A DNA stretch of 64,000 nt from Pelosinus fermentans DSM 17108 (GTDB lineage Bacteria > Bacillota > Negativicutes > DSM-13327). A program made the position numbers and the translations under genes. Below are positions 1-64,000 of the stretch, piece by piece; positions within the stretch are counted from its first letter, which is position 1; the number at the start of each line of letters is the position of its first letter. The notes under the pieces were generated by a model. That model had not been told where the DNA came from. It saw only the letters and a list, made by a program, of their open reading frames with translations, and did not search any database. The stretch covers positions 500,001-564,000 of the forward strand of contig NZ_AKVN02000001.1 of the NCBI RefSeq assembly GCF_000271485.2, written 5' to 3'.

Positions 1-140
1 GATATGATAAAACATTGTGCGGAGCCCAATCAAATTAAGTAAATGTTTATTTGATAGATGATTTCAGCACAATCAATTTAAGCTTAAGCTTATGTTGATT
101 GTTTGTGATGCTCTTTTATAAATATTGAATTTGAATATTT

Positions 141-172
141 GGCCGTAGACAATGTTTTGTCTACGGCCTTTT
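141..172 (+). terminator. Intrinsic terminator
   Basis: GGCCGTAGAC and GTCTACGGCC form a perfect 10-bp stem with an 8-nt loop, followed by TTTT. It presumably ends a transcript entering from the left edge. Positions 1-140 hold no gene that I can support. Confidence 0.8.
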
Positions 173-225
173 GCTAGCTTTTTTCAAGGACATATTATGT
201 CTATTGGCATAGTTAGTATAAAAGC

Positions 226-269
226 AGAGGGCTTGCACCTACGGGTGTATAGTTTCCTCTACTTTTTTG
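226..269 (+). promoter_or_regulatory. Terminator-like leader hairpin before the MATE gene
   Basis: AGAGG (226-230) can pair with CCTCT (256-260) and encloses a second small hairpin, CACC-TACG-GGTG. The outer stem is followed by ACTTTTTTG. It lies 35 bp before the MATE start, so it could be an attenuator controlling the pump. No known riboswitch class was recognised. Confidence 0.5.
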
Positions 270-303
270 TTTATATTTTAAAAGAAAAGGATGTAGTCTA
301 AAA

Positions 304-1662
304 ATGGAAAACTCAGAACAGGATTTAACAATTGGAAGTGTACAAAAAAAACTTATAAAATTTGCAATGCCCTTATTTGTTGCTAATTTGCTCCAATCAT
401 TTTACAGCATTGTAGATATGTTGGTTGTTGGCCGAATGGTTGGGAGCACTGGGCTTGCAGCAATCAGCAATGCTTCAGTGATTAGCTTTATCATTAACTC
501 AATTTGTATTGGCGTTACAATGGGCGGCACAGTATTAGTTGCTCAGTATAAAGGAGCTAATGATGAACAGGGTCAGAAAAAGACGGTAGGAACCTTGTTT
601 ACTATATCTGCCATTGCTTCGATTATCGTTACCGTGATAGGGCTACTTGTATATAAGCCCGTGTTTGAACTTCTCGACGTGCCGTCTGCTTCTATGAAAG
701 ACGCTTGCGATTATATGCTGATAATATGTTTAGGAACATTTTTTGTGTTTGGATACAATGCTGTCTGCTCAATTATGAAAGGATTTGGCGACTCAAAAAG
801 TTCACTCTATTTTATTGCGGTGGCTACTGTCGTTAATATTTTTCTTGATTTGATTTTAGTTGGGCCTTTTGGATTGGGGACAAAAGGTGCCGCTTATGCA
901 ACTGTTTTTTCACAAGGCATTTCTCTCATAATTTCAATTATTTGCTTGCGGCGCAGCGGTTTTATTTTTGATTTCAAGTTGCAAAGTTTTGGCATTGATA
1001 GGGACAAACTGATTGCCATTTTGAAAGTAGGATTACCTACTGCAATTCAAATGGTAGTTGTTAATATTTCGTATCTCTTGATTACAGGTATGCTCAATCA
1101 CTTTGGTGTCTCGGTAGCAGCAGCTTCGGGCATTGGATTAAAAGTAAATACTTTCGCCGGTATGCCCTGTTGGGCGCTTGGTCAAGCGGTTACGGCTATG
1201 GTAGGACAAAATATAGGAGCGAAAAACATTGAACGTGTTCAAAATACTACGACAATAGGACTGCGTCTGAATATAATCATTACTTTACTTGTCGTGATAC
1301 TTGTACAGATATTTGCAAAACCCATTGTAATGCTTTTTGAGCCGAAAAATTTAGAGGTGATTCAAGAAGGTGTTTTATATTTAAGAATATGTTGTTCTAT
1401 AAACAGCTTGATTTACGCGGCGATGTATACTTTTGACTCCTTTGCTATTGGTATTGGGGCTGCAAACATAGCCATGTGTAATGCACTGTTAGACGCAGTC
1501 ATTGTACGTTTACCTGTAAGCTGGTCTTTAGCTTTTATACTTCATTATGGTTTTACAGGAATTTATATAGGACAGGCACTTTCTCCGATATTGCCGGCTA
1601 TCGTTGGTGCAATTTATTTTTATCGGAAAGGATGGAGACATAAAAAGTTTTTACATAGTTAA
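304..1662 (+). CDS. MATE family multidrug/Na+ efflux transporter
   Basis: This 452-residue, strongly hydrophobic protein has the length and about 12-helix layout of the MATE family, which exports cationic drugs or metabolites in exchange for Na+ or H+. The N-terminal segment KFAMPLFVANLLQSFYSIVD is typical of the first helix (P and Q in a helix followed by YSIVDMLVVGR). An internal repeat is visible as two halves of about 220 residues, the second starting near VGLPTAIQM. The ATG has AAGGATG about 9 nt upstream. The gene follows a terminator-like leader and stands alone. The substrate cannot be inferred. Confidence 0.9.
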   Translation: MENSEQDLTIGSVQKKLIKFAMPLFVANLLQSFYSIVDMLVVGRMVGSTGLAAISNASVISFIINSICIGVTMGGTVLVAQYKGANDEQGQKKTVGTLFTISAIASIIVTVIGLLVYKPVFELLDVPSASMKDACDYMLIICLGTFFVFGYNAVCSIMKGFGDSKSSLYFIAVATVVNIFLDLILVGPFGLGTKGAAYATVFSQGISLIISIICLRRSGFIFDFKLQSFGIDRDKLIAILKVGLPTAIQMVVVNISYLLITGMLNHFGVSVAAASGIGLKVNTFAGMPCWALGQAVTAMVGQNIGAKNIERVQNTTTIGLRLNIIITLLVVILVQIFAKPIVMLFEPKNLEVIQEGVLYLRICCSINSLIYAAMYTFDSFAIGIGAANIAMCNALLDAVIVRLPVSWSLAFILHYGFTGIYIGQALSPILPAIVGAIYFYRKGWRHKKFLHS

Positions 1663-1689
1663 TCAGTAAAAATCGAAATCACCTGCTGA

Positions 1690-1917
1690 ATGGCAATAAA
1701 AAAAGCCGTAATTCGGTTGTCGCTCCCCGCCTCTGTTTCGATTTGCACCATTCTTATCACAAAAATCGAAACGGAGGAAAAATACTATGTCAAAATCAAT
1801 CTACGGGATTATTACCCGTTTTATTCATCGGACTGCTTTATCGAAGTGTCGGACGAGCTGGCAGTGTTTTTAGAGGGCTGCGACAAAGCAGAGAACGTCC
1901 TAATGAAGAGTGTGTAA
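1690..1917 (+). pseudogene. Truncated conjugative-element sigma-like ORF
   Basis: The last 45 or so residues contain VKINLRDYYPFYSSDCFIEV, which strongly resembles the N-terminus of small sigma-70-like proteins of Tn916/Tn1549-type integrative elements (consensus MKxNLRDFYPFYTxDxFIEV). Such proteins normally continue for another 100 or more residues, but a stop comes at 1917. The first 30 residues look like non-coding sequence read through. I read it as the 5' scrap of a lost conjugative element and not as a working gene. Confidence 0.5.
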
Positions 1918-1940
1918 CATAAGTAGAATTTAACAGTTAT

Positions 1941-2071
1941 AAAGAGAAGCTACCATAATAAATTAGTTCGTAAATTTATGGTCAGCTTTTCTTTTATTTG
2001 ATATGAGTGATAGAAACACAATTGAGAACTTATCGATTTTAAATGGGACAAAGAACCTGTCCCCGTGTCCC
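1941..2071. repeat. Element A, partial copy
   Basis: This copy has GAGAAGCTACCATAATAA (left arm of the central hairpin), a decayed right arm, and the right-end motif GGGACAaAGAACCTGTCCCC followed by GTGTCCC. Further copies are at 3729, 5821, 8692 and (partial) 14181. Confidence 0.85.
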
Positions 2072-2101
2072 ACCTTTCTAGCTAAGTTGAAAATAGCAAT
2101 G

Positions 2102-2941
2102 TTAGTAGGTATTTCGCAGGGGAATTTTACTTTCACACGGAACACCTGTTTGGCATTTGCCGCAACCATATCTTGGAGCATATTTTTCAATAATTTTATC
2201 CGAAAATGCCGAGCAGGCCATATGATCTTTTCCTTCTTCAATAGAGATTGCTCCAGCGGGGCATTTTTTTACGCAGGCACCGCATAGGCAGCAATATTCA
2301 TAAATAGATTTGTAGTTTCTTGTGTCAGGGGGGAGTTCCAGTTCGGTAATAATGCTGGCGAATCTTCCGGCAACACCTTTAGCTGTTATTAGGCCTTTAG
2401 AAAGCCCGAATGTACCCAATCCGCAAATAAAAGCGACATGTCTTTCCGACCAATTGCTGGTAAAGGCGGCTTGGGGATGGGGTGTATTGGGGTTGAACCC
2501 GGCTTTTGACCAAAAATTTTCATCAAGCGACGGCACTATGCTATTATAACCTGCGCGTAGCAATATGGAATTTAAATAGGTGGTTAATTTATTTAGAAAC
2601 GCTTGTCCTTCAATACGACCATGCAGCCATGCGTCGGCAGGCCAGACACTGTCTTTAGTATTTTCTCTTTTGATTTGCTGACTAAAGGGAAGGAAAAAAG
2701 AGATAACTGTTTTTGCTTCTGGCAGCCATTGCTGTGGATGTCGGACATGATCGCCAATTGCAGTTGGCTTTTTTAATTCATCGAAATATGGATCAGCCGC
2801 AGAGCCAAAGGCAAAAATAGGATCTTCAAATATTTTCATACCGATTACCTGTGTAGAAAGAGCAAATTCTTTAGTTATATAATTGTCTTTTTCGTTTTCT
2901 ACAAAGTGCGCAGCGGCTTTACATATATTTGTTTTATTCAT
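2102..2941 (-). CDS. Ferredoxin-like 4Fe-4S double-cluster protein (QueG-related)
   Basis: The protein (about 279 residues from the chosen start) ends in a double-cluster ferredoxin domain: CCLCGACVKKCP followed by a second cysteine group in YGCGKCQTGVPC. The upstream part resembles the epoxyqueuosine-reductase-like family (RHVAFICGLGTFGLSKGLIT), a group of mostly unassigned iron-sulfur reductases. I chose ATG at 2941 because AAAGGTGATG lies just upstream; an in-frame ATG at 2947 and a longer reading to 3049 have no better site. It is divergent from the LysR pseudogene, the usual arrangement for a regulator and its target. The substrate is unknown; true QueG is longer. Confidence 0.8.
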   Translation of the reverse strand: MNKTNICKAAAHFVENEKDNYITKEFALSTQVIGMKIFEDPIFAFGSAADPYFDELKKPTAIGDHVRHPQQWLPEAKTVISFFLPFSQQIKRENTKDSVWPADAWLHGRIEGQAFLNKLTTYLNSILLRAGYNSIVPSLDENFWSKAGFNPNTPHPQAAFTSNWSERHVAFICGLGTFGLSKGLITAKGVAGRFASIITELELPPDTRNYKSIYEYCCLCGACVKKCPAGAISIEEGKDHMACSAFSDKIIEKYAPRYGCGKCQTGVPCESKIPLRNTY

Positions 2942-2977
2942 TTTCATCACCTTTGTTGTATGTATTTTTCTAGTATA

Positions 2978-3555
2978 TTTGTTTACAGTTTTAGTTATGC
3001 TGCTAAAATTCTCGGGTATGCCCAACCTACGGTTACTATGCATATTCAATTATTGGAAGAAGAATTCCAGGTAAAGCTTTTTGAACGATTGGGACTTTTC
3101 TGAAGAGGTGAAGTTTGGTTCGATTCAGGAAGAATCGATTGTGGTGGTCATTGCGCCCGATCACCCTTTTTGCAGGTATTCGGCGCTAGGTATTCAAGAT
3201 TTTCAAACCGAGAATTTGATTATAACCCAGGAGAATTGCACGTATCGGGCTATGATTGATGAACTTTTACAGGAAGCGGGGGTTCAGCCTCATTCTCTGA
3301 TTGAAATCAACAATATTCAAGCCATTAAACAATTGGTTATGAGTGGCTTGAGGATTACTGTTTTGCCACGTGTTTCCGTAGAATATGAGCTACGCAAAAT
3401 TTGCTGACAGAAGTGCCGTGGAAAGGACCTCCTTTAAGGGTTTTTACTCAAATAGCTTATTATTGAAAAAATCAAATTGGAATGTTCCAATATATGTTTA
3501 TAAAGGTGAATCAGAAGACGAATTGATTAATAAATTGGAAGAATTGGCAAGATGA
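2978..3555 (+). pseudogene. LysR-family regulator, internally deleted and frameshifted
   Basis: A piece of the winged-helix domain (AAKILGYAQPTVTMHIQLLE...VKLFERLG) is joined directly to the last third of a substrate-binding domain in another frame (EESIVVVIAPDHPF...INNIQAIKQLVMSGLRITVLP). About 90-100 central residues are missing and the start codon region is not recognisable. A further frameshift near 3410 precedes a C-terminal tail ending ELINKLEELAR at 3555. Both halves align with the intact LysR at 45765 (AAQYLGYTQSSVTTHIQLLE; CHIQTIKQMVINNLGITILP). It once probably controlled the divergent iron-sulfur gene. Confidence 0.85.
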
Positions 3556-3662
3556 ATAAAAGATTATGAAAGCGTGTCTTTCTTATTAAAGGACAGTTTT
3601 CACGGATGGAATATCATCTGCTCAGGTGTTGCATTACAATATATGAAACTAGAATATTAAAT

Positions 3663-3740
3663 ATGCAAAAAGTAGCAATAGTCAAGGTAGATAGTTTTGA
3701 TTACATTTACGAAGATGTAGAAAAAGGCGTAAATCAGTAA
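3663..3740 (+). pseudogene. DUF362-type gene, N-terminal scrap 1
   Basis: This 25-codon reading frame starts MQKVAIVKVDSFDY and continues YEDVEKGV, matching my recollection of the start of DUF362 iron-sulfur proteins (VALVKCxSYDYExVxxAVxxGI). It is cut by element A, whose left palindrome supplies the TAA stop. Scraps that look like the next parts of the same protein appear at 4614 and at 5770. Confidence 0.5.
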
Positions 3741-3985
3741 CTACCCATCCATAGGTAGTTACTGATTTACAATTAATAAGAAACCTGAAACAGAGCCTCG
3801 CTTTGGTAAAATAATGCTTATAATGTAAAAATATAGCAGGATTTGGCATTTATAAAAGAGAAGCTACCATAATAAGTTAGTTAGTAATTTATTATGGTAG
3901 CTTCTCTTTTAGTTGACTCTGACGATAGAAACACAATTGAGAACTTATCGATTTAAATGGGACAAGGAACCTGTCCCCGTGTCCC
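3729..3985. repeat. Element A, copy 1 (about 257 bp)
   Basis: The left end is a perfect palindrome with 17-nt arms (GTAAATCAGTAACTACC) and an 8-nt loop. The middle carries a long hairpin, AGAGAAGCTACCATAATAA paired with its complement across a 12-nt loop (about 3856-3910). The right end is GGGACAAGGAACCTGTCCCC followed by GTGTCCC. It contains no ORF, so it is a MITE- or REP-like element mobilised, if at all, by an enzyme coded elsewhere. Confidence 0.9.
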
Positions 3986-4024
3986 ATTTAGGTATAGGAT
4001 TAAATAAATATAAGGAGGAAAAAC

Positions 4025-4420
4025 ATGGGGGAATATGTAGTTGGCATTTTAATTGCCGGAGGAATCTATAATATATTACTGGCTGTTTTTCATATCATGT
4101 TCTGGCGCATGGATAAATTTAACTGGAAAGAAGAATTACCAAAGATGTCCAGTATAAATATGGCAGTCATTCAGTTGTTGAATGTTGCTGTCATCGTATT
4201 CTTCTTTTTAATCTCATATATCAGCATTTTTCACACACGGGAACTGTTGAGTAGTGGGCTGGGTAAAACTGTCTTATTAGGTGTATCGTTATTTTGGTTG
4301 ATCAGACTAGGCGGGGAATTTACCTTTAAAAAAGGAACACCAGCTAATCCAGTATTAGTGGTCATTTTGGTAATAGGAGCGTTATTATATTTAATTCCTG
4401 CGTTATCAGTAACGGCATAG
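4025..4420 (+). CDS. Small integral membrane protein, unknown function
   Basis: This 131-residue protein has four predicted membrane helices (about residues 4-26, 45-68, 82-100 and 108-128) with short polar loops, and no family that I recognise. The start is well set by TAAGGAGG 7 nt before ATG. It lies between element A and element B; the last 10 codons plus element B recur at 8954 with the rest of the gene absent, so the locus was once duplicated. Its neighbours suggest that it came in with the repeats. Confidence 0.7.
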   Translation: MGEYVVGILIAGGIYNILLAVFHIMFWRMDKFNWKEELPKMSSINMAVIQLLNVAVIVFFFLISYISIFHTRELLSSGLGKTVLLGVSLFWLIRLGGEFTFKKGTPANPVLVVILVIGALLYLIPALSVTA

Positions 4421-4510
4421 ATAAATATAGGACAGGGGGACGTAGGAAGTGTCCGAATGGAATTGTCTTTTGACTTTCAGTAAGACATACCTACCGTCCC
4501 CTTGTCTTAT
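4390..4510. repeat. Element B, copy 1 (121-bp duplicated segment)
   Basis: This segment covers the 3' end of the membrane-protein gene and a REP-like palindrome (GACAGGGGGACG... with ...CGTCCCCTTGTC). The same 121 bp recurs at 8954-9074 with three mismatches. Confidence 0.9.
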
Positions 4511-4613
4511 GTGAGATTATAGATAATTATGGACCTTATATTGGAAATGAAAATAGTGTGTGTATGAAAAAGAAGTTAATATAATAGTAGCATTGCTTGG
4601 ATGATCTTAAATA

Positions 4614-4703
4614 ATGAATAAAGTTCAGCAGTTAAATAAATTTATAAATCCAGGTGATAAAGTTCTATTAAAGCCCAGTTCTCAAAAAGAACTTAATTTA
4701 TAA
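4614..4703 (+). pseudogene. DUF362-type gene scrap 2
   Basis: A 29-codon frame includes LNKFINPGDKVLLKP, matching the DUF362 segment LEKFVKPGxKVLLKPN that normally follows the first 30 residues. It breaks off right after the KP codons. The 10-mer TATTAAAGCC at this break reappears at the far side of the aminotransferase gene (about 5774), where the frame resumes with ILKPN. Confidence 0.45.
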
Positions 4704-4725
4704 AATTGGAGATAAAAACTAAGTT

Positions 4726-5835
4726 ATGAATAGTGAAGATAGAATATATGATATAGTTGATGCTCGTAAAAAAGACACAGTAGATTTGAGTGTTAACACA
4801 AACCCTTTAGGAATGCCAGAGTCGGCTAAAATAGCTATTATAAGAGGAATGGAACTGTATGCACAGTATCCTGACGAAAAATGCACCATTTTATCTGAAG
4901 AAATTGCACAACATTGTTCAGGTATATCTGCGAAGCAAGTTTTATGCGTCAGTGGTGTGGATGATGCGATCTATCGGATTATATTTGCGCAACATCCAAG
5001 AAAAGCGCTTCTATTGGCTCCTACCTATGAAGACTATGAAAAAGCATTACGTAATGATGGATGTACTGTGATATATCATTTTTTACAAAAAGAGGAAAAG
5101 TATCAAATTACAGAAACGATTTTGGATTCATTAACTAATGAAGTAGACATGTTTTTTTTATGTAATCCGAATAATCCAACAGGACAAGTCATTGGAAGAA
5201 AATTTCTCAGTCGGATATTAGATAAGTGCCAAGAGAATGGAACTATCTTGGTTGTAGACGAGAGTTTTATTGATTTTTTGGATGAGTCAGAACAATATAC
5301 TGCTAAAGGATTAATTAATACATATCCCAATCTTGTAGTTCTAGACGGATTTACTAAACTATATGCTATGCCGGGCTTGCGGTTAGGATTTTGCATATCT
5401 AGTAATGAAGAATTATTAGGAAAAATATTTGCAGCAGGACAACCTTGGGGTGTGTCTATTCCAGCACAAATAGCTGGGATTACGGCATTAAAAGATAGAA
5501 AATATTTAAAGGAAACTCATGAATTAATCCAGACAGAAAAAAAGTGGTTGCTTAAAGAATTGGGCAATTTGAAAATTGATGTATGGGGTAGTTGCGCCAA
5601 TTATCTCTTTTTTCCAGCACCTTTGCCTAATATGCGACAGCTTTTGGAAGAAGATAATATTCTTTTGCGAAATTGTGAAAATTTTGTTGGGTTAAACGGA
5701 GAATTTTGTCGGGTTGCGATTAGAACGCATCAAGAAAATGAGAAGTTTATTGCTACAATTCGAAAACGTGTTATATTAAAGCCAAACATGGTCGAAGGTG
5801 TCGACAAAGGTATTGGAGGAACTACCCATCCATAG
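4726..5835 (+). CDS. PLP-dependent class I/II aminotransferase (HisC/CobD-like) with foreign C-terminal tail
   Basis: Fold-type I aminotransferase related to histidinol-phosphate aminotransferase and threonine-phosphate decarboxylase. Visible signatures are SVNTNPLGMP near residue 23, CNPNNPTGQV (PLP site), VVDESFIDF, and the lysine region LDGFTKLYAMPGLRLGF, whose K should bind PLP. The true domain ends near residue 348 (NEKFIATIRKR). The last 21 residues (ILKPNMVEGVDKGIGGTTHP) instead look like a DUF362 segment, and the stop comes from element A. The weak GGAG site is about 14 nt from ATG. No partner gene indicates the substrate. Confidence 0.8.
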   Translation: MNSEDRIYDIVDARKKDTVDLSVNTNPLGMPESAKIAIIRGMELYAQYPDEKCTILSEEIAQHCSGISAKQVLCVSGVDDAIYRIIFAQHPRKALLLAPTYEDYEKALRNDGCTVIYHFLQKEEKYQITETILDSLTNEVDMFFLCNPNNPTGQVIGRKFLSRILDKCQENGTILVVDESFIDFLDESEQYTAKGLINTYPNLVVLDGFTKLYAMPGLRLGFCISSNEELLGKIFAAGQPWGVSIPAQIAGITALKDRKYLKETHELIQTEKKWLLKELGNLKIDVWGSCANYLFFPAPLPNMRQLLEEDNILLRNCENFVGLNGEFCRVAIRTHQENEKFIATIRKRVILKPNMVEGVDKGIGGTTHP

Positions 5836-6068
5836 GTAGTCACTAATTTACAACTAATAAGAAACCTGAAACAGAGCCTCGCTTTGGTAAAATAATGCTT
5901 ATAATGTAAAAATATAGAAGGATTTGGCATTTATAAAAGAGAAGCTACCATAATAAATTAGTTAGTAATTTATTATGGTAGCTTCTCTTTTAGTTGACAC
6001 TAAGCGATAGAAAGATAATTAAAAACTGATTGGTATTGAATGGGACAAGGAACCTGTCCCCGTGTCCC
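5821..6068. repeat. Element A, copy 2
   Basis: Nearly identical to copy 1 from AACTACCCATCCATAGG onward, but the left palindrome arm is replaced by the DUF362-like codons for GGTTHP. It has the same central GAGAAGCTACC hairpin and the same GGGACAAGGAACCTGTCCCC right end. Confidence 0.9.
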
Positions 6069-6107
6069 TTTCCCGTGTCCCTTTCCCGTGTCCCTTTCCC
6101 GTGTCCC
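6061..6107. repeat. 13-bp tandem repeat at the end of element A
   Basis: CGTGTCCC occurs four times at exact 13-bp spacing (6061, 6074, 6087, 6100), with TTTCC between copies. It extends the right-end motif of element A copy 2 and suggests slippage or repeated end addition. From 6108 to 6301 I see no gene. Confidence 0.9.
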
Positions 6108-6301
6108 TTCCAATGAGTAAATAAGCAAGTGAAAATCTCTGAAAATACTTTGCTTTTGGATAAGGAAACCTTCGGAAAAATAAAGACGGATTCCTTAAAA
6201 AATCCCAACAAGATATGTGGGCTCTGTCATTTTCAAGAATTTTTGTCAGAGATAACAATAAAATTAAGTGTCGGCCACTATTCATCTTAGATATGTTGGG
6301 A

Positions 6302-6375
6302 TGTCGCAGGGACGGGGTTGTCGACAATGCAACTGGCTTGAAGGTTAGTGTCAGTAACCCCCGTCCCCATGACAC
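6302..6375. repeat. Element C, copy 1 (REP-like palindrome)
   Basis: TGTC...GGGACGGGGTT pairs with AACCCCCGTCCC...GACA across a short loop. A homologous copy lies at 9318-9384. Each copy sits within about 45 bp upstream of a putative defence gene (6399 and 9428). Confidence 0.85.
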
Positions 6376-6398
6376 CTTGATTTAAAGGAGGCTCAAGA

Positions 6399-7586
6399 AT
6401 GGATATTACCGAAGTGGTAAAGACAATAAAAGATAGTTATGAGAATGTTGATGTAAAAGTTGATGACAACAAAATTAAAATAATTAAAAAGGAATGGAAA
6501 AGGGAAGTTGAATTTGAGTTTAATACAGATAATCTTAATGAGACAATAGATGATATAAGCTATTTTCTCTCTTATGTTTACATACCATTTAAAGGATGTC
6601 TAAATAAGAATAAAGTAGAAATTGCTATAACCATATCCAATACTATTTTTCCTATGCAGTTTAGCGGAGAAGAAGTATCTGATGATGAGAAAAAAGAAGA
6701 AAATATATGCTTTGACATTGGTTGTGTAACTAATGATTTTATAAAAATACTGGATTCGAGACATGATTTTAGATGGGCTTCTCCAGATGAGTTTCTTTCC
6801 ACTCTTCAAATATTTAATTTGGATAAAGTAACAAAAAGATCATATGATGAAGAAAACTTCTTTGAAGATGTAGTTTTAAAAGTTGCAAAAGATATTATTT
6901 TTGATTTGTCGACTAGGTATTCTTTAAATCTAAAGCTATATGAGGTGCCTGAAACAGAAGAGATTGATAATGATCCTTTTTATGAAGCAGCAGATATCCT
7001 AAAAACACAGGAACACTTTTCACTTAAAGTTAGTTATGATGAAGATTTGACTAATTATTATTACCGAGCATTGCAGATGGATAATAGTGAATTTAAGTAT
7101 CTCGCGTATTATCAGGTAATGGAATGTATTTTTGATGAGGTATATCTTGAGGAAACCATTTATGATGTTAGACAGATTATTAACTCGAGTGGTTTTTCAA
7201 GTTATAAAAATGATGATGTTATGTCAATTATAAAGGTAGTTGAGCAATATAATAAGAACAAAACCGATCGTGAAAAAATGAAGGTTATACTCGAAAAATA
7301 TTTTAGAGGTAGTACACACGATGAGGCCTACTTTATTGCTAACAAAGAGATTATTGAGTTACTTACCAAAAAAGGTGAAATTCAAAAAAAAGAAGATATA
7401 AAAGACATACAAAAGTTAACAAATGTCATTTATGATTTTAGATGTAAATGTACACATTCAAATCGTAAATTCCCTTTCCGAAAAACTTTTGATAATACAG
7501 ATAATGAACTTGGTATTTATATATCTATAATTAAAAAAATCGCAGAAAGGGTAATTAGCAACTATAATGTAATGTTATTAAAATAA
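6399..7586 (+). CDS. Probable HEPN-domain protein, putative defence ribonuclease
   Basis: This AT-rich 395-residue acidic protein has no full-length family that I recognise. Near the C-terminus FRCKCTHSN gives an R348-x4-H353 motif, the catalytic signature of HEPN ribonucleases, placed in a helical segment before a final helix (IYISIIKKIAERVI). The middle (YYRALQMDNSEFKYLAYYQVMECIF) resembles helical segments before HEPN motifs in abortive-infection proteins. AAAGGAGG precedes the ATG at good spacing. It stands alone between repeats, close to SIR2-HerA and STAND genes. Ribonuclease activity is inference from the motif; an ordinary structural HEPN or a different helical protein remains possible. 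Confidence 0.6.
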   Translation: MDITEVVKTIKDSYENVDVKVDDNKIKIIKKEWKREVEFEFNTDNLNETIDDISYFLSYVYIPFKGCLNKNKVEIAITISNTIFPMQFSGEEVSDDEKKEENICFDIGCVTNDFIKILDSRHDFRWASPDEFLSTLQIFNLDKVTKRSYDEENFFEDVVLKVAKDIIFDLSTRYSLNLKLYEVPETEEIDNDPFYEAADILKTQEHFSLKVSYDEDLTNYYYRALQMDNSEFKYLAYYQVMECIFDEVYLEETIYDVRQIINSSGFSSYKNDDVMSIIKVVEQYNKNKTDREKMKVILEKYFRGSTHDEAYFIANKEIIELLTKKGEIQKKEDIKDIQKLTNVIYDFRCKCTHSNRKFPFRKTFDNTDNELGIYISIIKKIAERVISNYNVMLLK

Positions 7587-8076
7587 ATGTGGTAAAAATA
7601 CAATAGTGTAGGATTAGATTGGATATTCTTGCTAACTTCGCAAGTGTTTTGATAATTGTGAAGTTAGAAAAATCTGGGCCTTACAGACGGCAATGTCAAC
7701 TTTCCAGCTGATAAGGCTCGTGAACAATCGGGTTTTGATGGGATTTGTGAGGTCACGGATCAGTTTTTAGAACTCCAGTCCAACGTCGTTGTAAACTAGG
7801 TTTTAAAGCGTGAAATTCCTAGGGTTATGGGATCTGTTTCTAAATAATTGTAAATACACATAACTGTAGCTTCTAGGGGACGGTTCCTCTGAGTTTGTTG
7901 TGGTGTGAAAAAGGAAGTGCCGAATCAATATATTGTGAATACAAAATTCCTGCAGGAATTTGTTTTTTAAGGATAAATTAATTAGAAATATGAGAATTAT
8001 TTAAAAAAAAGATTATAAGTAGAATGGCAGACAATAAGATAAGAGGTAGAACTGACTCGATGGAACCGTCCCCTTG
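7587..8076. other. Gene-free stretch with gene scrap and REP-like inverted repeat
   Basis: At 7675-7798 one frame reads LTDGNVNFPADKAREQSGFD..., about 40 residues between stops, which looks like a remnant of an unidentified gene. GGGGACGGTTCC (near 7876) and GGAACCGTCCCC (near 8060) form an inverted repeat bounding about 200 bp. Inside it, AAATTCCTGCAGGAATTT followed by GTTTTTT (about 7943-7967) looks like a terminator. Confidence 0.5.
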
Positions 8077-8077
8077 A

Positions 8078-8392
8078 GTTTATCCTATAGAAAAGATATC
8101 ATTTCATAATCCGATTATTGCCTCTGAAAAATTAATGCGATATTTGGGGATTGATATTTTACATGGTATTAGCGAAAAGGATAAAGAATTTATTAAACAA
8201 AGGTTTCTTCGTAGACATATTTATGAACACAATGCAGGAATTGTAGACCAAGAGTATCTTGACAAGTCTCAAGATACTTCTGTTAAGCTTGGTCAAATTG
8301 TAAGAGAAAAGAGTAGTAATGTAACTTCCCTAATTAAATTAGTTAGACAAATTGCAGTTAATTATGATAAGGAATTTCATGCAATTAAATAA
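8078..8392 (+). pseudogene. C-terminal remnant of a HEPN-like protein
   Basis: The frame is open from just after the REP motif to 8392 with no well-placed start; the first ATG is 8135. The recognisable part, RRHIYEHNAGIVDQEYLDKS, carries an R-x4-H motif followed by HNAGIVD, as seen in the C-terminal helices of HEPN-like proteins. The N-terminal part appears to be cut off by the repeat ending at 8076. It is more likely debris of a second HEPN gene than a working 85-residue protein. Confidence 0.45.
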
Positions 8393-8465
8393 GGGATTAA
8401 GAAAAGATCCCTAGACAATTAGGGCGTTTTTATGCTGTTCTGAGCTAGTAAATGTTACAATAAAA

Positions 8466-8488
8466 ATGCCCAGCACTAAGGCTGGGCA
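8466..8488. terminator. Bidirectional-looking hairpin
   Basis: TGCCCAGC and GCTGGGCA are separated by a 6-nt loop. On the minus strand the hairpin is followed by TTTTTATTG. From 8489 to 8691 there is no gene, only another hairpin-forming stretch near 8550 and a short GGGACAGGTCTTTGTCC palindrome near 8629. Confidence 0.6.
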
Positions 8489-8691
8489 AATACTTATTAA
8501 AATGCTCCCATTATAATGAAGGAAACTTTTGATATGTTCTTTAATTACCTCCACACAACAGGTATGTGGGAACATATTGTTGTCTGGTGGTTTATATTTC
8601 TAGTTTAAATATTTATATGTGTAAGACAGGGACAGGTCTTTGTCCTACAAGAGTGCATGTTATTATCCCAACATGTTGGATGCTGTAAAAA

Positions 8692-8951
8692 AGGTATTAC
8701 AGTAACTACCCATCCATAGGTAGTCACTGAGTTACAACTAATAAAAAAACCTGTAACAGAGCTTTGCTTTGGTAAAAAATGTTTATAATGTAGAAATATA
8801 GAAGGATGTGGCATTTATAAAAGAGAAACTACCATAATAAATTAGTTAGTAATTTATTATGGTAGTTTCTCTTTAGTTGACACTGAGCGGTAGAAATATA
8901 ATTACGAGCTGATTGGTATTAAATGGGACAAGGAACCTGTCCCCGTGTCCC
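8692..8951. repeat. Element A, copy 3
   Basis: Same order as copy 1: left palindrome (imperfect here), central hairpin with AGAGAAACTACCATAATAA arms, and right end GGGACAAGGAACCTGTCCCC. The bases just upstream (8661-8719) read as a frameshifted DUF362 scrap, PNMLDAVKK then GITVTTHP. Confidence 0.9.
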
Positions 8952-8953
8952 TC

Positions 8954-9074
8954 TTTAATTCCTGCGTTATCAGTAACGGCATAGATAAATATAGGACAGG
9001 GGGACGGAGGAAGTGTCCGAATGGAATTGTCTTTTGACTTTTAGTAAGACATACCCACCGTCCCCTTGTCTTAT
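8954..9074. repeat. Element B, copy 2, with 3' tail of a lost gene
   Basis: This is a duplicate of 4390-4510 with three mismatches, including the last codons and stop of the membrane-protein gene at 4025. Here the tail is joined directly to element A, so the body of that gene has been deleted. Confidence 0.9.
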
Positions 9075-9120
9075 CGGTTTAAAATATATACGCACACTGT
9101 CCCCCGCGTCTCAATCAATA

Positions 9121-9168
9121 AAAAACCAAGCAATCAAATCATATTCTGGGTTTGATTGCTTGGTTTTT
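9121..9168. terminator. Strong symmetrical terminator hairpin
   Basis: AAAACCAAGCAATCAAA pairs with TTTGATTGCTTGGTTTT across a loop of about 12 nt, with an A-run before and a T-run after, so it can act in either direction. It insulates the defence operon from the repeats on the left. Confidence 0.85.
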
Positions 9169-9317
9169 ATGTTGGTTATTTCTCTTTTTTTATATAATTG
9201 GCTTATGATGAATTTTTTGTAAGTTTTGGTTAATTCAGGGCGAAAAATGCAGGACTCTGGTCCTGTACTGAAGAATTGGTAATATATTCATAGGAAGATC
9301 AAAGAAGTTATTATTTA

Positions 9318-9384
9318 TGTCACAGGGACGGAGTTGTCGACAATGTAACGGCTGGTTAGTGTCAATAACCCCGTCCCCTTGACG
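9318..9384. repeat. Element C, copy 2 (REP-like palindrome)
   Basis: TGTCACAGGGACGG... pairs with ...CCGTCCCCTTGACGC. It is homologous to 6302-6375, and again lies just upstream of a putative defence gene. Confidence 0.85.
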
Positions 9385-9427
9385 CTTAAAGCTTATTGGT
9401 AGCGATAAAACGATTGGGGATGATGGC

Positions 9428-10654
9428 ATGATACAATATGACCCTTATACCGTTGCAGCAGAAATTAGGGAACAGATATCATCTGCTAAACGCCGACTTG
9501 GCTTTCTAACTGGGGCAGGTTCATCCATGGCCGTTGGATTACCTGGAATTATTGATCTGACCAACCAGGTTGAGGAGAAGTTTGATGGCCTACTAAAATC
9601 TCAATTCCAATCTATTAAAGCAAGTATGGGAGGCACGCCTAATGTTGAATATATTCTTAATTGTGTGAGACTTTACTGTGAAGTAATCGGCGATAGCGAG
9701 GAACGTGAAATTGATGGTATCAAAGGCAGGACTGCAATTAAGAATTTAGATACGTCTATTTGTCGTGCGATACACGATATAGTTAAGAGTGGATCAATGG
9801 TTGAAACAAAGCCTCATCAAACCCTCGCTCAGTGGCTACATGCTCTACATAGTATTAGGGAAAAACCCGTTGAGGTATTCACCCTTAACTATGACTTATT
9901 GTTTGAAAAGGCAATGGAAGAAGTGGGTGTACCCTATTTCGACGGTTTCATCGGTTCTGTTGAACCATTTTTTATGCCAGAAGCGGTGGAGGCAGAAGGG
10001 GAGAAGGAAGACGAAAATGTATATCCTCCTAGATCTTGGACTCGCCTTTGGAAACTACATGGGTCTATTGGTTGGCGTACCAGGTGTGGTAATGGGGATG
10101 GAAGAAAAAGAATTACGAGGGTTAGTGGTGGCGAATTGCCTATTGGCGAAGAACTGATGATTTTTCCGTCACGTGATAAATATGCGGATTCACGGAAACT
10201 ACCTTTCCTTACATTGCAGGATAGATTGCGGCGTTTTCTTATGAATGGAGAGGTTCTTATGGTAATCCATGGTTATAGTTTCTCGGACGAACATATCAAT
10301 GAAATATTATTTCAAGGTTTGAGATCGAATCCGCGCTTATCTATTTTATCATTCTACTATGGCAACCTACCGGATAATCTTACTAAATTTGGGCGTAGTT
10401 ATCGAAATTTAACATTGCTTGCTGCTGATAAGGCTTGCATAGGAGGTCTGGTTGGAGAATGGGTTATAAGCCGATCTCCACAAGCAGGCGAAATATGGTC
10501 ATTTTGGGACGAAGAGGCTAAAAGATTCACATTGGGTAACTTTAATTGTTTTGCTGAATATCTAGAGACGTTTATTGGATTTAAGGGTTTACAAAGGTAT
10601 TCTGATAGTTCTTTTCAGCCGACACTGAAGGGAGGTGAACCTAGTGAAGGATGA
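9428..10654 (+). CDS. SIR2-domain protein of a SIR2-HerA defence pair
   Basis: A 408-residue SIR2-like protein. Rossmann-fold NAD site GAGSS is at residues 29-33, TLNYD at 152-156 and KLHGSIGW with the catalytic-type His at 211; a later segment GYSFSDEHINEIL is typical of SIR2 proteins in defence systems. The family binds or hydrolyses NAD+, and SIR2-HerA pairs are known anti-phage modules, so the likely role is NAD+ depletion or nuclease action on infection. It overlaps the HerA gene by 11 bp, meaning tight co-translation. The partner and motif evidence are strong; the activity is inferred from the family. Confidence 0.88.
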   Translation: MIQYDPYTVAAEIREQISSAKRRLGFLTGAGSSMAVGLPGIIDLTNQVEEKFDGLLKSQFQSIKASMGGTPNVEYILNCVRLYCEVIGDSEEREIDGIKGRTAIKNLDTSICRAIHDIVKSGSMVETKPHQTLAQWLHALHSIREKPVEVFTLNYDLLFEKAMEEVGVPYFDGFIGSVEPFFMPEAVEAEGEKEDENVYPPRSWTRLWKLHGSIGWRTRCGNGDGRKRITRVSGGELPIGEELMIFPSRDKYADSRKLPFLTLQDRLRRFLMNGEVLMVIHGYSFSDEHINEILFQGLRSNPRLSILSFYYGNLPDNLTKFGRSYRNLTLLAADKACIGGLVGEWVISRSPQAGEIWSFWDEEAKRFTLGNFNCFAEYLETFIGFKGLQRYSDSSFQPTLKGGEPSEG

Positions 10655-12464
10655 AGTTACTTTTCTAGGGAATGTTCGTCGGGTAGTTGGTGCGAAGGTT
10701 TATATAGAAATTAGTAGTAGCTTACCGTCGGCATCTCCTATTATTAGTGGTCGTACATATAGGGTTGGGCAGGTTGGATCTTTTGTTCGTATTCCGCTCG
10801 GCTTTCTAAATCTTTATGGTATCGTATCTTTGGTTGGAGCATCAGAGATTGCTGAATCTAACGAATTATTACCAGGAGCTAATAATGGGCAGCGTTGGGT
10901 TGAGGTTCAGCTTGTTGGAGAGTCATATGCTAATGCTAAATTTCAGCGCGGTGTCGGCATATTCCCGACCATTGACGACGAGGCCCATATAGTTACAGAA
11001 GAGGACCTTGCTATAATTTATGGTACTGCCGAAGGAACCATGGTTGAGATTGGGAGTCACGTTGCTTCAGAAGGACTAAAAGCCTTTATTGATCTTGATA
11101 AACTTGTTAGCCGCCATGGGGCGGTAGTTGGGTCTACTGGGTGTGGGAAATCAAATACTGTTGCGGCGCTATTAAGAGCATTGACCAAAGGGGAATATCC
11201 TAACGCTCGAATTATAGTGATCGATCCGCATGGAGAATATCATGCTGCATTTCCAGAAAAAAGTTGTGTCTTTCGCATTAATGATATTCTTTCACCTCTG
11301 GTTATTCCCTATTGGGCACTGTCGTTCGATGAATTAGCATGGTTTTTATATGACCGTAGAAGCACTGGGGAGTCTAATCAAGATGCTATCATACGTGAGC
11401 GAATATATGAAGAGAAAAAGTCCGTATGCAGATCTCTGTGCGCTGGCCAAATTCAACCAGAGGAGATTACCGTCGACGCCCCGATACCATTCAAGTTAAA
11501 GGAACTGTTCTTTGACCTTTACGAGAAAGAATACGCGACTTTGAAAGTAAAGGATGACTTTACTACTATTGCCTATAAAGTGGAAAATGGGCAAGAGCTA
11601 AAGGGGAATATTCAAACTCTAGTTCTACCACAATATCAGCCTCCCGGGGCTGGAGCAGCGCCGCCATTTAAGTCTCCACGGCAAGCGGGATTAGGTTCAA
11701 TTCTAAATAAGATCTATGGCAGACTTAAGGATAGGCGATTTAGCTTCCTACTCGATCCTTCTGGATACGATGGACATACTAAGGATTTACATGATTTGGT
11801 TAATGGTTGGCTAAACCATGATAAACCTATCACTATCTTTGATTTTGGTGGAATACCATTTGAGGTAATGGATCTTGTTGTAGGAGTTTTGACTAGAATT
11901 CTATTTGAGGGTTCTTTTTGGGGGCGAGATTTGCCAGGCGTTGGGAAACAACGTCCGATACTGATGGTGTTTGAAGAAGCTCATGCATACCTACCCAGGG
12001 GGACAGACTCCCAATTTGTATCTGGTTATGCTGGTCGCGCTGTTAGACGGATATTTAAGGAGGGTAGAAAGTATGGAATTGGGTCTTTAGTAGTAAGTCA
12101 GAGACCATCAGAACTAGATGACACTATACTTTCTCAATGTGGTACTTTTATTGCGCTACGTTTAGCAAATAGTGAAGACCAAGGTAGAGTGCGGGCGACA
12201 GTTCCTGATTCATTGACAGGTTTAATTGAGATGCTACCTGCCCTCCGAACTGGTGAGGCTATTGTAGTTGGTGAAGCGATGCAGGTTCCTAGCAGAATAA
12301 GACTGCCATTAGTAGAACCAAGGCCGAATAGCAGTGATCCTTTAATATCGGATAGGTGGGCAGAAAATCCTATGACAACACCGGCTTATGGCCTTGCAAT
12401 TACAGGATGGAGGTGCCAACAGATGTTAACAGCGGAAAACCAAGGAGGTGATAATAATGAATAG
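10644..12464 (+). CDS. HerA-type hexameric ATPase/translocase
   Basis: About 606 residues. The N-terminal beta-rich part (roughly 1-100) fits a HAS-barrel. Walker A is GSTGCGKSNT near residue 160, Walker B is ILMVFEEAHAY near 445, and SQRPSELDDTILSQCGT is the conserved sensor region of the VirB4/HerA group. HerA proteins form hexameric rings that move DNA and assemble with a nuclease or SIR2 partner. I prefer GTG at 10644, eight bases after GGAGG, to the upstream in-frame GTG at 10635, which overlaps that site. It is flanked by SIR2 upstream and the KTSC gene downstream, both overlapping. Confidence 0.9.
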   Translation: MKDEVTFLGNVRRVVGAKVYIEISSSLPSASPIISGRTYRVGQVGSFVRIPLGFLNLYGIVSLVGASEIAESNELLPGANNGQRWVEVQLVGESYANAKFQRGVGIFPTIDDEAHIVTEEDLAIIYGTAEGTMVEIGSHVASEGLKAFIDLDKLVSRHGAVVGSTGCGKSNTVAALLRALTKGEYPNARIIVIDPHGEYHAAFPEKSCVFRINDILSPLVIPYWALSFDELAWFLYDRRSTGESNQDAIIRERIYEEKKSVCRSLCAGQIQPEEITVDAPIPFKLKELFFDLYEKEYATLKVKDDFTTIAYKVENGQELKGNIQTLVLPQYQPPGAGAAPPFKSPRQAGLGSILNKIYGRLKDRRFSFLLDPSGYDGHTKDLHDLVNGWLNHDKPITIFDFGGIPFEVMDLVVGVLTRILFEGSFWGRDLPGVGKQRPILMVFEEAHAYLPRGTDSQFVSGYAGRAVRRIFKEGRKYGIGSLVVSQRPSELDDTILSQCGTFIALRLANSEDQGRVRATVPDSLTGLIEMLPALRTGEAIVVGEAMQVPSRIRLPLVEPRPNSSDPLISDRWAENPMTTPAYGLAITGWRCQQMLTAENQGGDNNE

Positions 12465-12672
12465 AATTTCAGTTAGTTCTACTAATATATCTTCTATTGG
12501 GCACTGTGCAGATTCTTCAGTACTAGAGGTGGAATTTCTCAAAGGCGGAATTTACAATTATTACGGCATTTCAGAACAGTTGTATCATGACTTGCTGAAT
12601 GCTGGTTCCAAAGGCCAGTTTCTCAACCAATATATAAAGAACGCAGGATATACGTATACTAAAGTTGGTTAA
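12457..12672 (+). CDS. KTSC-domain small protein, third gene of the SIR2-HerA operon
   Basis: A 71-residue protein that consists of one KTSC domain: SSIGHCADSSVLEVEFLKGGIYNYYGI followed by a short helix and FLNQYIK. This domain also occurs at the C-terminus of some lysyl-tRNA synthetases, and its role as a free protein is not established. ATG 12457 has a very strong AAGGAGGTGAT site and the gene overlaps herA by 8 bp, so it is co-translated. It could be a cofactor or regulator of the SIR2-HerA complex, or a passenger. Confidence is high in the domain and low in the function. Confidence 0.8.
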   Translation: MNRISVSSTNISSIGHCADSSVLEVEFLKGGIYNYYGISEQLYHDLLNAGSKGQFLNQYIKNAGYTYTKVG

Positions 12673-13230
12673 CTAGTTAATCAATTTTAATTGTAAAGTA
12701 GGAGATTTCATTTCATTATTTTTGGGACTTGGTGAATAATTTGAACATAGCCCAGTGAGGGCGATTCAATATTCATCAAGTTCGCTTTGTATAGATAACT
12801 TCTATAATAAGTTGAAGGACCCTGTGATATGATACTTATAATTAATATGAAAATAAATATCACTATGGTGGCATAACGTAAGATATTAGAATAAGGTGTA
12901 TCATTCCTATCCGAAGGACTTAAACGACGCTACCCCCGAAGGAGGAGCATGCAACTTAATTAGTAATTCGTAGCACGTGGTGGGTTTTGAATTGAAGTCT
13001 GGACACCAGAATAGAGTTGATTCTAACAATTTGTGTTGTGGTCTACTTACGTGTCCTTGATTGCTTTCTATATTGCTAGATGGAAGTTGTACATACGATT
13101 CGGTACGGCTCAGTGAACCGAACCCCTGTCTAATATCAATGGAGAAGCTGGTAAGAAACAACTAACCTATCCCCATGTCTTAAACAATTAAACGCCCCTT
13201 CTTAGATCAAGTTTTAGAATCAGTTAGGAG
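12673..13230. other. 558-bp gap without a convincing gene
   Basis: The stretch is GC-richer than its neighbours around 12900-13150 and has hairpins: GCTACCCCC against GGAGGAGC near 12930, and TTCGGT...ACCGAA near 13100. Neither strand has an ORF with a believable ribosome binding site. It could be a decayed gene or a structured RNA; I cannot assign it. Confidence 0.5.
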
Positions 13231-14076
13231 ATGGAGAATATAAAATACATTAAAGATAATTGGAGTGTTATGCTTTTTGGTGGTTCAGCAATATGTTACA
13301 TATTTGGATATATCAAATCCTTAATCTTATTTCGAGCAATTAGTTTGACCGCTATTCCGACGGATATCTATACACCTTTCGATTTATTAGTTTCAGGGCT
13401 TACATTTATAATTAGTGCATTAAGCGTGCCTATTATTATTTGGGGATCTTATCAGTTAACTACTCTAATTATTGATAGTTTTCCATTTTTACGAGATATA
13501 GTAGATAGGTACTTGAAAAGATCTTTCTCTATTGGGTTTGCACTAGCGGCTTTTTTAGTAATTATTGTTGCATCATCTATTCAAATAACTCCAGTCTTGT
13601 TAAACATAGAGTACAAGGTGTATATAGCTTTACTTACAGCAGTTATATTTACGATACTAGCTTTTGGAATATATACCTTCACATCTAATCAACAAAGAGG
13701 GGTTAAGCAATGGCTTGCTTTGGCTTTCTCTACTTTTATTTGGGTGATAACAATGTTTTTTGGACAATTTTATGCAATAAATAATATATCAACAGGCGAG
13801 TCTTTTCAAATGACTCGTTTAGGACAACATCCGGGCATAACTGGATACCTAATCTTAAAAGATAATATAAATGGATCAAAGAGTAGTTATGAAATTCCTG
13901 GAGCGTATAAAGTCTATGGAGTATTACTTGCTAAGAATGAAAAGTTATACTATTTTGCGGCACTACCACATTCGGCTACCGGAAGCAGTTTATATATATT
14001 ACCTGAGAATAGAGTTTATGGTTTTCAGGCTATCATCTCATTCGAACAATTCAAACCACAAAATATACCTAAATGA
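13231..14076 (+). CDS. Membrane protein of unknown function in the defence island
   Basis: A 281-residue protein with about five hydrophobic segments in the first 190 residues (near 13-33, 48-72, 98-120, 126-148 and 160-180). A soluble C-terminal part of about 90 residues follows (GYLILKDNINGS...YILPENRVYGFQAI). I recognise no family. The ATG directly abuts TTAGGAG, an unusually short spacing, so translation may be weak or the true start different. It is monocistronic between SIR2-HerA-KTSC and the STAND gene. A membrane effector role is possible from position only. Confidence 0.6.
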   Translation: MENIKYIKDNWSVMLFGGSAICYIFGYIKSLILFRAISLTAIPTDIYTPFDLLVSGLTFIISALSVPIIIWGSYQLTTLIIDSFPFLRDIVDRYLKRSFSIGFALAAFLVIIVASSIQITPVLLNIEYKVYIALLTAVIFTILAFGIYTFTSNQQRGVKQWLALAFSTFIWVITMFFGQFYAINNISTGESFQMTRLGQHPGITGYLILKDNINGSKSSYEIPGAYKVYGVLLAKNEKLYYFAALPHSATGSSLYILPENRVYGFQAIISFEQFKPQNIPK

Positions 14077-14180
14077 TGAAATCTTAATTTAAGGCGAATC
14101 TGTTTTATAGAACTATCTTTTAATTTAAATAAGACCTAACCACCGTCCTTGCTTATTTGGTGAATTTTAGTAAACTCATG

Positions 14181-14270
14181 GGTAGCTTCTCTTTTGGTTG
14201 ACATACCGATAGAAAGATAATTTAGAACGTATCGTTTTTAATTGGGACAAGGAACCTGTCCCTGTGTCCC
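14181..14270. repeat. Element A, right-end partial copy
   Basis: It begins inside the right arm of the central hairpin (GGTAGCTTCTCTTTTGGTT) and ends with GGGACAAGGAACCTGTCCC then TGTGTCCC. Confidence 0.85.
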
Positions 14271-14343
14271 ATTATAACTTCATCACGCAAAATAGCCCAA
14301 ATGGTCTGAAAGAGTTCATATTGTAAAAAATATATATGGTAAA

Positions 14344-14392
14344 GGAACAGGTTATTTGTCTCATATATAAGTTGAGACAAATAACCTGTTCC
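14344..14392. repeat. REP-like perfect palindrome, 20-bp arms
   Basis: GGAACAGGTTATTTGTCTCA is perfectly repeated in inverse after a 9-nt loop. It shares the GGAACAGGTT...GTC core with the right end of element A but is otherwise different. Confidence 0.9.
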
Positions 14393-14530
14393 ACCGTATC
14401 ATTTGTAATAGCGAAGAATGAGAAATCCTGCCAAAATTTGTTTATTTCGCAGGAGTTTTTTGTTTTTTTAGAGAATAGGAAACACGGTATTCTGTTATTA
14501 TTTGAGTTAAAGAAGTGACAACTTAGTACC

Positions 14531-14566
14531 ATCGATATATTAAACGTTAATATATCGATTTTTTTA
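14531..14566 (+). terminator. Intrinsic terminator
   Basis: ATCGATATATTAA forms a 13-bp stem with its complement over an ACG loop, followed by seven or more T. It lies about 100 bp before the STAND gene and isolates it from upstream transcription. Confidence 0.8.
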
Positions 14567-14670
14567 GCCGAGTATTTTATAATAACTAAAACCCGACTCC
14601 TCTAGTGTCATCCTCCTATTTTTTTGCTATACTCTAACGACGAAATTCAGCGAATAAGAAGGTGTTTAAA

Positions 14671-16983
14671 GTGTTCCATTATGCAAATTTAAATGATGTT
14701 GAATTTGAAAATCTATGTAAAGATATAATGGAAAAACAATTATCAACAAGCTTGAGGCTTTTTGCCAAAGGCAGAGATGGTGGTATTGATTTTACTGATA
14801 GTACAATTACTCATAATATCATTGTGCAAGCCAAGCATTATATTGGAAGTAAGTTTTCAGATTTACGTACTACTTTAAGAAAGGAAATTGATAACGTAAG
14901 AAAATGGAATCCTAATCAATATTATATATGCTGTGGCATGCAACTCACGGATGCAAACATAAAAGAAATTTATGATCTATTTTCGATTTATATGAAAACA
15001 GATAAAAATATTATTACATTAAGGGAAATTGATGAGTTTTTACAAAAACCGGAGAATTCAGATGTCGTAAGAAAGCACTATAAACTATGGTTGTATGCAT
15101 CAAATATTTTAAACGAGATTTACAATCAAAATATTTTTATAGACTGTGAGTCACTTCTCAGTGACATAGATGAAGAAAGTAAGTATTTTGTGCAAACTAA
15201 TATTTATGAACAATGTATTGATCATTTGGACAAAAATGGATTGCTTATGATAACAGGAGGTCCTGGTGTTGGTAAAACAACTACTTCAAAGATGTTGGTT
15301 CTATATTATGCCACCCAGGGATTTAGGGTAAGGTATACAACCAACGGGGATATAACTGATATTAAAAAATCACTATCACACGAAAAAGAATGCAAAGAAA
15401 TAGTATTGCTAGATGATTGTTTAGGGCAACATTACTTTAATATGAAACATACTCAAGAAAATGAATTACTTTCTTTGATTAAGTATGTGAAATTATCAAA
15501 AAATAAGAAGATTATTTTAAATTCAAGAATCACCATCTTCAATGAGGCAAAAGAGCGTTCTAGAGACTTTAATATTTTTTTTCAAGAAAAAAAAATAAGA
15601 AATTATACTATAGATATGGATGATATCTCCCTCATAGAGAAGGCTGAAATCTTTTATAATCATCTCATTTCTAAATGTATTCCAAAAGAGTACTATAATA
15701 ATATAAAGGAAAATAAAAATTATTTAAAAATTGTTCAACATAATAATTACACGCCTCGTATAATTGAACACGTCACTTATGAATCTAATTATTCCAAAGT
15801 CACTCCAGAGCAGTACTTTAACTATATAATTGAAAACCTAATAGAACCCAATAATATATGGAAAAATGAATTCGAAAGACGACTTCAAGATGTAGATAGG
15901 GCTTTTTTATCTACAGTATACTCATTAACTGATACTAACATAGAGTATAAAGTACTAAAAAAATGCTTTGAAAGTCGCTTATATAATATGAAAAATATTG
16001 ACTCTACAATCGATAATTATGAATCAATTTTATATCGATTAAATCAATCTATTATAAATGTTATTGACAATAAAGGAGGAAAACATATTGGAGTAATAAA
16101 TCCTTCTGTGAATGATTATTTAAAGTCGATTTTTTTTCATAATAAGTTAGAATTACAGGAAGTACGTAAATCTATTTGTCATTTCAAACAATTTGAACGA
16201 TGTTATAAAAAGGAAGAATTAGATAACGTATATCTATCATTAATTAATAATCACAAAGTAGAGGGGGTTGATTTCTCAAATGAGAAACAAAAACTATACT
16301 TTATAGTAGCACATATGTGCAAATTCAATATTAAAGACGGTTTTTATCAACAGACCATTTTAAATTATTTATGTGATGCTTATTTTTATTATTCTAATCA
16401 AAAGGATTGGTTATCACATAGAGAAATATTTAGTCTCTTGATTAATGGAGATTTTTACTCATATTATTCTATCAGTAATTTTATTTTGGATGAGGATTAC
16501 GTTTCAAATTTGTTATGGGATTTAGATCTAGAAGAATTAGTTTTTACTGTAAAGCTATTAAATGAATGCTATAAAAAGAATGGTTTAAAAGTTTTATGGT
16601 TTAAGTCTTTATGCAAAGATATGCTTAACGATGCAATCAAAGATCATGTAGAAAACATTGATGCAGCTGAGTACTGCGATAATTATAATATTGGAACATT
16701 GATTGAGCATGATGAAGATGGAAATTTTGATAGACGCGCAATAATCAATAACTTAAGGAGTCGTGTTGCAGAAAATATCGAACAAGAGATTCAAGAACAT
16801 TTGTTAGATTTAGATAGTGATATTTATAGTGACACTATGTTATCGATAACTGATTATGTTAGTACTGATGGAATTGATAACTATATCGACTCCTATTTTG
16901 AGCCAGATTACGATGATGAGCACAGAGAACGTGGTCGTAGCTCCTCAGATGGGATTTCTGAAATAGAAGCCATATTTGAATGA
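14671..16983 (+). CDS. Mrr-like nuclease fused to STAND NTPase (nSTAND3-type), putative antiviral sensor
   Basis: About 770 residues. The N-terminal 60 residues carry a PD-(D/E)xK-type core: GGIDFTD with D near 40 and IIVQAKHY with the Q-A-K near 54, as in Mrr-type restriction endonucleases. Walker A is ITGGPGVGKTT near residue 196, Walker B EIVLLDDC near 248, and a STAND-like winged region follows (YTPRIIEHV). Such fusions are anti-phage STAND proteins in which ATPase oligomerisation turns on DNA cleavage. No TPR-type sensor repeats are evident. The C-terminal 50 residues are strikingly acidic. GTG 14671 fits the AAGAAGG site better than GTG 14662. It ends about 17 bp before an IS21 end, so loss of a longer C-terminus is possible. 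Confidence 0.8.
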   Translation: MFHYANLNDVEFENLCKDIMEKQLSTSLRLFAKGRDGGIDFTDSTITHNIIVQAKHYIGSKFSDLRTTLRKEIDNVRKWNPNQYYICCGMQLTDANIKEIYDLFSIYMKTDKNIITLREIDEFLQKPENSDVVRKHYKLWLYASNILNEIYNQNIFIDCESLLSDIDEESKYFVQTNIYEQCIDHLDKNGLLMITGGPGVGKTTTSKMLVLYYATQGFRVRYTTNGDITDIKKSLSHEKECKEIVLLDDCLGQHYFNMKHTQENELLSLIKYVKLSKNKKIILNSRITIFNEAKERSRDFNIFFQEKKIRNYTIDMDDISLIEKAEIFYNHLISKCIPKEYYNNIKENKNYLKIVQHNNYTPRIIEHVTYESNYSKVTPEQYFNYIIENLIEPNNIWKNEFERRLQDVDRAFLSTVYSLTDTNIEYKVLKKCFESRLYNMKNIDSTIDNYESILYRLNQSIINVIDNKGGKHIGVINPSVNDYLKSIFFHNKLELQEVRKSICHFKQFERCYKKEELDNVYLSLINNHKVEGVDFSNEKQKLYFIVAHMCKFNIKDGFYQQTILNYLCDAYFYYSNQKDWLSHREIFSLLINGDFYSYYSISNFILDEDYVSNLLWDLDLEELVFTVKLLNECYKKNGLKVLWFKSLCKDMLNDAIKDHVENIDAAEYCDNYNIGTLIEHDEDGNFDRRAIINNLRSRVAENIEQEIQEHLLDLDSDIYSDTMLSITDYVSTDGIDNYIDSYFEPDYDDEHRERGRSSSDGISEIEAIFE

Positions 16984-17131
16984 GTATTCTGGACTAAACT
17001 GTACCACCTGTCCGGTCTAACGATACCGCAATTCCGATGGAATGATACCGGCATTCCGCCAGTGAGTACCACCATCCTATAATAGAAATATGCATTTAAT
17101 GATGCAAATTTTATTATGGGAGGTCAGAATA

Positions 17132-18682
17132 ATGACCAAGTACCGGGAAATCTTAAGGCTTCATTCACTGGGATTGAGCCAAATGAACATTGCTTTAAGC
17201 TGCAGTGCTTCCAAAACAACAGTGAATCGAGTTTTAAAAAGAGCTGCTGAACTCAGTTTATCGTGGCCACTTGATGATAAGCAAACAGACTCTGTTCTCT
17301 CCGAAATGTTGTTTTCATCAACTCAAAAGAACGTTTCGGAAAAACGACTACCAAACTACGACTACATTCGCAACGAACTTTTAAAAAACGGCGTCAGCAA
17401 GAAATTGCTCTGGGCTGAATACATGGAGGAATGCAGGCTTAACGGTGAAGAACCTTTTATGTACTCACAGTTTTGTCATTATCTTCAACTTGATGAACAA
17501 AAGCGTCGTGCGACCATGCACATCAGTCGCAAACCTGGTGAGCAGGTTGAAGTGGATTGGGCCGGTGATCCAGCTAAAATTATTGATCCCGATACAGGCG
17601 AAGTCACTGAAGCCTATCTTTTTGTTGGTGTTATGACCTATAGCCAGTACGCTTATGTAGAAGCTTTTATCAATGAAAAGCAACGAGCATGGATTACAGC
17701 TCACGTTCATATGTATAACTACTTTGGGGGTGTGACAAAAATCCTCGTTCCTGATAATTGCAAGACGGCTGTGATTCATACGAAAGATTGGTATACGCCA
17801 AAGCTTAATGCAACCTATCATGAAATGGCTGAACATTACGGCACTGCAATTATTCCAGCTAGAATTAGAAAACCAAAAGACAAAGCAAATGTTGAAGGCG
17901 CTGTTGGCAACATTTCCACATGGATAACCGCTGCGCTTAGAAATGAACAATTCTTCTCATTGTTAGAGCTTAACGCTGCAATCCGAGAAAAACTTGAAAC
18001 ATTTAATTCAAGGCTTTTTCAAAAGAAAGAAGGTAGCAGGTGGAGTCTCTTCCACCATGAAGAGTTGCCCTTTCTAAGCCCACTACCAGCTACCTCTTAC
18101 GAACTGGCTGAATGGAAACAAGCCACAGTTCAGTTTAATTATCACATATCACTTGAAGGAATGCTATATTCTGTACCATACGAATATATCAAACGTAAAG
18201 TTGATGTGAGGGTAGCTGATCGAGTGATAGAATTATTTTATAATCATAATCGGATTGCATCTCATAAGCGTCTTTACGGCCGCAAGGGGCAATACAGCAC
18301 TACCTTGGAGCACATGCCTCCAGATCATCAAAAATATTTAGAATGGAATGGAGATCGTTTTAAGCATTGGGCTCAGCGAATTGGCCCCAATACCCATAAA
18401 GTCATTACTGCCATTCTAGTCTCCAGTCGCGTGGAGCAACAAACCTATAAAAGTTGCATGGGGTTACTTAAGTTGGCTGAAAGACACTCAGAATCACGTC
18501 TTGAAGCAGCTTGTGAAAAAGCTTTGAGCTATACAGCAAGTCCAAGTTATAAGAGTATCAAAAATATTCTTGTTACCGGGATTAAAGAAATCTCAAAGTC
18601 GAATACTGTGGAACCCTCAAAGAACAATTATGGTGTAACACGCGGTGCCAACTATTACGGAGGTAGAGGCAATGATAAATAA
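17132..18682 (+). CDS. istA: IS21 transposase IstA
   Basis: A 516-residue transposase. An N-terminal helix-turn-helix (LRLHSLGLSQMNIALSCSASKTTVNRVL) precedes an RNase H-like DDE core: VEVDWAGDPAKI (first D), LVPDNCKTAVI (second D) and KPKDKANVEGAV with the catalytic E. A C-terminal Mu-type beta domain (HYHISLEGMLYSVPYEYI) completes the family layout. ATG 17132 has GGAGG about 9 nt upstream, better than the in-frame ATG at 17090. It overlaps istB by 11 bp. Confidence 0.95.
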   Translation: MTKYREILRLHSLGLSQMNIALSCSASKTTVNRVLKRAAELSLSWPLDDKQTDSVLSEMLFSSTQKNVSEKRLPNYDYIRNELLKNGVSKKLLWAEYMEECRLNGEEPFMYSQFCHYLQLDEQKRRATMHISRKPGEQVEVDWAGDPAKIIDPDTGEVTEAYLFVGVMTYSQYAYVEAFINEKQRAWITAHVHMYNYFGGVTKILVPDNCKTAVIHTKDWYTPKLNATYHEMAEHYGTAIIPARIRKPKDKANVEGAVGNISTWITAALRNEQFFSLLELNAAIREKLETFNSRLFQKKEGSRWSLFHHEELPFLSPLPATSYELAEWKQATVQFNYHISLEGMLYSVPYEYIKRKVDVRVADRVIELFYNHNRIASHKRLYGRKGQYSTTLEHMPPDHQKYLEWNGDRFKHWAQRIGPNTHKVITAILVSSRVEQQTYKSCMGLLKLAERHSESRLEAACEKALSYTASPSYKSIKNILVTGIKEISKSNTVEPSKNNYGVTRGANYYGGRGNDK

Positions 18683-19448
18683 TTCTACCATTGATAAACT
18701 CATAGAAATGCATTTAACAGCAATGGCCGATGCCTATCGTCAACAAGTGTCTGACCCTAAGATGAAGGATATCGATTTTGAAGACCGCATAGGAATGATG
18801 GTCGATATTGAGTATACAAGAAGAAAGAACAATCGCTTGTATCGACTTATAAAAAATGCTGATTTTGAACAACCTGATGCTAGTATCATGGCAATTAACT
18901 ATTCATCTGGTCGAAAGATCAACAAAGATTTGATTAAACGCCTTGCGACTTGCGAATACATCACAGAATTCAGAAATATTTTTATCACTGGCGCAACTGG
19001 TTGTGGTAAAACTTACCTTGCAAATGCCTTCGGTATGGAGGCGTGTAAGCATTACTATAAAACTCAGTATGTGCGCCTTCCTGATTTGCTTTTAGATCTT
19101 GAACATTCAAGAAGCGAGGGCAATTACAAAAAAGTAATGGTGAAATATTCAAATCCGATTCTGTTGATTATTGATGAATGGCTACTGTTAAAGCCTACTC
19201 CAAGTGAAGCAAAAGACATTTTCGAACTTTTGCATCGGAGAAGAAAACGATCTTCCACAATCTTTTGTTCTCAATACCGCCATGAAGGCTGGTATGAGCA
19301 GCTTGGCGGCGACGATTCGCCACTTGCCGATGCCATTCTTGACCGAATTGTTCATGATTCGTATAAAATCAACATCGAAAGCGTTGATCCAACAAAAGAC
19401 ATATCTATGAGAGAAGTCTACGGACTGGATAAGCAATTAAGCGAATAA
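18672..19448 (+). CDS. istB: IS21 helper ATPase IstB
   Basis: This 258-residue AAA+ ATPase is related to DnaC and regulates target choice and activity of IstA. Walker A is FITGATGCGKTYLANA near residue 110, Walker B is LLIIDEWLL near 168, and SSTIFCSQY is the sensor strand. Length and motifs are complete, so the element could still be active. GGAGGTAGAGG lies just before ATG 18672, and the 11-bp overlap with istA implies translational coupling. Confidence 0.95.
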   Translation: MINNSTIDKLIEMHLTAMADAYRQQVSDPKMKDIDFEDRIGMMVDIEYTRRKNNRLYRLIKNADFEQPDASIMAINYSSGRKINKDLIKRLATCEYITEFRNIFITGATGCGKTYLANAFGMEACKHYYKTQYVRLPDLLLDLEHSRSEGNYKKVMVKYSNPILLIIDEWLLLKPTPSEAKDIFELLHRRRKRSSTIFCSQYRHEGWYEQLGGDDSPLADAILDRIVHDSYKINIESVDPTKDISMREVYGLDKQLSE

Positions 19449-19640
19449 TAATTTAGCGGTATCGTGTGTCCGGACAAGCGGTATCCACCGCACCGGACGA
19501 CCGGTACCGGTCAACAAGAATATTCATTTGAACGGTAAATACTAGAAAGACCGTGCAGGTTAATTATTGTAAGCAAAAGATGTGTGGAAAAAAATTAATG
19601 AGGATAGTTTATAACCTTATAGTTTGTAATGTTAAGAAAT

Positions 19641-19675
19641 AAGCAAGGAAGATCGTTTTACGATTTTCCTTGCTT
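19641..19675. terminator. Terminator overlapping the repressor gene end
   Basis: AAGCAAGGAA pairs with TTCCTTGCTT, and an inner GATCGT/ACGAT stem extends the hairpin. On the minus strand it is followed by ATTTCTT. It overlaps the last codons of the repressor gene that ends at 19658. Confidence 0.65.
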
Positions 19676-20047
19676 ATTTCTCTTATTAAGTTCTTTGGCA
19701 CGTTTGTATAATTGAAGTTCGACTATATCAAGTATAGCTTGTTTATCTTCATCCGTAATGGGAGAGCCCTCAAACGTTAGTCCACTCTGTGCAAGAATTT
19801 TTTGTAAGTCCTTGGAATTTCCTTCTGCTTTAGGCGTTAAATGGTTATAAAAGAAATCTATAGAGATTTCGAAGTACTCAGCCATTTTTTTTATGAGCTC
19901 AGGACTTGGCGTCCTGGCATCTGTTTCGTACTTTGATAATGATGGATATTCTATTTTTAATATATCAGCTAATTCATAACGTGTTAATCCCTTTGATTCC
20001 CTAAGTTGAATGATTTTGCTACCAAAAGCGATTTTGTTAATAACCAT
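19658..20047 (-). CDS. XRE-family (CI-like) transcriptional repressor
   Basis: 129 residues. The N-terminal helix-turn-helix (RESKGLTRYELADILKIEYPSLSKYETD, residues 16-43) is of Cro/CI type, followed by a helix that starts PSPELIKKMAEYF and a short C-terminal region without a protease-type dimerisation domain. GGTGGTGAT precedes the ATG. It is divergent from a second, smaller XRE gene with a shared control region of 150 bp, the layout of a phage or ICE lysogeny switch. No other phage genes remain nearby, so this is probably a remnant module next to the IS. Confidence 0.85.
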   Translation of the reverse strand: MVINKIAFGSKIIQLRESKGLTRYELADILKIEYPSLSKYETDARTPSPELIKKMAEYFEISIDFFYNHLTPKAEGNSKDLQKILAQSGLTFEGSPITDEDKQAILDIVELQLYKRAKELNKRNKQGKS

Positions 20048-20123
20048 AATATCACCACCAATATAAATTATACTATATGTCTAAAAAATATATATAAATT
20101 TATACAAAATGGGCAATTTAAGA

Positions 20124-20152
20124 TTGACATTAGCCATAATGTCTACTATAAT
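20124..20152 (+). promoter_or_regulatory. Sigma-A promoter with embedded operator
   Basis: TTGACA (20124-20129) and TATAAT (20147-20152) are perfect hexamers at 17-bp spacing. The perfect inverted repeat GACATTA-GCCA-TAATGTC (20126-20143) covers the -35 box and spacer, so a bound repressor would block polymerase. A half-site-like ATGTCTA lies near the divergent repressor promoter at about 20075. Confidence 0.8.
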
Positions 20153-20196
20153 AAAAATAAATTAGACGAATTGGATAATTTTAATGAGGTGATTAA

Positions 20197-20391
20197 ATGA
20201 GAAAAGCATTGGAGAAAGCAAGAATAATAAAAAAGTTTTCTGTTGAACAAATAGCTGAAATGGTTAAAGTATCGCCGTCTACTTGGTATAAATGGGAGGC
20301 GGGTACACGTGATCCTTCATTAAAAAACGCTCAGAAGATAGTTGATCTTCTAGGAGGGACTGTTGAGGAGCTTTTTTTACCAACAGATTAG
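20197..20391 (+). CDS. Small XRE-family (Cro-like) regulator
   Basis: A 64-residue protein that is nearly all helix-turn-helix: FSVEQIAEMVKVSPSTWYKWEAGTRDPSL at residues 16-44. A GAGGTGATT site precedes ATG 20197. It is transcribed from the operator-bearing promoter at 20124, opposite the CI-like gene, so each likely represses the other. ATTAGACGAAT occurs both before (20160) and after (20388) the gene, possibly as additional operator copies or the footprint of a mobile cassette. Confidence 0.85.
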   Translation: MRKALEKARIIKKFSVEQIAEMVKVSPSTWYKWEAGTRDPSLKNAQKIVDLLGGTVEELFLPTD

Positions 20392-20447
20392 ACGAATCGT
20401 ATAATTTGTGTTTCTCCCAAAATAGAATTAGCAAAGGAGGTGATAAT

Positions 20448-20528
20448 TTGTTCTCTACTAATCAGCCATACCAAGAAAGAAAGGTAACAATCAGAAGCCC
20501 TTCTGGTTGCCAAGTAGCAAAACAGTAG
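20448..20528 (+). CDS. Possible 26-residue peptide
   Basis: TTG 20448 is preceded by AAAGGAGGTGAT at ideal spacing, one of the strongest ribosome binding sites in the window. The frame reads 26 codons (it starts FSTNQPYQERKV) to TAG. It follows the Cro-like gene by 56 bp. It resembles nothing that I know; it may be a real small protein, or a leader peptide for the sugar-acid operon that begins 130 bp later. Confidence 0.35.
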   Translation: MFSTNQPYQERKVTIRSPSGCQVAKQ

Positions 20529-20660
20529 TCTTAAAATCGCACTACCTAGATTATACCAGTAATATTTGTAAAATTCTGCATTTTATTCTCAAAAAGGAGG
20601 GAATTCATTTCAGTCCCGGTCCATACCATCTAAATCTTAAATCAAAAGGAGACCAAAAAC

Positions 20661-21677
20661 ATGAAAGCAATAACCCTAGATTCACCCCTCAAAATCGGTA
20701 TCAAGAACATCCCCATGCCAGAACGCAAAAATGACAGCGAAGTTCTCATCAAGGTCCGTGCCCTTGGCATCTGCGGATCAGACATTGGTGCCTATCGGGG
20801 CGTTAATCCCACAGTGAGTTATCCCCGTATCATCGGTCATGAGATCGGCGGGGAAGTGGTGTCTATTTCAGATAACAGCAAGGGCATTATCGTAGGAGAT
20901 CGAGTCGTCCTAGAACCCTATCTGCCTTGCTATCAGTGCTACCCTTGCAGCATTGGCAGAACCAACTGTTGCGAACAGTTAAAAGTCTTAGGTGTCCAGA
21001 CGGACGGAGGCATGGCGGAGTATGTGACCCATCCACTCAACTTAGTACATCTAGTACCTCGTGAAATGGAATGGCAGGAGGTTGCCATGATTGAGCCGTT
21101 GACCATCGCTCTTCATGCCAATCATCGCTCCAGAGTCAAAGAAGGGGAGCATGTTCTCATCATCGGGGCGGGAGCCATTGGGCTATTAGCTGCTCAGGTC
21201 GCCATGGTCTATGGAGCAGTTCCCATTGTAGTCGATGTGGAAGAGAAACGGTTAGAACTGGCAAAAGAGATTGGCATACCTCATACCCTGCATCCGGCAC
21301 AGGGGAAGGTGATCCAAGAGCTCTCTGCCATCACCAAGGGCCGGATGGCAGAAGTCGTCATTGAAGCCTCGGGAGCTAAAGGAGCCATTCATGGCATGTT
21401 TGACTATGTATCCGCCGCAGGGCGCATTGCCTTGGTCGGCTGGCCCAATGGAGAAACGCCGCTCCCTACTGCCGTAATTACCAAGAAAGAACTGGATATC
21501 GTTGGTTCTCGCACCAGTGTCAATGAATTCCCCGAAGCCATTGCCTTACTGCAAAACAAGCAGGTACAGGTACGTGAGATCATCACCCGCGTAGTGACCT
21601 TTGACGAGATTCCCGATGCCGTCATGAACATGGCTGGCTTTCCTGACAAGTTTGTGAAAGTAATAGCGGTGCTGTAG
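20661..21677 (+). CDS. Zinc-dependent alcohol/polyol dehydrogenase (YjmD-like)
   Basis: A 338-residue medium-chain dehydrogenase. The catalytic zinc site is visible as GICGSDIGAY (C near 38) and GHEIGGEV (H-E near 60). The four structural-zinc cysteines cluster in CYQCYPCSIGRTNCC near 93-108, and the NAD site is IGAGAIGLLAAQ near 168-179. The family oxidises sugar alcohols or sugar acids. B. subtilis places a similar gene (yjmD) in its hexuronate operon with a mannonate oxidoreductase, as here. AAAGGAG precedes the ATG. It is the first gene of a four-gene operon. The substrate is inferred from context only. Confidence 0.85.
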   Translation: MKAITLDSPLKIGIKNIPMPERKNDSEVLIKVRALGICGSDIGAYRGVNPTVSYPRIIGHEIGGEVVSISDNSKGIIVGDRVVLEPYLPCYQCYPCSIGRTNCCEQLKVLGVQTDGGMAEYVTHPLNLVHLVPREMEWQEVAMIEPLTIALHANHRSRVKEGEHVLIIGAGAIGLLAAQVAMVYGAVPIVVDVEEKRLELAKEIGIPHTLHPAQGKVIQELSAITKGRMAEVVIEASGAKGAIHGMFDYVSAAGRIALVGWPNGETPLPTAVITKKELDIVGSRTSVNEFPEAIALLQNKQVQVREIITRVVTFDEIPDAVMNMAGFPDKFVKVIAVL

Positions 21678-21763
21678 GAATCTATCAAAACCGTATGTCC
21701 TTAATTATTTGTATTTTCAAACGATTTTCTTAAAAAAATTATAAATCATAGGAGGTTGTAATC

Positions 21764-22819
21764 GTGAAAAAGTTTACCTTTGCCCCTGAGAAAGATATTG
21801 ATGTCATTGCCGTAGGCCGCATTGCCATTGACTTAAACCCTAATGAAATCCATCGCACCTTGGATAAGGTCAACACCTTTACCAAATATGTAGGCGGTTC
21901 CCCTGCCAATATTGCTGTAGGGCTAGCCCGTCTTGGCAAGAAGGTCGGATTTATCGGCAAAGTGTCCGATGATGCCTTTGGCAAGTACGTTACCGATTAC
22001 TTCATCGAAAAAGGCATTGATGTATCCCATGTTACCCCGTCATCAGACGGAGAAGTCTTAGGTCTGACCTTTACGGAAATCTCCAGTCCCACCGAAAGTC
22101 AGATTCTCATGTACCGGGAAGGCGTTGCTGACCTTGCCTTAGCCCCAGCAGATATTTCCGAAGACTATATCAAGCGCGCCAAATTCCTCTTAATCTCAGG
22201 AACCGCCTTAGCGGCCAGTCCTTCCAGAGAAGCCTGCTTTTTAGCCATGACCTATGCCAAGAAGCATGATACCAAGGTCATCTTTGATATTGACTACCGC
22301 AGCTACACCTGGAAGTCCAACGTGGAAATCGCCGTATATTACTCCTTAGCAGGGCAACGAAGTGATATCCTCATGGGTTCCCGGGAAGAATTTGAACTCA
22401 TGGAAATGCTGGAAAAAGACAATGACATTCCTGACTACTGCCTGGCAGACAACTATCTCTTCCATGGGAATCAGATTGTCATTATCAAACACGGCAAGAA
22501 AGGTTCCCTTGCCTATAGCAGTGATCGCGAAGCCTATAAAGTAGGCTCCTTTTCCGTAAAGCTCTTAAAATCCTTTGGCGGTGGGGATGCCTATGCTTCT
22601 GCCTTTCTCTATGGCATCTTAGAAGGATGGCAAATGCCCACTTCTCTGGAATTTGCTACCGCCTCAGCAGCACGAGTGGTATCCAGTCATAGCTGCTCAG
22701 ATGCTATGTCTACCGCCGAAGAAATCATACGCTTTATTGCCGATAGTCAGGAAAAAGGAACGGTCATCGAGGAAATTCCCTGGAACCAGTCCATTGAAGG
22801 AGGGAGATCATGCCGTTAG
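21764..22819 (+). CDS. PfkB-family sugar kinase, IolC-like
   Basis: A 351-residue carbohydrate kinase of the ribokinase/PfkB fold. The N-terminal signature is YVGGSPANIAVGLARLGKKVGFIGKVSDD (near 44-72). The C-terminal signature KSFGGGDAYASAFLYG (near 270) holds the catalytic Asp, with GGGD in place of the usual GAGD. Overall it most resembles IolC, 5-dehydro-2-deoxygluconokinase, but no other inositol genes are present; a 2-keto-3-deoxy sugar-acid substrate would suit the neighbours better. It uses GTG with AGGAGG upstream, and its last 10 bp overlap the permease gene. Confidence 0.82.
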   Translation: MKKFTFAPEKDIDVIAVGRIAIDLNPNEIHRTLDKVNTFTKYVGGSPANIAVGLARLGKKVGFIGKVSDDAFGKYVTDYFIEKGIDVSHVTPSSDGEVLGLTFTEISSPTESQILMYREGVADLALAPADISEDYIKRAKFLLISGTALAASPSREACFLAMTYAKKHDTKVIFDIDYRSYTWKSNVEIAVYYSLAGQRSDILMGSREEFELMEMLEKDNDIPDYCLADNYLFHGNQIVIIKHGKKGSLAYSSDREAYKVGSFSVKLLKSFGGGDAYASAFLYGILEGWQMPTSLEFATASAARVVSSHSCSDAMSTAEEIIRFIADSQEKGTVIEEIPWNQSIEGGRSCR

Positions 22820-24129
22820 TCATCTTAGCCTTAGGCATTGTCGTCCTATTTATCCTCATTATCGGTGTGAAGCTCAACAGCTTCCTATCCCTAATCCTAG
22901 TTTCCTTAGGTGTAGGCTTAGCAGAAGGACTGCCACTCTTAAAAGTAGTAGACTCCATTGAAAGCGGTGTGGGAGGAACCTTAGGGCATTTAGCCTTAGT
23001 CATCAGTTTCGGTTCCATGCTGGGAAAACTCATGGTAGACAGCGGGGGAGCCCAGCGCATTGCCATGCACCTCATTGATCGGTTTGGCAGGAAATATGTG
23101 AAATGGGCAGTCTGCTTAACCGGCTTCATTGTGGGAATTGCCTTATTCTATGAAGTAGGCTTTGTCCTTCTCATACCCTTAGTCTTTACCATTGCCCTAT
23201 CCGCAGGAGTGCCCTTACTGGAAGTAGGCGTACCCATGGCAGCCGCTTTATCCGTAACCCATTGCTTCCTGCCGCCCCATCCGGGGCCTACGGCCATTGC
23301 CGTTATCTTTAATGCTGATATTGGGCTCACCTTAGTGTATGGCTTTCTCATTGCCATCCCGACCATCATTGTAGCAGGACCCTTCTTCTATGAAACCATG
23401 AAAGATCTCAATCCTGCTGTACCGCAAGGATTGCACAGCCATCAGTCCTTTAAGGAAGAGGACATGCCCAGTTTCGCCTCCAGTCTGTTTACCACCTTGA
23501 TTCCCGTATTCTTAATGGCAGCCGCTTCTCTTACTAAGTTAACTCTTCCCAAGGAATCGTATATTACCCAGTTCTTTGCCTTTGTGGGTAATGCGGATAT
23601 GGCCTTACTCATTGCCGTTCTCGTTGCCTTCTATACCTTTGGCATTAAACGGGGGAAGACCATGGCCGACATCATGGAGTCCGTGCAGCAGTCCGCCATG
23701 ACCATTGCCATGATCCTCTTAGTCGTGGGGGGCGGCGGTGCCTTTAAGCAGGTGCTCATTGATAGCGGCGTGGGAAAATATATTGCCTCTTTGATGGCAG
23801 GTTCCCAGCTTTCCCCCTTAGTACTGGCATGGATGATTGCCGCTGTTCTGCGTCTTGCCGTGGGATCGGCAACGGTAGCTGCCTTAACCACAGGGGGTAT
23901 GGTACTGCCCCTCGTTGCAGCTACAGGTGTTAGTCCCGAACTCATGGTTCTGGCGACCGGGGCAGGCAGTGTCATGGCAGGACCGCCCAATGACCCGGGA
24001 TTTTGGATGTTTAAGGAATTCTTCAATCTTTCCGTAAAAGAGACCATACGATCCTGGTGCGTGATGGAGACCGCCATTTCCTTTATGGGGTTGGCTGGCG
24101 TACTGTTGATCCATTACGTGATCTCGTAA
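22810..24129 (+). CDS. GntP-family gluconate/sugar-acid:H+ symporter
   Basis: A 439-residue polytopic protein with 12 or more hydrophobic segments. Family landmarks include FYEVGFVLLIPLVFTIA, LPPHPGPTAIAV and a C-terminal GSVMAGPPNDPGFWMFKEFF. GntP proteins import gluconate, fructuronate and related acids with protons. It overlaps the kinase gene and precedes a mannonate-type oxidoreductase, so fructuronate or a related ketoacid is the likely cargo. ATG 22810 has GGAGGGAG at good spacing. Confidence 0.92.
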   Translation: MPLVILALGIVVLFILIIGVKLNSFLSLILVSLGVGLAEGLPLLKVVDSIESGVGGTLGHLALVISFGSMLGKLMVDSGGAQRIAMHLIDRFGRKYVKWAVCLTGFIVGIALFYEVGFVLLIPLVFTIALSAGVPLLEVGVPMAAALSVTHCFLPPHPGPTAIAVIFNADIGLTLVYGFLIAIPTIIVAGPFFYETMKDLNPAVPQGLHSHQSFKEEDMPSFASSLFTTLIPVFLMAAASLTKLTLPKESYITQFFAFVGNADMALLIAVLVAFYTFGIKRGKTMADIMESVQQSAMTIAMILLVVGGGGAFKQVLIDSGVGKYIASLMAGSQLSPLVLAWMIAAVLRLAVGSATVAALTTGGMVLPLVAATGVSPELMVLATGAGSVMAGPPNDPGFWMFKEFFNLSVKETIRSWCVMETAISFMGLAGVLLIHYVIS

Positions 24130-24214
24130 TGAATGGGTATACAGGTTAAGAAGCCGAAAGGAAAGATGATGGAACAGAAAGAACGATGGAACAAAAAGAA
24201 AGGATGGATGAACG

Positions 24215-25069
24215 ATGAAGTTGCCATTTATGATGGATCTAACGAGTAAAGTAGCCGTTATCACGGGAGGCGGCGGTGTGCTGGGCAGTGCCTTTGCCAA
24301 GGCCATTGCCCAATGCGGGGCAAAAGTAGCCATTGTGGATCTCAATCGTACCAGTGCCGAAGGGGTAGCGGCAGAAATTTGCCGAGAAGGAGGCGTGGCT
24401 ATCGCCGTAGAGGCCAATGTACTGGTTAAAGACAGCCTGACAACGGCTCTTGTCAAAATTCATAAGGAATTAGGGCCTTGTGATATCTTGCTGAATGGAG
24501 CAGGAGGCAATCACCCCGCAGGGACAACAACGAAAGAATATTTATACCTTGAGGATATGGAGAAACGGGAGAGCATTCAAACCTTTTTTGATCTGGAACG
24601 GGAGGGGGTAGAGTTCGTCTTTAACCTGAATTTCTTAGGAACCTTGCTGCCCACGCAAATTTTTACCCGGGATATGGTAGCACGAAAGCAGGGCATTGTC
24701 ATCAACATTTCTTCCATGAATGCCTATACTCCCTTAACCAAGATCCCTGCCTACAGCGGGGCCAAAGCCGCAGTCAGCAATTTCACCCAATGGCTGGCAG
24801 TCCATATGTCGAAGGTGGGCATACGGGTCAATGCCATTGCCCCTGGATTCTTCTTAACAGAGCAAACGAAAGGACTCTTGCAGCGTGAGGATGGTACGTT
24901 AACCGAGCGGGCCCAGAAGGTGATTTCTCAAACGCCTATGGGACGGTTTGGTGAACCGCAAGAATTGATTGGAACCTTATTGTGGCTGCTCAGTGAACCC
25001 GCTTCCGGCTTTGTCAATGGAGCTGTGATTCCCGTGGATGGCGGATTTTCCGCTTACTCTGGTGTGTAG
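24215..25069 (+). CDS. SDR oxidoreductase, D-mannonate/fructuronate reductase type (YjmF-like)
   Basis: A 284-residue short-chain dehydrogenase. The NAD(P) site is TGGGGVLGSAFA near 17-28, the structural motif is NGAGG near 94, catalytic Ser is in INISSMNAY and the YxxxK is YSGAKAAV near 183. The insert TTTKEYLYLEDMEKRESIQTFFDLE is characteristic of the SDR mannonate oxidoreductases found in Firmicutes. The reaction would be fructuronate to mannonate with NAD(P)H. It closes the operon; no mannonate dehydratase or KDG aldolase is in the window, so the pathway must be completed elsewhere. Confidence 0.87.
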   Translation: MKLPFMMDLTSKVAVITGGGGVLGSAFAKAIAQCGAKVAIVDLNRTSAEGVAAEICREGGVAIAVEANVLVKDSLTTALVKIHKELGPCDILLNGAGGNHPAGTTTKEYLYLEDMEKRESIQTFFDLEREGVEFVFNLNFLGTLLPTQIFTRDMVARKQGIVINISSMNAYTPLTKIPAYSGAKAAVSNFTQWLAVHMSKVGIRVNAIAPGFFLTEQTKGLLQREDGTLTERAQKVISQTPMGRFGEPQELIGTLLWLLSEPASGFVNGAVIPVDGGFSAYSGV

Positions 25070-25111
25070 GAATAGACTGTACAATGTAGAGAGAGTATAC
25101 CCCTCATGATA

Positions 25112-25158
25112 AAAGGAAGAAGTCCTGCAGGCAATTACTATGCAGAACTTCTTCTTCA
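25112..25158 (+). terminator. Terminator of the sugar-acid operon
   Basis: GGAAGAAGTCCTGCA pairs, with one bulge, with TGCAGAACTTCTTC over a loop of about 11 nt, followed by a T-rich stretch. Confidence 0.65.
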
Positions 25159-25317
25159 TTTGTTATTCTCCAGGATCTACTTATTTGGAATAGGAGCTAT
25201 GTTTCTCTTTTTGGATATATGATTGCAAAACAACGTATGTAAAAAAATGATTGCTTTTTTGCAAAAAAATAACTATACTCTATATTATAATAAATAACGT
25301 AAGCGTTCACGTAAGTC

Positions 25318-25358
25318 AACGCACTATTTTGCCATGTGGCAGAGAGTGCGTTTTTTTT
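25318..25358 (+). promoter_or_regulatory. Terminator in the leader of the MFS gene
   Basis: AACGCACT and AGTGCGTT, enclosing GCCA/TGGC, form a hairpin followed by eight T, 40 bp before the MFS start. TATAAT-like sequence at 25283-25290 lies upstream, so a transcript would run into the hairpin first. This suggests attenuation, although no ligand-binding domain is recognisable in the short leader. Confidence 0.5.
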
Positions 25359-25398
25359 GTACCCTCTTGCTAGGTGGTGCATAGTATCAGGGGGTCAT

Positions 25399-26586
25399 AT
25401 GTCTCAAGTATCATTAAAGCAAAGTCTCGCAAAACTTGGCTTTGCACTTTTTCTCACTTATTTATCCGTCGCGATGGCACTTCCTGTCGTTTCTGTATTC
25501 GTAATAGAAGTGCTCAAATTTCCTAATTGGCTAGGGGGGGCCGCTGTCGGTGTCTCCTTCGTTGCAACGATTCTTTCCAGAAAGCACGCGGGAAATTTTG
25601 CTGATGCAAAAAGTAGCAAAAAATGCTTTATGCTCGGCTTTTTCTTCTACATGGCTGCTGCACTTGTTTGCATGGCTGCCGCTATAAGTGGAATGAGTGC
25701 CTCAGTAGCATTGGCAATTCTTATCGCAGGCCGACTCCTGCTCGGCATTGGAGAAAGCATGGCAACCGTCGGGCTTACAAATTGGCATTTCTCACGCCTC
25801 GGCCCTAGCCATTCTGGAAAGATACTCTCGATTTTTGGGATGGCGATGTACGGCGCATTTGCATTAGGCGGTCCTGTGGGACTTACACTCTATAAGTATT
25901 TTGGCTTTGCTTCGGTCATGCTAGCGTCATCCATTGTGCCGATTATCGGCGTTATCATGTTTCTCACCTCTCCTGAAGTTGTTCCTCATAAAACTACCGA
26001 AGCGAAAAAATCGTTTCTCAATCTTTTGGGAACAATCTGGAAGCAAGGACTTGCCGTTACGCTTCAAGGAGTCGGTTTTGCGGTTCTCGGAGCGTTTATC
26101 TTGCTTTATTTTAAAGAGCAAGGATGGCCGTATGCTGGTGTCGGTCTTTCATTATTCGGAATCGGATTTGTGATAAGCCGGATTCTTTTCGGTGCTCTAC
26201 CCGATAAAATTGGAGGAGTAAAAGTCGCTCTCGTTTCGCTTATGGTTGAAACCGTTGGGCAAAGTTTACTTTGGCTTGCACCTCATTATAGTCTTGCATT
26301 GATTGGTGCTCTACTTACGGGTCTCGGCTGTTCAATGATATACCCGGCTATGGGTGTAGAAGTTATAAAGAGGGTTAGCCCAGAACAGCGCGGCACCGCT
26401 TTCGGAGGATTCGCAATGTTTCAGGATATTGCCTATGCCTTTTCCGCACCGATTGCGGGCGTTCTTGCCGATAATTTTAGCTATTCTTCAACCTTTCTTT
26501 TCGGGTTTATCGCTGCAGTCGTTGGTATTATCATAGTTCGTTCAATGCGCATCAACAATCTGCCAATAAAGAATACCGAGAATTAG
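25399..26586 (+). CDS. Major facilitator superfamily exporter
   Basis: A 395-residue protein with about 12 hydrophobic segments. Motif-A-like sequence is present in the first half (SRKHAGNFADAKSSKKC) and the second (GALPDKIGGVKVAL). It resembles the YhhS/YfcJ group of sugar or drug exporters. I chose ATG 25399 because GGGGG lies upstream and the 21 residues before it are hydrophilic leader sequence lying over the attenuator. Monocistronic. A perfect 11-bp hairpin overlaps its stop codon (26571-26600) and may end transcription between this gene and the convergent operon. Confidence 0.88.
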   Translation: MSQVSLKQSLAKLGFALFLTYLSVAMALPVVSVFVIEVLKFPNWLGGAAVGVSFVATILSRKHAGNFADAKSSKKCFMLGFFFYMAAALVCMAAAISGMSASVALAILIAGRLLLGIGESMATVGLTNWHFSRLGPSHSGKILSIFGMAMYGAFALGGPVGLTLYKYFGFASVMLASSIVPIIGVIMFLTSPEVVPHKTTEAKKSFLNLLGTIWKQGLAVTLQGVGFAVLGAFILLYFKEQGWPYAGVGLSLFGIGFVISRILFGALPDKIGGVKVALVSLMVETVGQSLLWLAPHYSLALIGALLTGLGCSMIYPAMGVEVIKRVSPEQRGTAFGGFAMFQDIAYAFSAPIAGVLADNFSYSSTFLFGFIAAVVGIIIVRSMRINNLPIKNTEN

Positions 26587-26633
26587 TAATCTCGGTATTC
26601 CGCAAGGACTCACTACAGATTGCATCCTATCAT

Positions 26634-26664
26634 ATGGGACAGGGACAGGTTCGTTGTCCCGCAA
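26634..26664. repeat. REP-like GGGACA palindrome
   Basis: GGGACAGGGACAGGTTCGTTG followed by TCCC is another member of the GGGAC...GTCCC family, here between two convergent operons. It is the rightmost copy that I found in the window. Confidence 0.75.
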
Positions 26665-26696
26665 GATAGACGAGGCGATATCATAGTTAGGTCGAT

Positions 26697-27206
26697 CTAT
26701 TTATTTATCGTACTTGCTAATCGTTTTAACAGGAGCATACAAAGGATTCCGCCAATGATTCCGGTGACTAGCTGCGGCCAGCTCATGAGGGCTTTTAATA
26801 TAGTAGCCTGCTTCTCTGGAAGAGCAACGATGGAAAAAGCCCAGGAGCTTGAGGCATAAAGAATCAGCATTCTACCGATGGAAGAAAGGATGATCGCCAG
26901 CCAGCGATTGTAAGATAAGGTCATATGGTAAATCAGTACATATGCCATATTGGTGAAAGCCACTGGCAGAATAAAGATGGGTAAGGGCAGGGCTTGCTGA
27001 AAGAACGCTACAATGGGAGCGAGAACAGCCATTCCGAGGGCCGCTTTTGGGCCTGTGATTTCCAATGCTATCAGGAGGCATGCGTTGATGGCGCTGCCCA
27101 CCACAAACATGGATATAAAAGGCGGTACTGGGACAAGGAGTCGAAGAGACTGCAGTACAATCATTAAGGCTAAAAGTAGAGCCGTTCGCACAACTTTCTG
27201 ATGCAT
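26697..27206 (-). CDS. ECF transporter S component, probably corrinoid-specific
   Basis: A 169-residue protein with about five or six hydrophobic segments and no ATPase motifs, the size and layout of substrate-binding S components that plug into a shared ECF module. The N-terminal stretch TALLLALMIVLQSLRLLVPVPPF is typical of the group. It is the last gene of an operon led by a cobalamin riboswitch and containing a BtuB-like receptor, so inner-membrane corrinoid uptake is the best guess. GGGAGG precedes the ATG. Confidence 0.75.
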   Translation of the reverse strand: MHQKVVRTALLLALMIVLQSLRLLVPVPPFISMFVVGSAINACLLIALEITGPKAALGMAVLAPIVAFFQQALPLPIFILPVAFTNMAYVLIYHMTLSYNRWLAIILSSIGRMLILYASSSWAFSIVALPEKQATILKALMSWPQLVTGIIGGILCMLLLKRLASTINK

Positions 27207-27266
27207 GGTTTTACCTCCCGGTCGTGTGAAAGCGTCTGCTATAGATAAAGACGCTTTTAAGTTTTT

Positions 27267-29207
27267 TTATAATTTCATTGTTAAGTCTACGTGAATAAAG
27301 GCTCCAGGCAAGGATAGGGCATCGTCCTTGTGGTTGAAGATATTATCGATGCCGAGTAAGAGCGTTTGGTTCTTCGTAAGCTGTTTTTCTACATTCATAT
27401 TCCACAGGGTATAAGATGTATTGGTTGATATGTTGGCAGCAGGCTGGAACCAATAATGCAGATAGGAATCCACCCACAGGTTAGCAGTCAGCGTTTCTGA
27501 CTGGCGATAGGAAACACGGGAAGAGAGCTTGTGACGTGCACGGTTGTAGAGCCTAGTATTCGTCAAGTCGTTGGTAGCATCCAGATAGGTATAATTGCCG
27601 GACCAGGATAAGCGGTCGGATAGAGGTACAGAGATTTCGCCTTCGATTCCCTGAATCGTCGCACGGTTAATATTCTGGTATTTGACCGTAGCAGAGTCGA
27701 CCCAAGCCTCATCGATCATATCTGTGATTTTGCTGGTGAAGAAGGTCAGTTTGCTCTTCACGTTGCCGACATCCCGTTCAACAGACAGATCATAGGAGGT
27801 GGAGTCTTCCGGTTTTAGAGACGGATTTCCAAGGAGACTGACTAAATTTCCGTTTCTTGTGACATTCAGTTTTAGGTACAATTGATTCGGTGAAGGAACC
27901 CGGAAACCTTGTCCCGCGTTAAACTTCACGCGCCAGCCCGGTTCGGGAGTATAGGTCACGCCAATTTTGGGACTCACATTGCTTTCAAACTTGTTGCTGT
28001 CGTCATAGCGAGCCGATGCTACGGCAAGGAGTTTCGGGGATACAGTCCATTGGTCCTGCAGATAGACGGCAGAATAGTTGGTTTTGACTTCAGAACCTTC
28101 ATAGACTTTGCCATGAAATACTTTGGTGAAGGTTCCTTGTCCTGTCTGAATTCCCGTACCGCGAAACAATTCGGGGCGATATTCACCGCCTAAGGTTAGC
28201 AGGTGATCGTCTGATACTTTTTTGCTAATACGGGCTTCCAGACCGGATATGGTGGTATAACCATAGACCGAGTTTATGTATTGCCCGCTTGTCCGGTTAA
28301 CCGTGTCATTGTATTTATCCCAAACGGAGCGGTAGGCATTGAAATAGAGTTCACCATCAGACAGGTCTTTCGTATAGCTGAGGGCATATTGACTGCGGTC
28401 GTTATTATCGCGAACATCGGTACGAACGTTCCCCATTGCGGTTTGCAGGATCGCATATTCTCGAGTATCTTCTTCCATACGTGAGGCCGTAAAGGTAAGA
28501 GTTTCTTTGTCTGTAGGAGAGTATTCAAAGCGGGCGTTCATATTCTTTCGCTCGCCAAAAGGGGAATAGGTTGTTCCGTTACTCTTAAGGGATGCATCCG
28601 AATCAGAATAAGAGCCAGAAAGAGTCATGCCGAATTTTTCCTGTTTCCCGGAGTCATAGGTAAAGGAATAACGCCCGTTTCGGTCACCTGTACGAGACAG
28701 AACGCCTTGATTGAGCCGCAGTGTAAAGGTTTCCTTTGATGCGGTTTTTGTAATAATATTAACCACACCGCCAAGGGCATCCGCACCGTACAGGGAAGTT
28801 ACCGGTCCGCGAACGATTTCAATGCGCTCTACATTTTCAAGGGAGATTCGGTCCAGCTCATAATAGGGGTCCGGTTCTGCAGGAATTCGTTTCCCGTCGA
28901 TCAAGATCATGGAATAACGCGCGTCAAATCCTCGAATGGAAAGAGCTTCCCGTCCGTTTGCTCTCATGATGCTAACTCCGGCTGCGGAACCGATCACATC
29001 TTTTAGAATATGTGCTCCATAGGACTGGATGTCTTCCGCGGTGATCACTTCAACGGCAGCAGGAACGTCTTGAATGTTCATTACCGTTTTCGTTGCGGTA
29101 ACGACGACTTCCGGCATGTCAAACTCATGAGAATCTGCCGTTTCAGCATAGCTTTTCCCAGTGGATAGGAGTAAGGGAACGAGAAGGAGTAACAGTTTTT
29201 TATTCAC
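27267..29207 (-). CDS. TonB-dependent outer-membrane receptor, BtuB-like
   Basis: 646 residues. It has a signal peptide (KKLLLLLVPLLLSTGKSYA), a TonB box (PEVVVTATK near 29), a plug domain to about 150 (ILKDVIGSAAGVSI...ALSIRGFD...VERIEIVRGPVTSLYGADALGGVVNII) and a 22-strand-type barrel ending in a membrane-compatible C-terminus. This proves an outer membrane. Length and plug resemble BtuB/CirA-type receptors; with the upstream riboswitch, a corrinoid substrate is likely. GTG start with CAGGAGG. TonB-ExbBD are not in this window. Confidence 0.9.
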   Translation of the reverse strand: MNKKLLLLLVPLLLSTGKSYAETADSHEFDMPEVVVTATKTVMNIQDVPAAVEVITAEDIQSYGAHILKDVIGSAAGVSIMRANGREALSIRGFDARYSMILIDGKRIPAEPDPYYELDRISLENVERIEIVRGPVTSLYGADALGGVVNIITKTASKETFTLRLNQGVLSRTGDRNGRYSFTYDSGKQEKFGMTLSGSYSDSDASLKSNGTTYSPFGERKNMNARFEYSPTDKETLTFTASRMEEDTREYAILQTAMGNVRTDVRDNNDRSQYALSYTKDLSDGELYFNAYRSVWDKYNDTVNRTSGQYINSVYGYTTISGLEARISKKVSDDHLLTLGGEYRPELFRGTGIQTGQGTFTKVFHGKVYEGSEVKTNYSAVYLQDQWTVSPKLLAVASARYDDSNKFESNVSPKIGVTYTPEPGWRVKFNAGQGFRVPSPNQLYLKLNVTRNGNLVSLLGNPSLKPEDSTSYDLSVERDVGNVKSKLTFFTSKITDMIDEAWVDSATVKYQNINRATIQGIEGEISVPLSDRLSWSGNYTYLDATNDLTNTRLYNRARHKLSSRVSYRQSETLTANLWVDSYLHYWFQPAANISTNTSYTLWNMNVEKQLTKNQTLLLGIDNIFNHKDDALSLPGAFIHVDLTMKL

Positions 29208-29237
29208 GAAATGCCTCCTGTAATACGTTATAGAAAT

Positions 29238-30254
29238 TTACTTCGATAGTGTATAAAATTCGCCCATTAGATTTTGGATAGCACCATCCAATGGTTTGAT
29301 TTCCGTTTTCCGAAAACCTGCACTTGTAAGGGCGAGCTCAATGTTCGATCTGGTTTGTAAGATGTCAAGACCTGCAAGATGACTCGACAGCCAGCCAACA
29401 ATGGATTCTTTTGGCGATATATAGTCGTCGCTTACTCTATGGCTGACCAGATAAAGATAGCCTGAAGGGGTGAGAGCCTGTGCTATTTTCGCGGTCAGCT
29501 CTTTTAGATTTGCATTGGCAAAATCTAAGATTCCCGACGCGATAATCAGGTCATAATTGCCACCGATGGGATCAGTCATAAAGTCACCGCGCATGATGGA
29601 TAGGCGGTGTTCCAGATGCCCCTCTGCCACAAACTCTTCAGGAACATCGGCCACTCCGGGCTGTTCAAAAATGACGCCGGAAGCCAAAGGGAACTGGCGG
29701 ACAAATTCGATAGCCATCATTCCTGACCCTCCGCCAAGATCCAAAATCCGAAGGGGGGCAGTAGGCTCTACGAATTGTGCGGCAGCGCGCAAAAATGACT
29801 GAACGCGGCCTGTACGGGCCTCTACTGCTGTTAAGCGTGCTAGCTTGCGAAAATCAAATAGCTCTTTGCCTTGATTCTGTTCTTGAATGGCTGGATCGGG
29901 TCCGAGGCGAACCAGTTCTTCCACTTGGTCGAGTCCTGTCATCTTGTTCCAGAAGGTCAGATATTCCCCTAAATAGTAAGGGCTGTTTTGATTGAGGAAC
30001 AACTCTGTTTCTGGTGTATTTCGGAATTGGTGATTGTTTTTTTCCAGTAGACCGATTGCTGCCAGACTGTTTAGAAAGAGTGTAAGGTTTCTTTCATCAT
30101 ATCCGGTCATCGACGCGATTTTTTCTGCCGACGTATCATGTTTTAGGTAATCAAATACCTTAAGGGAAATGCCAGCGAATAGGAGCTGTGTTTCTCTATA
30201 CTGTTGCAGCATTCCAATAAATTTTCTTGGACTATGGGTAGGATATTCCATCAT
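29238..30254 (-). CDS. SAM-dependent O-methyltransferase-like protein in the corrinoid operon
   Basis: About 338 residues. An N-terminal winged-helix dimerisation domain (LKHDTSAEKIASMTGYDERNLTLFLNSLAAIGLLE) precedes a Rossmann methyltransferase core with LDLGGGSGMMAIEF as the SAM loop near 174. This is the acetylserotonin/caffeate O-methyltransferase fold, also seen in BzaC, which methylates a benzimidazole lower ligand in anaerobes. Its position directly behind a cobalamin riboswitch supports a corrinoid-related role, but the substrate is not shown. ATG 30254 follows GAAAGAGGTG; an upstream TTG at 30269 overlaps that site. Confidence 0.8.
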   Translation of the reverse strand: MMEYPTHSPRKFIGMLQQYRETQLLFAGISLKVFDYLKHDTSAEKIASMTGYDERNLTLFLNSLAAIGLLEKNNHQFRNTPETELFLNQNSPYYLGEYLTFWNKMTGLDQVEELVRLGPDPAIQEQNQGKELFDFRKLARLTAVEARTGRVQSFLRAAAQFVEPTAPLRILDLGGGSGMMAIEFVRQFPLASGVIFEQPGVADVPEEFVAEGHLEHRLSIMRGDFMTDPIGGNYDLIIASGILDFANANLKELTAKIAQALTPSGYLYLVSHRVSDDYISPKESIVGWLSSHLAGLDILQTRSNIELALTSAGFRKTEIKPLDGAIQNLMGEFYTLSK

Positions 30255-30274
30255 AAACACCTCTTTCAAATTTT

Positions 30275-30297
30275 ATTTGTATGCTTGGCATACAAAT
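30275..30297. promoter_or_regulatory. Perfect palindrome, candidate MarR operator
   Basis: ATTTGTATGC-TTG-GCATACAAAT has 10-bp arms, a size and symmetry fitting a MarR dimer site. It lies between the riboswitch terminator and the methyltransferase start, facing the divergent MarR gene. Confidence 0.55.
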
Positions 30298-30300
30298 GAG

Positions 30301-30420
30301 TTAAAAAAAAACAGCTTCTACTAAGCCGGGACAAAATGAAATAAAGACCGCAGGTATTTCACCGGACTTCCCTATTAAGCCCCTGAGGGCACCTATCTCA
30401 ACAGTATGAAATTCATTCTC
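30301..30420 (-). ncRNA. Cobalamin riboswitch with terminator
   Basis: Reading the minus strand, GGTGCCCTCAGGGGC is followed by TTAATAGGGAAGTCCGGTG and AAATACC, which match the conserved core of cobalamin riboswitches (GGTGCC, AAnAGGGAA, CCGGTGAAA). It ends with CGGCTT-AGTAG-AAGCTG and nine T, an intrinsic terminator (30301-30323). The part after the core is shorter and less canonical than usual, so a variant or shortened class is possible. It governs the methyltransferase-receptor-S component operon. Confidence 0.72.
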
Positions 30421-30538
30421 ATCGTAGCAAATAATAATACGTTTGTCAACGAGATGTTATGATATAGATCATGATCTTTTCTATAATTTGGCAGCGGTAA
30501 CAGTTGTTATAGTTACTGAATTTCGATACAATAAGGTC

Positions 30539-30988
30539 ATGAAGAAAAAATCATATGCAACGATGAGTAAGTTTATGCGGTTGATTGAAACAATTGCTAA
30601 CAGCAAAATGAAACAGCTGGATTTTGGTGATGGTATCGTTCTATATCGAGGTGAGATTCACATGATTAGGGCGATCGGCGATCATCCAGGCATGTTTATT
30701 TCTGAAATTGCACGATATTTTGGTGTTACCCGGGCAGTTGTTTCGAAAAGTGTTTTGAAGATCGAAAAGAGCGGCTATGTGCGCAAAGTGGTAGATCCTT
30801 TAGATAAGAAGCGTGTTCAAGTATACCTGACAGAGCGGGGAGAGGCCGCATATCAGGCTCATAACGCATTTCACTTGGAGAAAGACGATTATATTTTTGC
30901 GCATTTGGAGGGCTTGAGCGCAAAAGAATTAGAGGCAGTCAGTGTGTTTTTAGACAAAGCACAGCAAATGATCGATCATCATTTTTGA
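30539..30988 (+). CDS. MarR-family transcriptional regulator
   Basis: 149 residues. The winged helix is clear: HPGMFISEIARYFGVTRAVVSKSVLKIEKSGYVRKVVDPLDKKRVQVYLTERG near residues 49-101, with flanking dimerisation helices. It is divergent from the corrinoid operon; the palindrome at 30275 is a candidate target. ATG 30539 with AAGG upstream is preferred to an upstream in-frame ATG at 30443 whose leader is unlike the family. The helicase gene follows 13 bp later and may be co-transcribed. Confidence 0.87.
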   Translation: MKKKSYATMSKFMRLIETIANSKMKQLDFGDGIVLYRGEIHMIRAIGDHPGMFISEIARYFGVTRAVVSKSVLKIEKSGYVRKVVDPLDKKRVQVYLTERGEAAYQAHNAFHLEKDDYIFAHLEGLSAKELEAVSVFLDKAQQMIDHHF

Positions 30989-31001
30989 AAGGGAGGCCGA
31001 T

Positions 31002-32435
31002 ATGAAGCAGATTGAACTCATTTCACTGCCATTTCATTCTGAACCGAAACCGCAAAAAAGAGCCAGTGCAAAACCTGCTATTGAAAGGGAGGAACAAGGC
31101 AAGGAAGAAATCACCCCACCAAACATACCACAGGTTGATATTCTCGATCTTCGCAAACATCCTATAACCTATACGGCTCATCAAGAAACAGCCCTCAAGG
31201 AAATCGCTTCCTTCTTATGCAGCAGTCAGGAATCGGTATATATCCTTTCCGGTTATGCCGGGACTGGCAAAACGACCATCGCTGAAAACATCGTCAAATA
31301 TGGACTGGCTCTAGGCAAAGAGTGCATCATTACAGCCCCTACCAACCAAGCCGTCAAGGTACTAAAGGACAAATTCGGTGAAATCAAGGTTCTTTTTAAA
31401 ACCCTTCACTCCACCTTGTATGGTTCACCTGATGCTGATACTGGTGAATGGATAGCCAGTGTCAAGTTTAAAGCTCACCATGTCATTCTCGTTGACGAAT
31501 CCTCCATGATCAGTAAAACTGTCTACGCCGATCTCATCAAGGAGGTTCAGCCTGCCCATGCAAAGGTCATCTTCTTCGGGGACAGCTTCCAACTCGAACC
31601 CGTGGGCGATGATCCAGAGATATTGCGCAACCAAAATTTTGAACTCACCGAAGTCAAACGGCAGGGAGCCGGCAGTGAAATTCTGCTTTATGCAACCTGC
31701 CTCAGAAATCTAAAGCAAGTCGTCATTCCCAATGCGTCCCGAGGAGAAGTACAGATATTAGGCAAGCAAGCCACCGCCAGAGCTTTTCTCCAGTCCGTCG
31801 TTCATAATGAAAACAGCATCTTCATCATTGGCACCAACAAGGCAAGGCTTATCCTCAATCAAAAAGCCCGTGAGGTCAAATTCGGCAAAGAGATAACGGA
31901 TGAACCCCAAGAGGGGGATCGAATCCTCTTTATCGGCAATGGCACCTATTTCGTCAATGGCGATAAAATGACTTTGGAGCAAGTCACCATCATTACAGAG
32001 AAGGTTCTTCCCATCAAAGGAACTTCCAAAGATTCTCCCAGCTTTGTTCGGGCTTATCTCATTATGAACTATAATCACAAGATTCTTCTCCTGCCTGCCA
32101 TAGAGAAGTCTTCTGTTTATCATGCGCAATTTCTGGAGGTCAATCAGCATTTTCCTGATGACTGGTACAATAAAAACCCTATTACCTACAAATTTGAACT
32201 GTCCAAAGAGGTGTCCATTGCAACCTACGGCTACGTCATCACTGCTCACAAAAGCCAAGGCAGTCAATGGGAAAAAGTCTTTGTCCACCAAGATGCGTTT
32301 AGGAGTAACCCCCGCTGGCTCTATACCGCAGCGACCCGGGCAGAAAAAGAGCTTACACTGACCATGGAATCAAGCCCCTGCAAGTGGACTTGGGATCAGA
32401 TTATGAAAGCAGCAAATCATGCCTACAAGGAATGA
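31002..32435 (+). CDS. SF1B DNA helicase, RecD2/Dda-like
   Basis: 477 residues. Motif I is LSGYAGTGKTT near 88, motif II VILVDESSM near 164, motif III FFGDSFQLEPVG, and the C-terminal motifs include TAHKSQGSQW and WLYTAATRAEKEL (motifs V and VI). This is a 5'-3' helicase of the RecD/Dda group without the RecD2 N-terminal repeats. A charged 45-residue N-terminal extension is present. GGGAGG sits well before the ATG. The role is probably repair or phage-like; nothing nearby specifies it. Confidence 0.88.
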   Translation: MKQIELISLPFHSEPKPQKRASAKPAIEREEQGKEEITPPNIPQVDILDLRKHPITYTAHQETALKEIASFLCSSQESVYILSGYAGTGKTTIAENIVKYGLALGKECIITAPTNQAVKVLKDKFGEIKVLFKTLHSTLYGSPDADTGEWIASVKFKAHHVILVDESSMISKTVYADLIKEVQPAHAKVIFFGDSFQLEPVGDDPEILRNQNFELTEVKRQGAGSEILLYATCLRNLKQVVIPNASRGEVQILGKQATARAFLQSVVHNENSIFIIGTNKARLILNQKAREVKFGKEITDEPQEGDRILFIGNGTYFVNGDKMTLEQVTIITEKVLPIKGTSKDSPSFVRAYLIMNYNHKILLLPAIEKSSVYHAQFLEVNQHFPDDWYNKNPITYKFELSKEVSIATYGYVITAHKSQGSQWEKVFVHQDAFRSNPRWLYTAATRAEKELTLTMESSPCKWTWDQIMKAANHAYKE

Positions 32436-32476
32436 CAGCCTTGCACCAATTTTCATTGCTGCAGGGCTGTCTTTCT
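32434..32476 (+). terminator. Terminator after the helicase gene
   Basis: GACAGCCTTGCA pairs with TGCAGGGCTGTC, followed by TTTCT. Between here and 32718 I see no gene; ACGTACAA at about 32671 matches half of the palindrome upstream of the 36190 promoter. Confidence 0.75.
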
Positions 32477-32718
32477 AAAGTTAGTGTTCCTAGTTAGGAG
32501 AACTATCCGTTACGATATCTCTGCATTTATAAAACACCTCTCTGCCGATAATCAATGATCAAATAGGTTGCAGGAGTAACCACCAAACTTGCAGAACTAG
32601 AAAGTATAATAAGCACTACGCTGATGGAATGAACGGATTCGTGCAATGTGTGCGTAAAGGTAATTCGTAAACGTACAACCCTTCCTGCCATACAAGGGAG
32701 CTGCGGTGATAAGGGTAT

Positions 32719-32734
32719 TGGCACGTTTACTGCA
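32719..32734 (+). promoter_or_regulatory. Sigma-54 promoter of the NtrC-type gene
   Basis: TGGCACGTTTACTGCA matches TGGCACG-N4-TTGCW with one mismatch. With a start at 32918 it predicts a leader of about 170 nt and autoregulation by the encoded activator. Confidence 0.65.
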
Positions 32735-32917
32735 TAAGTAATTGATGATGAACAAAATTAGCAGGCTAGTCCCAGAGCTAGAGTAATTGTGATAGAAAAT
32801 TTGTAACTGGTATCGATGTATTTCACAATTTTGTCTAAGATGTACATACGTAAACTGACGGCAGTATTCCCATAAAGACCCTTGAACAAGGGGGCCAGTG
32901 GGAGAAAGGAGTGTAGT

Positions 32918-34438
32918 ATGAACATTTTACTTGTTGATTATGCTACGGACAGCAGAGCGGGGATTGCAGGATTCTTGCGGGAAATGGGGCATCATGTCAC
33001 GGAACGAGGCGACGTGGATGAAGCATATGCCACCTATACTGCAGGTGTTTTTTCCATGGTATTAACTGATATAAGAATGCCGGCAAAGCTGGGGGAAGAT
33101 TTACTGCATCGTATAACGGCCCTGCCTGGTGAAAAAGCAGATGTTGTTTTGTTTACCAATTATGATGATCGAGGTTCAGCTGTCAATATTTTGCGGGAAG
33201 GGGCGTATGATTATCTATTAAAACCGGTTAACGTAATTGAATTGGCGGCGATTACGGATCGGATTGCGGAACATCATTCCTTGCTTCGCGAGAATAAAGT
33301 GCTCACTGAGCGGTTCGGTGAAGAAGTGCAGGCTGCAACAGCTGAGACTCAGCGTGAAGTAGCCAGGCTCAAAAAGGTACTATCCCAAACAGCTGGGCTC
33401 GATACGATAGGATTTTTCTCCGCAGAAATGAACCAGATTATGCGGTTGGCAAAGATATTTCATGAAGATCGATCCATACCGGTGCTTATCCAAGGAGAAA
33501 CAGGAACGGGTAAGGAAATTATGTCAAGAATGATTCATTATGGTGACATGGCTACCCAGGAACCTTTTATTGATTTGAATTGCGCAGCGCTCACCGCCAA
33601 TTTATTTGAAAGTGAGCTGTTTGGTTATGAGCCCGGATCTTTTACCGGTGGTCTAACGAAAGGGCAAAAAGGGAAACTGGATGTGGCGCAAGGCGGTACT
33701 TTGCTGCTGGACGAGGTGGGTGAAATACCTTTGGAGCTGCAGGGGAAATTGCTGAGAGTCATACAGGAGAAGGAATTTTATCGCGTTGGCGGTTTAAAGA
33801 AAGTAAAAACAGATGTGAGGATTATTTGTGCTACTAATGCGGACTTGGAGCAGCGGGTAGAAGAGGGGACGTTCCGCCGGGATTTGTTTTTTCGGCTAAA
33901 AGTGGGGCATTTAATCATTCCCCCTCTTCGCGAGCGCACGGATGATATTATTCCTCTTGCGCAGATGTTTCTAAAGCATTTTGCCAAGGAAAAAGGCAAG
34001 CACTTTCTTCGTATCAGCCCAAGTGCCGTTGATCTATTATTGGCTTACGAATGGCCGGGAAATGTGCGTGAGCTCAGGAATGCAATGGAGTTGGCAGTGC
34101 TGATGTATGACGATGTAGAGCTTAAAGCCATGCATGTGAATTTGAATATGCAGCAGAAGGTGGCATCATCCCCAATCCCAATTGTAATATCTTCCGACTC
34201 TCTGCCCATTGATCCCAATCGTTTTTTCTTACCTGCAACAGGGATTGATTTGGAAGACTTTATCGACCGGATTGTCCATCAGTCTCTAGAAATGTGTCAT
34301 GGCAATAAGACGGAGGCGGCTAAACATTTAGGAATCTCCAGGCGTTCCTTTTACTGTCGTTTGGAACGAAAAAAGGCAGCCAAGAAGCCTCTCCAGTTAC
34401 AAACCGATTCTGTGAATGCTATAGTTCCAACAGCATAG
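32918..34438 (+). CDS. NtrC-family sigma-54-dependent response regulator
   Basis: 506 residues in three domains: receiver (1-120; phospho-acceptor D51 in LTDIRMP, K102 in LLKPVN), AAA+ (about 165-400; Walker A GETGTGKE 193-200, Walker B LLLDEVGEIP) and a Fis-type DNA-binding domain at the end (NKTEAAKHLGISRRSFYCRLE). The sigma-54 contact loop reads GSFTGG (240-245) instead of GAFTGA. Only one Asp of the usual acidic pocket is evident in LLVDYATDS. GGAG precedes ATG 32918. It pairs with the histidine kinase downstream and probably drives the promoter at 36190. Confidence 0.92.
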   Translation: MNILLVDYATDSRAGIAGFLREMGHHVTERGDVDEAYATYTAGVFSMVLTDIRMPAKLGEDLLHRITALPGEKADVVLFTNYDDRGSAVNILREGAYDYLLKPVNVIELAAITDRIAEHHSLLRENKVLTERFGEEVQAATAETQREVARLKKVLSQTAGLDTIGFFSAEMNQIMRLAKIFHEDRSIPVLIQGETGTGKEIMSRMIHYGDMATQEPFIDLNCAALTANLFESELFGYEPGSFTGGLTKGQKGKLDVAQGGTLLLDEVGEIPLELQGKLLRVIQEKEFYRVGGLKKVKTDVRIICATNADLEQRVEEGTFRRDLFFRLKVGHLIIPPLRERTDDIIPLAQMFLKHFAKEKGKHFLRISPSAVDLLLAYEWPGNVRELRNAMELAVLMYDDVELKAMHVNLNMQQKVASSPIPIVISSDSLPIDPNRFFLPATGIDLEDFIDRIVHQSLEMCHGNKTEAAKHLGISRRSFYCRLERKKAAKKPLQLQTDSVNAIVPTA

Positions 34439-34465
34439 ATATTATAGTTGTTCTATAAAGAAATG

Positions 34466-34521
34466 AACCGCGAAGGCCGCGAAGTTGTAAACTTCGTATC
34501 TCGCGGTTTGATTTTTTTTTT
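34466..34521 (+). terminator. Terminator with AACCGCGAAGG-type palindrome
   Basis: AACCGCGA...TCGCGGTT encloses CGAAGTT/AACTTCG, followed by a run of nine or more T. It belongs by sequence to the AACCNCNAAGG palindrome family seen at 42410, 46796, 56486, 60246 and 62121, here also serving as a terminator. The rest of 34522-34765 contains no gene. Confidence 0.8.
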
Positions 34522-34765
34522 AGGGAGATGCGTTAGCGGTTTTTATCCAGCCAGAAAAGTATATTATTTAGTGGGACATGTAGGAGAAGATTAAAAAGAT
34601 GTCGAATGTATATATATGTAATTTTTTTGAAGTGAATTGTAAGGGAAAGCGATAGTCTGGGATCTGCAGCTTTTTTGTTGATAACCAGATTTTCTGGAGA
34701 CCGACAGCTCATGCAACCAAGTAGCTAATGATACTCTAAAATGTTGGAAATGAGGCGGTTCATAG

Positions 34766-36010
34766 ATGGATAAACAAAGAGAAAACCTAACTGCTGCAGA
34801 TAAAAAATCAGAAGAAATCATAGAAGACAAGAGGGTTGTGCAAATTGCTGATCCTTCTAAAAATAGTGTTGCTGGCAAAGATACAGAGTTAGCTGCCAGT
34901 CAGGTCGGATACCAAGATCTGTTTGATAACATGCCCAATGGGTGTGTATACTACAAGGTACTACTTGACGAGGCAGAAGACCCTGTTGATCTCGTATATA
35001 TAAAAGTGAATTCTGCCTATGGAAGAAATATAGGCCGTTCCCTTAGTGAACTGATTGGCAAACGAGTGACAGCGGTTTTTCAAGAGTTGACTGGAGAAGG
35101 CTTTCCATGTATGGCGGCATATCTGAATGTGGCCTTGTTCGGGGAGCCAGTGAACTTTACGCAATATTTTGATCAGCAAGACAAGTGGTATTCCATTTCT
35201 GCGTACAGTCCTCAGCCTGGTTATGTTGTTGAAATATCGGAAGATATTACTGAGCAAAAAAAGGCAGAAGGTGAAAGACGTGAAAGAGAAAAGCAAGTGG
35301 CGTTAATCGAAAGAGTAGCTTCCTTGGGTGCCCTGGCTGCAGGAGTGGCCCACGAGATTAATCAACCGCTGCAAGCCTTGAAAATTATGGCAGATAGTAT
35401 GATTTATTGGTATGATAAGGGGAAAGAAACGAGTATAGAAAAGGTGATTGAGAGCTGCCGGAAGATTTCGGTACAGGCTGGCTATATAACTTGTATTGTT
35501 GAATGGATGCAGGATTCGGTAAATAAGGCTTGGTCTGACGCACCAGAAGAAGTAGATGTAAAGAAAATGATTCAGCGGGTATTAATTCTGGTTCAAGAAA
35601 GATTAAGAGCCCACGGCATTCAATTGCGTGAAAACAGTTGCGACAACTCCCTTATGGTATGGGGTGACAGCAGACGTTTAGAAGAAATCGTAATCATTAT
35701 TTTGGTGAATGCAATAGACTCCTTTGTTTGCGTTGATCAAGGCGCAAGGGAGATTCGTATTACTACCTCGTGTGTAGAAGATCGCGCTGTAATAGAGATT
35801 AGCAACAATGGACCTGCTATTCCTGATGACATCATAGGGAAAATATTTGAGCCCTTTTTCTCCTCTTCAAAGTCTGGTACGAAACTAGGCATGGGACTTG
35901 CCATTGTAAAGTCTGTTGTTAATGCTCATAACGGTACAATTCAAGTCTTTAGTTCTAACCAGCAAGTGACATTTCGCATTGAGTTTCCGCTATATCGGCA
36001 ATCGGTATAG
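34766..36010 (+). CDS. Soluble PAS-domain sensor histidine kinase
   Basis: 414 residues without membrane segments. A PAS domain spans about 48-165 (LFDNMPNGCVYYKVLLDE...YVVEISEDITEQKKAE). The H-box is LAAGVAHEINQPLQAL with His196, and the ATPase domain holds N (VNAIDSF), G1 (ISNNGPAIPD) and F/G2 boxes (FEPFFSSSKSGTKLGMGLAIVKSVV). It should phosphorylate the NtrC-type regulator encoded just upstream in response to a cytoplasmic signal. The H-box resembles that of NtrB/DctB-like kinases, the usual partners of sigma-54 activators. Confidence 0.9.
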   Translation: MDKQRENLTAADKKSEEIIEDKRVVQIADPSKNSVAGKDTELAASQVGYQDLFDNMPNGCVYYKVLLDEAEDPVDLVYIKVNSAYGRNIGRSLSELIGKRVTAVFQELTGEGFPCMAAYLNVALFGEPVNFTQYFDQQDKWYSISAYSPQPGYVVEISEDITEQKKAEGERREREKQVALIERVASLGALAAGVAHEINQPLQALKIMADSMIYWYDKGKETSIEKVIESCRKISVQAGYITCIVEWMQDSVNKAWSDAPEEVDVKKMIQRVLILVQERLRAHGIQLRENSCDNSLMVWGDSRRLEEIVIIILVNAIDSFVCVDQGAREIRITTSCVEDRAVIEISNNGPAIPDDIIGKIFEPFFSSSKSGTKLGMGLAIVKSVVNAHNGTIQVFSSNQQVTFRIEFPLYRQSV

Positions 36011-36030
36011 CAGTCAGGATATAGAATTTT

Positions 36031-36079
36031 AAAATCACACCAAAGATAACCTGTGAGGGAGTCTTTGGTGTGATTTTTT
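36031..36079 (+). terminator. Terminator of the two-component genes
   Basis: AAAATCACACCAAAGA is repeated in perfect inverse as TCTTTGGTGTGATTTT after a 15-nt loop and followed by further T. Confidence 0.85.
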
Positions 36080-36097
36080 CTGCTTAAATGAACCGTT

Positions 36098-36138
36098 ACG
36101 TACAATGTTGTACGTTTTTGTTGAACGAATCGGTTCAA
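36098..36138. promoter_or_regulatory. Candidate activator binding sites (two palindromes)
   Basis: ACGTACAA-TG-TTGTACGT (36098-36115) is a perfect 8-bp inverted repeat, and TTGAAC-N6-GTTCAA (36121-36138) a second one. They lie about 50-95 bp upstream of the sigma-54 promoter, the normal place for an NtrC-type enhancer. Confidence 0.55.
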
Positions 36139-36189
36139 TGCTTGTTTGATGATCAAGGGCCCAATGTGAATATATACCAGTTATAGGAG

Positions 36190-36205
36190 TGGCATGGTTA
36201 TTGCA
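36190..36205 (+). promoter_or_regulatory. Sigma-54 promoter of the envelope-stress operon
   Basis: TGGCATGGTTATTGCA matches the -24/-12 consensus TGGCACG-N4-TTGCW with a single mismatch and perfect spacing. It is followed by the operon starting at 36364. Confidence 0.75.
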
Positions 36206-36363
36206 TAGTTAATAAGTAGTAAAAGCTTTGGGGGAGTTATCCGATGGAAGAAAACATTGGATGAATGGTGAAAGGCCTTATAGCTGCAAGAAAAAAATAA
36301 CCTTAAGTACTATATTCCGCCGGATCGATGATGCGATTTAGGCAATATAAAGGAGATTATATT

Positions 36364-36936
36364 ATGCGTATGAAGACATTTATGAAAACCTTCACCATAT
36401 TGACGGTGTTGATGGCAATGACGGTCGCCGTGGTGAGCGCGGCGACCGTTGAAGAGAAGCGTCAGAAAATCCGGGATGTAACCAATGAAACCTTAGGCGA
36501 GGTTTATAGTGCTCAACCGAAGGCGAGAGACGCTGTTGCAAACGCAGCAGGATATGCTGCCTTCACTATCACCGACGCTAAAGTAGTATTTTTAGGCGGC
36601 GGGGGCGGTAAGGGCATGGCAGTCAATAACAGCACAGGGCAAGAGATTTTCATGGGAGCAGACGATGTGCAGGTTGGTTTTGGGCTGGGAGTAAAAAAAT
36701 ATGATGTACTTTTTGTCTTTAAGACTGAAAAGGCTCTCATGGATTTTACCAATAACGGCTGGGATATGGGCGGGCAGGCTACTGTTGCTGCGACAGACGG
36801 TGTAGGCGGGGATTCATTAGAAGGCGCTGTTTCTGTGGCTCCTGATACTTGGATGTATCAATTGACCGACAAGGGGCTCGAAGCAAGTATTACAGTCAGA
36901 GGAATCCACTATTTCCAGGTTAAGGAATTAAATTAA
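36364..36936 (+). CDS. Exported SYLF (Ysc84-like) lipid-binding domain protein
   Basis: 190 residues. A signal peptide (KTFMKTFTILTVLMAMTVAVVSAA) precedes a SYLF domain, recognisable in ARDAVANAAGYAAFTITDAKVVFLGGGGGKGMAV and VQVGFGLGVKKYDVLFVF. SYLF domains bind membranes; bacterial exported versions are linked to envelope stress but have no fixed enzyme role. AAAGGAG precedes ATG 36364. It is the first gene of a six-gene run downstream of a sigma-54 promoter. Confidence 0.85.
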   Translation: MRMKTFMKTFTILTVLMAMTVAVVSAATVEEKRQKIRDVTNETLGEVYSAQPKARDAVANAAGYAAFTITDAKVVFLGGGGGKGMAVNNSTGQEIFMGADDVQVGFGLGVKKYDVLFVFKTEKALMDFTNNGWDMGGQATVAATDGVGGDSLEGAVSVAPDTWMYQLTDKGLEASITVRGIHYFQVKELN

Positions 36937-36967
36937 ACGTACATACAAAAATATTGGAGGTAGAGAT

Positions 36968-37261
36968 ATGTCGATTATGAATCTAATTGAAAAAGGAAAG
37001 AAATCTTTCAATAAGAGGCAGGAAAGAAGAACAGTAAAAGATACAGGGATTGGAGCTGCCATCGGGTTGGCAGTTGGGGCAGTTGCCGGCGTACTTTTGT
37101 CACCTAAGTCTGGACAGGAAACGCGGGAGAACATTGCCGCCTCTGCCAAGGAACTTTCTGGGAAAGCTAAGGATGTCTTAGAAAGGGCTAAAGAAAAGGT
37201 GGAAGAAGCCAAAGAAGAACTAAAAGAAATTAAGGACAATCCTTTGAAGATTCAACAGTAG
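36968..37261 (+). CDS. YtxH-domain stress protein
   Basis: 97 residues. One glycine/alanine-rich membrane segment (IGAAIGLAVGAVAGVLLSPKSGQETREN, about 28-55) is followed by a highly charged, Lys/Glu-rich amphipathic helix. This is the YtxH layout, found in Firmicute general-stress and desiccation proteins. GGAGG precedes the ATG, 31 bp after the SYLF gene. Confidence 0.85.
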   Translation: MSIMNLIEKGKKSFNKRQERRTVKDTGIGAAIGLAVGAVAGVLLSPKSGQETRENIAASAKELSGKAKDVLERAKEKVEEAKEELKEIKDNPLKIQQ

Positions 37262-37361
37262 GACGATAGATATTACTTTGATAGAAGAATGATCAGCTAG
37301 TAGATAAATGCAAATTTCTATAGGTGTCATAGTAGAAACTAAAATGTAGGAGGAAATAAAA

Positions 37362-38270
37362 ATGAAAAAAATGATTTTACGCTTATTATTAACAGTAAGT
37401 CTGATCCTGGTGGGGGCCACTAGTTCCGTCTGGACGGCGAGTGCTGCCGAACCATCCGTCAATTTAACAACTCCCCAATGGACAGGAAATGGCTTCACTT
37501 TTCTTGCTTTGCCAGCTGATAAGCAAGCTGCTGGCTACGAAATCTTTGGAGTCGAGCAGGCAGAGCAGGGATTTCAAGGGGATCGTTCCCTTCGCCTTCC
37601 CTATGCTAGTCATGTCGGCAAAGAAGTTACCGTTACTGATATCGTATCCTTTCCGGCTGGTAATAGCCAGAATGAATATATGGCTTACATGACGGTAAAT
37701 GACACTGGGGAAAAATTGGTTGGACGCACCATGCGTGGACAATTAGAAGGCTTAGTACTAACAGCCGATCTTGTGAATGCCAGACAACAGTTCTTGGGTA
37801 AAACCATTTATCCTAAGTTTAGAGAGCTGACAGGCGTATATGATCCAGGTTCGTATGCAATACCAACGAGCATCTCTACTCCTATTGGCGGTCCTGCTAC
37901 AGTCGTGGATGTTTATGCTGGTAATCAATCCCAAGAACCCATCTGGTTAATTGTCACTGTAAATGGGGAAAAGGCAATTTTGCCAATTGCTTATAGCTAT
38001 ACCAATGTATCGGTAAGTACTTTGACACAAAGCCCTCCTTGGCAAGATGCCTTATTTATGGAAGATCCGCGGTTAGCTTTCGGCTGGTCTCAAGAGGTAT
38101 GGAATGCAATTGAAAGCTCCATTGTAGAGGAAGGTATGACAAAAGAACAGATCCGTCTTAGTTGGGGTAAGCCTAACAGCATAGATGGAAATGGCACAGC
38201 TTGGATTTATGGAACCAAAAAACTTAACTTTTCTGGCGATGTATTGCAATCCCTTGAAACCATTGAATAA
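37362..38270 (+). CDS. Exported protein with C-terminal BamE/SmpA-like motif
   Basis: 302 residues. A signal peptide ends near SAAEP. The central 200 residues (WTGNGFTFLALPADKQAAGYEIFG...) match nothing that I know. The last 55 residues carry VEEGMTKEQIRLSWGKPNSI, the hallmark of SmpA/OmlA/BamE-like folds, followed by WIYGTKKLNF. No lipobox is visible, so it is likely periplasmic. AGGAGG precedes the ATG. Confidence 0.7.
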   Translation: MKKMILRLLLTVSLILVGATSSVWTASAAEPSVNLTTPQWTGNGFTFLALPADKQAAGYEIFGVEQAEQGFQGDRSLRLPYASHVGKEVTVTDIVSFPAGNSQNEYMAYMTVNDTGEKLVGRTMRGQLEGLVLTADLVNARQQFLGKTIYPKFRELTGVYDPGSYAIPTSISTPIGGPATVVDVYAGNQSQEPIWLIVTVNGEKAILPIAYSYTNVSVSTLTQSPPWQDALFMEDPRLAFGWSQEVWNAIESSIVEEGMTKEQIRLSWGKPNSIDGNGTAWIYGTKKLNFSGDVLQSLETIE

Positions 38271-38331
38271 GTTTTCCTAGTTGTTAGTTACTGTTCAATA
38301 GGTGATAAGCACACAATAGGGAGAGCAAGAA

Positions 38332-38619
38332 ATGAAAGAACGTAATATATACATGGATAATATGAGTGCAAATTTAGTGCAATATGATGCTAAATTGATT
38401 GCAATGAAATCTAGAATTGCTGAAGTTCAGTCAGATATGAAGATAGAGTATCTTTCTCATGTAGACCATCTTGGGGACAAAAGAGATGGTCTCATGGCAA
38501 AATACAGACAGCTTCAAGAAACCAGAGGACGCAGGTGGTATGATATCAAAATAGGAACGGAAATCCTATGGGATGATTTAGATGAGTCAATTGCAAAGAC
38601 GGCATTTCGATTTCGGTAA
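38332..38619 (+). CDS. sll1863-type coiled-coil stress protein
   Basis: 95 residues, almost entirely helical, with a heptad-like pattern (DAKLIAMKSRIAEVQSDMKIEYLSHVDHLGDKRDGLMAKYRQLQ) followed by RGRRWYDIKIGTEILWDDLDESI. The closing W-x-D-L-x-G-x-x-x-x-W-D-D-L pattern is typical of small sll1863-like stress proteins. The function is unknown. It sits within the sigma-54 operon. Confidence 0.65.
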   Translation: MKERNIYMDNMSANLVQYDAKLIAMKSRIAEVQSDMKIEYLSHVDHLGDKRDGLMAKYRQLQETRGRRWYDIKIGTEILWDDLDESIAKTAFRFR

Positions 38620-38671
38620 GCCTCATCTTTAAATGCCAGTTTAACAAAAATAATTTAAGGAGTTTTTACAT

Positions 38672-39136
38672 ATGAAAAAAATTATACTTACTGCTGCCGC
38701 TTTTTTCGCTTTCGGCATCGGCACAGGTTTTGCCGCTCCAATGAACAATCTGGCAAATGGTCAAACTGCTGTCGGTTACTTACATGATTCGTTCTATATA
38801 GAACATAAATTAACGAATAATCTGACCTTAGGTCTCCAAGAACACGATATCTATGGACAGTACGCTATCACCAATACTATTAGAGCCATCATTGGCAGCC
38901 GGGATTACCATTCTGACTCGAGTATTTATTTAGGTGCTGCGTACAGTACTTCCTTGGCTCCTAACGTTAATGGCTATGCATCTCTGGTTGGCAGCAGTGA
39001 CTTTGCAGAAGCTCAAGTCGGTGCCAATGTGAACGTAGCTCCAAATGTGGATATCAATGTTGATTATACTGCCTTTATGCCCGACCATGGCAGCGATCGA
39101 AACCGCTTTGGTTTGGGAGCAACTTTTAAATTCTAA
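38672..39136 (+). CDS. Small outer-membrane beta-barrel protein (paralogue 1)
   Basis: 154 residues. A signal peptide (KKIILTAAAFFAFGIGTGFA) is followed by AP and alternating hydrophobic strands, ending in FGLGATFKF; a terminal Phe is the BAM recognition feature. About eight strands would fit. It is clearly paralogous to the protein at 43973 (NGQTAVGYLHDSFYIEHKLTNNLTLG against RGQTAVGVLTDTIYLEHKIGDNLTVG). It is probably a porin-like or structural barrel. AAGGAG precedes the ATG. Confidence 0.75.
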   Translation: MKKIILTAAAFFAFGIGTGFAAPMNNLANGQTAVGYLHDSFYIEHKLTNNLTLGLQEHDIYGQYAITNTIRAIIGSRDYHSDSSIYLGAAYSTSLAPNVNGYASLVGSSDFAEAQVGANVNVAPNVDINVDYTAFMPDHGSDRNRFGLGATFKF

Positions 39137-39184
39137 GAATAAAGGGATCGATTTTTTCACTCAGCAAAAAAAGGAGGGGCAAGT

Positions 39185-39415
39185 ATGCTTTGGTTTTTAA
39201 TCATTGGAATGATTGCTGGATGGCTAGCCGGAAATATTACAAAAGGCAGTGGATTTGGTCTTATCGGCGATCTAGTCGTAGGTATAATTGGATCATTTAT
39301 CGGTGGCTTCTTGTTCAGCCTCATGGGTTTAAGTGCCTATGGAACAATCGGTGAAATCACTATGGCAACGATCGGGGCAATTGTTTTACTGTGGATTGTA
39401 CGATTGATCAAATAG
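39185..39415 (+). CDS. GlsB/YeaQ/YmgE-family small stress membrane protein
   Basis: 76 residues with three glycine-rich hydrophobic helices: LIIGMIAGWLAGNITKGSG, LIGDLVVGIIGSFIGGFLF and a last helix to the C-terminus. These are family landmarks. Members are stress-induced inner-membrane proteins of unclear role. AAAGGAGG precedes the ATG. It closes the sigma-54 operon. Confidence 0.9.
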   Translation: MLWFLIIGMIAGWLAGNITKGSGFGLIGDLVVGIIGSFIGGFLFSLMGLSAYGTIGEITMATIGAIVLLWIVRLIK

Positions 39416-39497
39416 ATACAATTACTTATGAGCTATTCCTAGCAACAGCCCTGCCTTGGAAATACTAAAAAAATACTCTAAAAAAAAACCTAACTAA

Positions 39498-39533
39498 AGT
39501 ATAAAGGGGTAGTATTAACTGCCTCTTTATACT
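39498..39533 (+). promoter_or_regulatory. Hairpin between the stress operon and the opuC genes
   Basis: AGTATAAAGGGG pairs with the complement in CCTCTTTATACT (one mismatch), then GTTTTAT. It could be the terminator of the upstream operon or an attenuator of the transporter. Confidence 0.5.
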
Positions 39534-39591
39534 GTTTTATGGGAAATTCGTTGGAATGAAGTGTGCGGGTGGCAAGAAAGAGGAGAATACT

Positions 39592-40746
39592 ATGATAATT
39601 TTTAAAAATGTCAGTAAGATATATAACGATGATTTTCACGCTGTGGATACGATTGACCTTCACATTAAAGAAGGTGAGTTTATTGCCCTGATTGGTCCAA
39701 GTGGTTCAGGAAAATCCACTACAATGAAAATGATCAATCGGTTGATTGAGGCGACATCAGGCACTATTTTGATTCATGGTCAAGACATAGGCGACCAAGA
39801 TCCTGTGCTACTGCGACGAAATATTGGATATGTGATACAGCATATCGGTTTGTTGCCCCATATGACAATCGGGAAAAATATTGCACTTGTACCTAAACTG
39901 AAAAAATGGGATAAGGCAAGGTGCGACAAACGGGTAGATGAGTTGTTAGAAATGGTTGGACTTCCTGCCAAAGAGTACAAGAACCGCTTTCCCGCTGAAC
40001 TAAGTGGTGGTCAGCAGCAGCGCGTAGGTGTAATTAGAGCCCTAGCAGGCGATCCGCCCATTGTACTCATGGATGAGCCCTTTAGTGCACTTGACCCCAT
40101 TAGTAGGGAGCAATTACAAGATGAGTTATTAAACTTGCAAACTAAAATCCGCAAAACCATTGTATTTGTTACCCATGACATTGATGAAGCCATTAAACTT
40201 GCAGATCGCATTGGTATCATGCAGGATGGAAAATTAATTCAATTTGATACGCCAGAGCAGATTTTACGCCATCCTGTTAATGAGTTTGTTAGAACCTTTT
40301 TTGGTGCTGAGCGTATGAATCCAGTAGAATCTTTGCCCACGATTGAGGAAGTTATGATTCCACCGATTAGTTCATTCCCTAAACGTGGCCTGGCAGAAAG
40401 CCTTACGAAGATGAGAAAATATAAAATTGATTCATTGCTCGTCATTGATAGAAATAAAACATTTTTGGGAGTTGCTGGAGTGGGAGAAATTCAAAAGAAC
40501 TTTTCCAATGAGAATATGGTATTGGAAGACGTAATGAACAAAGAGGTGCCGACGGTAAGAATTTCCCAGCAGCTAGATGATGCGATCAATTTAATTAGCG
40601 ACAACCATATAGCATTTCTTCCGGTGCTTGATGAAAGTCATAAACTAAAAGGACTTATTACCAGAGCTTCCTTAGTCGATGTAATGGCAAATCAATTGCG
40701 CAGCAACAATAATGAAGTCGCTCCAGTCGGAGGTGAGGGATTATGA
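39592..40746 (+). CDS. opuCA: Osmolyte ABC transporter ATPase with CBS domains (OpuCA-like)
   Basis: 384 residues. Walker A GPSGSGKST near 34, signature LSGGQQQRVGVIRAL near 133, Walker B IVLMDEPFSALD, followed by two CBS domains from about 250 (VMIPPISSFPKRGL...; VMNKEVPTVRISQQLDDAI). CBS domains sense ionic strength in OpuA/OpuC transporters for glycine betaine, carnitine or choline. ATG 39592 follows AGAGGAG. The permease gene overlaps by 4 bp. Confidence 0.9.
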   Translation: MIIFKNVSKIYNDDFHAVDTIDLHIKEGEFIALIGPSGSGKSTTMKMINRLIEATSGTILIHGQDIGDQDPVLLRRNIGYVIQHIGLLPHMTIGKNIALVPKLKKWDKARCDKRVDELLEMVGLPAKEYKNRFPAELSGGQQQRVGVIRALAGDPPIVLMDEPFSALDPISREQLQDELLNLQTKIRKTIVFVTHDIDEAIKLADRIGIMQDGKLIQFDTPEQILRHPVNEFVRTFFGAERMNPVESLPTIEEVMIPPISSFPKRGLAESLTKMRKYKIDSLLVIDRNKTFLGVAGVGEIQKNFSNENMVLEDVMNKEVPTVRISQQLDDAINLISDNHIAFLPVLDESHKLKGLITRASLVDVMANQLRSNNNEVAPVGGEGL

Positions 40747-41372
40747 TGTTCAATAATTTTTTAGTCATGCTGCAAAATCGCTGGCCCGAGATCATGATAG
40801 GAACCTGGGAACATATCCAGCTTACTTTGGTGGCCTTATTTATAGGAAACCTGATTGCACTACCCCTTGGTATTCTACTTACGCGAAAACGGAAATTAGC
40901 CGAAGCCGTTATCGGCATAACCTCGGTGTTTCAAACCATTCCCAGTTTAGCCTTGTTAGGCTTTATGATACCTTTTTTCGGTATTGGCTTTGGCCCGGCC
41001 ATCGTGGCCTTGTCAATTTATGCTCTTCTGCCGATTTTACGTAATACCTATACTGGAATACTGGGTGTTAACCAAGCCGTTGTTGATGCCGGTACTGGTA
41101 TGGGAATGACTTCTCGCCAAGTCTTATTTACGATCGAGATTCCCTTAGCTCTGCCTATCATCATGGCTGGTATTCGTACTGCCACCGTTATGGTAATCGG
41201 TGTTGCCACCTTGGCAGCCTTGGTTGGGGCGGGAGGACTGGGAGATATTATTTTTAGGGGCATAGCTATGGCAAGGCAGGATCTTATTTTGGCTGGCGCC
41301 ATACCAGCTGCCTTACTATCCATGATATTTGATTATATTTTGAAGAGAATCGAAATTGCAGTACAACCCTAA
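40743..41372 (+). CDS. opuCB: Osmolyte ABC transporter permease (OpuCB-like)
   Basis: 209 residues with about five or six hydrophobic segments. The EAA-type cytoplasmic loop is visible in AVVDAGTGMGMTSRQVLFTIEIPLALPIIMAGI. It is the only permease in the set; typical OpuC systems have two (B and D), so a homodimer or a second gene elsewhere must be assumed. GGTGAGGG precedes the ATG. Confidence 0.9.
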   Translation: MMFNNFLVMLQNRWPEIMIGTWEHIQLTLVALFIGNLIALPLGILLTRKRKLAEAVIGITSVFQTIPSLALLGFMIPFFGIGFGPAIVALSIYALLPILRNTYTGILGVNQAVVDAGTGMGMTSRQVLFTIEIPLALPIIMAGIRTATVMVIGVATLAALVGAGGLGDIIFRGIAMARQDLILAGAIPAALLSMIFDYILKRIEIAVQP

Positions 41373-41403
41373 TCCGAATCATACAATACGAAAGGAAGGT
41401 TCT

Positions 41404-42300
41404 ATGAAGAAAATCACTTTACTCCTGCTTTCCATCCTGCTTTCCATGAGTATAACAGGCTGCTCTTCCTTTTGGGAGAAAGATAATAATACTGTCGTAA
41501 TCGGTGGAAAAAATTTCACTGAACAAGATATTCTGGTGTATATGATGAAAGGGATCATTGAAGAAAAAACAGGCATAAAGGTAAAAGCAAAAGCGTACTT
41601 GGGAGGAACGAATGTAGTATCCCAAGCCATTGACCGGGGCGATCTAGATATTTACGCTGAATATACCGGGACGGCTCTCGTGAGTGTTCTTGGTGAAGAA
41701 TATTCTCCTAGTGATCCAGAGGTAGTCTATGAAAAAGTCAAGACGATCTATGATGCAAAGAAACAGATTGTATGGCTGAAACCATTCGGTTTTAATAATA
41801 CCTATACGTTATCCATGAGGACGGAGCAGGCAAATGCACTTGGTATTGAAACCTTCAGTGATTTAGCCAAGCAGTCTGCTGCTCTAAGATTGGGTGCTAC
41901 TCATGAATTCTTGGAACGAATTGATGGATACCAAAATGTTAAAGCGGTTTATAACATGCAATTCTCTTCCCCTGCTGGTATGGACCCAGGTTTAACCTAT
42001 ACTGCCTGCCGTGACAGCAATGTGGACGTAATTGACGCCTTCTCCACAGATGGTCGGATTTTAGCATTCAATTTAAAAGTATTAGCAGATGATAAGAAGG
42101 TGTTTCCTCCTTTTTATGCTGCTCCTATTATTCGGGCCGATACCTTAAAAAAACATCCCGAAATTGGTGAAGCCTTGAACTTGTTAGCAGGTAAACTAAC
42201 CAATGAGGAGATGATGGCTCTTAATGCTAAAGTGGATTTAGAGGGAAAGAGCCCCCAAGTTGTAGCCAATGAATGGCTGAAAGCAAAGGGACTCATTTAA
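41404..42300 (+). CDS. opuCC: Osmolyte-binding lipoprotein (OpuCC-like)
   Basis: 298 residues. The lipobox is SITGC (Cys near 19), so the mature protein is a lipoprotein. VVIGGKNFTEQDILVYMMKGIIE and RGDLDIYAEYTGTALVSVLG are typical of the glycine betaine/choline binding family (OpuAC/OsmX), where aromatic residues cage the quaternary amine. GAAAGGAAGG precedes ATG 41404. It is the last gene of the transporter operon. Confidence 0.92.
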   Translation: MKKITLLLLSILLSMSITGCSSFWEKDNNTVVIGGKNFTEQDILVYMMKGIIEEKTGIKVKAKAYLGGTNVVSQAIDRGDLDIYAEYTGTALVSVLGEEYSPSDPEVVYEKVKTIYDAKKQIVWLKPFGFNNTYTLSMRTEQANALGIETFSDLAKQSAALRLGATHEFLERIDGYQNVKAVYNMQFSSPAGMDPGLTYTACRDSNVDVIDAFSTDGRILAFNLKVLADDKKVFPPFYAAPIIRADTLKKHPEIGEALNLLAGKLTNEEMMALNAKVDLEGKSPQVVANEWLKAKGLI

Positions 42301-42316
42301 GGCATCTCCCATCTCA

Positions 42317-42360
42317 AAAGGGCTGACGCACTATTTTTGGTGCGACAGCCCCTTCTTTCT
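42317..42360 (+). terminator. Terminator of the opuC operon
   Basis: AAGGGCTGACGCAC pairs with GTGCGACAGCCCCTT (one bulge) over a T-rich loop, followed by CTTTCT. Confidence 0.8.
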
Positions 42361-42409
42361 CATGGTATGGAAGTATACGTTTTGTAAGTGAAAAAATATA
42401 AAATATTAT

Positions 42410-42507
42410 GAACCACAAAGGCGCAATGCCGCTGATGCGGCACACAAAGGAATAGACAAAATAAGTTATTCATATAACCCTTTGTGTACTTTGCGCCTTT
42501 GTGGTTC
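42410..42507. repeat. AACCACAAAGGC-type palindrome, full copy
   Basis: GAACCACAAAGGCGCAA and its perfect inverse TTGCGCCTTTGTGGTTC form 17-bp arms around 64 bp that contain further short inverted matches (ACACAAAGG / CCCTTTGTGT). Confidence 0.85.
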
Positions 42508-42538
42508 GATTGTTTGGAAGTATTTTCCTGAATTCGAT

Positions 42539-43123
42539 TTACTGTATTTCTGCGATTAGGCGAACGGGCAAGCCGCTGGAATTCTTTAAGGGAAGGGGGA
42601 AGCAATAGAACTTGAAGGTATCTTGCTTTAATTGATTGAGGTTGATGATATTCTCAATGACGAAAACATCGTGGTCTGCGCAGTACATATCTGCTTTTAG
42701 GTGGCCTTCTTTTCTCTTTACTCCTGCAGCATCAATGCCAATAAAATTAACTTCTTTTTGGATTAAATATTCCAGGGTTTTATCAGACAGCTCAGGATGA
42801 CCTGCCTCAGGATGCCCTGTGACATAAAAATCTGTTTCATAATATGTTGGCAGCCAGTCGGTTTTAAAGATAATAAAATCACCTTTTTGAATATCCACCT
42901 TATTTTCAAAGTCGGCAGGTTCAATTTCACGACTGAAGATATTTTCGACATGGACTACTTTAGCTGGCCCAATAAATCTGTTTATATCTAGATTCGGTAC
43001 GTTCATAATATCGAGATGGGTGCCTAAATGTCCTAAACGGGCTACGTTGATTCCATCTTTCTGGTTAAAAAACGGATTGTTCTTGTCTTGTTCATCAATG
43101 GGAAGAGTTAAATCGATTAACAT
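42539..43123 (-). CDS. Cyclase-family metal hydrolase (kynurenine formamidase-like)
   Basis: 194 residues. The family metal motif HLGTHLDIM (HxGTHxDxx) is near 32-40, with further conserved GDFIIFKTDW and FIGIDAAGVKRKEGH. The family hydrolyses amides or cyclic compounds such as formylkynurenine or isatin; the substrate here is unknown. GGAGTGAAC precedes ATG 43123. It is divergent from a MarR regulator that probably controls it. Confidence 0.82.
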   Translation of the reverse strand: MLIDLTLPIDEQDKNNPFFNQKDGINVARLGHLGTHLDIMNVPNLDINRFIGPAKVVHVENIFSREIEPADFENKVDIQKGDFIIFKTDWLPTYYETDFYVTGHPEAGHPELSDKTLEYLIQKEVNFIGIDAAGVKRKEGHLKADMYCADHDVFVIENIINLNQLKQDTFKFYCFPLPLKNSSGLPVRLIAEIQ

Positions 43124-43192
43124 AGCGTTCACTCCTTGTTTGGATTTTATTTTTGTTTCACAAGTAAACTATAATACGAGGAAACAATAAAG

Positions 43193-43216
43193 TCAAGAGT
43201 TTATATAATATCTTGA
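43193..43216. promoter_or_regulatory. Candidate MarR operator
   Basis: TCAAGA-N12-TCTTGA is an inverted repeat centred between the divergent cyclase and MarR genes. Confidence 0.45.
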
Positions 43217-43247
43217 TTTTATCTGAAATTTGGTGAATAATAAGATT

Positions 43248-43724
43248 ATGAAAAAAGATGATATGAAAGAATTCTTGAATACGTTAAAACGCCTTACGAT
43301 TAAAATGGGAGAACTGAGCAGACACGCCAGCGATATTGCACCAGTGGGCAAGCTGAGCTTTTCTGAACTGGGTCTTATGACGTTAATTGGAGATTTTAAT
43401 AATATTAGAGTCACCGAATTAGCATTAAAATATGGCGCTACCAAAGGTGCTATTTCAAAGATGGTTAAGAAATTAGTTCAGAAAGAGTTGGTAACCAAGT
43501 CCAGAACCCGGGAAAATGAGAAGGAAGTACTCTTATCATTAACAGCTATGGGGATGACAATTTATAATGAAAAGGAAGCACATTTTGAAAAATTGTCTGC
43601 CGACGTTTCGAAAGAACTTGAAAGCCTGACGAAGGAGCAGCGAATATCTTTGTTCAATATCCTGGATCTTGTGGAAGCTCACATTGATGAGCATCTCCAT
43701 GAGCCCAATTCGGAGCAGGATTAG
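43248..43724 (+). CDS. MarR-family transcriptional regulator
   Basis: About 158 residues. The winged-helix region reads LMTLIGDFNNIRVTELALKYGATKGAISKMVKKLVQKELVTKSRTRENEKEVLLSLTAMG, with helices on both sides for dimerisation. The start is uncertain: ATG 43248 has no good ribosome site, and an upstream GTG at 43230 is equally weak. The divergent gene layout points to control of the cyclase. Confidence 0.82.
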   Translation: MKKDDMKEFLNTLKRLTIKMGELSRHASDIAPVGKLSFSELGLMTLIGDFNNIRVTELALKYGATKGAISKMVKKLVQKELVTKSRTRENEKEVLLSLTAMGMTIYNEKEAHFEKLSADVSKELESLTKEQRISLFNILDLVEAHIDEHLHEPNSEQD

Positions 43725-43836
43725 CAAGCCCGTAGTATTTTGGCATGCTTGAATCGAAAAATTTATCAAGATTGTATAATAAATCATTCATTTTAAGATC
43801 TATATTTATTAATAAATATAGAAAAAAGAAATGGCA

Positions 43837-43937
43837 TTGACAAACAATAGGGATCATACTATAATTCAATTAATAACAATTATTACCAAGTAATAATAGA
43901 GAGTATAATTTGACAAACTATAATTAAAAAGTATAAA
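43837..43937 (+). promoter_or_regulatory. Tandem sigma-A promoters for the barrel gene
   Basis: TTGACA-N17-TATAAT (43837-43865) is a perfect promoter. TTGACA-N16-TATAAA (43910-43937) is a second one closer to the gene. Two strong promoters suit an abundant outer-membrane protein. Confidence 0.75.
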
Positions 43938-43972
43938 ATTAAAAAGAGTAGAGGATGAAGGAGGTTGTAATC

Positions 43973-44464
43973 ATGAAAAAAGTATTATTGGGCGTAGGTT
44001 TACTTCTATCAGTAAGTGTAGGAACGGGCGTTGCTGCTCCTATTAACGATTTGGATAGAGGGCAGACTGCAGTTGGCGTGCTGACTGACACAATTTACTT
44101 AGAGCACAAAATTGGCGATAATCTTACAGTTGGATATCAAAATGTAGATCGAAAACATGGTAGTGATATGGATGATTTTTATGCGCAGTATAAATTACCT
44201 TTTAGCAGTGTTCGAGCCATTCTTGGTCATCGGGATCTTGGTTCTGGTTCAACCTACATAGGTTTATCCGTAAGTGAGGGACTGGCTCCTAGAGTCGATG
44301 GCTATGCTTCTGTGATTGGCAGCGACGATTTCGTTGAATATCAAGTTGGGGCAACTATGGAATTAACGAGAGCAGTTGACTTGAATCTTAACTATCGCAA
44401 CTTCAGACCTGATCATTATCGCAATGAAAGTCGTCTTGAAGTCGGTGCGAGCTACAAATTCTAA
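43973..44464 (+). CDS. Small outer-membrane beta-barrel protein (paralogue 2)
   Basis: 163 residues. A signal peptide (KKVLLGVGLLLSVSVGTGVA) is followed by API and alternating beta-strand pattern, ending in LEVGASYKF with a terminal Phe. It is homologous to the protein at 38672 along its whole length. GAAGGAGG precedes ATG 43973. Unlike its paralogue it stands alone behind two strong sigma-A promoters, suggesting constitutive rather than stress expression. Confidence 0.75.
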   Translation: MKKVLLGVGLLLSVSVGTGVAAPINDLDRGQTAVGVLTDTIYLEHKIGDNLTVGYQNVDRKHGSDMDDFYAQYKLPFSSVRAILGHRDLGSGSTYIGLSVSEGLAPRVDGYASVIGSDDFVEYQVGATMELTRAVDLNLNYRNFRPDHYRNESRLEVGASYKF

Positions 44465-44516
44465 GACTGTTGTTTAAAGAAGATGTATGTCACATCTTTT
44501 GGAATATCGTCAAAGT

Positions 44517-44552
44517 AAAATCCTCCTATTGCCATAGCAATAGGAGGATTTT
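44517..44552. terminator. Terminator after the barrel gene
   Basis: AAAATCCTCCTATTGC is repeated in perfect inverse after a 4-nt loop, giving T-rich tails on both strands. Confidence 0.9.
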
Positions 44553-44667
44553 ATATAAGAATCGTCAGATTATGGAGATTATTTCCTGGAAATATCAAAA
44601 AAATTATAATTTTGTCGCTAATCGTTTTTTTGTATCAATAACAGGGCTGCTGCAATTTCAATGCTGA

Positions 44668-45489
44668 TTACTCCCAGACTACCTGCAGTGGTTTGCGATC
44701 GACGAGGCGCTTGTATGTATACTTGGGGTAGCCTACCATGATTCCCCCGGTTACCGTCATGTCTTCCGGCAGTTTTAGAAGGTCGAGAAGGGGTTGATAG
44801 CCGGATAAAGCACAGGCTTCAAAAAATCCTGCCCAGCAGGTTCCCAGTTCAATTGCTGGTGCATATAATTCCGCGTAGGCCAGAGAGAAATGTGTATTAT
44901 CCCGTGCCCGAGGCATAACATTTTTGGGTGCGATGGCTGCGATTAGACAGGGAGCTCCCCGCAGAATGCCATCATGACCCGTTTTACGATATTTGTTTAC
45001 AATTCCCTTGAAGTAGGGTGCCATGGGAGACGCAGTCTTAATGGCTTCTTCCATCCAATCGATGGTAGTGGCGGTAATGCCCTTTAGTGTCTCCGGATTG
45101 TTAATCACATAATAGGTAATTCCCTGGGTATTTCCGCCAGTCGGTGCCATTCTGGCTACGTTAAGAAGCTGCAGCAGCTTTTCTTTGGGGACGGTTGATG
45201 GCTTATAACAGCGGACAGATCGTCTGGAGCGCAGAAACGTAGCGGCGGTTTTGGCATCGAATACGGTAGTGTTTTCCAAGGCAACTTGATTGGAGAGAGG
45301 TGCTTTTACATTATTCAAGGCCTCTCGCGGACAGACGGCCACGCAATGACCACAGGCGATACAGGGATTTCCTGTATCTTCAGGGCCATGTTTTCCCATT
45401 TTGATTACATCTGTGGGACAGACGCTGGCACAGATGCTGCAGCGGATACATTTTTCCTGGTCGACTTGAATGATGGAGTCCATATTCAT
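44668..45489 (-). CDS. Nitroreductase-family protein with N-terminal ferredoxin domain
   Basis: 273 residues. Two 4Fe-4S motifs come first (CIRCSICASVCPTDVI near 15 and CIACGHCVAVCPREAL near 42), then an FMN-binding nitroreductase domain from about 80 (RRSVRCYKPSTVPKEKLLQLLNVARMAPTGGN). This fused form occurs in anaerobes and passes electrons from ferredoxin to a flavin site; the acceptor is unknown. GAAGGAATC precedes the ATG. It is divergent from the LysR gene at 45765, the same layout as the iron-sulfur gene and LysR pseudogene near 3 kb. Confidence 0.9.
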   Translation of the reverse strand: MNMDSIIQVDQEKCIRCSICASVCPTDVIKMGKHGPEDTGNPCIACGHCVAVCPREALNNVKAPLSNQVALENTTVFDAKTAATFLRSRRSVRCYKPSTVPKEKLLQLLNVARMAPTGGNTQGITYYVINNPETLKGITATTIDWMEEAIKTASPMAPYFKGIVNKYRKTGHDGILRGAPCLIAAIAPKNVMPRARDNTHFSLAYAELYAPAIELGTCWAGFFEACALSGYQPLLDLLKLPEDMTVTGGIMVGYPKYTYKRLVDRKPLQVVWE

Positions 45490-45764
45490 GATTCCTTCTT
45501 TCTATCGTTTTTTTACTAAATTTCAGCCTCTTGCTGTTGCAGGCACAATTAGCTTGTTTCCCTGCTGATGGAACTATACATCTGATATCCATTGACCAAA
45601 ATTTAGCTTATGATTACTATAACATATAATGGAAAACAAGAATATGCGGATTTCATACTGGGTAGACTTTATTTGTATTTTACGGTACTATTAAACTTAA
45701 TTTTGATCCTATTTAAATTTGGTATATTGCATATCGGTTAGTTTGTGAGAGGAAGTGATGTGTT

Positions 45765-46652
45765 TTGGAATTTCGGCAGCTAAAGACTTTTATGAGCATA
45801 GTGAAATTAGGGAACTTCTCACAAGCAGCTCAGTACTTAGGGTATACGCAATCGAGTGTAACGACTCATATTCAGCTGTTGGAAAAAGAATTAAATACGA
45901 TTCTTTTTGAACGATTTGGACACCAGCTGATGCTTACAACGGATGGGGAAAGACTTTATGATTATGCAGAAAAGATTACTAAATTAGCTGAGGATGCTAA
46001 AAATGAGTTTGACCATTTCGAAATACCCAAGGGACCGATCATGATTGGTATGCCAGAGTCATTATGTGTATATTATTTAACGGATTTGCTGCAGGAATAT
46101 ACATTGTTATATCCAGATGTGCAGTTAAAAGTGAATTTCGGCATAGGCAGTGACTTTCGAAATCTGCTGCGGAAAAATATGATGGATCTTGCTTTTTTTC
46201 ATGAGAAACATTCATCCGATGCGGATTTGATCAGTACGTTTTTATGGGACGAGCCAATGGGGATGTTAGCGTCCCCGGATCATGCTCTTGCGGCTTATCA
46301 GGAAGTGAAAATTAAAGATCTGGAGGATCAGCGGCTGATCTTCATGGAGTCGGGAACCGCTTATCAAACGGCTTTGGAAGAAGGTTTGGCAAAGGCTGAA
46401 ATTGCACCTAAAACCATTTTGGAAATCTGTCATATTCAGACCATCAAACAGATGGTAATCAATAATTTAGGAATCACGATATTGCCTTTAGCTGCTGTAG
46501 CCCAAGAGATAAAAACAGGTTTGTTGGTCAAACTGCCGTGGCAGGGAGTCGAGCTTGAGACCAATGCGTATTTGGCCTATCATAAGGATAAGTGGCTGTC
46601 TCATGGTATACGGGCTTTTATCCGGCTGGTTGAAGAACGATTGTTAAAATAG
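45765..46652 (+). CDS. LysR-family transcriptional regulator
   Basis: 295 residues. The N-terminal winged helix is MEFRQLKTFMSIVKLGNFS then QAAQYLGYTQSSVTTHIQLLEKEL; the effector domain spans about 90-290. It starts with TTG behind GAGAGGAAG. It lies between the divergent ferredoxin-nitroreductase and the co-directional 5-oxoproline cluster, so it could control either. It is the intact homologue of the LysR pseudogene at 2978. Confidence 0.92.
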   Translation: MEFRQLKTFMSIVKLGNFSQAAQYLGYTQSSVTTHIQLLEKELNTILFERFGHQLMLTTDGERLYDYAEKITKLAEDAKNEFDHFEIPKGPIMIGMPESLCVYYLTDLLQEYTLLYPDVQLKVNFGIGSDFRNLLRKNMMDLAFFHEKHSSDADLISTFLWDEPMGMLASPDHALAAYQEVKIKDLEDQRLIFMESGTAYQTALEEGLAKAEIAPKTILEICHIQTIKQMVINNLGITILPLAAVAQEIKTGLLVKLPWQGVELETNAYLAYHKDKWLSHGIRAFIRLVEERLLK

Positions 46653-46710
46653 TGCACAGGTATTGTGTTTCCAATGATCCTATGGTAAAGTATTTAATAA
46701 TTTAGTGAAC

Positions 46711-46745
46711 GAATAGCGATGGAGCTATAAATGCATGCATTTATG
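46711..46745 (+). terminator. Terminator after lysR
   Basis: GAGCTATAAATGC pairs with GCATTTATGGCTC, followed by TCTTTCTT. Just downstream, 46796-46833 carries only the right arm of the AACCACAAAGGC palindrome family (CTTTGTGTC...TTTGCGGTTC). Confidence 0.75.
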
Positions 46746-46899
46746 GCTCTCTTTCTTATAAGTAAAGAAAGCTTTGTATGTGAGAAAATATAAATAAACC
46801 CCTTTGTGTATTTTGTGTCTTTGCGGTTCGATTCGTTTTATTTCTTTTAAAGGACAAATAGTAAGAATAAAATTTTCATGAAATGGAGTTGAGCTGAGA

Positions 46900-47643
46900 A
46901 TGACTGAAAACATTCATTCGATTCGGATTCTGGTTGCTGGTGAACATGGGCTGGTAATTGAATTTGGGAGCGTTATTGCACCTGAAATCAATCTGCGGGT
47001 TCAGCAATTGGCGAGATTGCTCCATTTCGAGCCTATTCATGGAATCATGGAGGTAATTCCTACCTATCGATCTGTAAGTATTTATTTTGATCCGTTAGTG
47101 ATTACCCGCCAGGAACTGTCCAGACAGGTAATTCATATGCTAGGAAGGATTGAGCATCAGGATGTAGAGGACTTGCTGTCATCTAGAGTCGTACATGTCC
47201 CTGTTTGTTATGGGGGCGTGTTAGGACCTGATTTGGAATATGTATCACGATATACTGGTTTTTCGCCTCAGGAAGTGATTGGGATTCACACTTCCAAGCC
47301 CTATATGATCTATATGTTAGGCTTTATTCCTGGTTTTCCTTATCTGGGGGGGATGTCCAGCGAGATTGCAGTACCTCGTCAGGAAAGGTCCCGGGAGCGA
47401 ATTCCAGGAGGATCTGTGGGGATTGGCGGCAATCAAACAGGCTTTTATCCGATTGAGAGTGCAGGGGAGTGGTGGCTGATTGGACGTACTCCCATAAAAG
47501 CTTTTGATTTTACCAGTGACAACCCCTTTTTATTCTCAGTGGGAGATTATCTGCATTTCGAAGAGATTTCCACAGCTGAGTATTTTGCAATTCGCAGATC
47601 CGTAGAAAAAGGGACATATATACCAGAGGTTTCTTATCTGTAA
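46900..47643 (+). CDS. pxpB: 5-oxoprolinase/carboxyltransferase subunit PxpB (KipI), copy 1
   Basis: 247 residues. Diagnostic segments are VPVCYGGVLGPDLEYVSRYTG near 104, YMLGFIPGFPYLGGM near 145 and IPGGSVGIGGNQTGFYPIESAGEWWLIGRTP. PxpB and PxpC together form the ATP-dependent 5-oxoproline-opening enzyme with PxpA, and are homologous to the carboxyltransferase part of urea carboxylase. It is followed 15 bp later by pxpC. GGAGTTGAGC precedes the ATG. Confidence 0.92.
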   Translation: MTENIHSIRILVAGEHGLVIEFGSVIAPEINLRVQQLARLLHFEPIHGIMEVIPTYRSVSIYFDPLVITRQELSRQVIHMLGRIEHQDVEDLLSSRVVHVPVCYGGVLGPDLEYVSRYTGFSPQEVIGIHTSKPYMIYMLGFIPGFPYLGGMSSEIAVPRQERSRERIPGGSVGIGGNQTGFYPIESAGEWWLIGRTPIKAFDFTSDNPFLFSVGDYLHFEEISTAEYFAIRRSVEKGTYIPEVSYL

Positions 47644-47658
47644 TGGGAGGTGAAGATT

Positions 47659-48602
47659 GTGATCACAACGATAGAGCCGGGTTTATTCACTACGATTCAG
47701 GATCAGGGGCGCTGGGGATTTCAGGCCTATGGTATGCCCATTTCCGGAGCAATGGACCGATATGCCAGTCAAGTGGCTAATCTGTTGGTGGGCAATCGTC
47801 CCGATGCGGCTGTGCTGGAAATGACGGGCGCAGGTGGAACGTTTAAGTTTGATGAAAAGCAGATGGTGGCAGTTTGCGGCGGGGATATGCAGGGGCTCTT
47901 AAATCACATGCCTATTTCCAATTGGTCGGCTTTTATCGTTCCCAGAAGAGGTATACTTCGCTTTGATACTGCAGTCAGCGGTTATCGAACGTATGTGGCT
48001 GTTCGTGGAGGTTTTGAGGTTCCTGTTGTTTTAGGCAGCCGTTCAACGTGTACTCCAGTAAAGATTGGGGGACATGAAGGACGAGTGCTGCGGCAGGGGG
48101 ATGTTCTGCATGTGGGGCGGGATATGGAGTGTAAAACACAGCTTGGGAGTCTGGCAGAGGGATATATTCCTCAGTATGTCAGCCAAGTGCAGCTGCGAGT
48201 CATTCTGGGGCCTCAGGATACGATGTTTGGATCAGCAGCACTGGATGCTTTTTTTTGCAGTTCCTACAAGGTGACAAAGCAATCGGATCGGACGGGGTAT
48301 CGGCTGAAAGGTCCCAAGATCAAACATCTTGGCAGCGCTGATATTATATCTGAGGCTGTGTGGCTGGGAGCGATTCAGGTACCGGTTCATGGCATGCCTT
48401 TTATTATGACGGCAGATCATCAAACGACCCGGGGATATGCCAAGTTAGGATCAGTGATTCGGGGGATTTGTCCAAGCTGGTCCAGGCCAAGCCGGGTGAC
48501 TGCATTCGTTTTCTGCGCAGTACAGAAGAAGAGGCAATTGAAGTCTTGCAAAAAGAGCAGGAAAGTTATAGAAATATAAAACGGGAATGGGAAATGAAGT
48601 GA
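47659..48602 (+). pseudogene. pxpC: PxpC (KipA) copy 1, single-base frameshift near its end
   Basis: The first 265 or so residues are a normal PxpC (ITTIEPGLFTTIQDQGRWGFQ, GAMDRYASQVANLLVGN, SDRTGYRLKGPKI). At the G5 run 48461-48465 the frame is lost: read on, it gives an abnormal basic tail to 48579, whereas the +1 frame continues correctly as SGDLSKLVQAKPGDCIRFLRSTEEEA to 48602. One extra G would restore SVIRGDLSKLVQ. It may be a sequencing error, phase variation or a true pseudogene. I chose GTG 47659 (GGGAGG 8 nt upstream) over GTG 47650. Confidence 0.85.
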
Positions 48603-48639
48603 GTATGACTTGCCATTTCCTTAGGATAGATCGGGGCTG

Positions 48640-48681
48640 AGGGCACTTTCGATAAAATTGAAGTGCCCTATTGTTTTTTTC
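48640..48681 (+). terminator. Terminator after the first pxpBC pair
   Basis: AGGGCACTTTC and GAAGTGCCCT form a hairpin over a 9-nt loop, followed by a run of seven T. Confidence 0.85.
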
Positions 48682-48755
48682 AATTTTACAAAAGAAGTTA
48701 TAGAATGGTATGATAAATCACAAGTTATAGGTGGGTTCACAAAAGCCCATTGAAC

Positions 48756-48810
48756 CAAGAAGCAAAGGCGCTTCAGACAAAGATTACTCTTTGTTTGAGG
48801 CGTCTTCTTG
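48756..48810 (+). promoter_or_regulatory. Long leader hairpin upstream of pxpA
   Basis: CAAGAAG...GGCGC...TCA.ACAAAG faces CTTTGT.TGA..GCG.CTTCTTG, an imperfect stem of more than 20 bp over a 7-nt loop. It ends 25 bp before the pxpA start and is not followed by a T-run, so it may act on mRNA stability or translation. Confidence 0.55.
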
Positions 48811-48835
48811 TCATTGTGGTGAAGGAGGGACTGCT

Positions 48836-49600
48836 ATGTATCGAGTGGATTTGAATTGTGATTTAGGAGAAAGTTTTGGTGCGTATACCATGGGAACGGA
48901 TGAGTTGATTTTGCCCTTTCTTACATCGGCTAATATTGCCTGTGGCTTTCATGCAGGTGATCCTCATGTGATGTTTAGTACAGTGAAGCTTGCAATACAG
49001 AATGATGTGGCGATTGGTGCCCATCCAGGGCTGCCGGATCTCATCGGCTTTGGCAGGCGGAACATGGATATATCTGCCCAGGAAGCCTATGAGATGGTTG
49101 TCTATCAAATCGGAGCACTTTATGGATTTGTGAAAGCGGCTGGAGGAAACATGCGGCACGTAAAGCCCCATGGTGCTCTTTATAATATGGCAGCAAAGCG
49201 GTCGGATCTTGCCGAAGCGATTGCAGAAGCTGTGTATAAGGTCAATCCGGATCTTATTTTATTTGGCCTGTCTGGCAGTGAGCTGGTTACTGCAGGGGAG
49301 AAAATTGGTCTTAAGACAGCTCATGAAGTATTCGCCGATCGTACCTATCAATTGGATGGAACATTGACGCCGCGAAATCAGCCGGGAGCCTTGATTACTG
49401 ACCAAGAACAAGCTGTTTCTCAAGTTATTCGTATGGTCAAAGAAGGAAAAGTGCTGTCGCTGCAAGGAAGGGATATTCCCATCAAAGCAGATACGGTCTG
49501 CATTCATGGTGATGGTTCTCATGCATTAGCATTTGCTCGTCTGATTCGAGAAATTCTTGGAAAATCTCAAATTGACCTTCAGGCAGTCGGTTTTAAATAA
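48836..49600 (+). CDS. pxpA: 5-oxoprolinase subunit PxpA (LamB/YcsF family)
   Basis: 254 residues. The N-terminus [19 protein letters not shown] and [13 protein letters not shown] near 44 are the metal/substrate signatures; [18 protein letters not shown] and [11 protein letters not shown] follow. PxpA carries the hydrolytic step opening 5-oxoproline to glutamate together with PxpBC. ATG 48836 has AAGGAGGG upstream; an upstream in-frame ATG (48731) would run through the leader hairpin and is rejected. Confidence 0.95.
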
Positions 49601-49623
49601 AGGGAAAATTAGGAGGAATAGAG

Positions 49624-50859
49624 ATGGAAACAAATAACAAAGTAACAAATACAGAGAAGCAATCACCTGTGAGGGCACAATCCAATTTAAGCTTATTATT
49701 AGGCGCCGCGTTCTTGATGGCAACTTCTGCAATTGGTCCTGGTTTCTTAACGCAGACCACAGTATTTACTCAAAAATTGGCTGCAAGCTTTGGTTTCGTG
49801 ATTCTGATGTCTATCATCTTAGATATTGGCGCACAAATGAATGTATGGCGGATCATTGCCGTTTCAGAAAAACGCGGGCAAGATATTGCAAATATGGTTT
49901 TCCCAGGTCTTGGTTATCTGGTAGCATTTTTGATTGTATTGGGAGGTCTTGCTTTCAATATTGGTAATATTGGAGGCGCAGGTCTTGGTATGAATGTCAT
50001 ATTTGGCGTTACACCCGTGACTGGTGCGATCATTAGCGCCGCTGTTGCGATCACTATTTTCCTAATCAAAGAAGCAGGTAAGGCGATGGATCGAGTTACT
50101 CAGATTGCTGGGTTTGTCATGATTGGTCTTACAGTATATATTGCTATTTCTTCGGCACCGCCTGTAGGGGAAGCGATCATGAAAAGTTTTGTTCCCGACC
50201 AGATCGATATGTTTGCAATTATTACACTTGTTGGTGGTACTGTTGGTGGATATATTACATTTGCCGGCGGGCATCGACTCTTGGATGCAGGAATTCGTGG
50301 TGTTAAAGCGCTGCCGCAAGTAACACAAAGTTCTGTTTCAGGTATTTTAATTACTTCCATTATGCGTGTGGTGTTATTTTTAGCGGCTCTTGGTGTTGTA
50401 TCCCAGGGTTTGACAATTGATCCGACAAACCCACCTGCATCTGTATTTAAGCTGGCAGCCGGGAATGTCGGTTATAAAGTATTTGGTGTAGTTATGTGGG
50501 CGGCTGCTATTACCTCTGTAATTGGTGCTGCTTATACCTCAGTATCTTTTATTAAAACTTTCAGCACCAGCATTGCAAGACATGAAAAAGCTGTCATTAT
50601 TGGTTTTATCTTAGTATCAACCTTAGTATTTTCCTTAGTTGGACAACCTGTTAAAATCTTGGTTCTTGTTGGATCGCTAAATGGTCTTATTCTTCCCATC
50701 ACATTAGCGACGATTTTGGTTGCTGCCTACAGGAAAAACATTGTTGGCGATTACAAGCATCCTCTATGGATGACTATCTTTGGTGGTTTAGTAGTTGTAA
50801 TGATGGCCTATATGAGTGGATACACTCTGATCAATACGTTGCCTAAAATGTTTCAATAA
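49624..50859 (+). CDS. NRAMP-related transporter (YcsG-like)
   Basis: 411 residues, about 11 hydrophobic segments. SAIGPGFLTQTTVFTQ corresponds to the first NRAMP helix, where metal transporters have DPGN; here GPGFLTQT replaces it, so metal transport is doubtful. B. subtilis YcsG in the ycsFGI-kip operon is the matching relative. Position between pxpA and ycsI suggests import of 5-oxoproline or a related compound, which is inference. GGAGG precedes the ATG. Confidence 0.85.
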   Translation: METNNKVTNTEKQSPVRAQSNLSLLLGAAFLMATSAIGPGFLTQTTVFTQKLAASFGFVILMSIILDIGAQMNVWRIIAVSEKRGQDIANMVFPGLGYLVAFLIVLGGLAFNIGNIGGAGLGMNVIFGVTPVTGAIISAAVAITIFLIKEAGKAMDRVTQIAGFVMIGLTVYIAISSAPPVGEAIMKSFVPDQIDMFAIITLVGGTVGGYITFAGGHRLLDAGIRGVKALPQVTQSSVSGILITSIMRVVLFLAALGVVSQGLTIDPTNPPASVFKLAAGNVGYKVFGVVMWAAAITSVIGAAYTSVSFIKTFSTSIARHEKAVIIGFILVSTLVFSLVGQPVKILVLVGSLNGLILPITLATILVAAYRKNIVGDYKHPLWMTIFGGLVVVMMAYMSGYTLINTLPKMFQ

Positions 50860-50888
50860 TCTAGAGAGTTAATGGGAGGGGCTAGAAA

Positions 50889-51680
50889 ATGAAGGATACT
50901 GCAAATATGAGTCCGGCAGAAATTCGTGCCATGATTCGGAATAACGAGTGGATAAAGCCAACATCAGGGATGGCAAAGGGGTTTACCCAGGCAAACTTAG
51001 CTATCTTAAAAAAGGATCTTGCTTTTGAGTTCCTCTTATTTTGTCAGCGCAATCCTAAACCTTGTCCGATTCTTGATGTAACAGAACCGGGCTCTCCGAT
51101 CCCAAGGCTGATCGCACCTGAGGCTGATATCAGAACTGATATTCCAAAATACCGGATCTATCGATCTGGTGAGTTAGCGGAAGAAGTAACGGATATCATG
51201 AAATATTGGGAAGACGATATGGTCGCCTTTCTGATTGGGTGCAGTTTTACCTTTGAGCATCCCTTAATGAATAATGGAATTCCTGTTCGTCATATTGAAG
51301 AAAATTGTAATGTGGCAATGTATAAGACCAATATCCCTTGCGTAAAAGCAGGCCGCTTCGAAGGACCTATGGTTGTGAGTATGCGTCCGATTCCTGAGAA
51401 GGATGTGGTTCGCGCGGTTCAAATTACGTCTCGTTTTCCCGCAGTTCATGGAGCACCTATTCAGATTGGCAATCCAGCAAGGATTGGTATTAAAGATATT
51501 AATAAACCTGATTTTGGTGATCGAGTCACGATTAGGGAAGGGGAGGTACCTGTTTTCTGGGCATGCGGTGCTACTCCCCAAGCCATAGCAATGGAAGTGA
51601 AACCGGAGCTGATGATTACTCATGCTCCTGGACACATGTTTATTGCCGATGTATTAGATGAGCAATATAGTGTTTTTTAA
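50889..51680 (+). CDS. YcsI-family (DUF1445) putative hydro-lyase
   Basis: 263 residues. Family landmarks are GFTQANLAILKKDLAFEFLLFCQRNPKPCPILDVTEPG and CSFTFEHPLMNNGIPVRHIEE, with ITHAPGHMFIADV at the end. The family is annotated as putative hydro-lyase and has relatives described as D-glutamate cyclases, which would form 5-oxoproline from D-glutamate; that would suit the operon. It uses ATG behind GGGAGGGG, 29 bp after the transporter gene. Confidence 0.87.
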   Translation: MKDTANMSPAEIRAMIRNNEWIKPTSGMAKGFTQANLAILKKDLAFEFLLFCQRNPKPCPILDVTEPGSPIPRLIAPEADIRTDIPKYRIYRSGELAEEVTDIMKYWEDDMVAFLIGCSFTFEHPLMNNGIPVRHIEENCNVAMYKTNIPCVKAGRFEGPMVVSMRPIPEKDVVRAVQITSRFPAVHGAPIQIGNPARIGIKDINKPDFGDRVTIREGEVPVFWACGATPQAIAMEVKPELMITHAPGHMFIADVLDEQYSVF

Positions 51681-51728
51681 GATGCAGTGAAATAGAAAGG
51701 TTCTTTTTCAAAGATAGAGGTGATAAAC

Positions 51729-52484
51729 TTGCATCCAATAACTAGTAATATGGAATGTAGTGCTACGATGCTTCCCTTAGGAGAATCAGCTGTTTTAGTG
51801 GAATTTGGCGGAGGAATACATCCCGACACACACCGAAAAGTAAAAGCATTTACAGAATACCTTGATTGTCATTGCCTGCCAGGGATGGTTGAATATGTAT
51901 CCGCCTTCTCCAGTGTTACGGTATTTTATGACTCTCTTCTGGTGAAACAATTACATCAGAATCATGTAGAGCTAAAAGAAGAGCCCTCTTATAGGATCAT
52001 TTCTGTCATCCTGCAGAAAATTGTTACAGAGCTTAGGATTGGCGAGGGTCAGGAATCGAGAATTGTTGAAATACCAGTCTGTTATGGTGGAGAGCTTGGA
52101 CCTGATTTAGCATATGTAGCCGAATATAACAAACTTACTGTAGATGAGGTAATCGACATCCATAGTAAGGGTGATTATCTGGTATATATGATTGGCTTTG
52201 CTCCAGGATTTCCGTATTTAGGCGGTATGTCAGAAAAAATTTCTACTCCAAGGCGTCAGTCACCGCGCACGAAAATTTCGGCAGGATCTGTAGGCATTGC
52301 AGGTATGCAAACGGGTGTGTATCCTATCCCAACGCCAGGAGGATGGCAGTTAATTGGCCGTACCCCTTTAGCGCTTTTTCGTCCGAATGAAGATCCTCCC
52401 AGTCTCCTCCAAGCAGGAGATCGGATACGCTTTTATCCTATTTCCCAGAAAGAATATGAAGAATATAAGAGGGAACCGATATGA
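51729..52484 (+). CDS. pxpB: PxpB (KipI), copy 2
   Basis: About 251 residues. It has the same signatures as copy 1: VCYGGELGPDLAYVAEYN, YMIGFAPGFPYLGGM, and ISAGSVGIAGMQTGVYPIPTPGGWQLIGRTP. It is clearly diverged from copy 1, so this is an old duplication and not a recent repeat. TTG 51729 fits the AGAGGTGA site; GTG 51720 overlaps that site. It shares a 4-bp ATGA overlap with pxpC copy 2. Confidence 0.92.
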   Translation: MHPITSNMECSATMLPLGESAVLVEFGGGIHPDTHRKVKAFTEYLDCHCLPGMVEYVSAFSSVTVFYDSLLVKQLHQNHVELKEEPSYRIISVILQKIVTELRIGEGQESRIVEIPVCYGGELGPDLAYVAEYNKLTVDEVIDIHSKGDYLVYMIGFAPGFPYLGGMSEKISTPRRQSPRTKISAGSVGIAGMQTGVYPIPTPGGWQLIGRTPLALFRPNEDPPSLLQAGDRIRFYPISQKEYEEYKREPI

Positions 52485-53485
52485 GTATAAAAGTTCTTCA
52501 GCCAGGTCTTTTGACAAGTATGCAGGACTTAGGGCGATATGGGTATCAAAAACATGGAGTTATTGTTAGCGGGGCAATGGATGCCTATTCCCTGCGCATC
52601 GCCAATATTTTAGTGGGCAACCAAGAGAGTGAAGGGACATTAGAAATGGCTTTGCTGGGGCCATCTCTTGAAATAGAAAAAGATAGTCTGCTAGCCATTA
52701 CGGGCGGGAACTTATCTCCGACTATCAATGGTAAAGTCGTTCCAATGTGGAGGCCTGTTTATGTGAAAGCAGGCAGTATTCTGCAGTTTGGTGTTTGTAA
52801 GTCAGGCTGCCGCTCCTATTTAGCCATTGCAGGGGGCTGTGATCTCTTAGAAGTGATGGGCAGTAAAAGTACGTATTTGCGGGCTGGCATTGGAGGTTTC
52901 CAGGGAAGGGCACTGCAGCGAGGAGATGTGTTGGCAGTAAATTCACCCCAAGGAGCTATTCTAGAGCGGATGGAATATTTCAAAAGGATACATTCACTAG
53001 AATCCTTTGTTCCCTCATCCTGGTACGCAGGCAGACAGCCAATGCCTCATGTTTTGCGCCTCACTACGATTCGAATGACCCGAGGGCTCCAGTTTGAATA
53101 TTTTACTGCAGAGAGTAAAAGTCAATTGCTGAATGCTTCTTTTCAAATCACTGCACAATCCGATAGAATGGGATATCGTTTGTCAGGGGTAAATTTACAG
53201 TTGAAATCACCTTTAGAAATGATTTCGGAGGCTGTAGCTCTAGGGACTGTTCAGGTACCGCCAGATGGAAATCCCATTATATTATTAGCCGATCGACAAA
53301 CTGTAGGGGGATATCCTAAGATTGGGCAGGTAGCGATTGTCGATGTTCCTATTCTTGCTCAAGTTAGACCAGGAGCAGCAATTCAGTTCCAGGAGATTAC
53401 TTTGGAAGAAGCAGAACGGCTTTATATTGCAAGAGAAAATTATATACAAGAATTAAAAACTGCAATCCAGTTGAAATTTTTATAG
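52481..53485 (+). CDS. pxpC: PxpC (KipA), copy 2, biotin-dependent carboxyltransferase family
   Basis: 334 residues, intact. VLQPGLLTSMQDLGRYGYQKHGVIVSGAMDAYSLRIANILVGN opens the protein, ITAQSDRMGYRLSG is near 225, and VGGYPKIGQVAIVDVPILAQVRPGAAIQF replaces the region lost in copy 1. Being next to biotin carrier and biotin carboxylase genes, it may act with PxpB copy 2 as the carboxyltransferase of a multi-subunit biotin enzyme, as the homologous domain does in urea carboxylase. Confidence 0.92.
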   Translation: MSIKVLQPGLLTSMQDLGRYGYQKHGVIVSGAMDAYSLRIANILVGNQESEGTLEMALLGPSLEIEKDSLLAITGGNLSPTINGKVVPMWRPVYVKAGSILQFGVCKSGCRSYLAIAGGCDLLEVMGSKSTYLRAGIGGFQGRALQRGDVLAVNSPQGAILERMEYFKRIHSLESFVPSSWYAGRQPMPHVLRLTTIRMTRGLQFEYFTAESKSQLLNASFQITAQSDRMGYRLSGVNLQLKSPLEMISEAVALGTVQVPPDGNPIILLADRQTVGGYPKIGQVAIVDVPILAQVRPGAAIQFQEITLEEAERLYIARENYIQELKTAIQLKFL

Positions 53486-53502
53486 ACTATATCTGGATGT
53501 AA

Positions 53503-53578
53503 CTAGTACCTTGTCAGCTTAAAACGGTAGGAGAATAGACCGTCAGTATTCACTGATTTAGGGCTGATAAGGTACTAG
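53503..53578 (+). ncRNA. Predicted three-way-junction RNA between pxpC and accB
   Basis: CTAGTACCTTGTCAGC (53503-53518) pairs with GCTGATAAGGTACTAG (53563-53578) over all 16 positions if one G-U wobble is allowed. Inside are ACGGT/ACCGT (53524-53528 and 53539-53543) and CAGT/ACTG (53544-53547 and 53552-53555). There is no T-run, so it is not a simple terminator. No known riboswitch class was recognised. Confidence 0.55.
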
Positions 53579-53609
53579 GTTCACGGTATGAATACGAGGA
53601 GTGAAAGTC

Positions 53610-54083
53610 ATGCTTACATTTGATGAAATAAGAGAAATTATAAAAATGATAGACCAGTCCTCTATACAGCATTTTGAATTGAACCAGGATGGGACCAAAA
53701 TTATTGTTGGGAAGTATGCTGTATCATCGCAAAACAATACACCATTAGACTCTAAGGGTATTAAAGAGACTATTTCACAACAATCTACTGTAGTGATAAA
53801 AGAAGAATCTGCCAAAATGATGGAAGAGATTGAGGGCAGCCATTTGCACAAGATCCTGTCTACTACTGTAGGTACGTTTTATTCCGCTCCAGAACCAGGC
53901 GCAGATCCATTTGTGAAAATTGGTCAGCAAGTGGACTCGGGCACTGTGGTGTGTGTGCTAGAAGCTATGAAGCTGTTTAATGAAGTGGAAGCAGGTATCA
54001 ATGGAGAAATTGTGGAGATTTTGTTTAAGGATGGGGAGTTTGTTGAATATGGGGCACCTCTATTTCTGGTGAAACCAGAGTAA
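53610..54083 (+). CDS. accB: Biotin carboxyl carrier protein
   Basis: 157 residues. The C-terminal biotinyl domain (about 85-157) contains CVLEAMKLFNEVEAG with the biotinylated Lys in EAMK; the N-terminal half (FDEIREIIKMIDQSSIQHFELNQDGTKIIVG) is the usual BCCP start and is followed by a flexible linker. ATG 53610 fits the GAGGAG site better than the GTG at 53601. It is paired with accC. It may serve acetyl-CoA carboxylase or the neighbouring PxpBC copy. Confidence 0.95.
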   Translation: MLTFDEIREIIKMIDQSSIQHFELNQDGTKIIVGKYAVSSQNNTPLDSKGIKETISQQSTVVIKEESAKMMEEIEGSHLHKILSTTVGTFYSAPEPGADPFVKIGQQVDSGTVVCVLEAMKLFNEVEAGINGEIVEILFKDGEFVEYGAPLFLVKPE

Positions 54084-54131
54084 AAGCTGGTGATAATGAG
54101 GGAATAGAATCACAACAAAGGGGCAGAAAAG

Positions 54132-55493
54132 ATGTTTAAAAAAGTGATAATTGCCAATCGGGGAGAAATTGCGGTGAGAATCATCAGGTCTTGCCGCGAG
54201 ATGGGCATTGCAACTGTTGCTGTGTATTCAACAGCAGATCAAAAAGCATACCATGTAAAACTGGCAGACGAAGCATATTGTATTGGCCCTGCCTCTTCCA
54301 AGGACAGTTATTTAAATATAAGCAGATTGCTGAGTATTGCTCAATTTACTAAGGCGGATGCCATTCATCCCGGCTATGGGTTTCTGGCAGAAAATCCAGA
54401 GTTTGCCCAAGCTTGTGCCGATTATCAGATTGCCTTCATCGGCCCTGAGGCCGATGCCATTCGTAAGATGGGAGCGAAAGCCGTTGCCAGAGAAACGATG
54501 AAACAGGCGGGCGTTCCTATTGTTCCAGGCACTGATGGTATTATTGAGGATGTAAATACGGCAGTTGAGGTAGCCAAAGGAATTGGTTATCCTGTTATTG
54601 TCAAGGCAACCGCCGGCGGCGGCGGAAAAGGTATGCGAGTGGCTCAGGATGAGGAAGAATTAATCAAAGGAATTCGCCAAGCCCAGAAGGAAGCGGCGAT
54701 TACCTTCGGCAATGCAGGTGTGTATCTGGAAAAGTATCTGGAAGAGCCCCGGCATGTTGAGATTCAGCTTATGGCTGATAAATATGGAAATGTGGCATAT
54801 CTTGGCGAGCGGGATTGTTCCATTCAGCGTCGGCATCAAAAGCTGGTAGAAGAAGCACCTTCCCCTGCTCTTGATCAGGCATTGCGAAAGCAGATGGGAG
54901 ATGCTGCCGTACTGGCAGCGAAAGCTGTGAAGTATCATGGAGCAGGTACGGTAGAATTTTTATTAGATAAACATGGACAGTTTTATTTTATGGAAATGAA
55001 CACTCGCATTCAAGTTGAGCATGGGGTCACGGAGGCGATTACAGGAATTGATCTGATTCGAGAGCAGATTGCGGTTGCTGCAGGAGAGCCGTTGTCCTTT
55101 TGCCAGGAAGATGTAAAAATCAATGGCTGGGCGATTGAGTGTCGAATTAATGCGGAAAATCCAGCAAATCATTTTATGCCGTCACCGGGCAGGATTCAAG
55201 AGTATCTGCCTCCAGGTGGATTTGGTGTGCGAATTGATAGCGGGGTATACCCGGGATATGAAATTTCACCTTTTTATGATTCCATGGTAGCGAAGGTTAT
55301 TGTTTGGGGAAAAGATCGCCAAGATGCTATTGATAGGATGAAACGCGTGCTAGGTGAATTTGTTATTGAAGGAATTCATACCACCATTCCATTTCATCAA
55401 CAATTGCTGAATCATAACATGTTTGTTAAGGGTGATTTTAATACTGGCTTTCTGGAAAAGTACAAGAGTGATTTTGCGGTAGATGCAAAATAA
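54132..55493 (+). CDS. accC: Biotin carboxylase
   Basis: 453 residues, full length. [23 protein letters not shown] opens the N-terminal domain; the ATP-grasp glycine loop is [14 protein letters not shown] near 159, and [40 protein letters not shown] and VDAK at the end complete the pattern. It carboxylates biotin on the carrier protein with ATP and bicarbonate. No accA/accD carboxyltransferase genes are here; the PxpBC homologues fill that position. Confidence 0.95.
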
Positions 55494-55535
55494 GACGATT
55501 TTGCAATCTTAAAATCCATGGGTGAGGTGAAGAGA

Positions 55536-56384
55536 ATGTCCAATCTTTCGGGACGGGAAATCGTAAGAATGTTTACAGAACTGGCGCCTTATATCAATGA
55601 AATATTCGTAGAGGATGTAGGCGTGTCAGTTATCCAGGACGGGACGTACACTGCGTATGTGCCAGGCAAAAGTTTTGATTTAGGGGTCAGGGCTGGAGAG
55701 CCTATGAAAGGGCAGGTTTGCGAACAATGTATCAATACGGGAAGTCGTGTGATTCGTATGATTTCCCGGGAACAGTCCGCTTTTGATATTCCCTATATTG
55801 CTTGCGCAATTCCGATAAAAGAAGGCAATCAGGCAATTGGTTGTCTGATTACAACCCAGGCTGTCATGAACCAGGAAAAGGTTCATACCATAGCCGGAAC
55901 GCTGGCTAATTCTTCTGATGAATTCACGGCGAGTATGGATGCACTGGCAGCAGGTGCCAAGGAGTTGTCGGATATTTGCAGTGACCTGGGTTCATTAAGT
56001 AAAGAGTTGGCTGAAACGATTCATAAGACGGATGAGATTGTGGATTTTATTAAGAACGTATCCAATCAGACAAATCTGCTGGGACTTAACGCCGCAATTG
56101 AAGCAGCCCGTGTAGGAGAAGCTGGCAGAGGATTTAGCGTAGTCGCTGAAGAAATTCGCAAATTGGCTTCTGTAAGTGCTCAGTCCGTACAGAATATTAA
56201 TTCGTCCTTAAAGAAAACGCAGGATTCAATCGAGATCATGAACCGAAAAGTAGTGAATATTGATCATACGGTTCAAAGCCAGGCAAGCTCCATTCAGGAG
56301 ATGGCTAAAGCCAGTCAGGAATTGGCATCTATGGCCGGGGAACTATCCAGTGTTTCTGAAAGTATGATACAAGGTATGAAATAA
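55536..56384 (+). CDS. Soluble methyl-accepting-type chemoreceptor
   Basis: 282 residues without membrane segments. The N-terminal part (to about 130) is a small sensor domain with a cysteine pair ([14 protein letters not shown]) and [21 protein letters not shown], resembling PAS/Cache-like or DUF-type input domains. The C-terminal signalling hairpin has [35 protein letters not shown]. The arm is short and lacks obvious methylation helices. ATG 55536 follows GGTGAGGTGAAG. It ends the 5-oxoproline/biotin operon and may report on its metabolite. Confidence 0.85.
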
Positions 56385-56443
56385 AAGAAGCCCAAAAGAT
56401 CGTTGTCAGCCGGACGCTGTCAGGATCTTTTGGGCTTCTTTTT
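56385..56443 (+). terminator. Terminator of the pxp/acc operon
   Basis: AAGAAGCCCAAAAGATC is repeated in perfect inverse (GATCTTTTGGGCTTCTT) and followed by TTT. Between 56444 and 56678 there is only the left arm of an AACCACAAAGGC repeat at 56486 and no supported gene. Confidence 0.9.
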
Positions 56444-56678
56444 AGTATAGATATAAATCTCATAAACGGAAGAACATGGAAATTTATGAACCACAAAGGC
56501 ACAATTCGTTCAGTCTTTCAAAGGTTTAATTTTAACAGTGTTTTAACTTTTAACAGGTAAATCACTTTCTGTTTTTTCCTTTTTAAAGTCCATTTAATGA
56601 CATGGTAAGTCCCATACATAATGAGTCCCAGTAAATAGGAGATATAGGTTCCAAGAGGTTTGAAGGGGGCTGGCCTCC

Positions 56679-58331
56679 TTATTCTAATACGGCACCTTTA
56701 TTGGCGGATGTGACAAGACGGGCGTAGCGAGAGAGATAACCTGTTTTGATTTTTGGTTCAGGCTGTATCCAATTTTGACGACGTTTTGCCATTTCTTCAT
56801 CGCTAATATTAACAACCAGGGAGCGCTGAGGAATATTGATGGAAATCACATCGCCATTTTCTACTAAGGCGATGGGGCCTCCCTCCATAGCTTCTGGCGA
56901 CACATGACCAATGCAGGCTCCTTGCGTAGCACCGCTGAAACGTCCATCAGTAAGCAGAGCAACCTTTAACCCCATGCCAGTAATAATAGCTGTTGGATTT
57001 AGCATTTCTTTCATACCGGGACCGCCTTTGGGTCCTTCGTAGCGGATAATCACCACTTCGCCGTCTTTTACTTGTTTTGCTAACAGAGCTTCAATGACTT
57101 CTTCTTCTGAATTAAAAACATGGGCAGGGCCTTCAAAGACCAGCATGTCTTCCTTTACGGCACTTTCTTTTACAATGGCATTGTCGGGAGCCAGATTGCC
57201 GGCAAGAACAGCGATACCGCCAGTTTTCCGATAGGGATTGTCAATCGTGTGGATGACATCTGCGCGTGTAATTTCAGCTTGCTCTAGGCGTTCCGATAAT
57301 ATTCCCGTTACTGTCAACGCATCCGTATGCATGACACCAGCTTTGGCAAGTTCTTTCATAACAGCATTGATACCGCCTGCTTCGTTTAAGTCCTGCATGT
57401 GGTGGGTGCCGCTAGGACTTAACTTGGTAATGTAAGGAGTTTTGGCACTGATTTCTTCAAAGAGGGAAAGGGGCAAAGCAATTTGGGCTTCATGAGCAAT
57501 GGCTGTTAGGTGCAAAACCGTGTTAGAAGAACCACCGATTCCCATATCTACGGCAATGGCGTTTTCAAAGGCTTTACTTGTCATGATATCCCGAGGGCGA
57601 ATGTTATTCTTGATTAAGTTCATAATGACAGCGCCAGCTCTCTTGGCAAGGGTTTTCCGTGCTCCTGTATAAGCAGCAGGAATGGTGCCGTTGCCGGGAA
57701 GACCCATGCCCAGAACTTCTGTCAAACAGTTCATGGTATTGGCAGTAAAGAGACCAGCACAGGAGCCGCAGCCAGGGCAAGCGGATTGTTCCATGGTGTC
57801 AAGTTCTTCAGCACTGATTTTCCCTGCTTCAAATTTTCCTGCTGCTTCAAACATCGTACTAACACTAATATCTTTTCCTTGGTAGCGTCCTGCCAGCATA
57901 GGACCACCGCTTACTACGACACAGGGAATATTGATTCTCGCAGCTGCCATGAGCATAGCAGGCACGATTTTATCACAGTTGGGGATTAGGATCAAACCGT
58001 CAAAGGCATGGCCGCCAGCCACAGCTTCAATGGAATCGGCAATGAGTTCACGGCTGGGTAGGGGGTATTTCATACCTTTATGTCCCATAGCAATTCCGTC
58101 GCAGATACCAATAGCCGGGAATTCCATAGGTGTTCCGCCAGCAGCAGCAACGCCAAGCTTAGCCGCCTGTACAATGTCTTTTAAGTGTCCATGCCCAGGG
58201 ATAATCTCGTTGAAGGAATTGACAATACCAATGAGGGGTTTATTCAAGTCGTCCTTGTCATACCCCATGGCATAAAATAAGGAACGGTGGGCTGCTCTGG
58301 TTGAACCTTTTTTTACAATGTTACTATGCAT
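56679..58331 (-). CDS. ilvD: Dihydroxy-acid dehydratase
   Basis: 550 residues, full length. Fe-S ligands lie in [13 protein letters not shown] and [22 protein letters not shown], with [10 protein letters not shown] and [20 protein letters not shown] as further family signatures. It converts dihydroxyacids to ketoacids in isoleucine, valine and leucine synthesis. It is monocistronic here and preceded by a T-box leader that senses uncharged tRNA. GGAGGC precedes the ATG. Confidence 0.97.
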
Positions 58332-58349
58332 AATGATTGCCTCCTTTAA

Positions 58350-58668
58350 TTGTAGATAAAAAAAATAAACCTGCGCCTCCTAAAAAGGGGCAAGAGGTTT
58401 CTCTCGCGGTACCACCCTTGTTGTATTCAAAAGTATGAATACATCTCTCATCAGGTCTATTGCTAAACCCTAGCAAGTTAACGGCTGCGTTCCATTACGA
58501 ACTGATTCCGGCGCGGCCTACTCAATGCTTTCAGCCTTGCAGTTCAGGAGTGACTCAAGAATATACATATGTTACCGGCTCCCACCTTACCCGGCTCTCT
58601 GAAACATAGGGGCATTTCTCTTTCTCCATCATCACTTTTAAAGTGTAAAGTTGTAAACTTATTGTTAG
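58350..58668 (-). ncRNA. T-box leader of ilvD
   Basis: On the minus strand the T-box sequence GGGTGGTACCGCG is at about 58409-58421, preceded by stem I features (AGAGAGCCGGG, GGTGGGAGCCGG). It is followed by a terminator hairpin, AACCTCTTGCCCC facing GGAGGCGCAGGTT, then T-rich sequence. The specifier codon is not certain: GTC (Val) or CTC (Leu) both occur in GAGTCACTCCTGAAC. Confidence 0.93.
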
Positions 58669-58672
58669 ACTT

Positions 58673-58700
58673 ATTATAATAGAATTTTTAAATATGTCAA
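58673..58700 (-). promoter_or_regulatory. Sigma-A promoter of ilvD
   Basis: On the minus strand TTGACA (58700-58695) and TATAAT (58678-58673) are separated by 16 bp, directly upstream of the T-box. Confidence 0.8.
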
Positions 58701-58928
58701 CAGTAAAAATACAAAATTACATATTGAGAATACCTCCCATAACAATGTATAAAAAAAAGACGCATTGTGTTACTTGTAGTTTTTGGTTGTTTATTAGATA
58801 GAATTTGTTATTCCTGACTTATTTCGACAAAAAAATCACAAAAAGCTGTATATAATAAAGTGAATTATGTAAAAATTCACGCAGTTAACCATTGGTGGCA
58901 CTGCGATAAAGGAAGAGGGAGTGGAAAA

Positions 58929-60215
58929 GTGGATAGGCGAGGTTTTTGGGGAATCAGAAATCGGTTAATTGCAGCTTTTATAGGGGTTATACTAGTTCCT
59001 TTAGTACTAATGAGTTTTTTTCTTGGGACGACGACACGATTGCAGAATCAAGAAGACGTCAGCAGCGTGATGATTGCAATTGCATTGCTGTCCATCGTGC
59101 TGGCACTTTCTGTGGCGTTTTTTGTGTCCAGGCATTTCCTACGGCCTCTTATTGCCGCCATTACTCATCTTGGTGAATTTGGAGCTGGTAACTTTAAGAC
59201 GAATGTAGTACAGCCGTTCAGCACCCGTACGGATGAGCTAGGGGAATTGTCTAATGCAATCATGAAGATGCAAAAGGATATGATCATCTTACTGAGCCAA
59301 GTACAGCAGATCGGTCAAGGTGTTGAAATCAATTCGGATAAAATGAAAGCCGCAGCAGAAAAAAACAGTCATTCCATTAAAGAGGTGGGTTTGTCTGTCG
59401 GGCAGATTGCGAGTGTATCTGTGAATCAATCCCAGGAGATGGAGTCCGGTGTGGGGCGTATGCATGAGCTTGCAGATCACGTTAAAGCTGTGCAGGCTTA
59501 TACTGATGAGATGGGGCAAAGCTATGGGGAGATGTGCAGTTTAAATGACAAAGTGGCTGGGATTATATGTTCCTTAACAGAAAAGATGACAGAAGGCAGG
59601 CAGGCTTCTCAGGATGTGGACAGTGTAGTACGGAAGGTAAATGAAATGATTGGACAAATTGGTTCAATCACTACGGTGATCGAGCAAATTGCTGCTCAAA
59701 CCAATTTGCTGGCGTTAAATGCTTCTATTGAAGCTGCGCGGGCAGGAGAACAGGGACGGGGATTTGCTGTAGTGGCGGAAGAGGTTAGGAAGCTGGCAGA
59801 GCAATCCGGCAGTGCAGTTAACGATATTAAGGTATTGATTCAGGATGTTCAGCAGCAGTCTAAGATCGCTGTGTCTTCCATCGAAAAGGCACAGCAGGTT
59901 GTCAGCGATCAGGAGGAAACCGTGAATGCGACATGGACTATTTTTGAAGAAATTGCTGTAGCTGTTGAGTCTCTTACAGATAAAATGTCTGAAATGCAGA
60001 GCCGATTTACGGTTATGAGTGGAAAAAGCGATGAAATTGTAACTGTATTCAGCAATATATCAGCAGGATCAGAGGAAACCTCTGCTATTACCGAGGAGGT
60101 CCACACGGTCACAGAAAAGCAGATCATGGATATGGATGAGACCATCGTTTGTGTCACTGAGCTGCGTAACATGGTAGGACAATTGCAGGAGAAAATATCG
60201 AAATTTGCTTTATAG
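58929..60215 (+). CDS. Methyl-accepting chemotaxis protein with minimal external loop
   Basis: About 428 residues. Two membrane helices (roughly 14-34 and 47-67) are separated by only about a dozen residues ([12 protein letters not shown]), so there is no periplasmic ligand domain. A HAMP domain ([22 protein letters not shown]) and a long signalling coiled coil follow, with the hairpin tip [46 protein letters not shown] 58929 has GAAGAGGGAG upstream; an earlier GTG at 58860 has no site. The signal is probably membrane- or energy-related. Confidence 0.87.
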
Positions 60216-60245
60216 TGATACCAGAGCTTAGGGTAAAAAAACGAT

Positions 60246-60328
60246 GAATCACGAAGGCACAAAGAAGTGCGAAGAACACGAAGGGATTTGCGATTTATTC
60301 CTTCGTGTTCTTCGCATCTTCGCGTTTC
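60246..60328. repeat. AACCACAAAGGC-type palindrome variant
   Basis: GAATCACGAAGG...GCGAAGAACACGAAGG faces CCTTCGTGTTCTTCGC...CTTCGCGTTTC. The inner arms are 16 bp and perfect. It lies between the chemoreceptor and the reductase genes. Confidence 0.85.
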
Positions 60329-60393
60329 AAAATGTTTTATTTTTAGAGTTGCAGCATTTTTTGAGAAGAAAAGTGTTAATATTTTTGAAAAAC

Positions 60394-60407
60394 TTGATAT
60401 AGATCAC
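60394..60407 (+). promoter_or_regulatory. FNR/CRP-type binding site
   Basis: TTGAT-ATAG-ATCAC matches the FNR half-site pattern TTGAT-N4-ATCAA with one mismatch. It lies 56 bp before the siroheme reductase start, suggesting control by an FNR/CRP-family regulator under anaerobic conditions. Confidence 0.55.
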
Positions 60408-60462
60408 AGATAAGATGGTAATTATGGGGTATGATAAAGATAATATTTGAGGAGGTGGCACA

Positions 60463-61419
60463 ATGTTACCTAAAGGTGCTAATTTACAAAAAATTCATAA
60501 TGGCAATCGTACGTATGCAATTACACCCCATTTGCCTGGAGGTTTTATAAAACCGGATGTTTTGAGAAAGTATGCTGATATAGCGGAAAAATATCATGGA
60601 GTATTGAAGCTGACATCTGCCCAGCGGGTGATGATTACCGGGCTTAAAGCTGAGGATATTGATAAAATATGGGAAGAGCTTGGCATGCAGCCCGCTATGG
60701 GTTTTGCCAATTGTGTGCGCAGTATTAAAATATGCCCTGGTAATATCTTCTGTAAAAGAGGTAAGCAGGACAGTATTAAACTGGGTATGGAACTTGACAA
60801 GCTGTATCATAAAAAAGAAATGCCGTCTCGCATGAAATTTGGCGTAGCAGGCTGTGCGAATTCTTGTTCAGAGGTGCATGTAAAAGATATTGGCGTCATG
60901 GGTAGCGATATTGGCTGGGATATTTATGTGGGCGGTACGGCTGGTGCCCATCCCCGTTTGTCAGATCTCTTGATAGAAGGTCTGGAGTATGATGAAGTAA
61001 TACGCATCGTAGACGTTATTGTTACGTATTATCAAAAGAATGCGGATATAGAGCGCATGGGGCAATTTATCGATCGCGTCGGGTTTAAAAAGTTTAGGGC
61101 GGATGTGTTAGCTGCTTTTTATCAAGGAGTCAGCCAGACGACAGAACCTCTAGTACCTCAATCTGCAGAGGGAAAAGTGCTTGTTCCGGTAGCGGGTGGT
61201 CTCACAGAAGGTACATTGGTATTTGGCGATAAAATTACAGAAGAAAGCGTAATTAGTGATATTATCAGGGTTTATCCTCAAACCGTTCCTGTATTCCGCT
61301 CCTTTGGGATGGGATGCCTAGGATGCCCGTCGGCAACAGGAGAAGCGTTAGAAAAGGCAGCAGGAATACATGGGCTTGATGTAAAAGAAATTTTAGCAGG
61401 ATTAAATAAAGTAATTTAG
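60463..61419 (+). CDS. Siroheme nitrite/sulfite reductase-like protein with DUF1858 tail
   Basis: 318 residues, about half the size of assimilatory reductases. The ferredoxin-like substrate domain (to about 65) is followed by the siroheme/4Fe-4S ligands C91-x5-C97 (CPGNIFC) and C131-x3-C135 (CANSC). From about 240 a DUF1858-like domain with CLGCPSATGEALEKAAGIHGLDVKEIL is attached. Such compact reductases occur in anaerobes, and their substrate (sulfite, nitrite or other) is often unknown. GGAGGTGG precedes the ATG. Confidence 0.87.
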   Translation: MLPKGANLQKIHNGNRTYAITPHLPGGFIKPDVLRKYADIAEKYHGVLKLTSAQRVMITGLKAEDIDKIWEELGMQPAMGFANCVRSIKICPGNIFCKRGKQDSIKLGMELDKLYHKKEMPSRMKFGVAGCANSCSEVHVKDIGVMGSDIGWDIYVGGTAGAHPRLSDLLIEGLEYDEVIRIVDVIVTYYQKNADIERMGQFIDRVGFKKFRADVLAAFYQGVSQTTEPLVPQSAEGKVLVPVAGGLTEGTLVFGDKITEESVISDIIRVYPQTVPVFRSFGMGCLGCPSATGEALEKAAGIHGLDVKEILAGLNKVI

Positions 61420-61429
61420 GAGGCTCATT

Positions 61430-62101
61430 ATGAGTGCATTTTTAGGTCATATTCATTACTGGTTATATCATAAAATCGGGCGGGTAGTAGAACGGGAGCA
61501 GCTGATCTTTCAGAAGGCTGAGGAAATGTGTGGAGCTACGGCAGAGGAACTGCAGTCTCAGGTCTGGCAGATTTATGGTCAGCCTTTACCGGATACGGAG
61601 CTTGGTGAGTTAATTGATCATACGAATATTCATGGCTGGCTGCAGCGCCAGATTACGATAGCAGAGACGCGGGAAGCTGCTTTCATTAAAGAATTGGTGG
61701 ATACTTGTGGCGGTGCTGCACAAGATATTGTATTATCCGCTTATGCTGAACATGGCAAGCTGTGCGGTGAACATGCCAAAGCCCAGGGGAAATATGATGG
61801 GCAAAGAGCAGCGGGGATTTATCAGGCAGTGAATGACTATGTACTAAATGGCATGCCTTGTGATCAGGGCGACGTAGTAACGGTAAATGAAGATAATAAA
61901 GTGATTTGGGAGGGTGAAATCTGCCTGCAGGAACGAAATTGGACGAAAGCTGGCGTAGATAAAGCCTTTATGAAAGAATGCTATCAGAAATGGGTTGCTG
62001 GTTTTGTGAAAGCTCTAAATCCTGCATTTGCTTATAGCCAAACTGCTGATACTTTAAAGGGGAGTCCGGTGAATCGACACCAGATTGCGAAAGAAGCATA
62101 G
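61430..62101 (+). CDS. Conserved-looking protein of unknown function beside the siroheme reductase
   Basis: 223 residues, soluble, mostly helical, with isolated cysteines (EEMCGATAEEL, VDTCGGAAQDI, HGKLCGEHAK) but no cluster motif. I do not recognise the family. It begins 10 bp after the reductase stop with GGAGG before ATG, so it is surely co-transcribed and may be a partner or maturation factor. The middle (TREAAFIKELVDTCGGAAQDIVLSAYAEHGKLCGEHAKAQG) resembles small helical domains seen in anaerobe-specific proteins of unassigned role. Confidence 0.6.
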   Translation: MSAFLGHIHYWLYHKIGRVVEREQLIFQKAEEMCGATAEELQSQVWQIYGQPLPDTELGELIDHTNIHGWLQRQITIAETREAAFIKELVDTCGGAAQDIVLSAYAEHGKLCGEHAKAQGKYDGQRAAGIYQAVNDYVLNGMPCDQGDVVTVNEDNKVIWEGEICLQERNWTKAGVDKAFMKECYQKWVAGFVKALNPAFAYSQTADTLKGSPVNRHQIAKEA

Positions 62102-62120
62102 TACAACAAAAAAGAACGCT

Positions 62121-62259
62121 GAATCGCGAAGAACGCAAAGATGTGCGAAGAACACGAAGGGATTTTTAACCGCAGAGGGCACAGAGGGCACTGAGGGGGA
62201 GATAACGCTAGCTTAAAACCCCTCTCTGTGTTCTCTGTGCCTCTGCGGTTCGGTCTTTA
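62121..62259. repeat. Nested palindromes of the AACCGCAGAGGC type
   Basis: A left arm like that at 60246 (GAATCGCGAAG...GCGAAGAACACGAAGG) is followed directly by a complete second palindrome, AACCGCAGAGGGCACAGAGG facing CTCTGTGCCTCTGCGGTT. A fragment resembling the outer right arm (TTCGCGTCTTC) appears at about 62269, as if one palindrome had inserted into another. Positions 62260-62421 hold no gene. Confidence 0.8.
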
Positions 62260-62421
62260 ATATGTTTTTTTCGCGTCTTCAATGGATTTTTTAAAAAAAG
62301 CATGAGAAATAGGAGTATAGGGTAGGATAATATTTGACATTTTAGATAGGTAAACATATAGTAATAGAAGAGTAATTTTGCATAGTGCAGGTATGAGTGT
62401 AGGGGGTTTTTTACGATACAT

Positions 62422-64000
62422 ATGGAAGAGTTAGAATTGACGATTAATAAACGACGAACATTTGCGATTATTTCCCATCCGGATGCTGGGAAAACGACAT
62501 TAACGGAGAAATTATTATTGTACGGCGGTGCCATCCGTTTGGCAGGATCAGTAAAATCTCGTAAGGCAGCAAAACATGCTGTGTCTGACTGGATGGAAAT
62601 TGAAAAGCAAAGAGGTATTTCTGTAACTTCTAGTGTGCTGCAGTTTGATTATGATGGATATCGGGTGAATATCTTGGATACACCTGGTCACCAAGATTTT
62701 AGTGAAGATACATACCGTACTCTTATGGCCGCAGATAGTGCTGTGATGCTAATTGACGTGGCAAAAGGGGTAGAGGATCAGACGAAGAAACTGTTTCATG
62801 TATGCCGCCAGCGGGGGATCCCTGTATTTACCTTTGTCAATAAGCTGGATCGCTATGGCAAGAATCCTTTTGAGCTAATGGAGGAAATTGAACAGGTATT
62901 AGGGATAAGGGCATATCCTATGAATTGGCCTGTAGGTATAGACGGCAGTTATGTTGGTGTTTATAATCGCCAACAGGCGCAAGTGGAATTGTTCGCCAAA
63001 GATGGCGCCCATGGGCAGTCTGTTTTGCCTTCCACGATGGGGAGTGTTAGTGACCCTGCTTTTCGTGAATTGTTAGGTGAGAGTGTTCATGCTGCGTTGT
63101 GTGAAGATATTGAACTTTTGGATATGGCTGGCGATGCTTTTGATTATGATCTCGTAGCTGCTGGCGAACTTACACCTATGTTTTTCGGTAGTGCCATGAC
63201 CAATTTTGGTGTACGACCTTTTCTGGAAGAATTTTTGAAACTGGCACCTGCGCCTGTAGCACGTATGTCCAGTGAAGGAGAAATTAATCCTGCAAGTGAG
63301 GAGTTTTCTGCCTTTGTCTTCAAAATTCAGGCGAATATGAATCCTGCTCACCGTGATCGTCTCGCATTTATTCGCATCTGTTCCGGTAAGTTTACCAGAG
63401 GGATGTCTGTGTATCATGCTCAGTCAGGTAAAGCCATTAAGCTGGCTCAGCCTCAGCAGTTCCTGGCTCAGGAGCGTACCATTATTGATGAAGCGTATCC
63501 TGGTGATATTATTGGTTTATTTGATCCTGGAATTTTTGGAATTGGAGATACGTTGTGCCAGGAAGGGGCTAAATTTACGTTTCAGGATTTCCCGGTATTT
63601 CCACCGGAGCAGTTTGCCAAGGTCCAGCCCAAAGATACAATGAAGCGGAAACAATTCGTTAAAGGGATGACCCAATTGACCCAAGAGGGGGCTGTTCAGG
63701 TCTTCCGCCAGAGCGAGTTTGCATCCGAGGCCTTTATTATTGGTGTAGTTGGCTCGCTGCAATTTGAAGTGCTGGAGTATCGATTGAAAAATGAATATGG
63801 TGTAGAGCTGCTTATGGACCGTTTATCCTTTAGCGTTGCGCGCTGGTTAACCGGCGATGAGCAGGCTATTAAATCGATGAAGAGCATAGACAGCGGTATG
63901 ATGATTCGTGATATCAAAGATCGCCCAGTGCTTCTGCTCAGTAATGAATGGGCAATTCGCTGGGTTAGTGAGCGAAATCCCGGTGTGGAATTCCTGGAAA
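62422..64000 (+). CDS. prfC: Peptide chain release factor 3, 3' end beyond the window
   Basis: The frame is open from ATG 62422 to the window end (526 codons; the family has about 525-530 residues, so only a few are missing). GTPase motifs are G1 SHPDAGKTTL, G2 region RGISVTSSV, G3 DTPGHQDF and G4 NKLDR, followed by the RF3 domains (MTQLTQEGAVQVFR, VGSLQFEVLEYRLKNEYGVE). RF3 recycles RF1/RF2 from the ribosome. The start is supported by GGGGG about 15 nt upstream, a longish spacing. Confidence 0.96.
   Translation, partial: MEELELTINKRRTFAIISHPDAGKTTLTEKLLLYGGAIRLAGSVKSRKAAKHAVSDWMEIEKQRGISVTSSVLQFDYDGYRVNILDTPGHQDFSEDTYRTLMAADSAVMLIDVAKGVEDQTKKLFHVCRQRGIPVFTFVNKLDRYGKNPFELMEEIEQVLGIRAYPMNWPVGIDGSYVGVYNRQQAQVELFAKDGAHGQSVLPSTMGSVSDPAFRELLGESVHAALCEDIELLDMAGDAFDYDLVAAGELTPMFFGSAMTNFGVRPFLEEFLKLAPAPVARMSSEGEINPASEEFSAFVFKIQANMNPAHRDRLAFIRICSGKFTRGMSVYHAQSGKAIKLAQPQQFLAQERTIIDEAYPGDIIGLFDPGIFGIGDTLCQEGAKFTFQDFPVFPPEQFAKVQPKDTMKRKQFVKGMTQLTQEGAVQVFRQSEFASEAFIIGVVGSLQFEVLEYRLKNEYGVELLMDRLSFSVARWLTGDEQAIKSMKSIDSGMMIRDIKDRPVLLLSNEWAIRWVSERNPGVEFLE

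What the first reader, a model, noticed from the sequence alone, without database searches (positions are those of the whole stretch)
9428..12672. SIR2-HerA operon with a third, co-translated KTSC gene
SIR2-HerA is a known two-gene anti-phage pair. Here a KTSC protein of 71 residues overlaps herA and has the best ribosome site of the three. A nucleic-acid-related small domain produced at high stoichiometry could be an antitoxin, an adaptor to HerA or an RNA/tRNA sensor. I do not recall this three-part form being described.
Basis: partly seen in the sequence, partly recalled or inferred. Interest (0 to 1): 0.65.

Follow-up and report, generated by a model that had tools for sequence, protein, structure and literature searches.

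The report
SIR2-HerA defence operon with KTSC subunit
A bacterial anti-phage gene pair here carries a third tiny gene, and the comparison shows that this third gene is a regular part of one branch of such systems, corresponding to a domain that other bacteria fuse onto the motor protein.

Summary
The three genes are real: SIR2 (9428-10654), HerA (10644-12464) and a 71-residue KTSC protein (12457-12672), overlapping by 11 and 8 nt. The third gene is no accident. Among fetched loci whose HerA is close to the window's (about 360 bits or more), 27 of 27 have KTSC directly downstream (26) or fused to the HerA C-terminus (1), in the window's phylum, Pseudomonadota, a haloarchaeon and the phylum of a Solirubrobacteraceae genome; 0 of 30 more distant HerA loci (11 with a SIR2 match) do. 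KTSC distances follow HerA distances (Spearman 0.83). The key to function is a solved SIR2/HerA antiphage complex (8wld): its HerA carries a C-terminal KTSC domain. The window gene is most likely the free-standing form of that HerA module. HerA-linked KTSCs are mostly acidic, unlinked ones mostly basic, which speaks against a nucleic-acid sensor; the fusions speak against an antitoxin. I favour a HerA-ring subunit that sets hexamer shape and activity; this step is inferred. I found no description of the three-gene form in the papers I could search; HerA-KTSC coupling with a nuclease instead of SIR2 was mentioned in 2022. New variant of a known kind.

The parts
9428..10654 (+). SIR2 effector gene (408 aa), predicted NADase; catalytic-type Asn154 (FTLNYD) and His211 (KLHGS) present
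   Evidence: PF13289, PADLOC SIR2, best PDB match 8w9l SIR2 9.4e-53, motifs conserved in the aligned set where that part was aligned
10644..12464 (+). HerA hexameric ATPase/translocase gene (606 aa); Walker A GSTGCGKS (K169) and Walker B (E444, E445)
   Evidence: DUF87/HerA_C, PADLOC HerA, best PDB match 8wiv HerA 1.4e-137 over residues 3-594, motifs
12457..12672 (+). KTSC gene (71 aa): free-standing counterpart of the KTSC domain fused to HerA in 8wiv/8wld
   Evidence: PF13619 73 bits; 8wiv residues 630-694 1e-11; model pLDDT 94.6 aligns to 8wld_M Z 12.1, rmsd 1.3, 67 residues, 46% identity
10627..10638 (+). Shine-Dalgarno site of herA (GAAGGGAGGTGA), inside the SIR2 gene
   Evidence: duplex energy -21.2, sequence read
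12442..12452 (+). Shine-Dalgarno site of the KTSC gene (AAGGAGGTGAT), inside herA
   Evidence: duplex energy -18.5, best of 1,404 ATGs in the window, sequence read

Best explanation
This is a SIR2-HerA abortive-infection system of the branch whose HerA works with a KTSC module. In most members seen KTSC is a separate small gene after HerA; in a few it is fused to HerA's C-terminus. The KTSC protein is a HerA subunit: it most likely docks on the C-terminal side of the HerA ring and fixes ring shape and stability, while SIR2 sits on the opposite (HAS) face. On infection, HerA ATPase/DNA engagement remodels the complex and unleashes SIR2, which destroys NAD+. Shown here: gene order, recurrence, correlated divergence, the fold, its presence as a resolved domain in a solved SIR2/HerA complex, catalytic motifs. 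Inferred: physical binding of the free KTSC to HerA, its place on the ring and its ring-shaping role, the position of SIR2, the NADase and anti-phage activity.
For: 27 of 27 close-HerA loci carry KTSC, 26 as a separate gene (start of the KTSC match 11 nt before to 28 nt after the end of the herA stop codon), 1 fused; 0 of 30 more distant loci with a HerA frame of 500 aa or more do. HerA-KTSC tree distances correlate at 0.83, SIR2-HerA 0.77, SIR2-KTSC 0.64; no permutation of 5,000 reached any: KTSC follows HerA at least as closely as SIR2 does. Solved HerA 8wiv has KTSC at residues 630-694, entries 8wld/8woc/8wod/8wof hold both SIR2 and HerA, and the window KTSC model matches several resolved chains of 8wld and 8wiv. 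HerA-linked KTSCs have mean net charge -2.9 (27 sequences), unlinked ones +2.5 (17 sequences: 12 cellular or plasmid, 5 phage), Mann-Whitney 2.9e-7 without correction for relatedness. In DUF4297-HerA a C-terminal hook of HerA docks on the neighbour subunit and strengthens the hexamer (PMC11291478, passages), a precedent for a C-terminal ring staple.
Against: No complex could be modelled and the coordinates of 8wld could not be inspected, so where KTSC sits on the ring is not seen. The model of the fused L002 protein was poor (pLDDT 61.9; KTSC part about 28-55 per block) and is not used. Other solved HerA-type proteins have no KTSC match (only 8wiv, 7x8c, 4rgi match), so the module is not needed for SIR2-HerA action in general. 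Correlated trees also arise from plain co-inheritance in one operon. On a tree with unlinked and phage KTSCs the HerA-linked ones are not one clade; unlinked ones fall among them (short domain, no support values). The window's own KTSC is neutral (charge 0), not acidic.
Confidence: 0.7

Rival explanations
1. KTSC is a nucleic-acid sensor or clamp at the mouth of the HerA ring: it recognises DNA or RNA of the invader and licenses the motor.
For: Published papers call KTSC DNA-binding (PMC9503650, passage) or RNA-binding (PMC7824862, passage). A C-terminal position on a translocase ring is a plausible place to meet DNA. Unlinked KTSCs are mostly basic.
Against: HerA-linked KTSCs are acidic on average, -2.9; 24 of 27 are negative. 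I saw no binding assay in the passages read; the RNA-binding idea rests, as I recall, on the domain's link to lysyl-tRNA synthetase.
Confidence: 0.18
2. KTSC is an antitoxin or brake that keeps SIR2-HerA silent until infection.
For: Small overlapping downstream gene with a strong ribosome site; the effector is potentially lethal.
Against: In 8wld and in L002 KTSC is covalently part of HerA, in 8wld within the assembled complex; SIR2-HerA pairs outside the branch show no KTSC. A fused brake is not strictly excluded.
Confidence: 0.08
3. KTSC is a neighbour carried along in a defence island, without a role in the system.
For: KTSC genes also occur away from HerA in cells, plasmids and phages.
Against: 27 of 27 close-HerA loci have it in the same place and strand, fusions exist in two systems (L002, 8wiv), and distances track HerA.
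Confidence: 0.02

Closest known systems
SIR2/HerA antiphage complex of PDB 8wld, 8woc, 8wod, 8wof (HerA alone 8wiv; recalled as Paenibacillus sp. 453MF, Liao et al. 2024, doi 10.1093/nar/gkae750, not held)
   Same: Best PDB match of both SIR2 (9.4e-53) and HerA (1.4e-137); same KTSC module
   Different: KTSC is the C-terminal domain of one 696-residue HerA chain; here it is a separate gene
SIR2-HerA of PDB 8j4u/8su9 (recalled as E. coli) and of 8yho/8yhx
   Same: SIR2 effector with a HerA-type ATPase
   Different: Distant (HerA 2.5e-35 and 1.1e-23) and without KTSC match
HerA-KTSC-endoDNase systems mentioned by the Aravind group 2022 (PMC9503650, passage)
   Same: HerA-like ATPase coupled with a KTSC gene
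   Different: There an endoDNase stands in lieu of the sirtuin (called unpublished observation); in the 27 close loci seen here KTSC-HerA comes with SIR2
DUF4297-HerA (PMC11291478, passages)
   Same: HerA hexamer plus effector on the HAS face; C-terminal hook of HerA strengthens the ring
   Different: Nuclease effector; no KTSC mentioned in the passages seen

Membership tests
SIR2-HerA defence system | SIR2-like protein with catalytic Asn and His | tested here: met
   PF13289 and PADLOC SIR2; Asn154 and His211 in conserved motifs; that these are the catalytic residues is recalled
SIR2-HerA defence system | HerA ATPase with Walker A and B next to SIR2 in one operon | tested here: met
   11-nt overlap of the two genes
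SIR2-HerA defence system | NAD+ depletion and phage protection | not testable with these tools
   needs an assay
NCBIfam anti-phage SIR2 and HerA equivalogs (NF042942, NF042944) | score above the curated cut-offs | tested here: not met
   79.3 of 500 bits and 297.2 of 850 bits: not these equivalogs, a different branch of the same kind of system
KTSC domain PF13619 | score above the curated cut-off and the KTSC fold | tested here: met
   73 bits, cut-off 25; Z 14.9 to 4rgi, 14.6 to 7x8c, 12.1 to 8wld_M
Branch with a HerA-KTSC module as in 8wld | KTSC follows HerA, fused or as next gene | tested here: met
Branch with a HerA-KTSC module as in 8wld | KTSC physically part of the HerA ring | not testable with these tools
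   shown only by covalent fusion in relatives
HerA-KTSC-endoDNase variant (PMC9503650) | endoDNase in place of sirtuin | tested here: not met
   SIR2 is present
Toxin-antitoxin pair with KTSC as antitoxin | separable inhibitor of the effector | tested here: inconclusive
   fused forms exist, which argues against a separable inhibitor, but inhibition was not tested

The most novel reading that the evidence does not exclude
The free KTSC is a detachable regulatory subunit: HerA rings with and without KTSC have different activity, so its occupancy licenses or tunes SIR2. Phages may exploit this with KTSC mimics: the KTSC of Caulobacter phage Seuss is acidic (-2) and groups beside the window's KTSC and three other HerA-linked ones.
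Probability: 0.15. Interest if true: 0.7.

Novelty: new variant of a known kind. Interest (0 to 1): 0.5.

Why it matters
It gives a setting and a likely job to KTSC, a small domain without an agreed function, and indicates that one branch of a much-studied two-gene defence system is a three-component system. Constructs of that branch cloned as 'two genes' would lack a conserved part. The split form makes the role of the C-terminal module directly testable by leaving out one small gene.

Tried and rejected
HerA tail as a KTSC-specific docking motif: a DP..W....W(R)xQ-like tail precedes KTSC (motif matched in 22 of 24 linked HerAs), but similar tails occur in KTSC-less HerAs too by eye, so it is not specific.

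Ribosome site as a general sign of high KTSC output: strongest of the three in only 6 of 15 plasmid operons.

PADLOC profile PDLC04105 does not separate the branches: its best match in the phylum sample (L018, 761 bits) has no KTSC, nor have L025, L026, L027 and L028 (499, 498, 455 and 449 bits). Similarity to the window HerA does. A further match, G080:C56 (457 bits, one in-frame stop), was not fetched; no KTSC match was listed on that contig.

What the counts leave out. The 27 close loci exclude the window's own copies, repeat fetches of one place, and L055 (same proteins as L054); several of the rest are close kin (L056/L057; L050/L051/L053). The 0-of-30 set is 27 loci of 100-300 bits plus L101-L103 (scanned), all with a HerA frame of 500 aa or more; 11 of the 30 have a SIR2 match in the fetched flank, others have other or unseen neighbours, and L040 shows only 440 nt downstream. 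Left out of it: HerA fragments L041 and L091 (no KTSC), L093 (197 aa, at the end of its stretch, with a 34-bit KTSC next to it, so a likely further member), and L065 (HerA cut by an insertion with phosphonate genes; its 3' part and KTSC lie about 9 kb on). Rows under 100 bits showed no KTSC.

Charge comparison: the unlinked set is what I had at hand: 7 of the 11 unlinked phylum matches (L079-L082 dropped as weak or partial), 5 regions of the 48 plasmid records, and 5 of the 42 phage records.

The AlphaFold model of the fused L002 protein was too poor to use. Below the KTSC and SIR2/HerA entries, structural matches of the KTSC model are weak (Z 3.6 or less).

Viral contigs: the scans with the window HerA and the window KTSC returned no relative. 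Phage records: one distant HerA match, annotated as terminase, and 42 records with a KTSC match. The E. coli plasmid operon L049 is in 1 of 5,426 E. coli genomes. No plasmid DNA match to the window operon itself.

Literature: two held papers contain both KTSC and HerA; of the passages seen only that of PMC9503650 joins them. Other searches. The three structural papers that would matter most are not held, so an earlier mention there is not excluded.
Full report
What is there. Three genes lie head to tail on the + strand: SIR2 (9428-10654, 408 aa), HerA (10644-12464, 606 aa) and KTSC (12457-12672, 71 aa), overlapping by 11 and 8 nt. SIR2 keeps the catalytic-type Asn154 and His211, and HerA keeps Walker A and B. 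The 1-kb windows from 9001 to 12000 have G+C of 0.41-0.43, against 0.28-0.36 from 3001 to 9000 and 13001 to 17000, and HerA has no match in the 7 other genomes of the genus searched. It was probably acquired horizontally.

The ribosome-site claim needs trimming. KTSC has the strongest site of all 1,404 ATG codons of the window (-18.5), but HerA's site is stronger still (-21.2, GTG start); SIR2's is weak (-11.6). In 15 annotated plasmid operons KTSC's site is the strongest of the three in 6, with the best median.

Is the third gene a regular part? I took HerA relatives from genome contigs (16 loci), 398 genomes of the same phylum, 296 genomes of the phylum of the Solirubrobacteraceae locus L002, and plasmids (135 records, 40 listed, 19 fetched). 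All were scored the same way. Loci with HerA at about 360 bits or more: 27 beside the window, all 27 with a SIR2 match upstream (only part of SIR2 in L047) and with KTSC on the same strand directly after HerA, 26 as a separate gene (start of the KTSC match 11 nt before to 28 nt after the end of herA) and 1 fused (L002). The same Solirubrobacteraceae genome has a second operon with the separate form (L087). More distant loci with a HerA frame of 500 aa or more: 0 of 30 with KTSC, 11 of these with a SIR2 match in the fetched flank. Fragments and a naturally interrupted HerA are told under Tried and rejected. The branch spans the window's phylum, alpha-, beta- and gammaproteobacteria, the phylum of L002 and a haloarchaeon (Natrinema, L064).

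KTSC is not common background in the phylum: 17 of 398 genomes have any match, 18 matches in all, and 7 of these 18, the window's included, abut a SIR2-HerA pair. One genome (G210) has two such operons.

Distances on trees of the three proteins (27 operons, window included) correlate: HerA-KTSC 0.83, SIR2-HerA 0.77, SIR2-KTSC 0.64; no permutation of 5,000 reached any of them. Without the distant group and a near-duplicate (22 operons) the values are 0.74, 0.69 and 0.48. KTSC follows HerA at least as closely as SIR2 does; the difference was not tested, and some SIR2 sequences were cut to their matched part. This shows joint inheritance; it does not by itself show contact. On a tree with unlinked and phage KTSCs the HerA-linked ones are not one clade, so the domain may have joined HerA, or left it, more than once, or the short sequence does not resolve it.

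What KTSC is here. Against the PDB, the window KTSC matches only three sequences: two stand-alone KTSC proteins (7x8c, 4rgi) and residues 630-694 of a 696-residue HerA, 8wiv. That HerA is the best PDB match of the window HerA (1.4e-137, residues 3-594 against 9-605), and its partner is the best match of the window SIR2 (9.4e-53); entries 8wld, 8woc, 8wod and 8wof hold both. So the window's HerA ends where the solved HerA continues into KTSC. A model of the window KTSC (pLDDT 94.6, two-row alignment) aligns to 8wld_M with Z 12.1, rmsd 1.3, 67 residues, 46% identity; Foldseek also lists chains D, L, M and N of 8wld and D, L, M and O of 8wiv, two of them over 55 and 62 columns only. The entry title of 8wld is 'Cryo-EM structure of SIR2/HerA antiphage complex'. 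The domain is therefore resolved in the assembled complex, in several HerA chains. A frameshift artefact in this genome is made very unlikely by the 26 other split copies.

Nucleic-acid binding? KTSC has been called DNA-binding (PMC9503650, passage) and RNA-binding (PMC7824862, passage). I compared net charge. HerA-linked KTSCs (27, window included, L055 and L057 left out): mean -2.9, range -7 to +2, 24 of 27 negative. Unlinked KTSCs (12 cellular or plasmid, 5 phage): mean +2.5, range -2 to +8, 15 of 17 positive; Mann-Whitney 2.9e-7, without correction for relatedness. Two of the basic ones come from haloarchaea (L094 +3, L096 +8), whose proteins are usually acidic (recalled). The linked ones thus look like protein-docking modules. 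The window's own KTSC is neutral, so it is not a strong case on its own.

How it most likely works. From solved relatives: in DUF4297-HerA the effector sits on the HAS face of the HerA hexamer, and assembly switches on both enzymes; HerA alone there forms a split spiral, and a C-terminal hook on the neighbouring subunit strengthens the ring (PMC11291478, passages). A review states that no such hook was seen in SIR2-HerA, citing Liao et al. 2024 (PMC12198126, passage). I recall from the abstract of Liao et al. (not held) that a unique C-terminal extension stabilises that HerA; by sequence KTSC is the end of the solved chain. I therefore propose that KTSC is the ring-shaping C-terminal subunit, added in trans here. 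Shown: gene order, recurrence, correlated divergence, fold, presence in a solved complex. Inferred: binding of the free form, ring-shaping, NAD+ depletion and phage defence.

Comparison with what is known. The system is a SIR2-HerA system by its parts, but not the NCBIfam equivalog (far below both cut-offs). [quoted passage not shown] in the 27 close loci seen here KTSC accompanies SIR2. I found no description of the three-gene form, but the main structural papers are not held.

Verdict. A real, recurrent third component of one branch of SIR2-HerA, explained as the unfused form of a domain already present in a solved HerA. Interesting because it gives KTSC a setting and a simple test; not a new kind of system.

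Noticed in passing
window 14662-16983: 773-aa protein with an Mrr-type nuclease domain and an nSTAND3 NTPase, matching PADLOC candidate PDC-S73 at 3e-125: a second defence gene near the operon.
   Followed up: partly
window 1922-2071, 3809-3985, 5890-6069, 8774-8952, 14181-14270: A repeat of about 180 nt with a 57-nt palindrome and a GGGACAAGGAACCTGTCCC tail; 30 of 35 listed matches in the genome (40 of 65 candidates scored) lie within C1:415-515 kb, there in one orientation apart from the palindrome's matches to itself, among transporter, glycosyltransferase and other ordinary genes (10 frames scanned). The operon lies between two copies.
   Followed up: partly
L106 (Caulobacter phage Seuss), 1501-1713: Phage KTSC with net charge -2 that groups beside the window's KTSC and three other HerA-linked ones; the other four phage KTSCs looked at are +1 to +4: possible mimic.
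   Followed up: partly
L096 2289-4213 (Haloarcula sp. plasmid); also hits H52 and H59: KTSC gene overlapping a ThiF-family adenylyltransferase gene, with an E2/UBC-family gene upstream in L096: perhaps another KTSC partnership in haloarchaea.
   Followed up: no
L064 4759-5851 (Natrinema zhouii plasmid): Two ADP-ribosylglycohydrolase-family genes directly after SIR2-HerA-KTSC, the first overlapping KTSC.
   Followed up: no
L099 1318-12213 (Agrobacterium pusense plasmid pB): A HerA of this branch naturally interrupted by an insertion that carries phosphonate transport and dehydrogenase genes; SIR2 lies on one side, the HerA 3' part and KTSC on the other.
   Followed up: no
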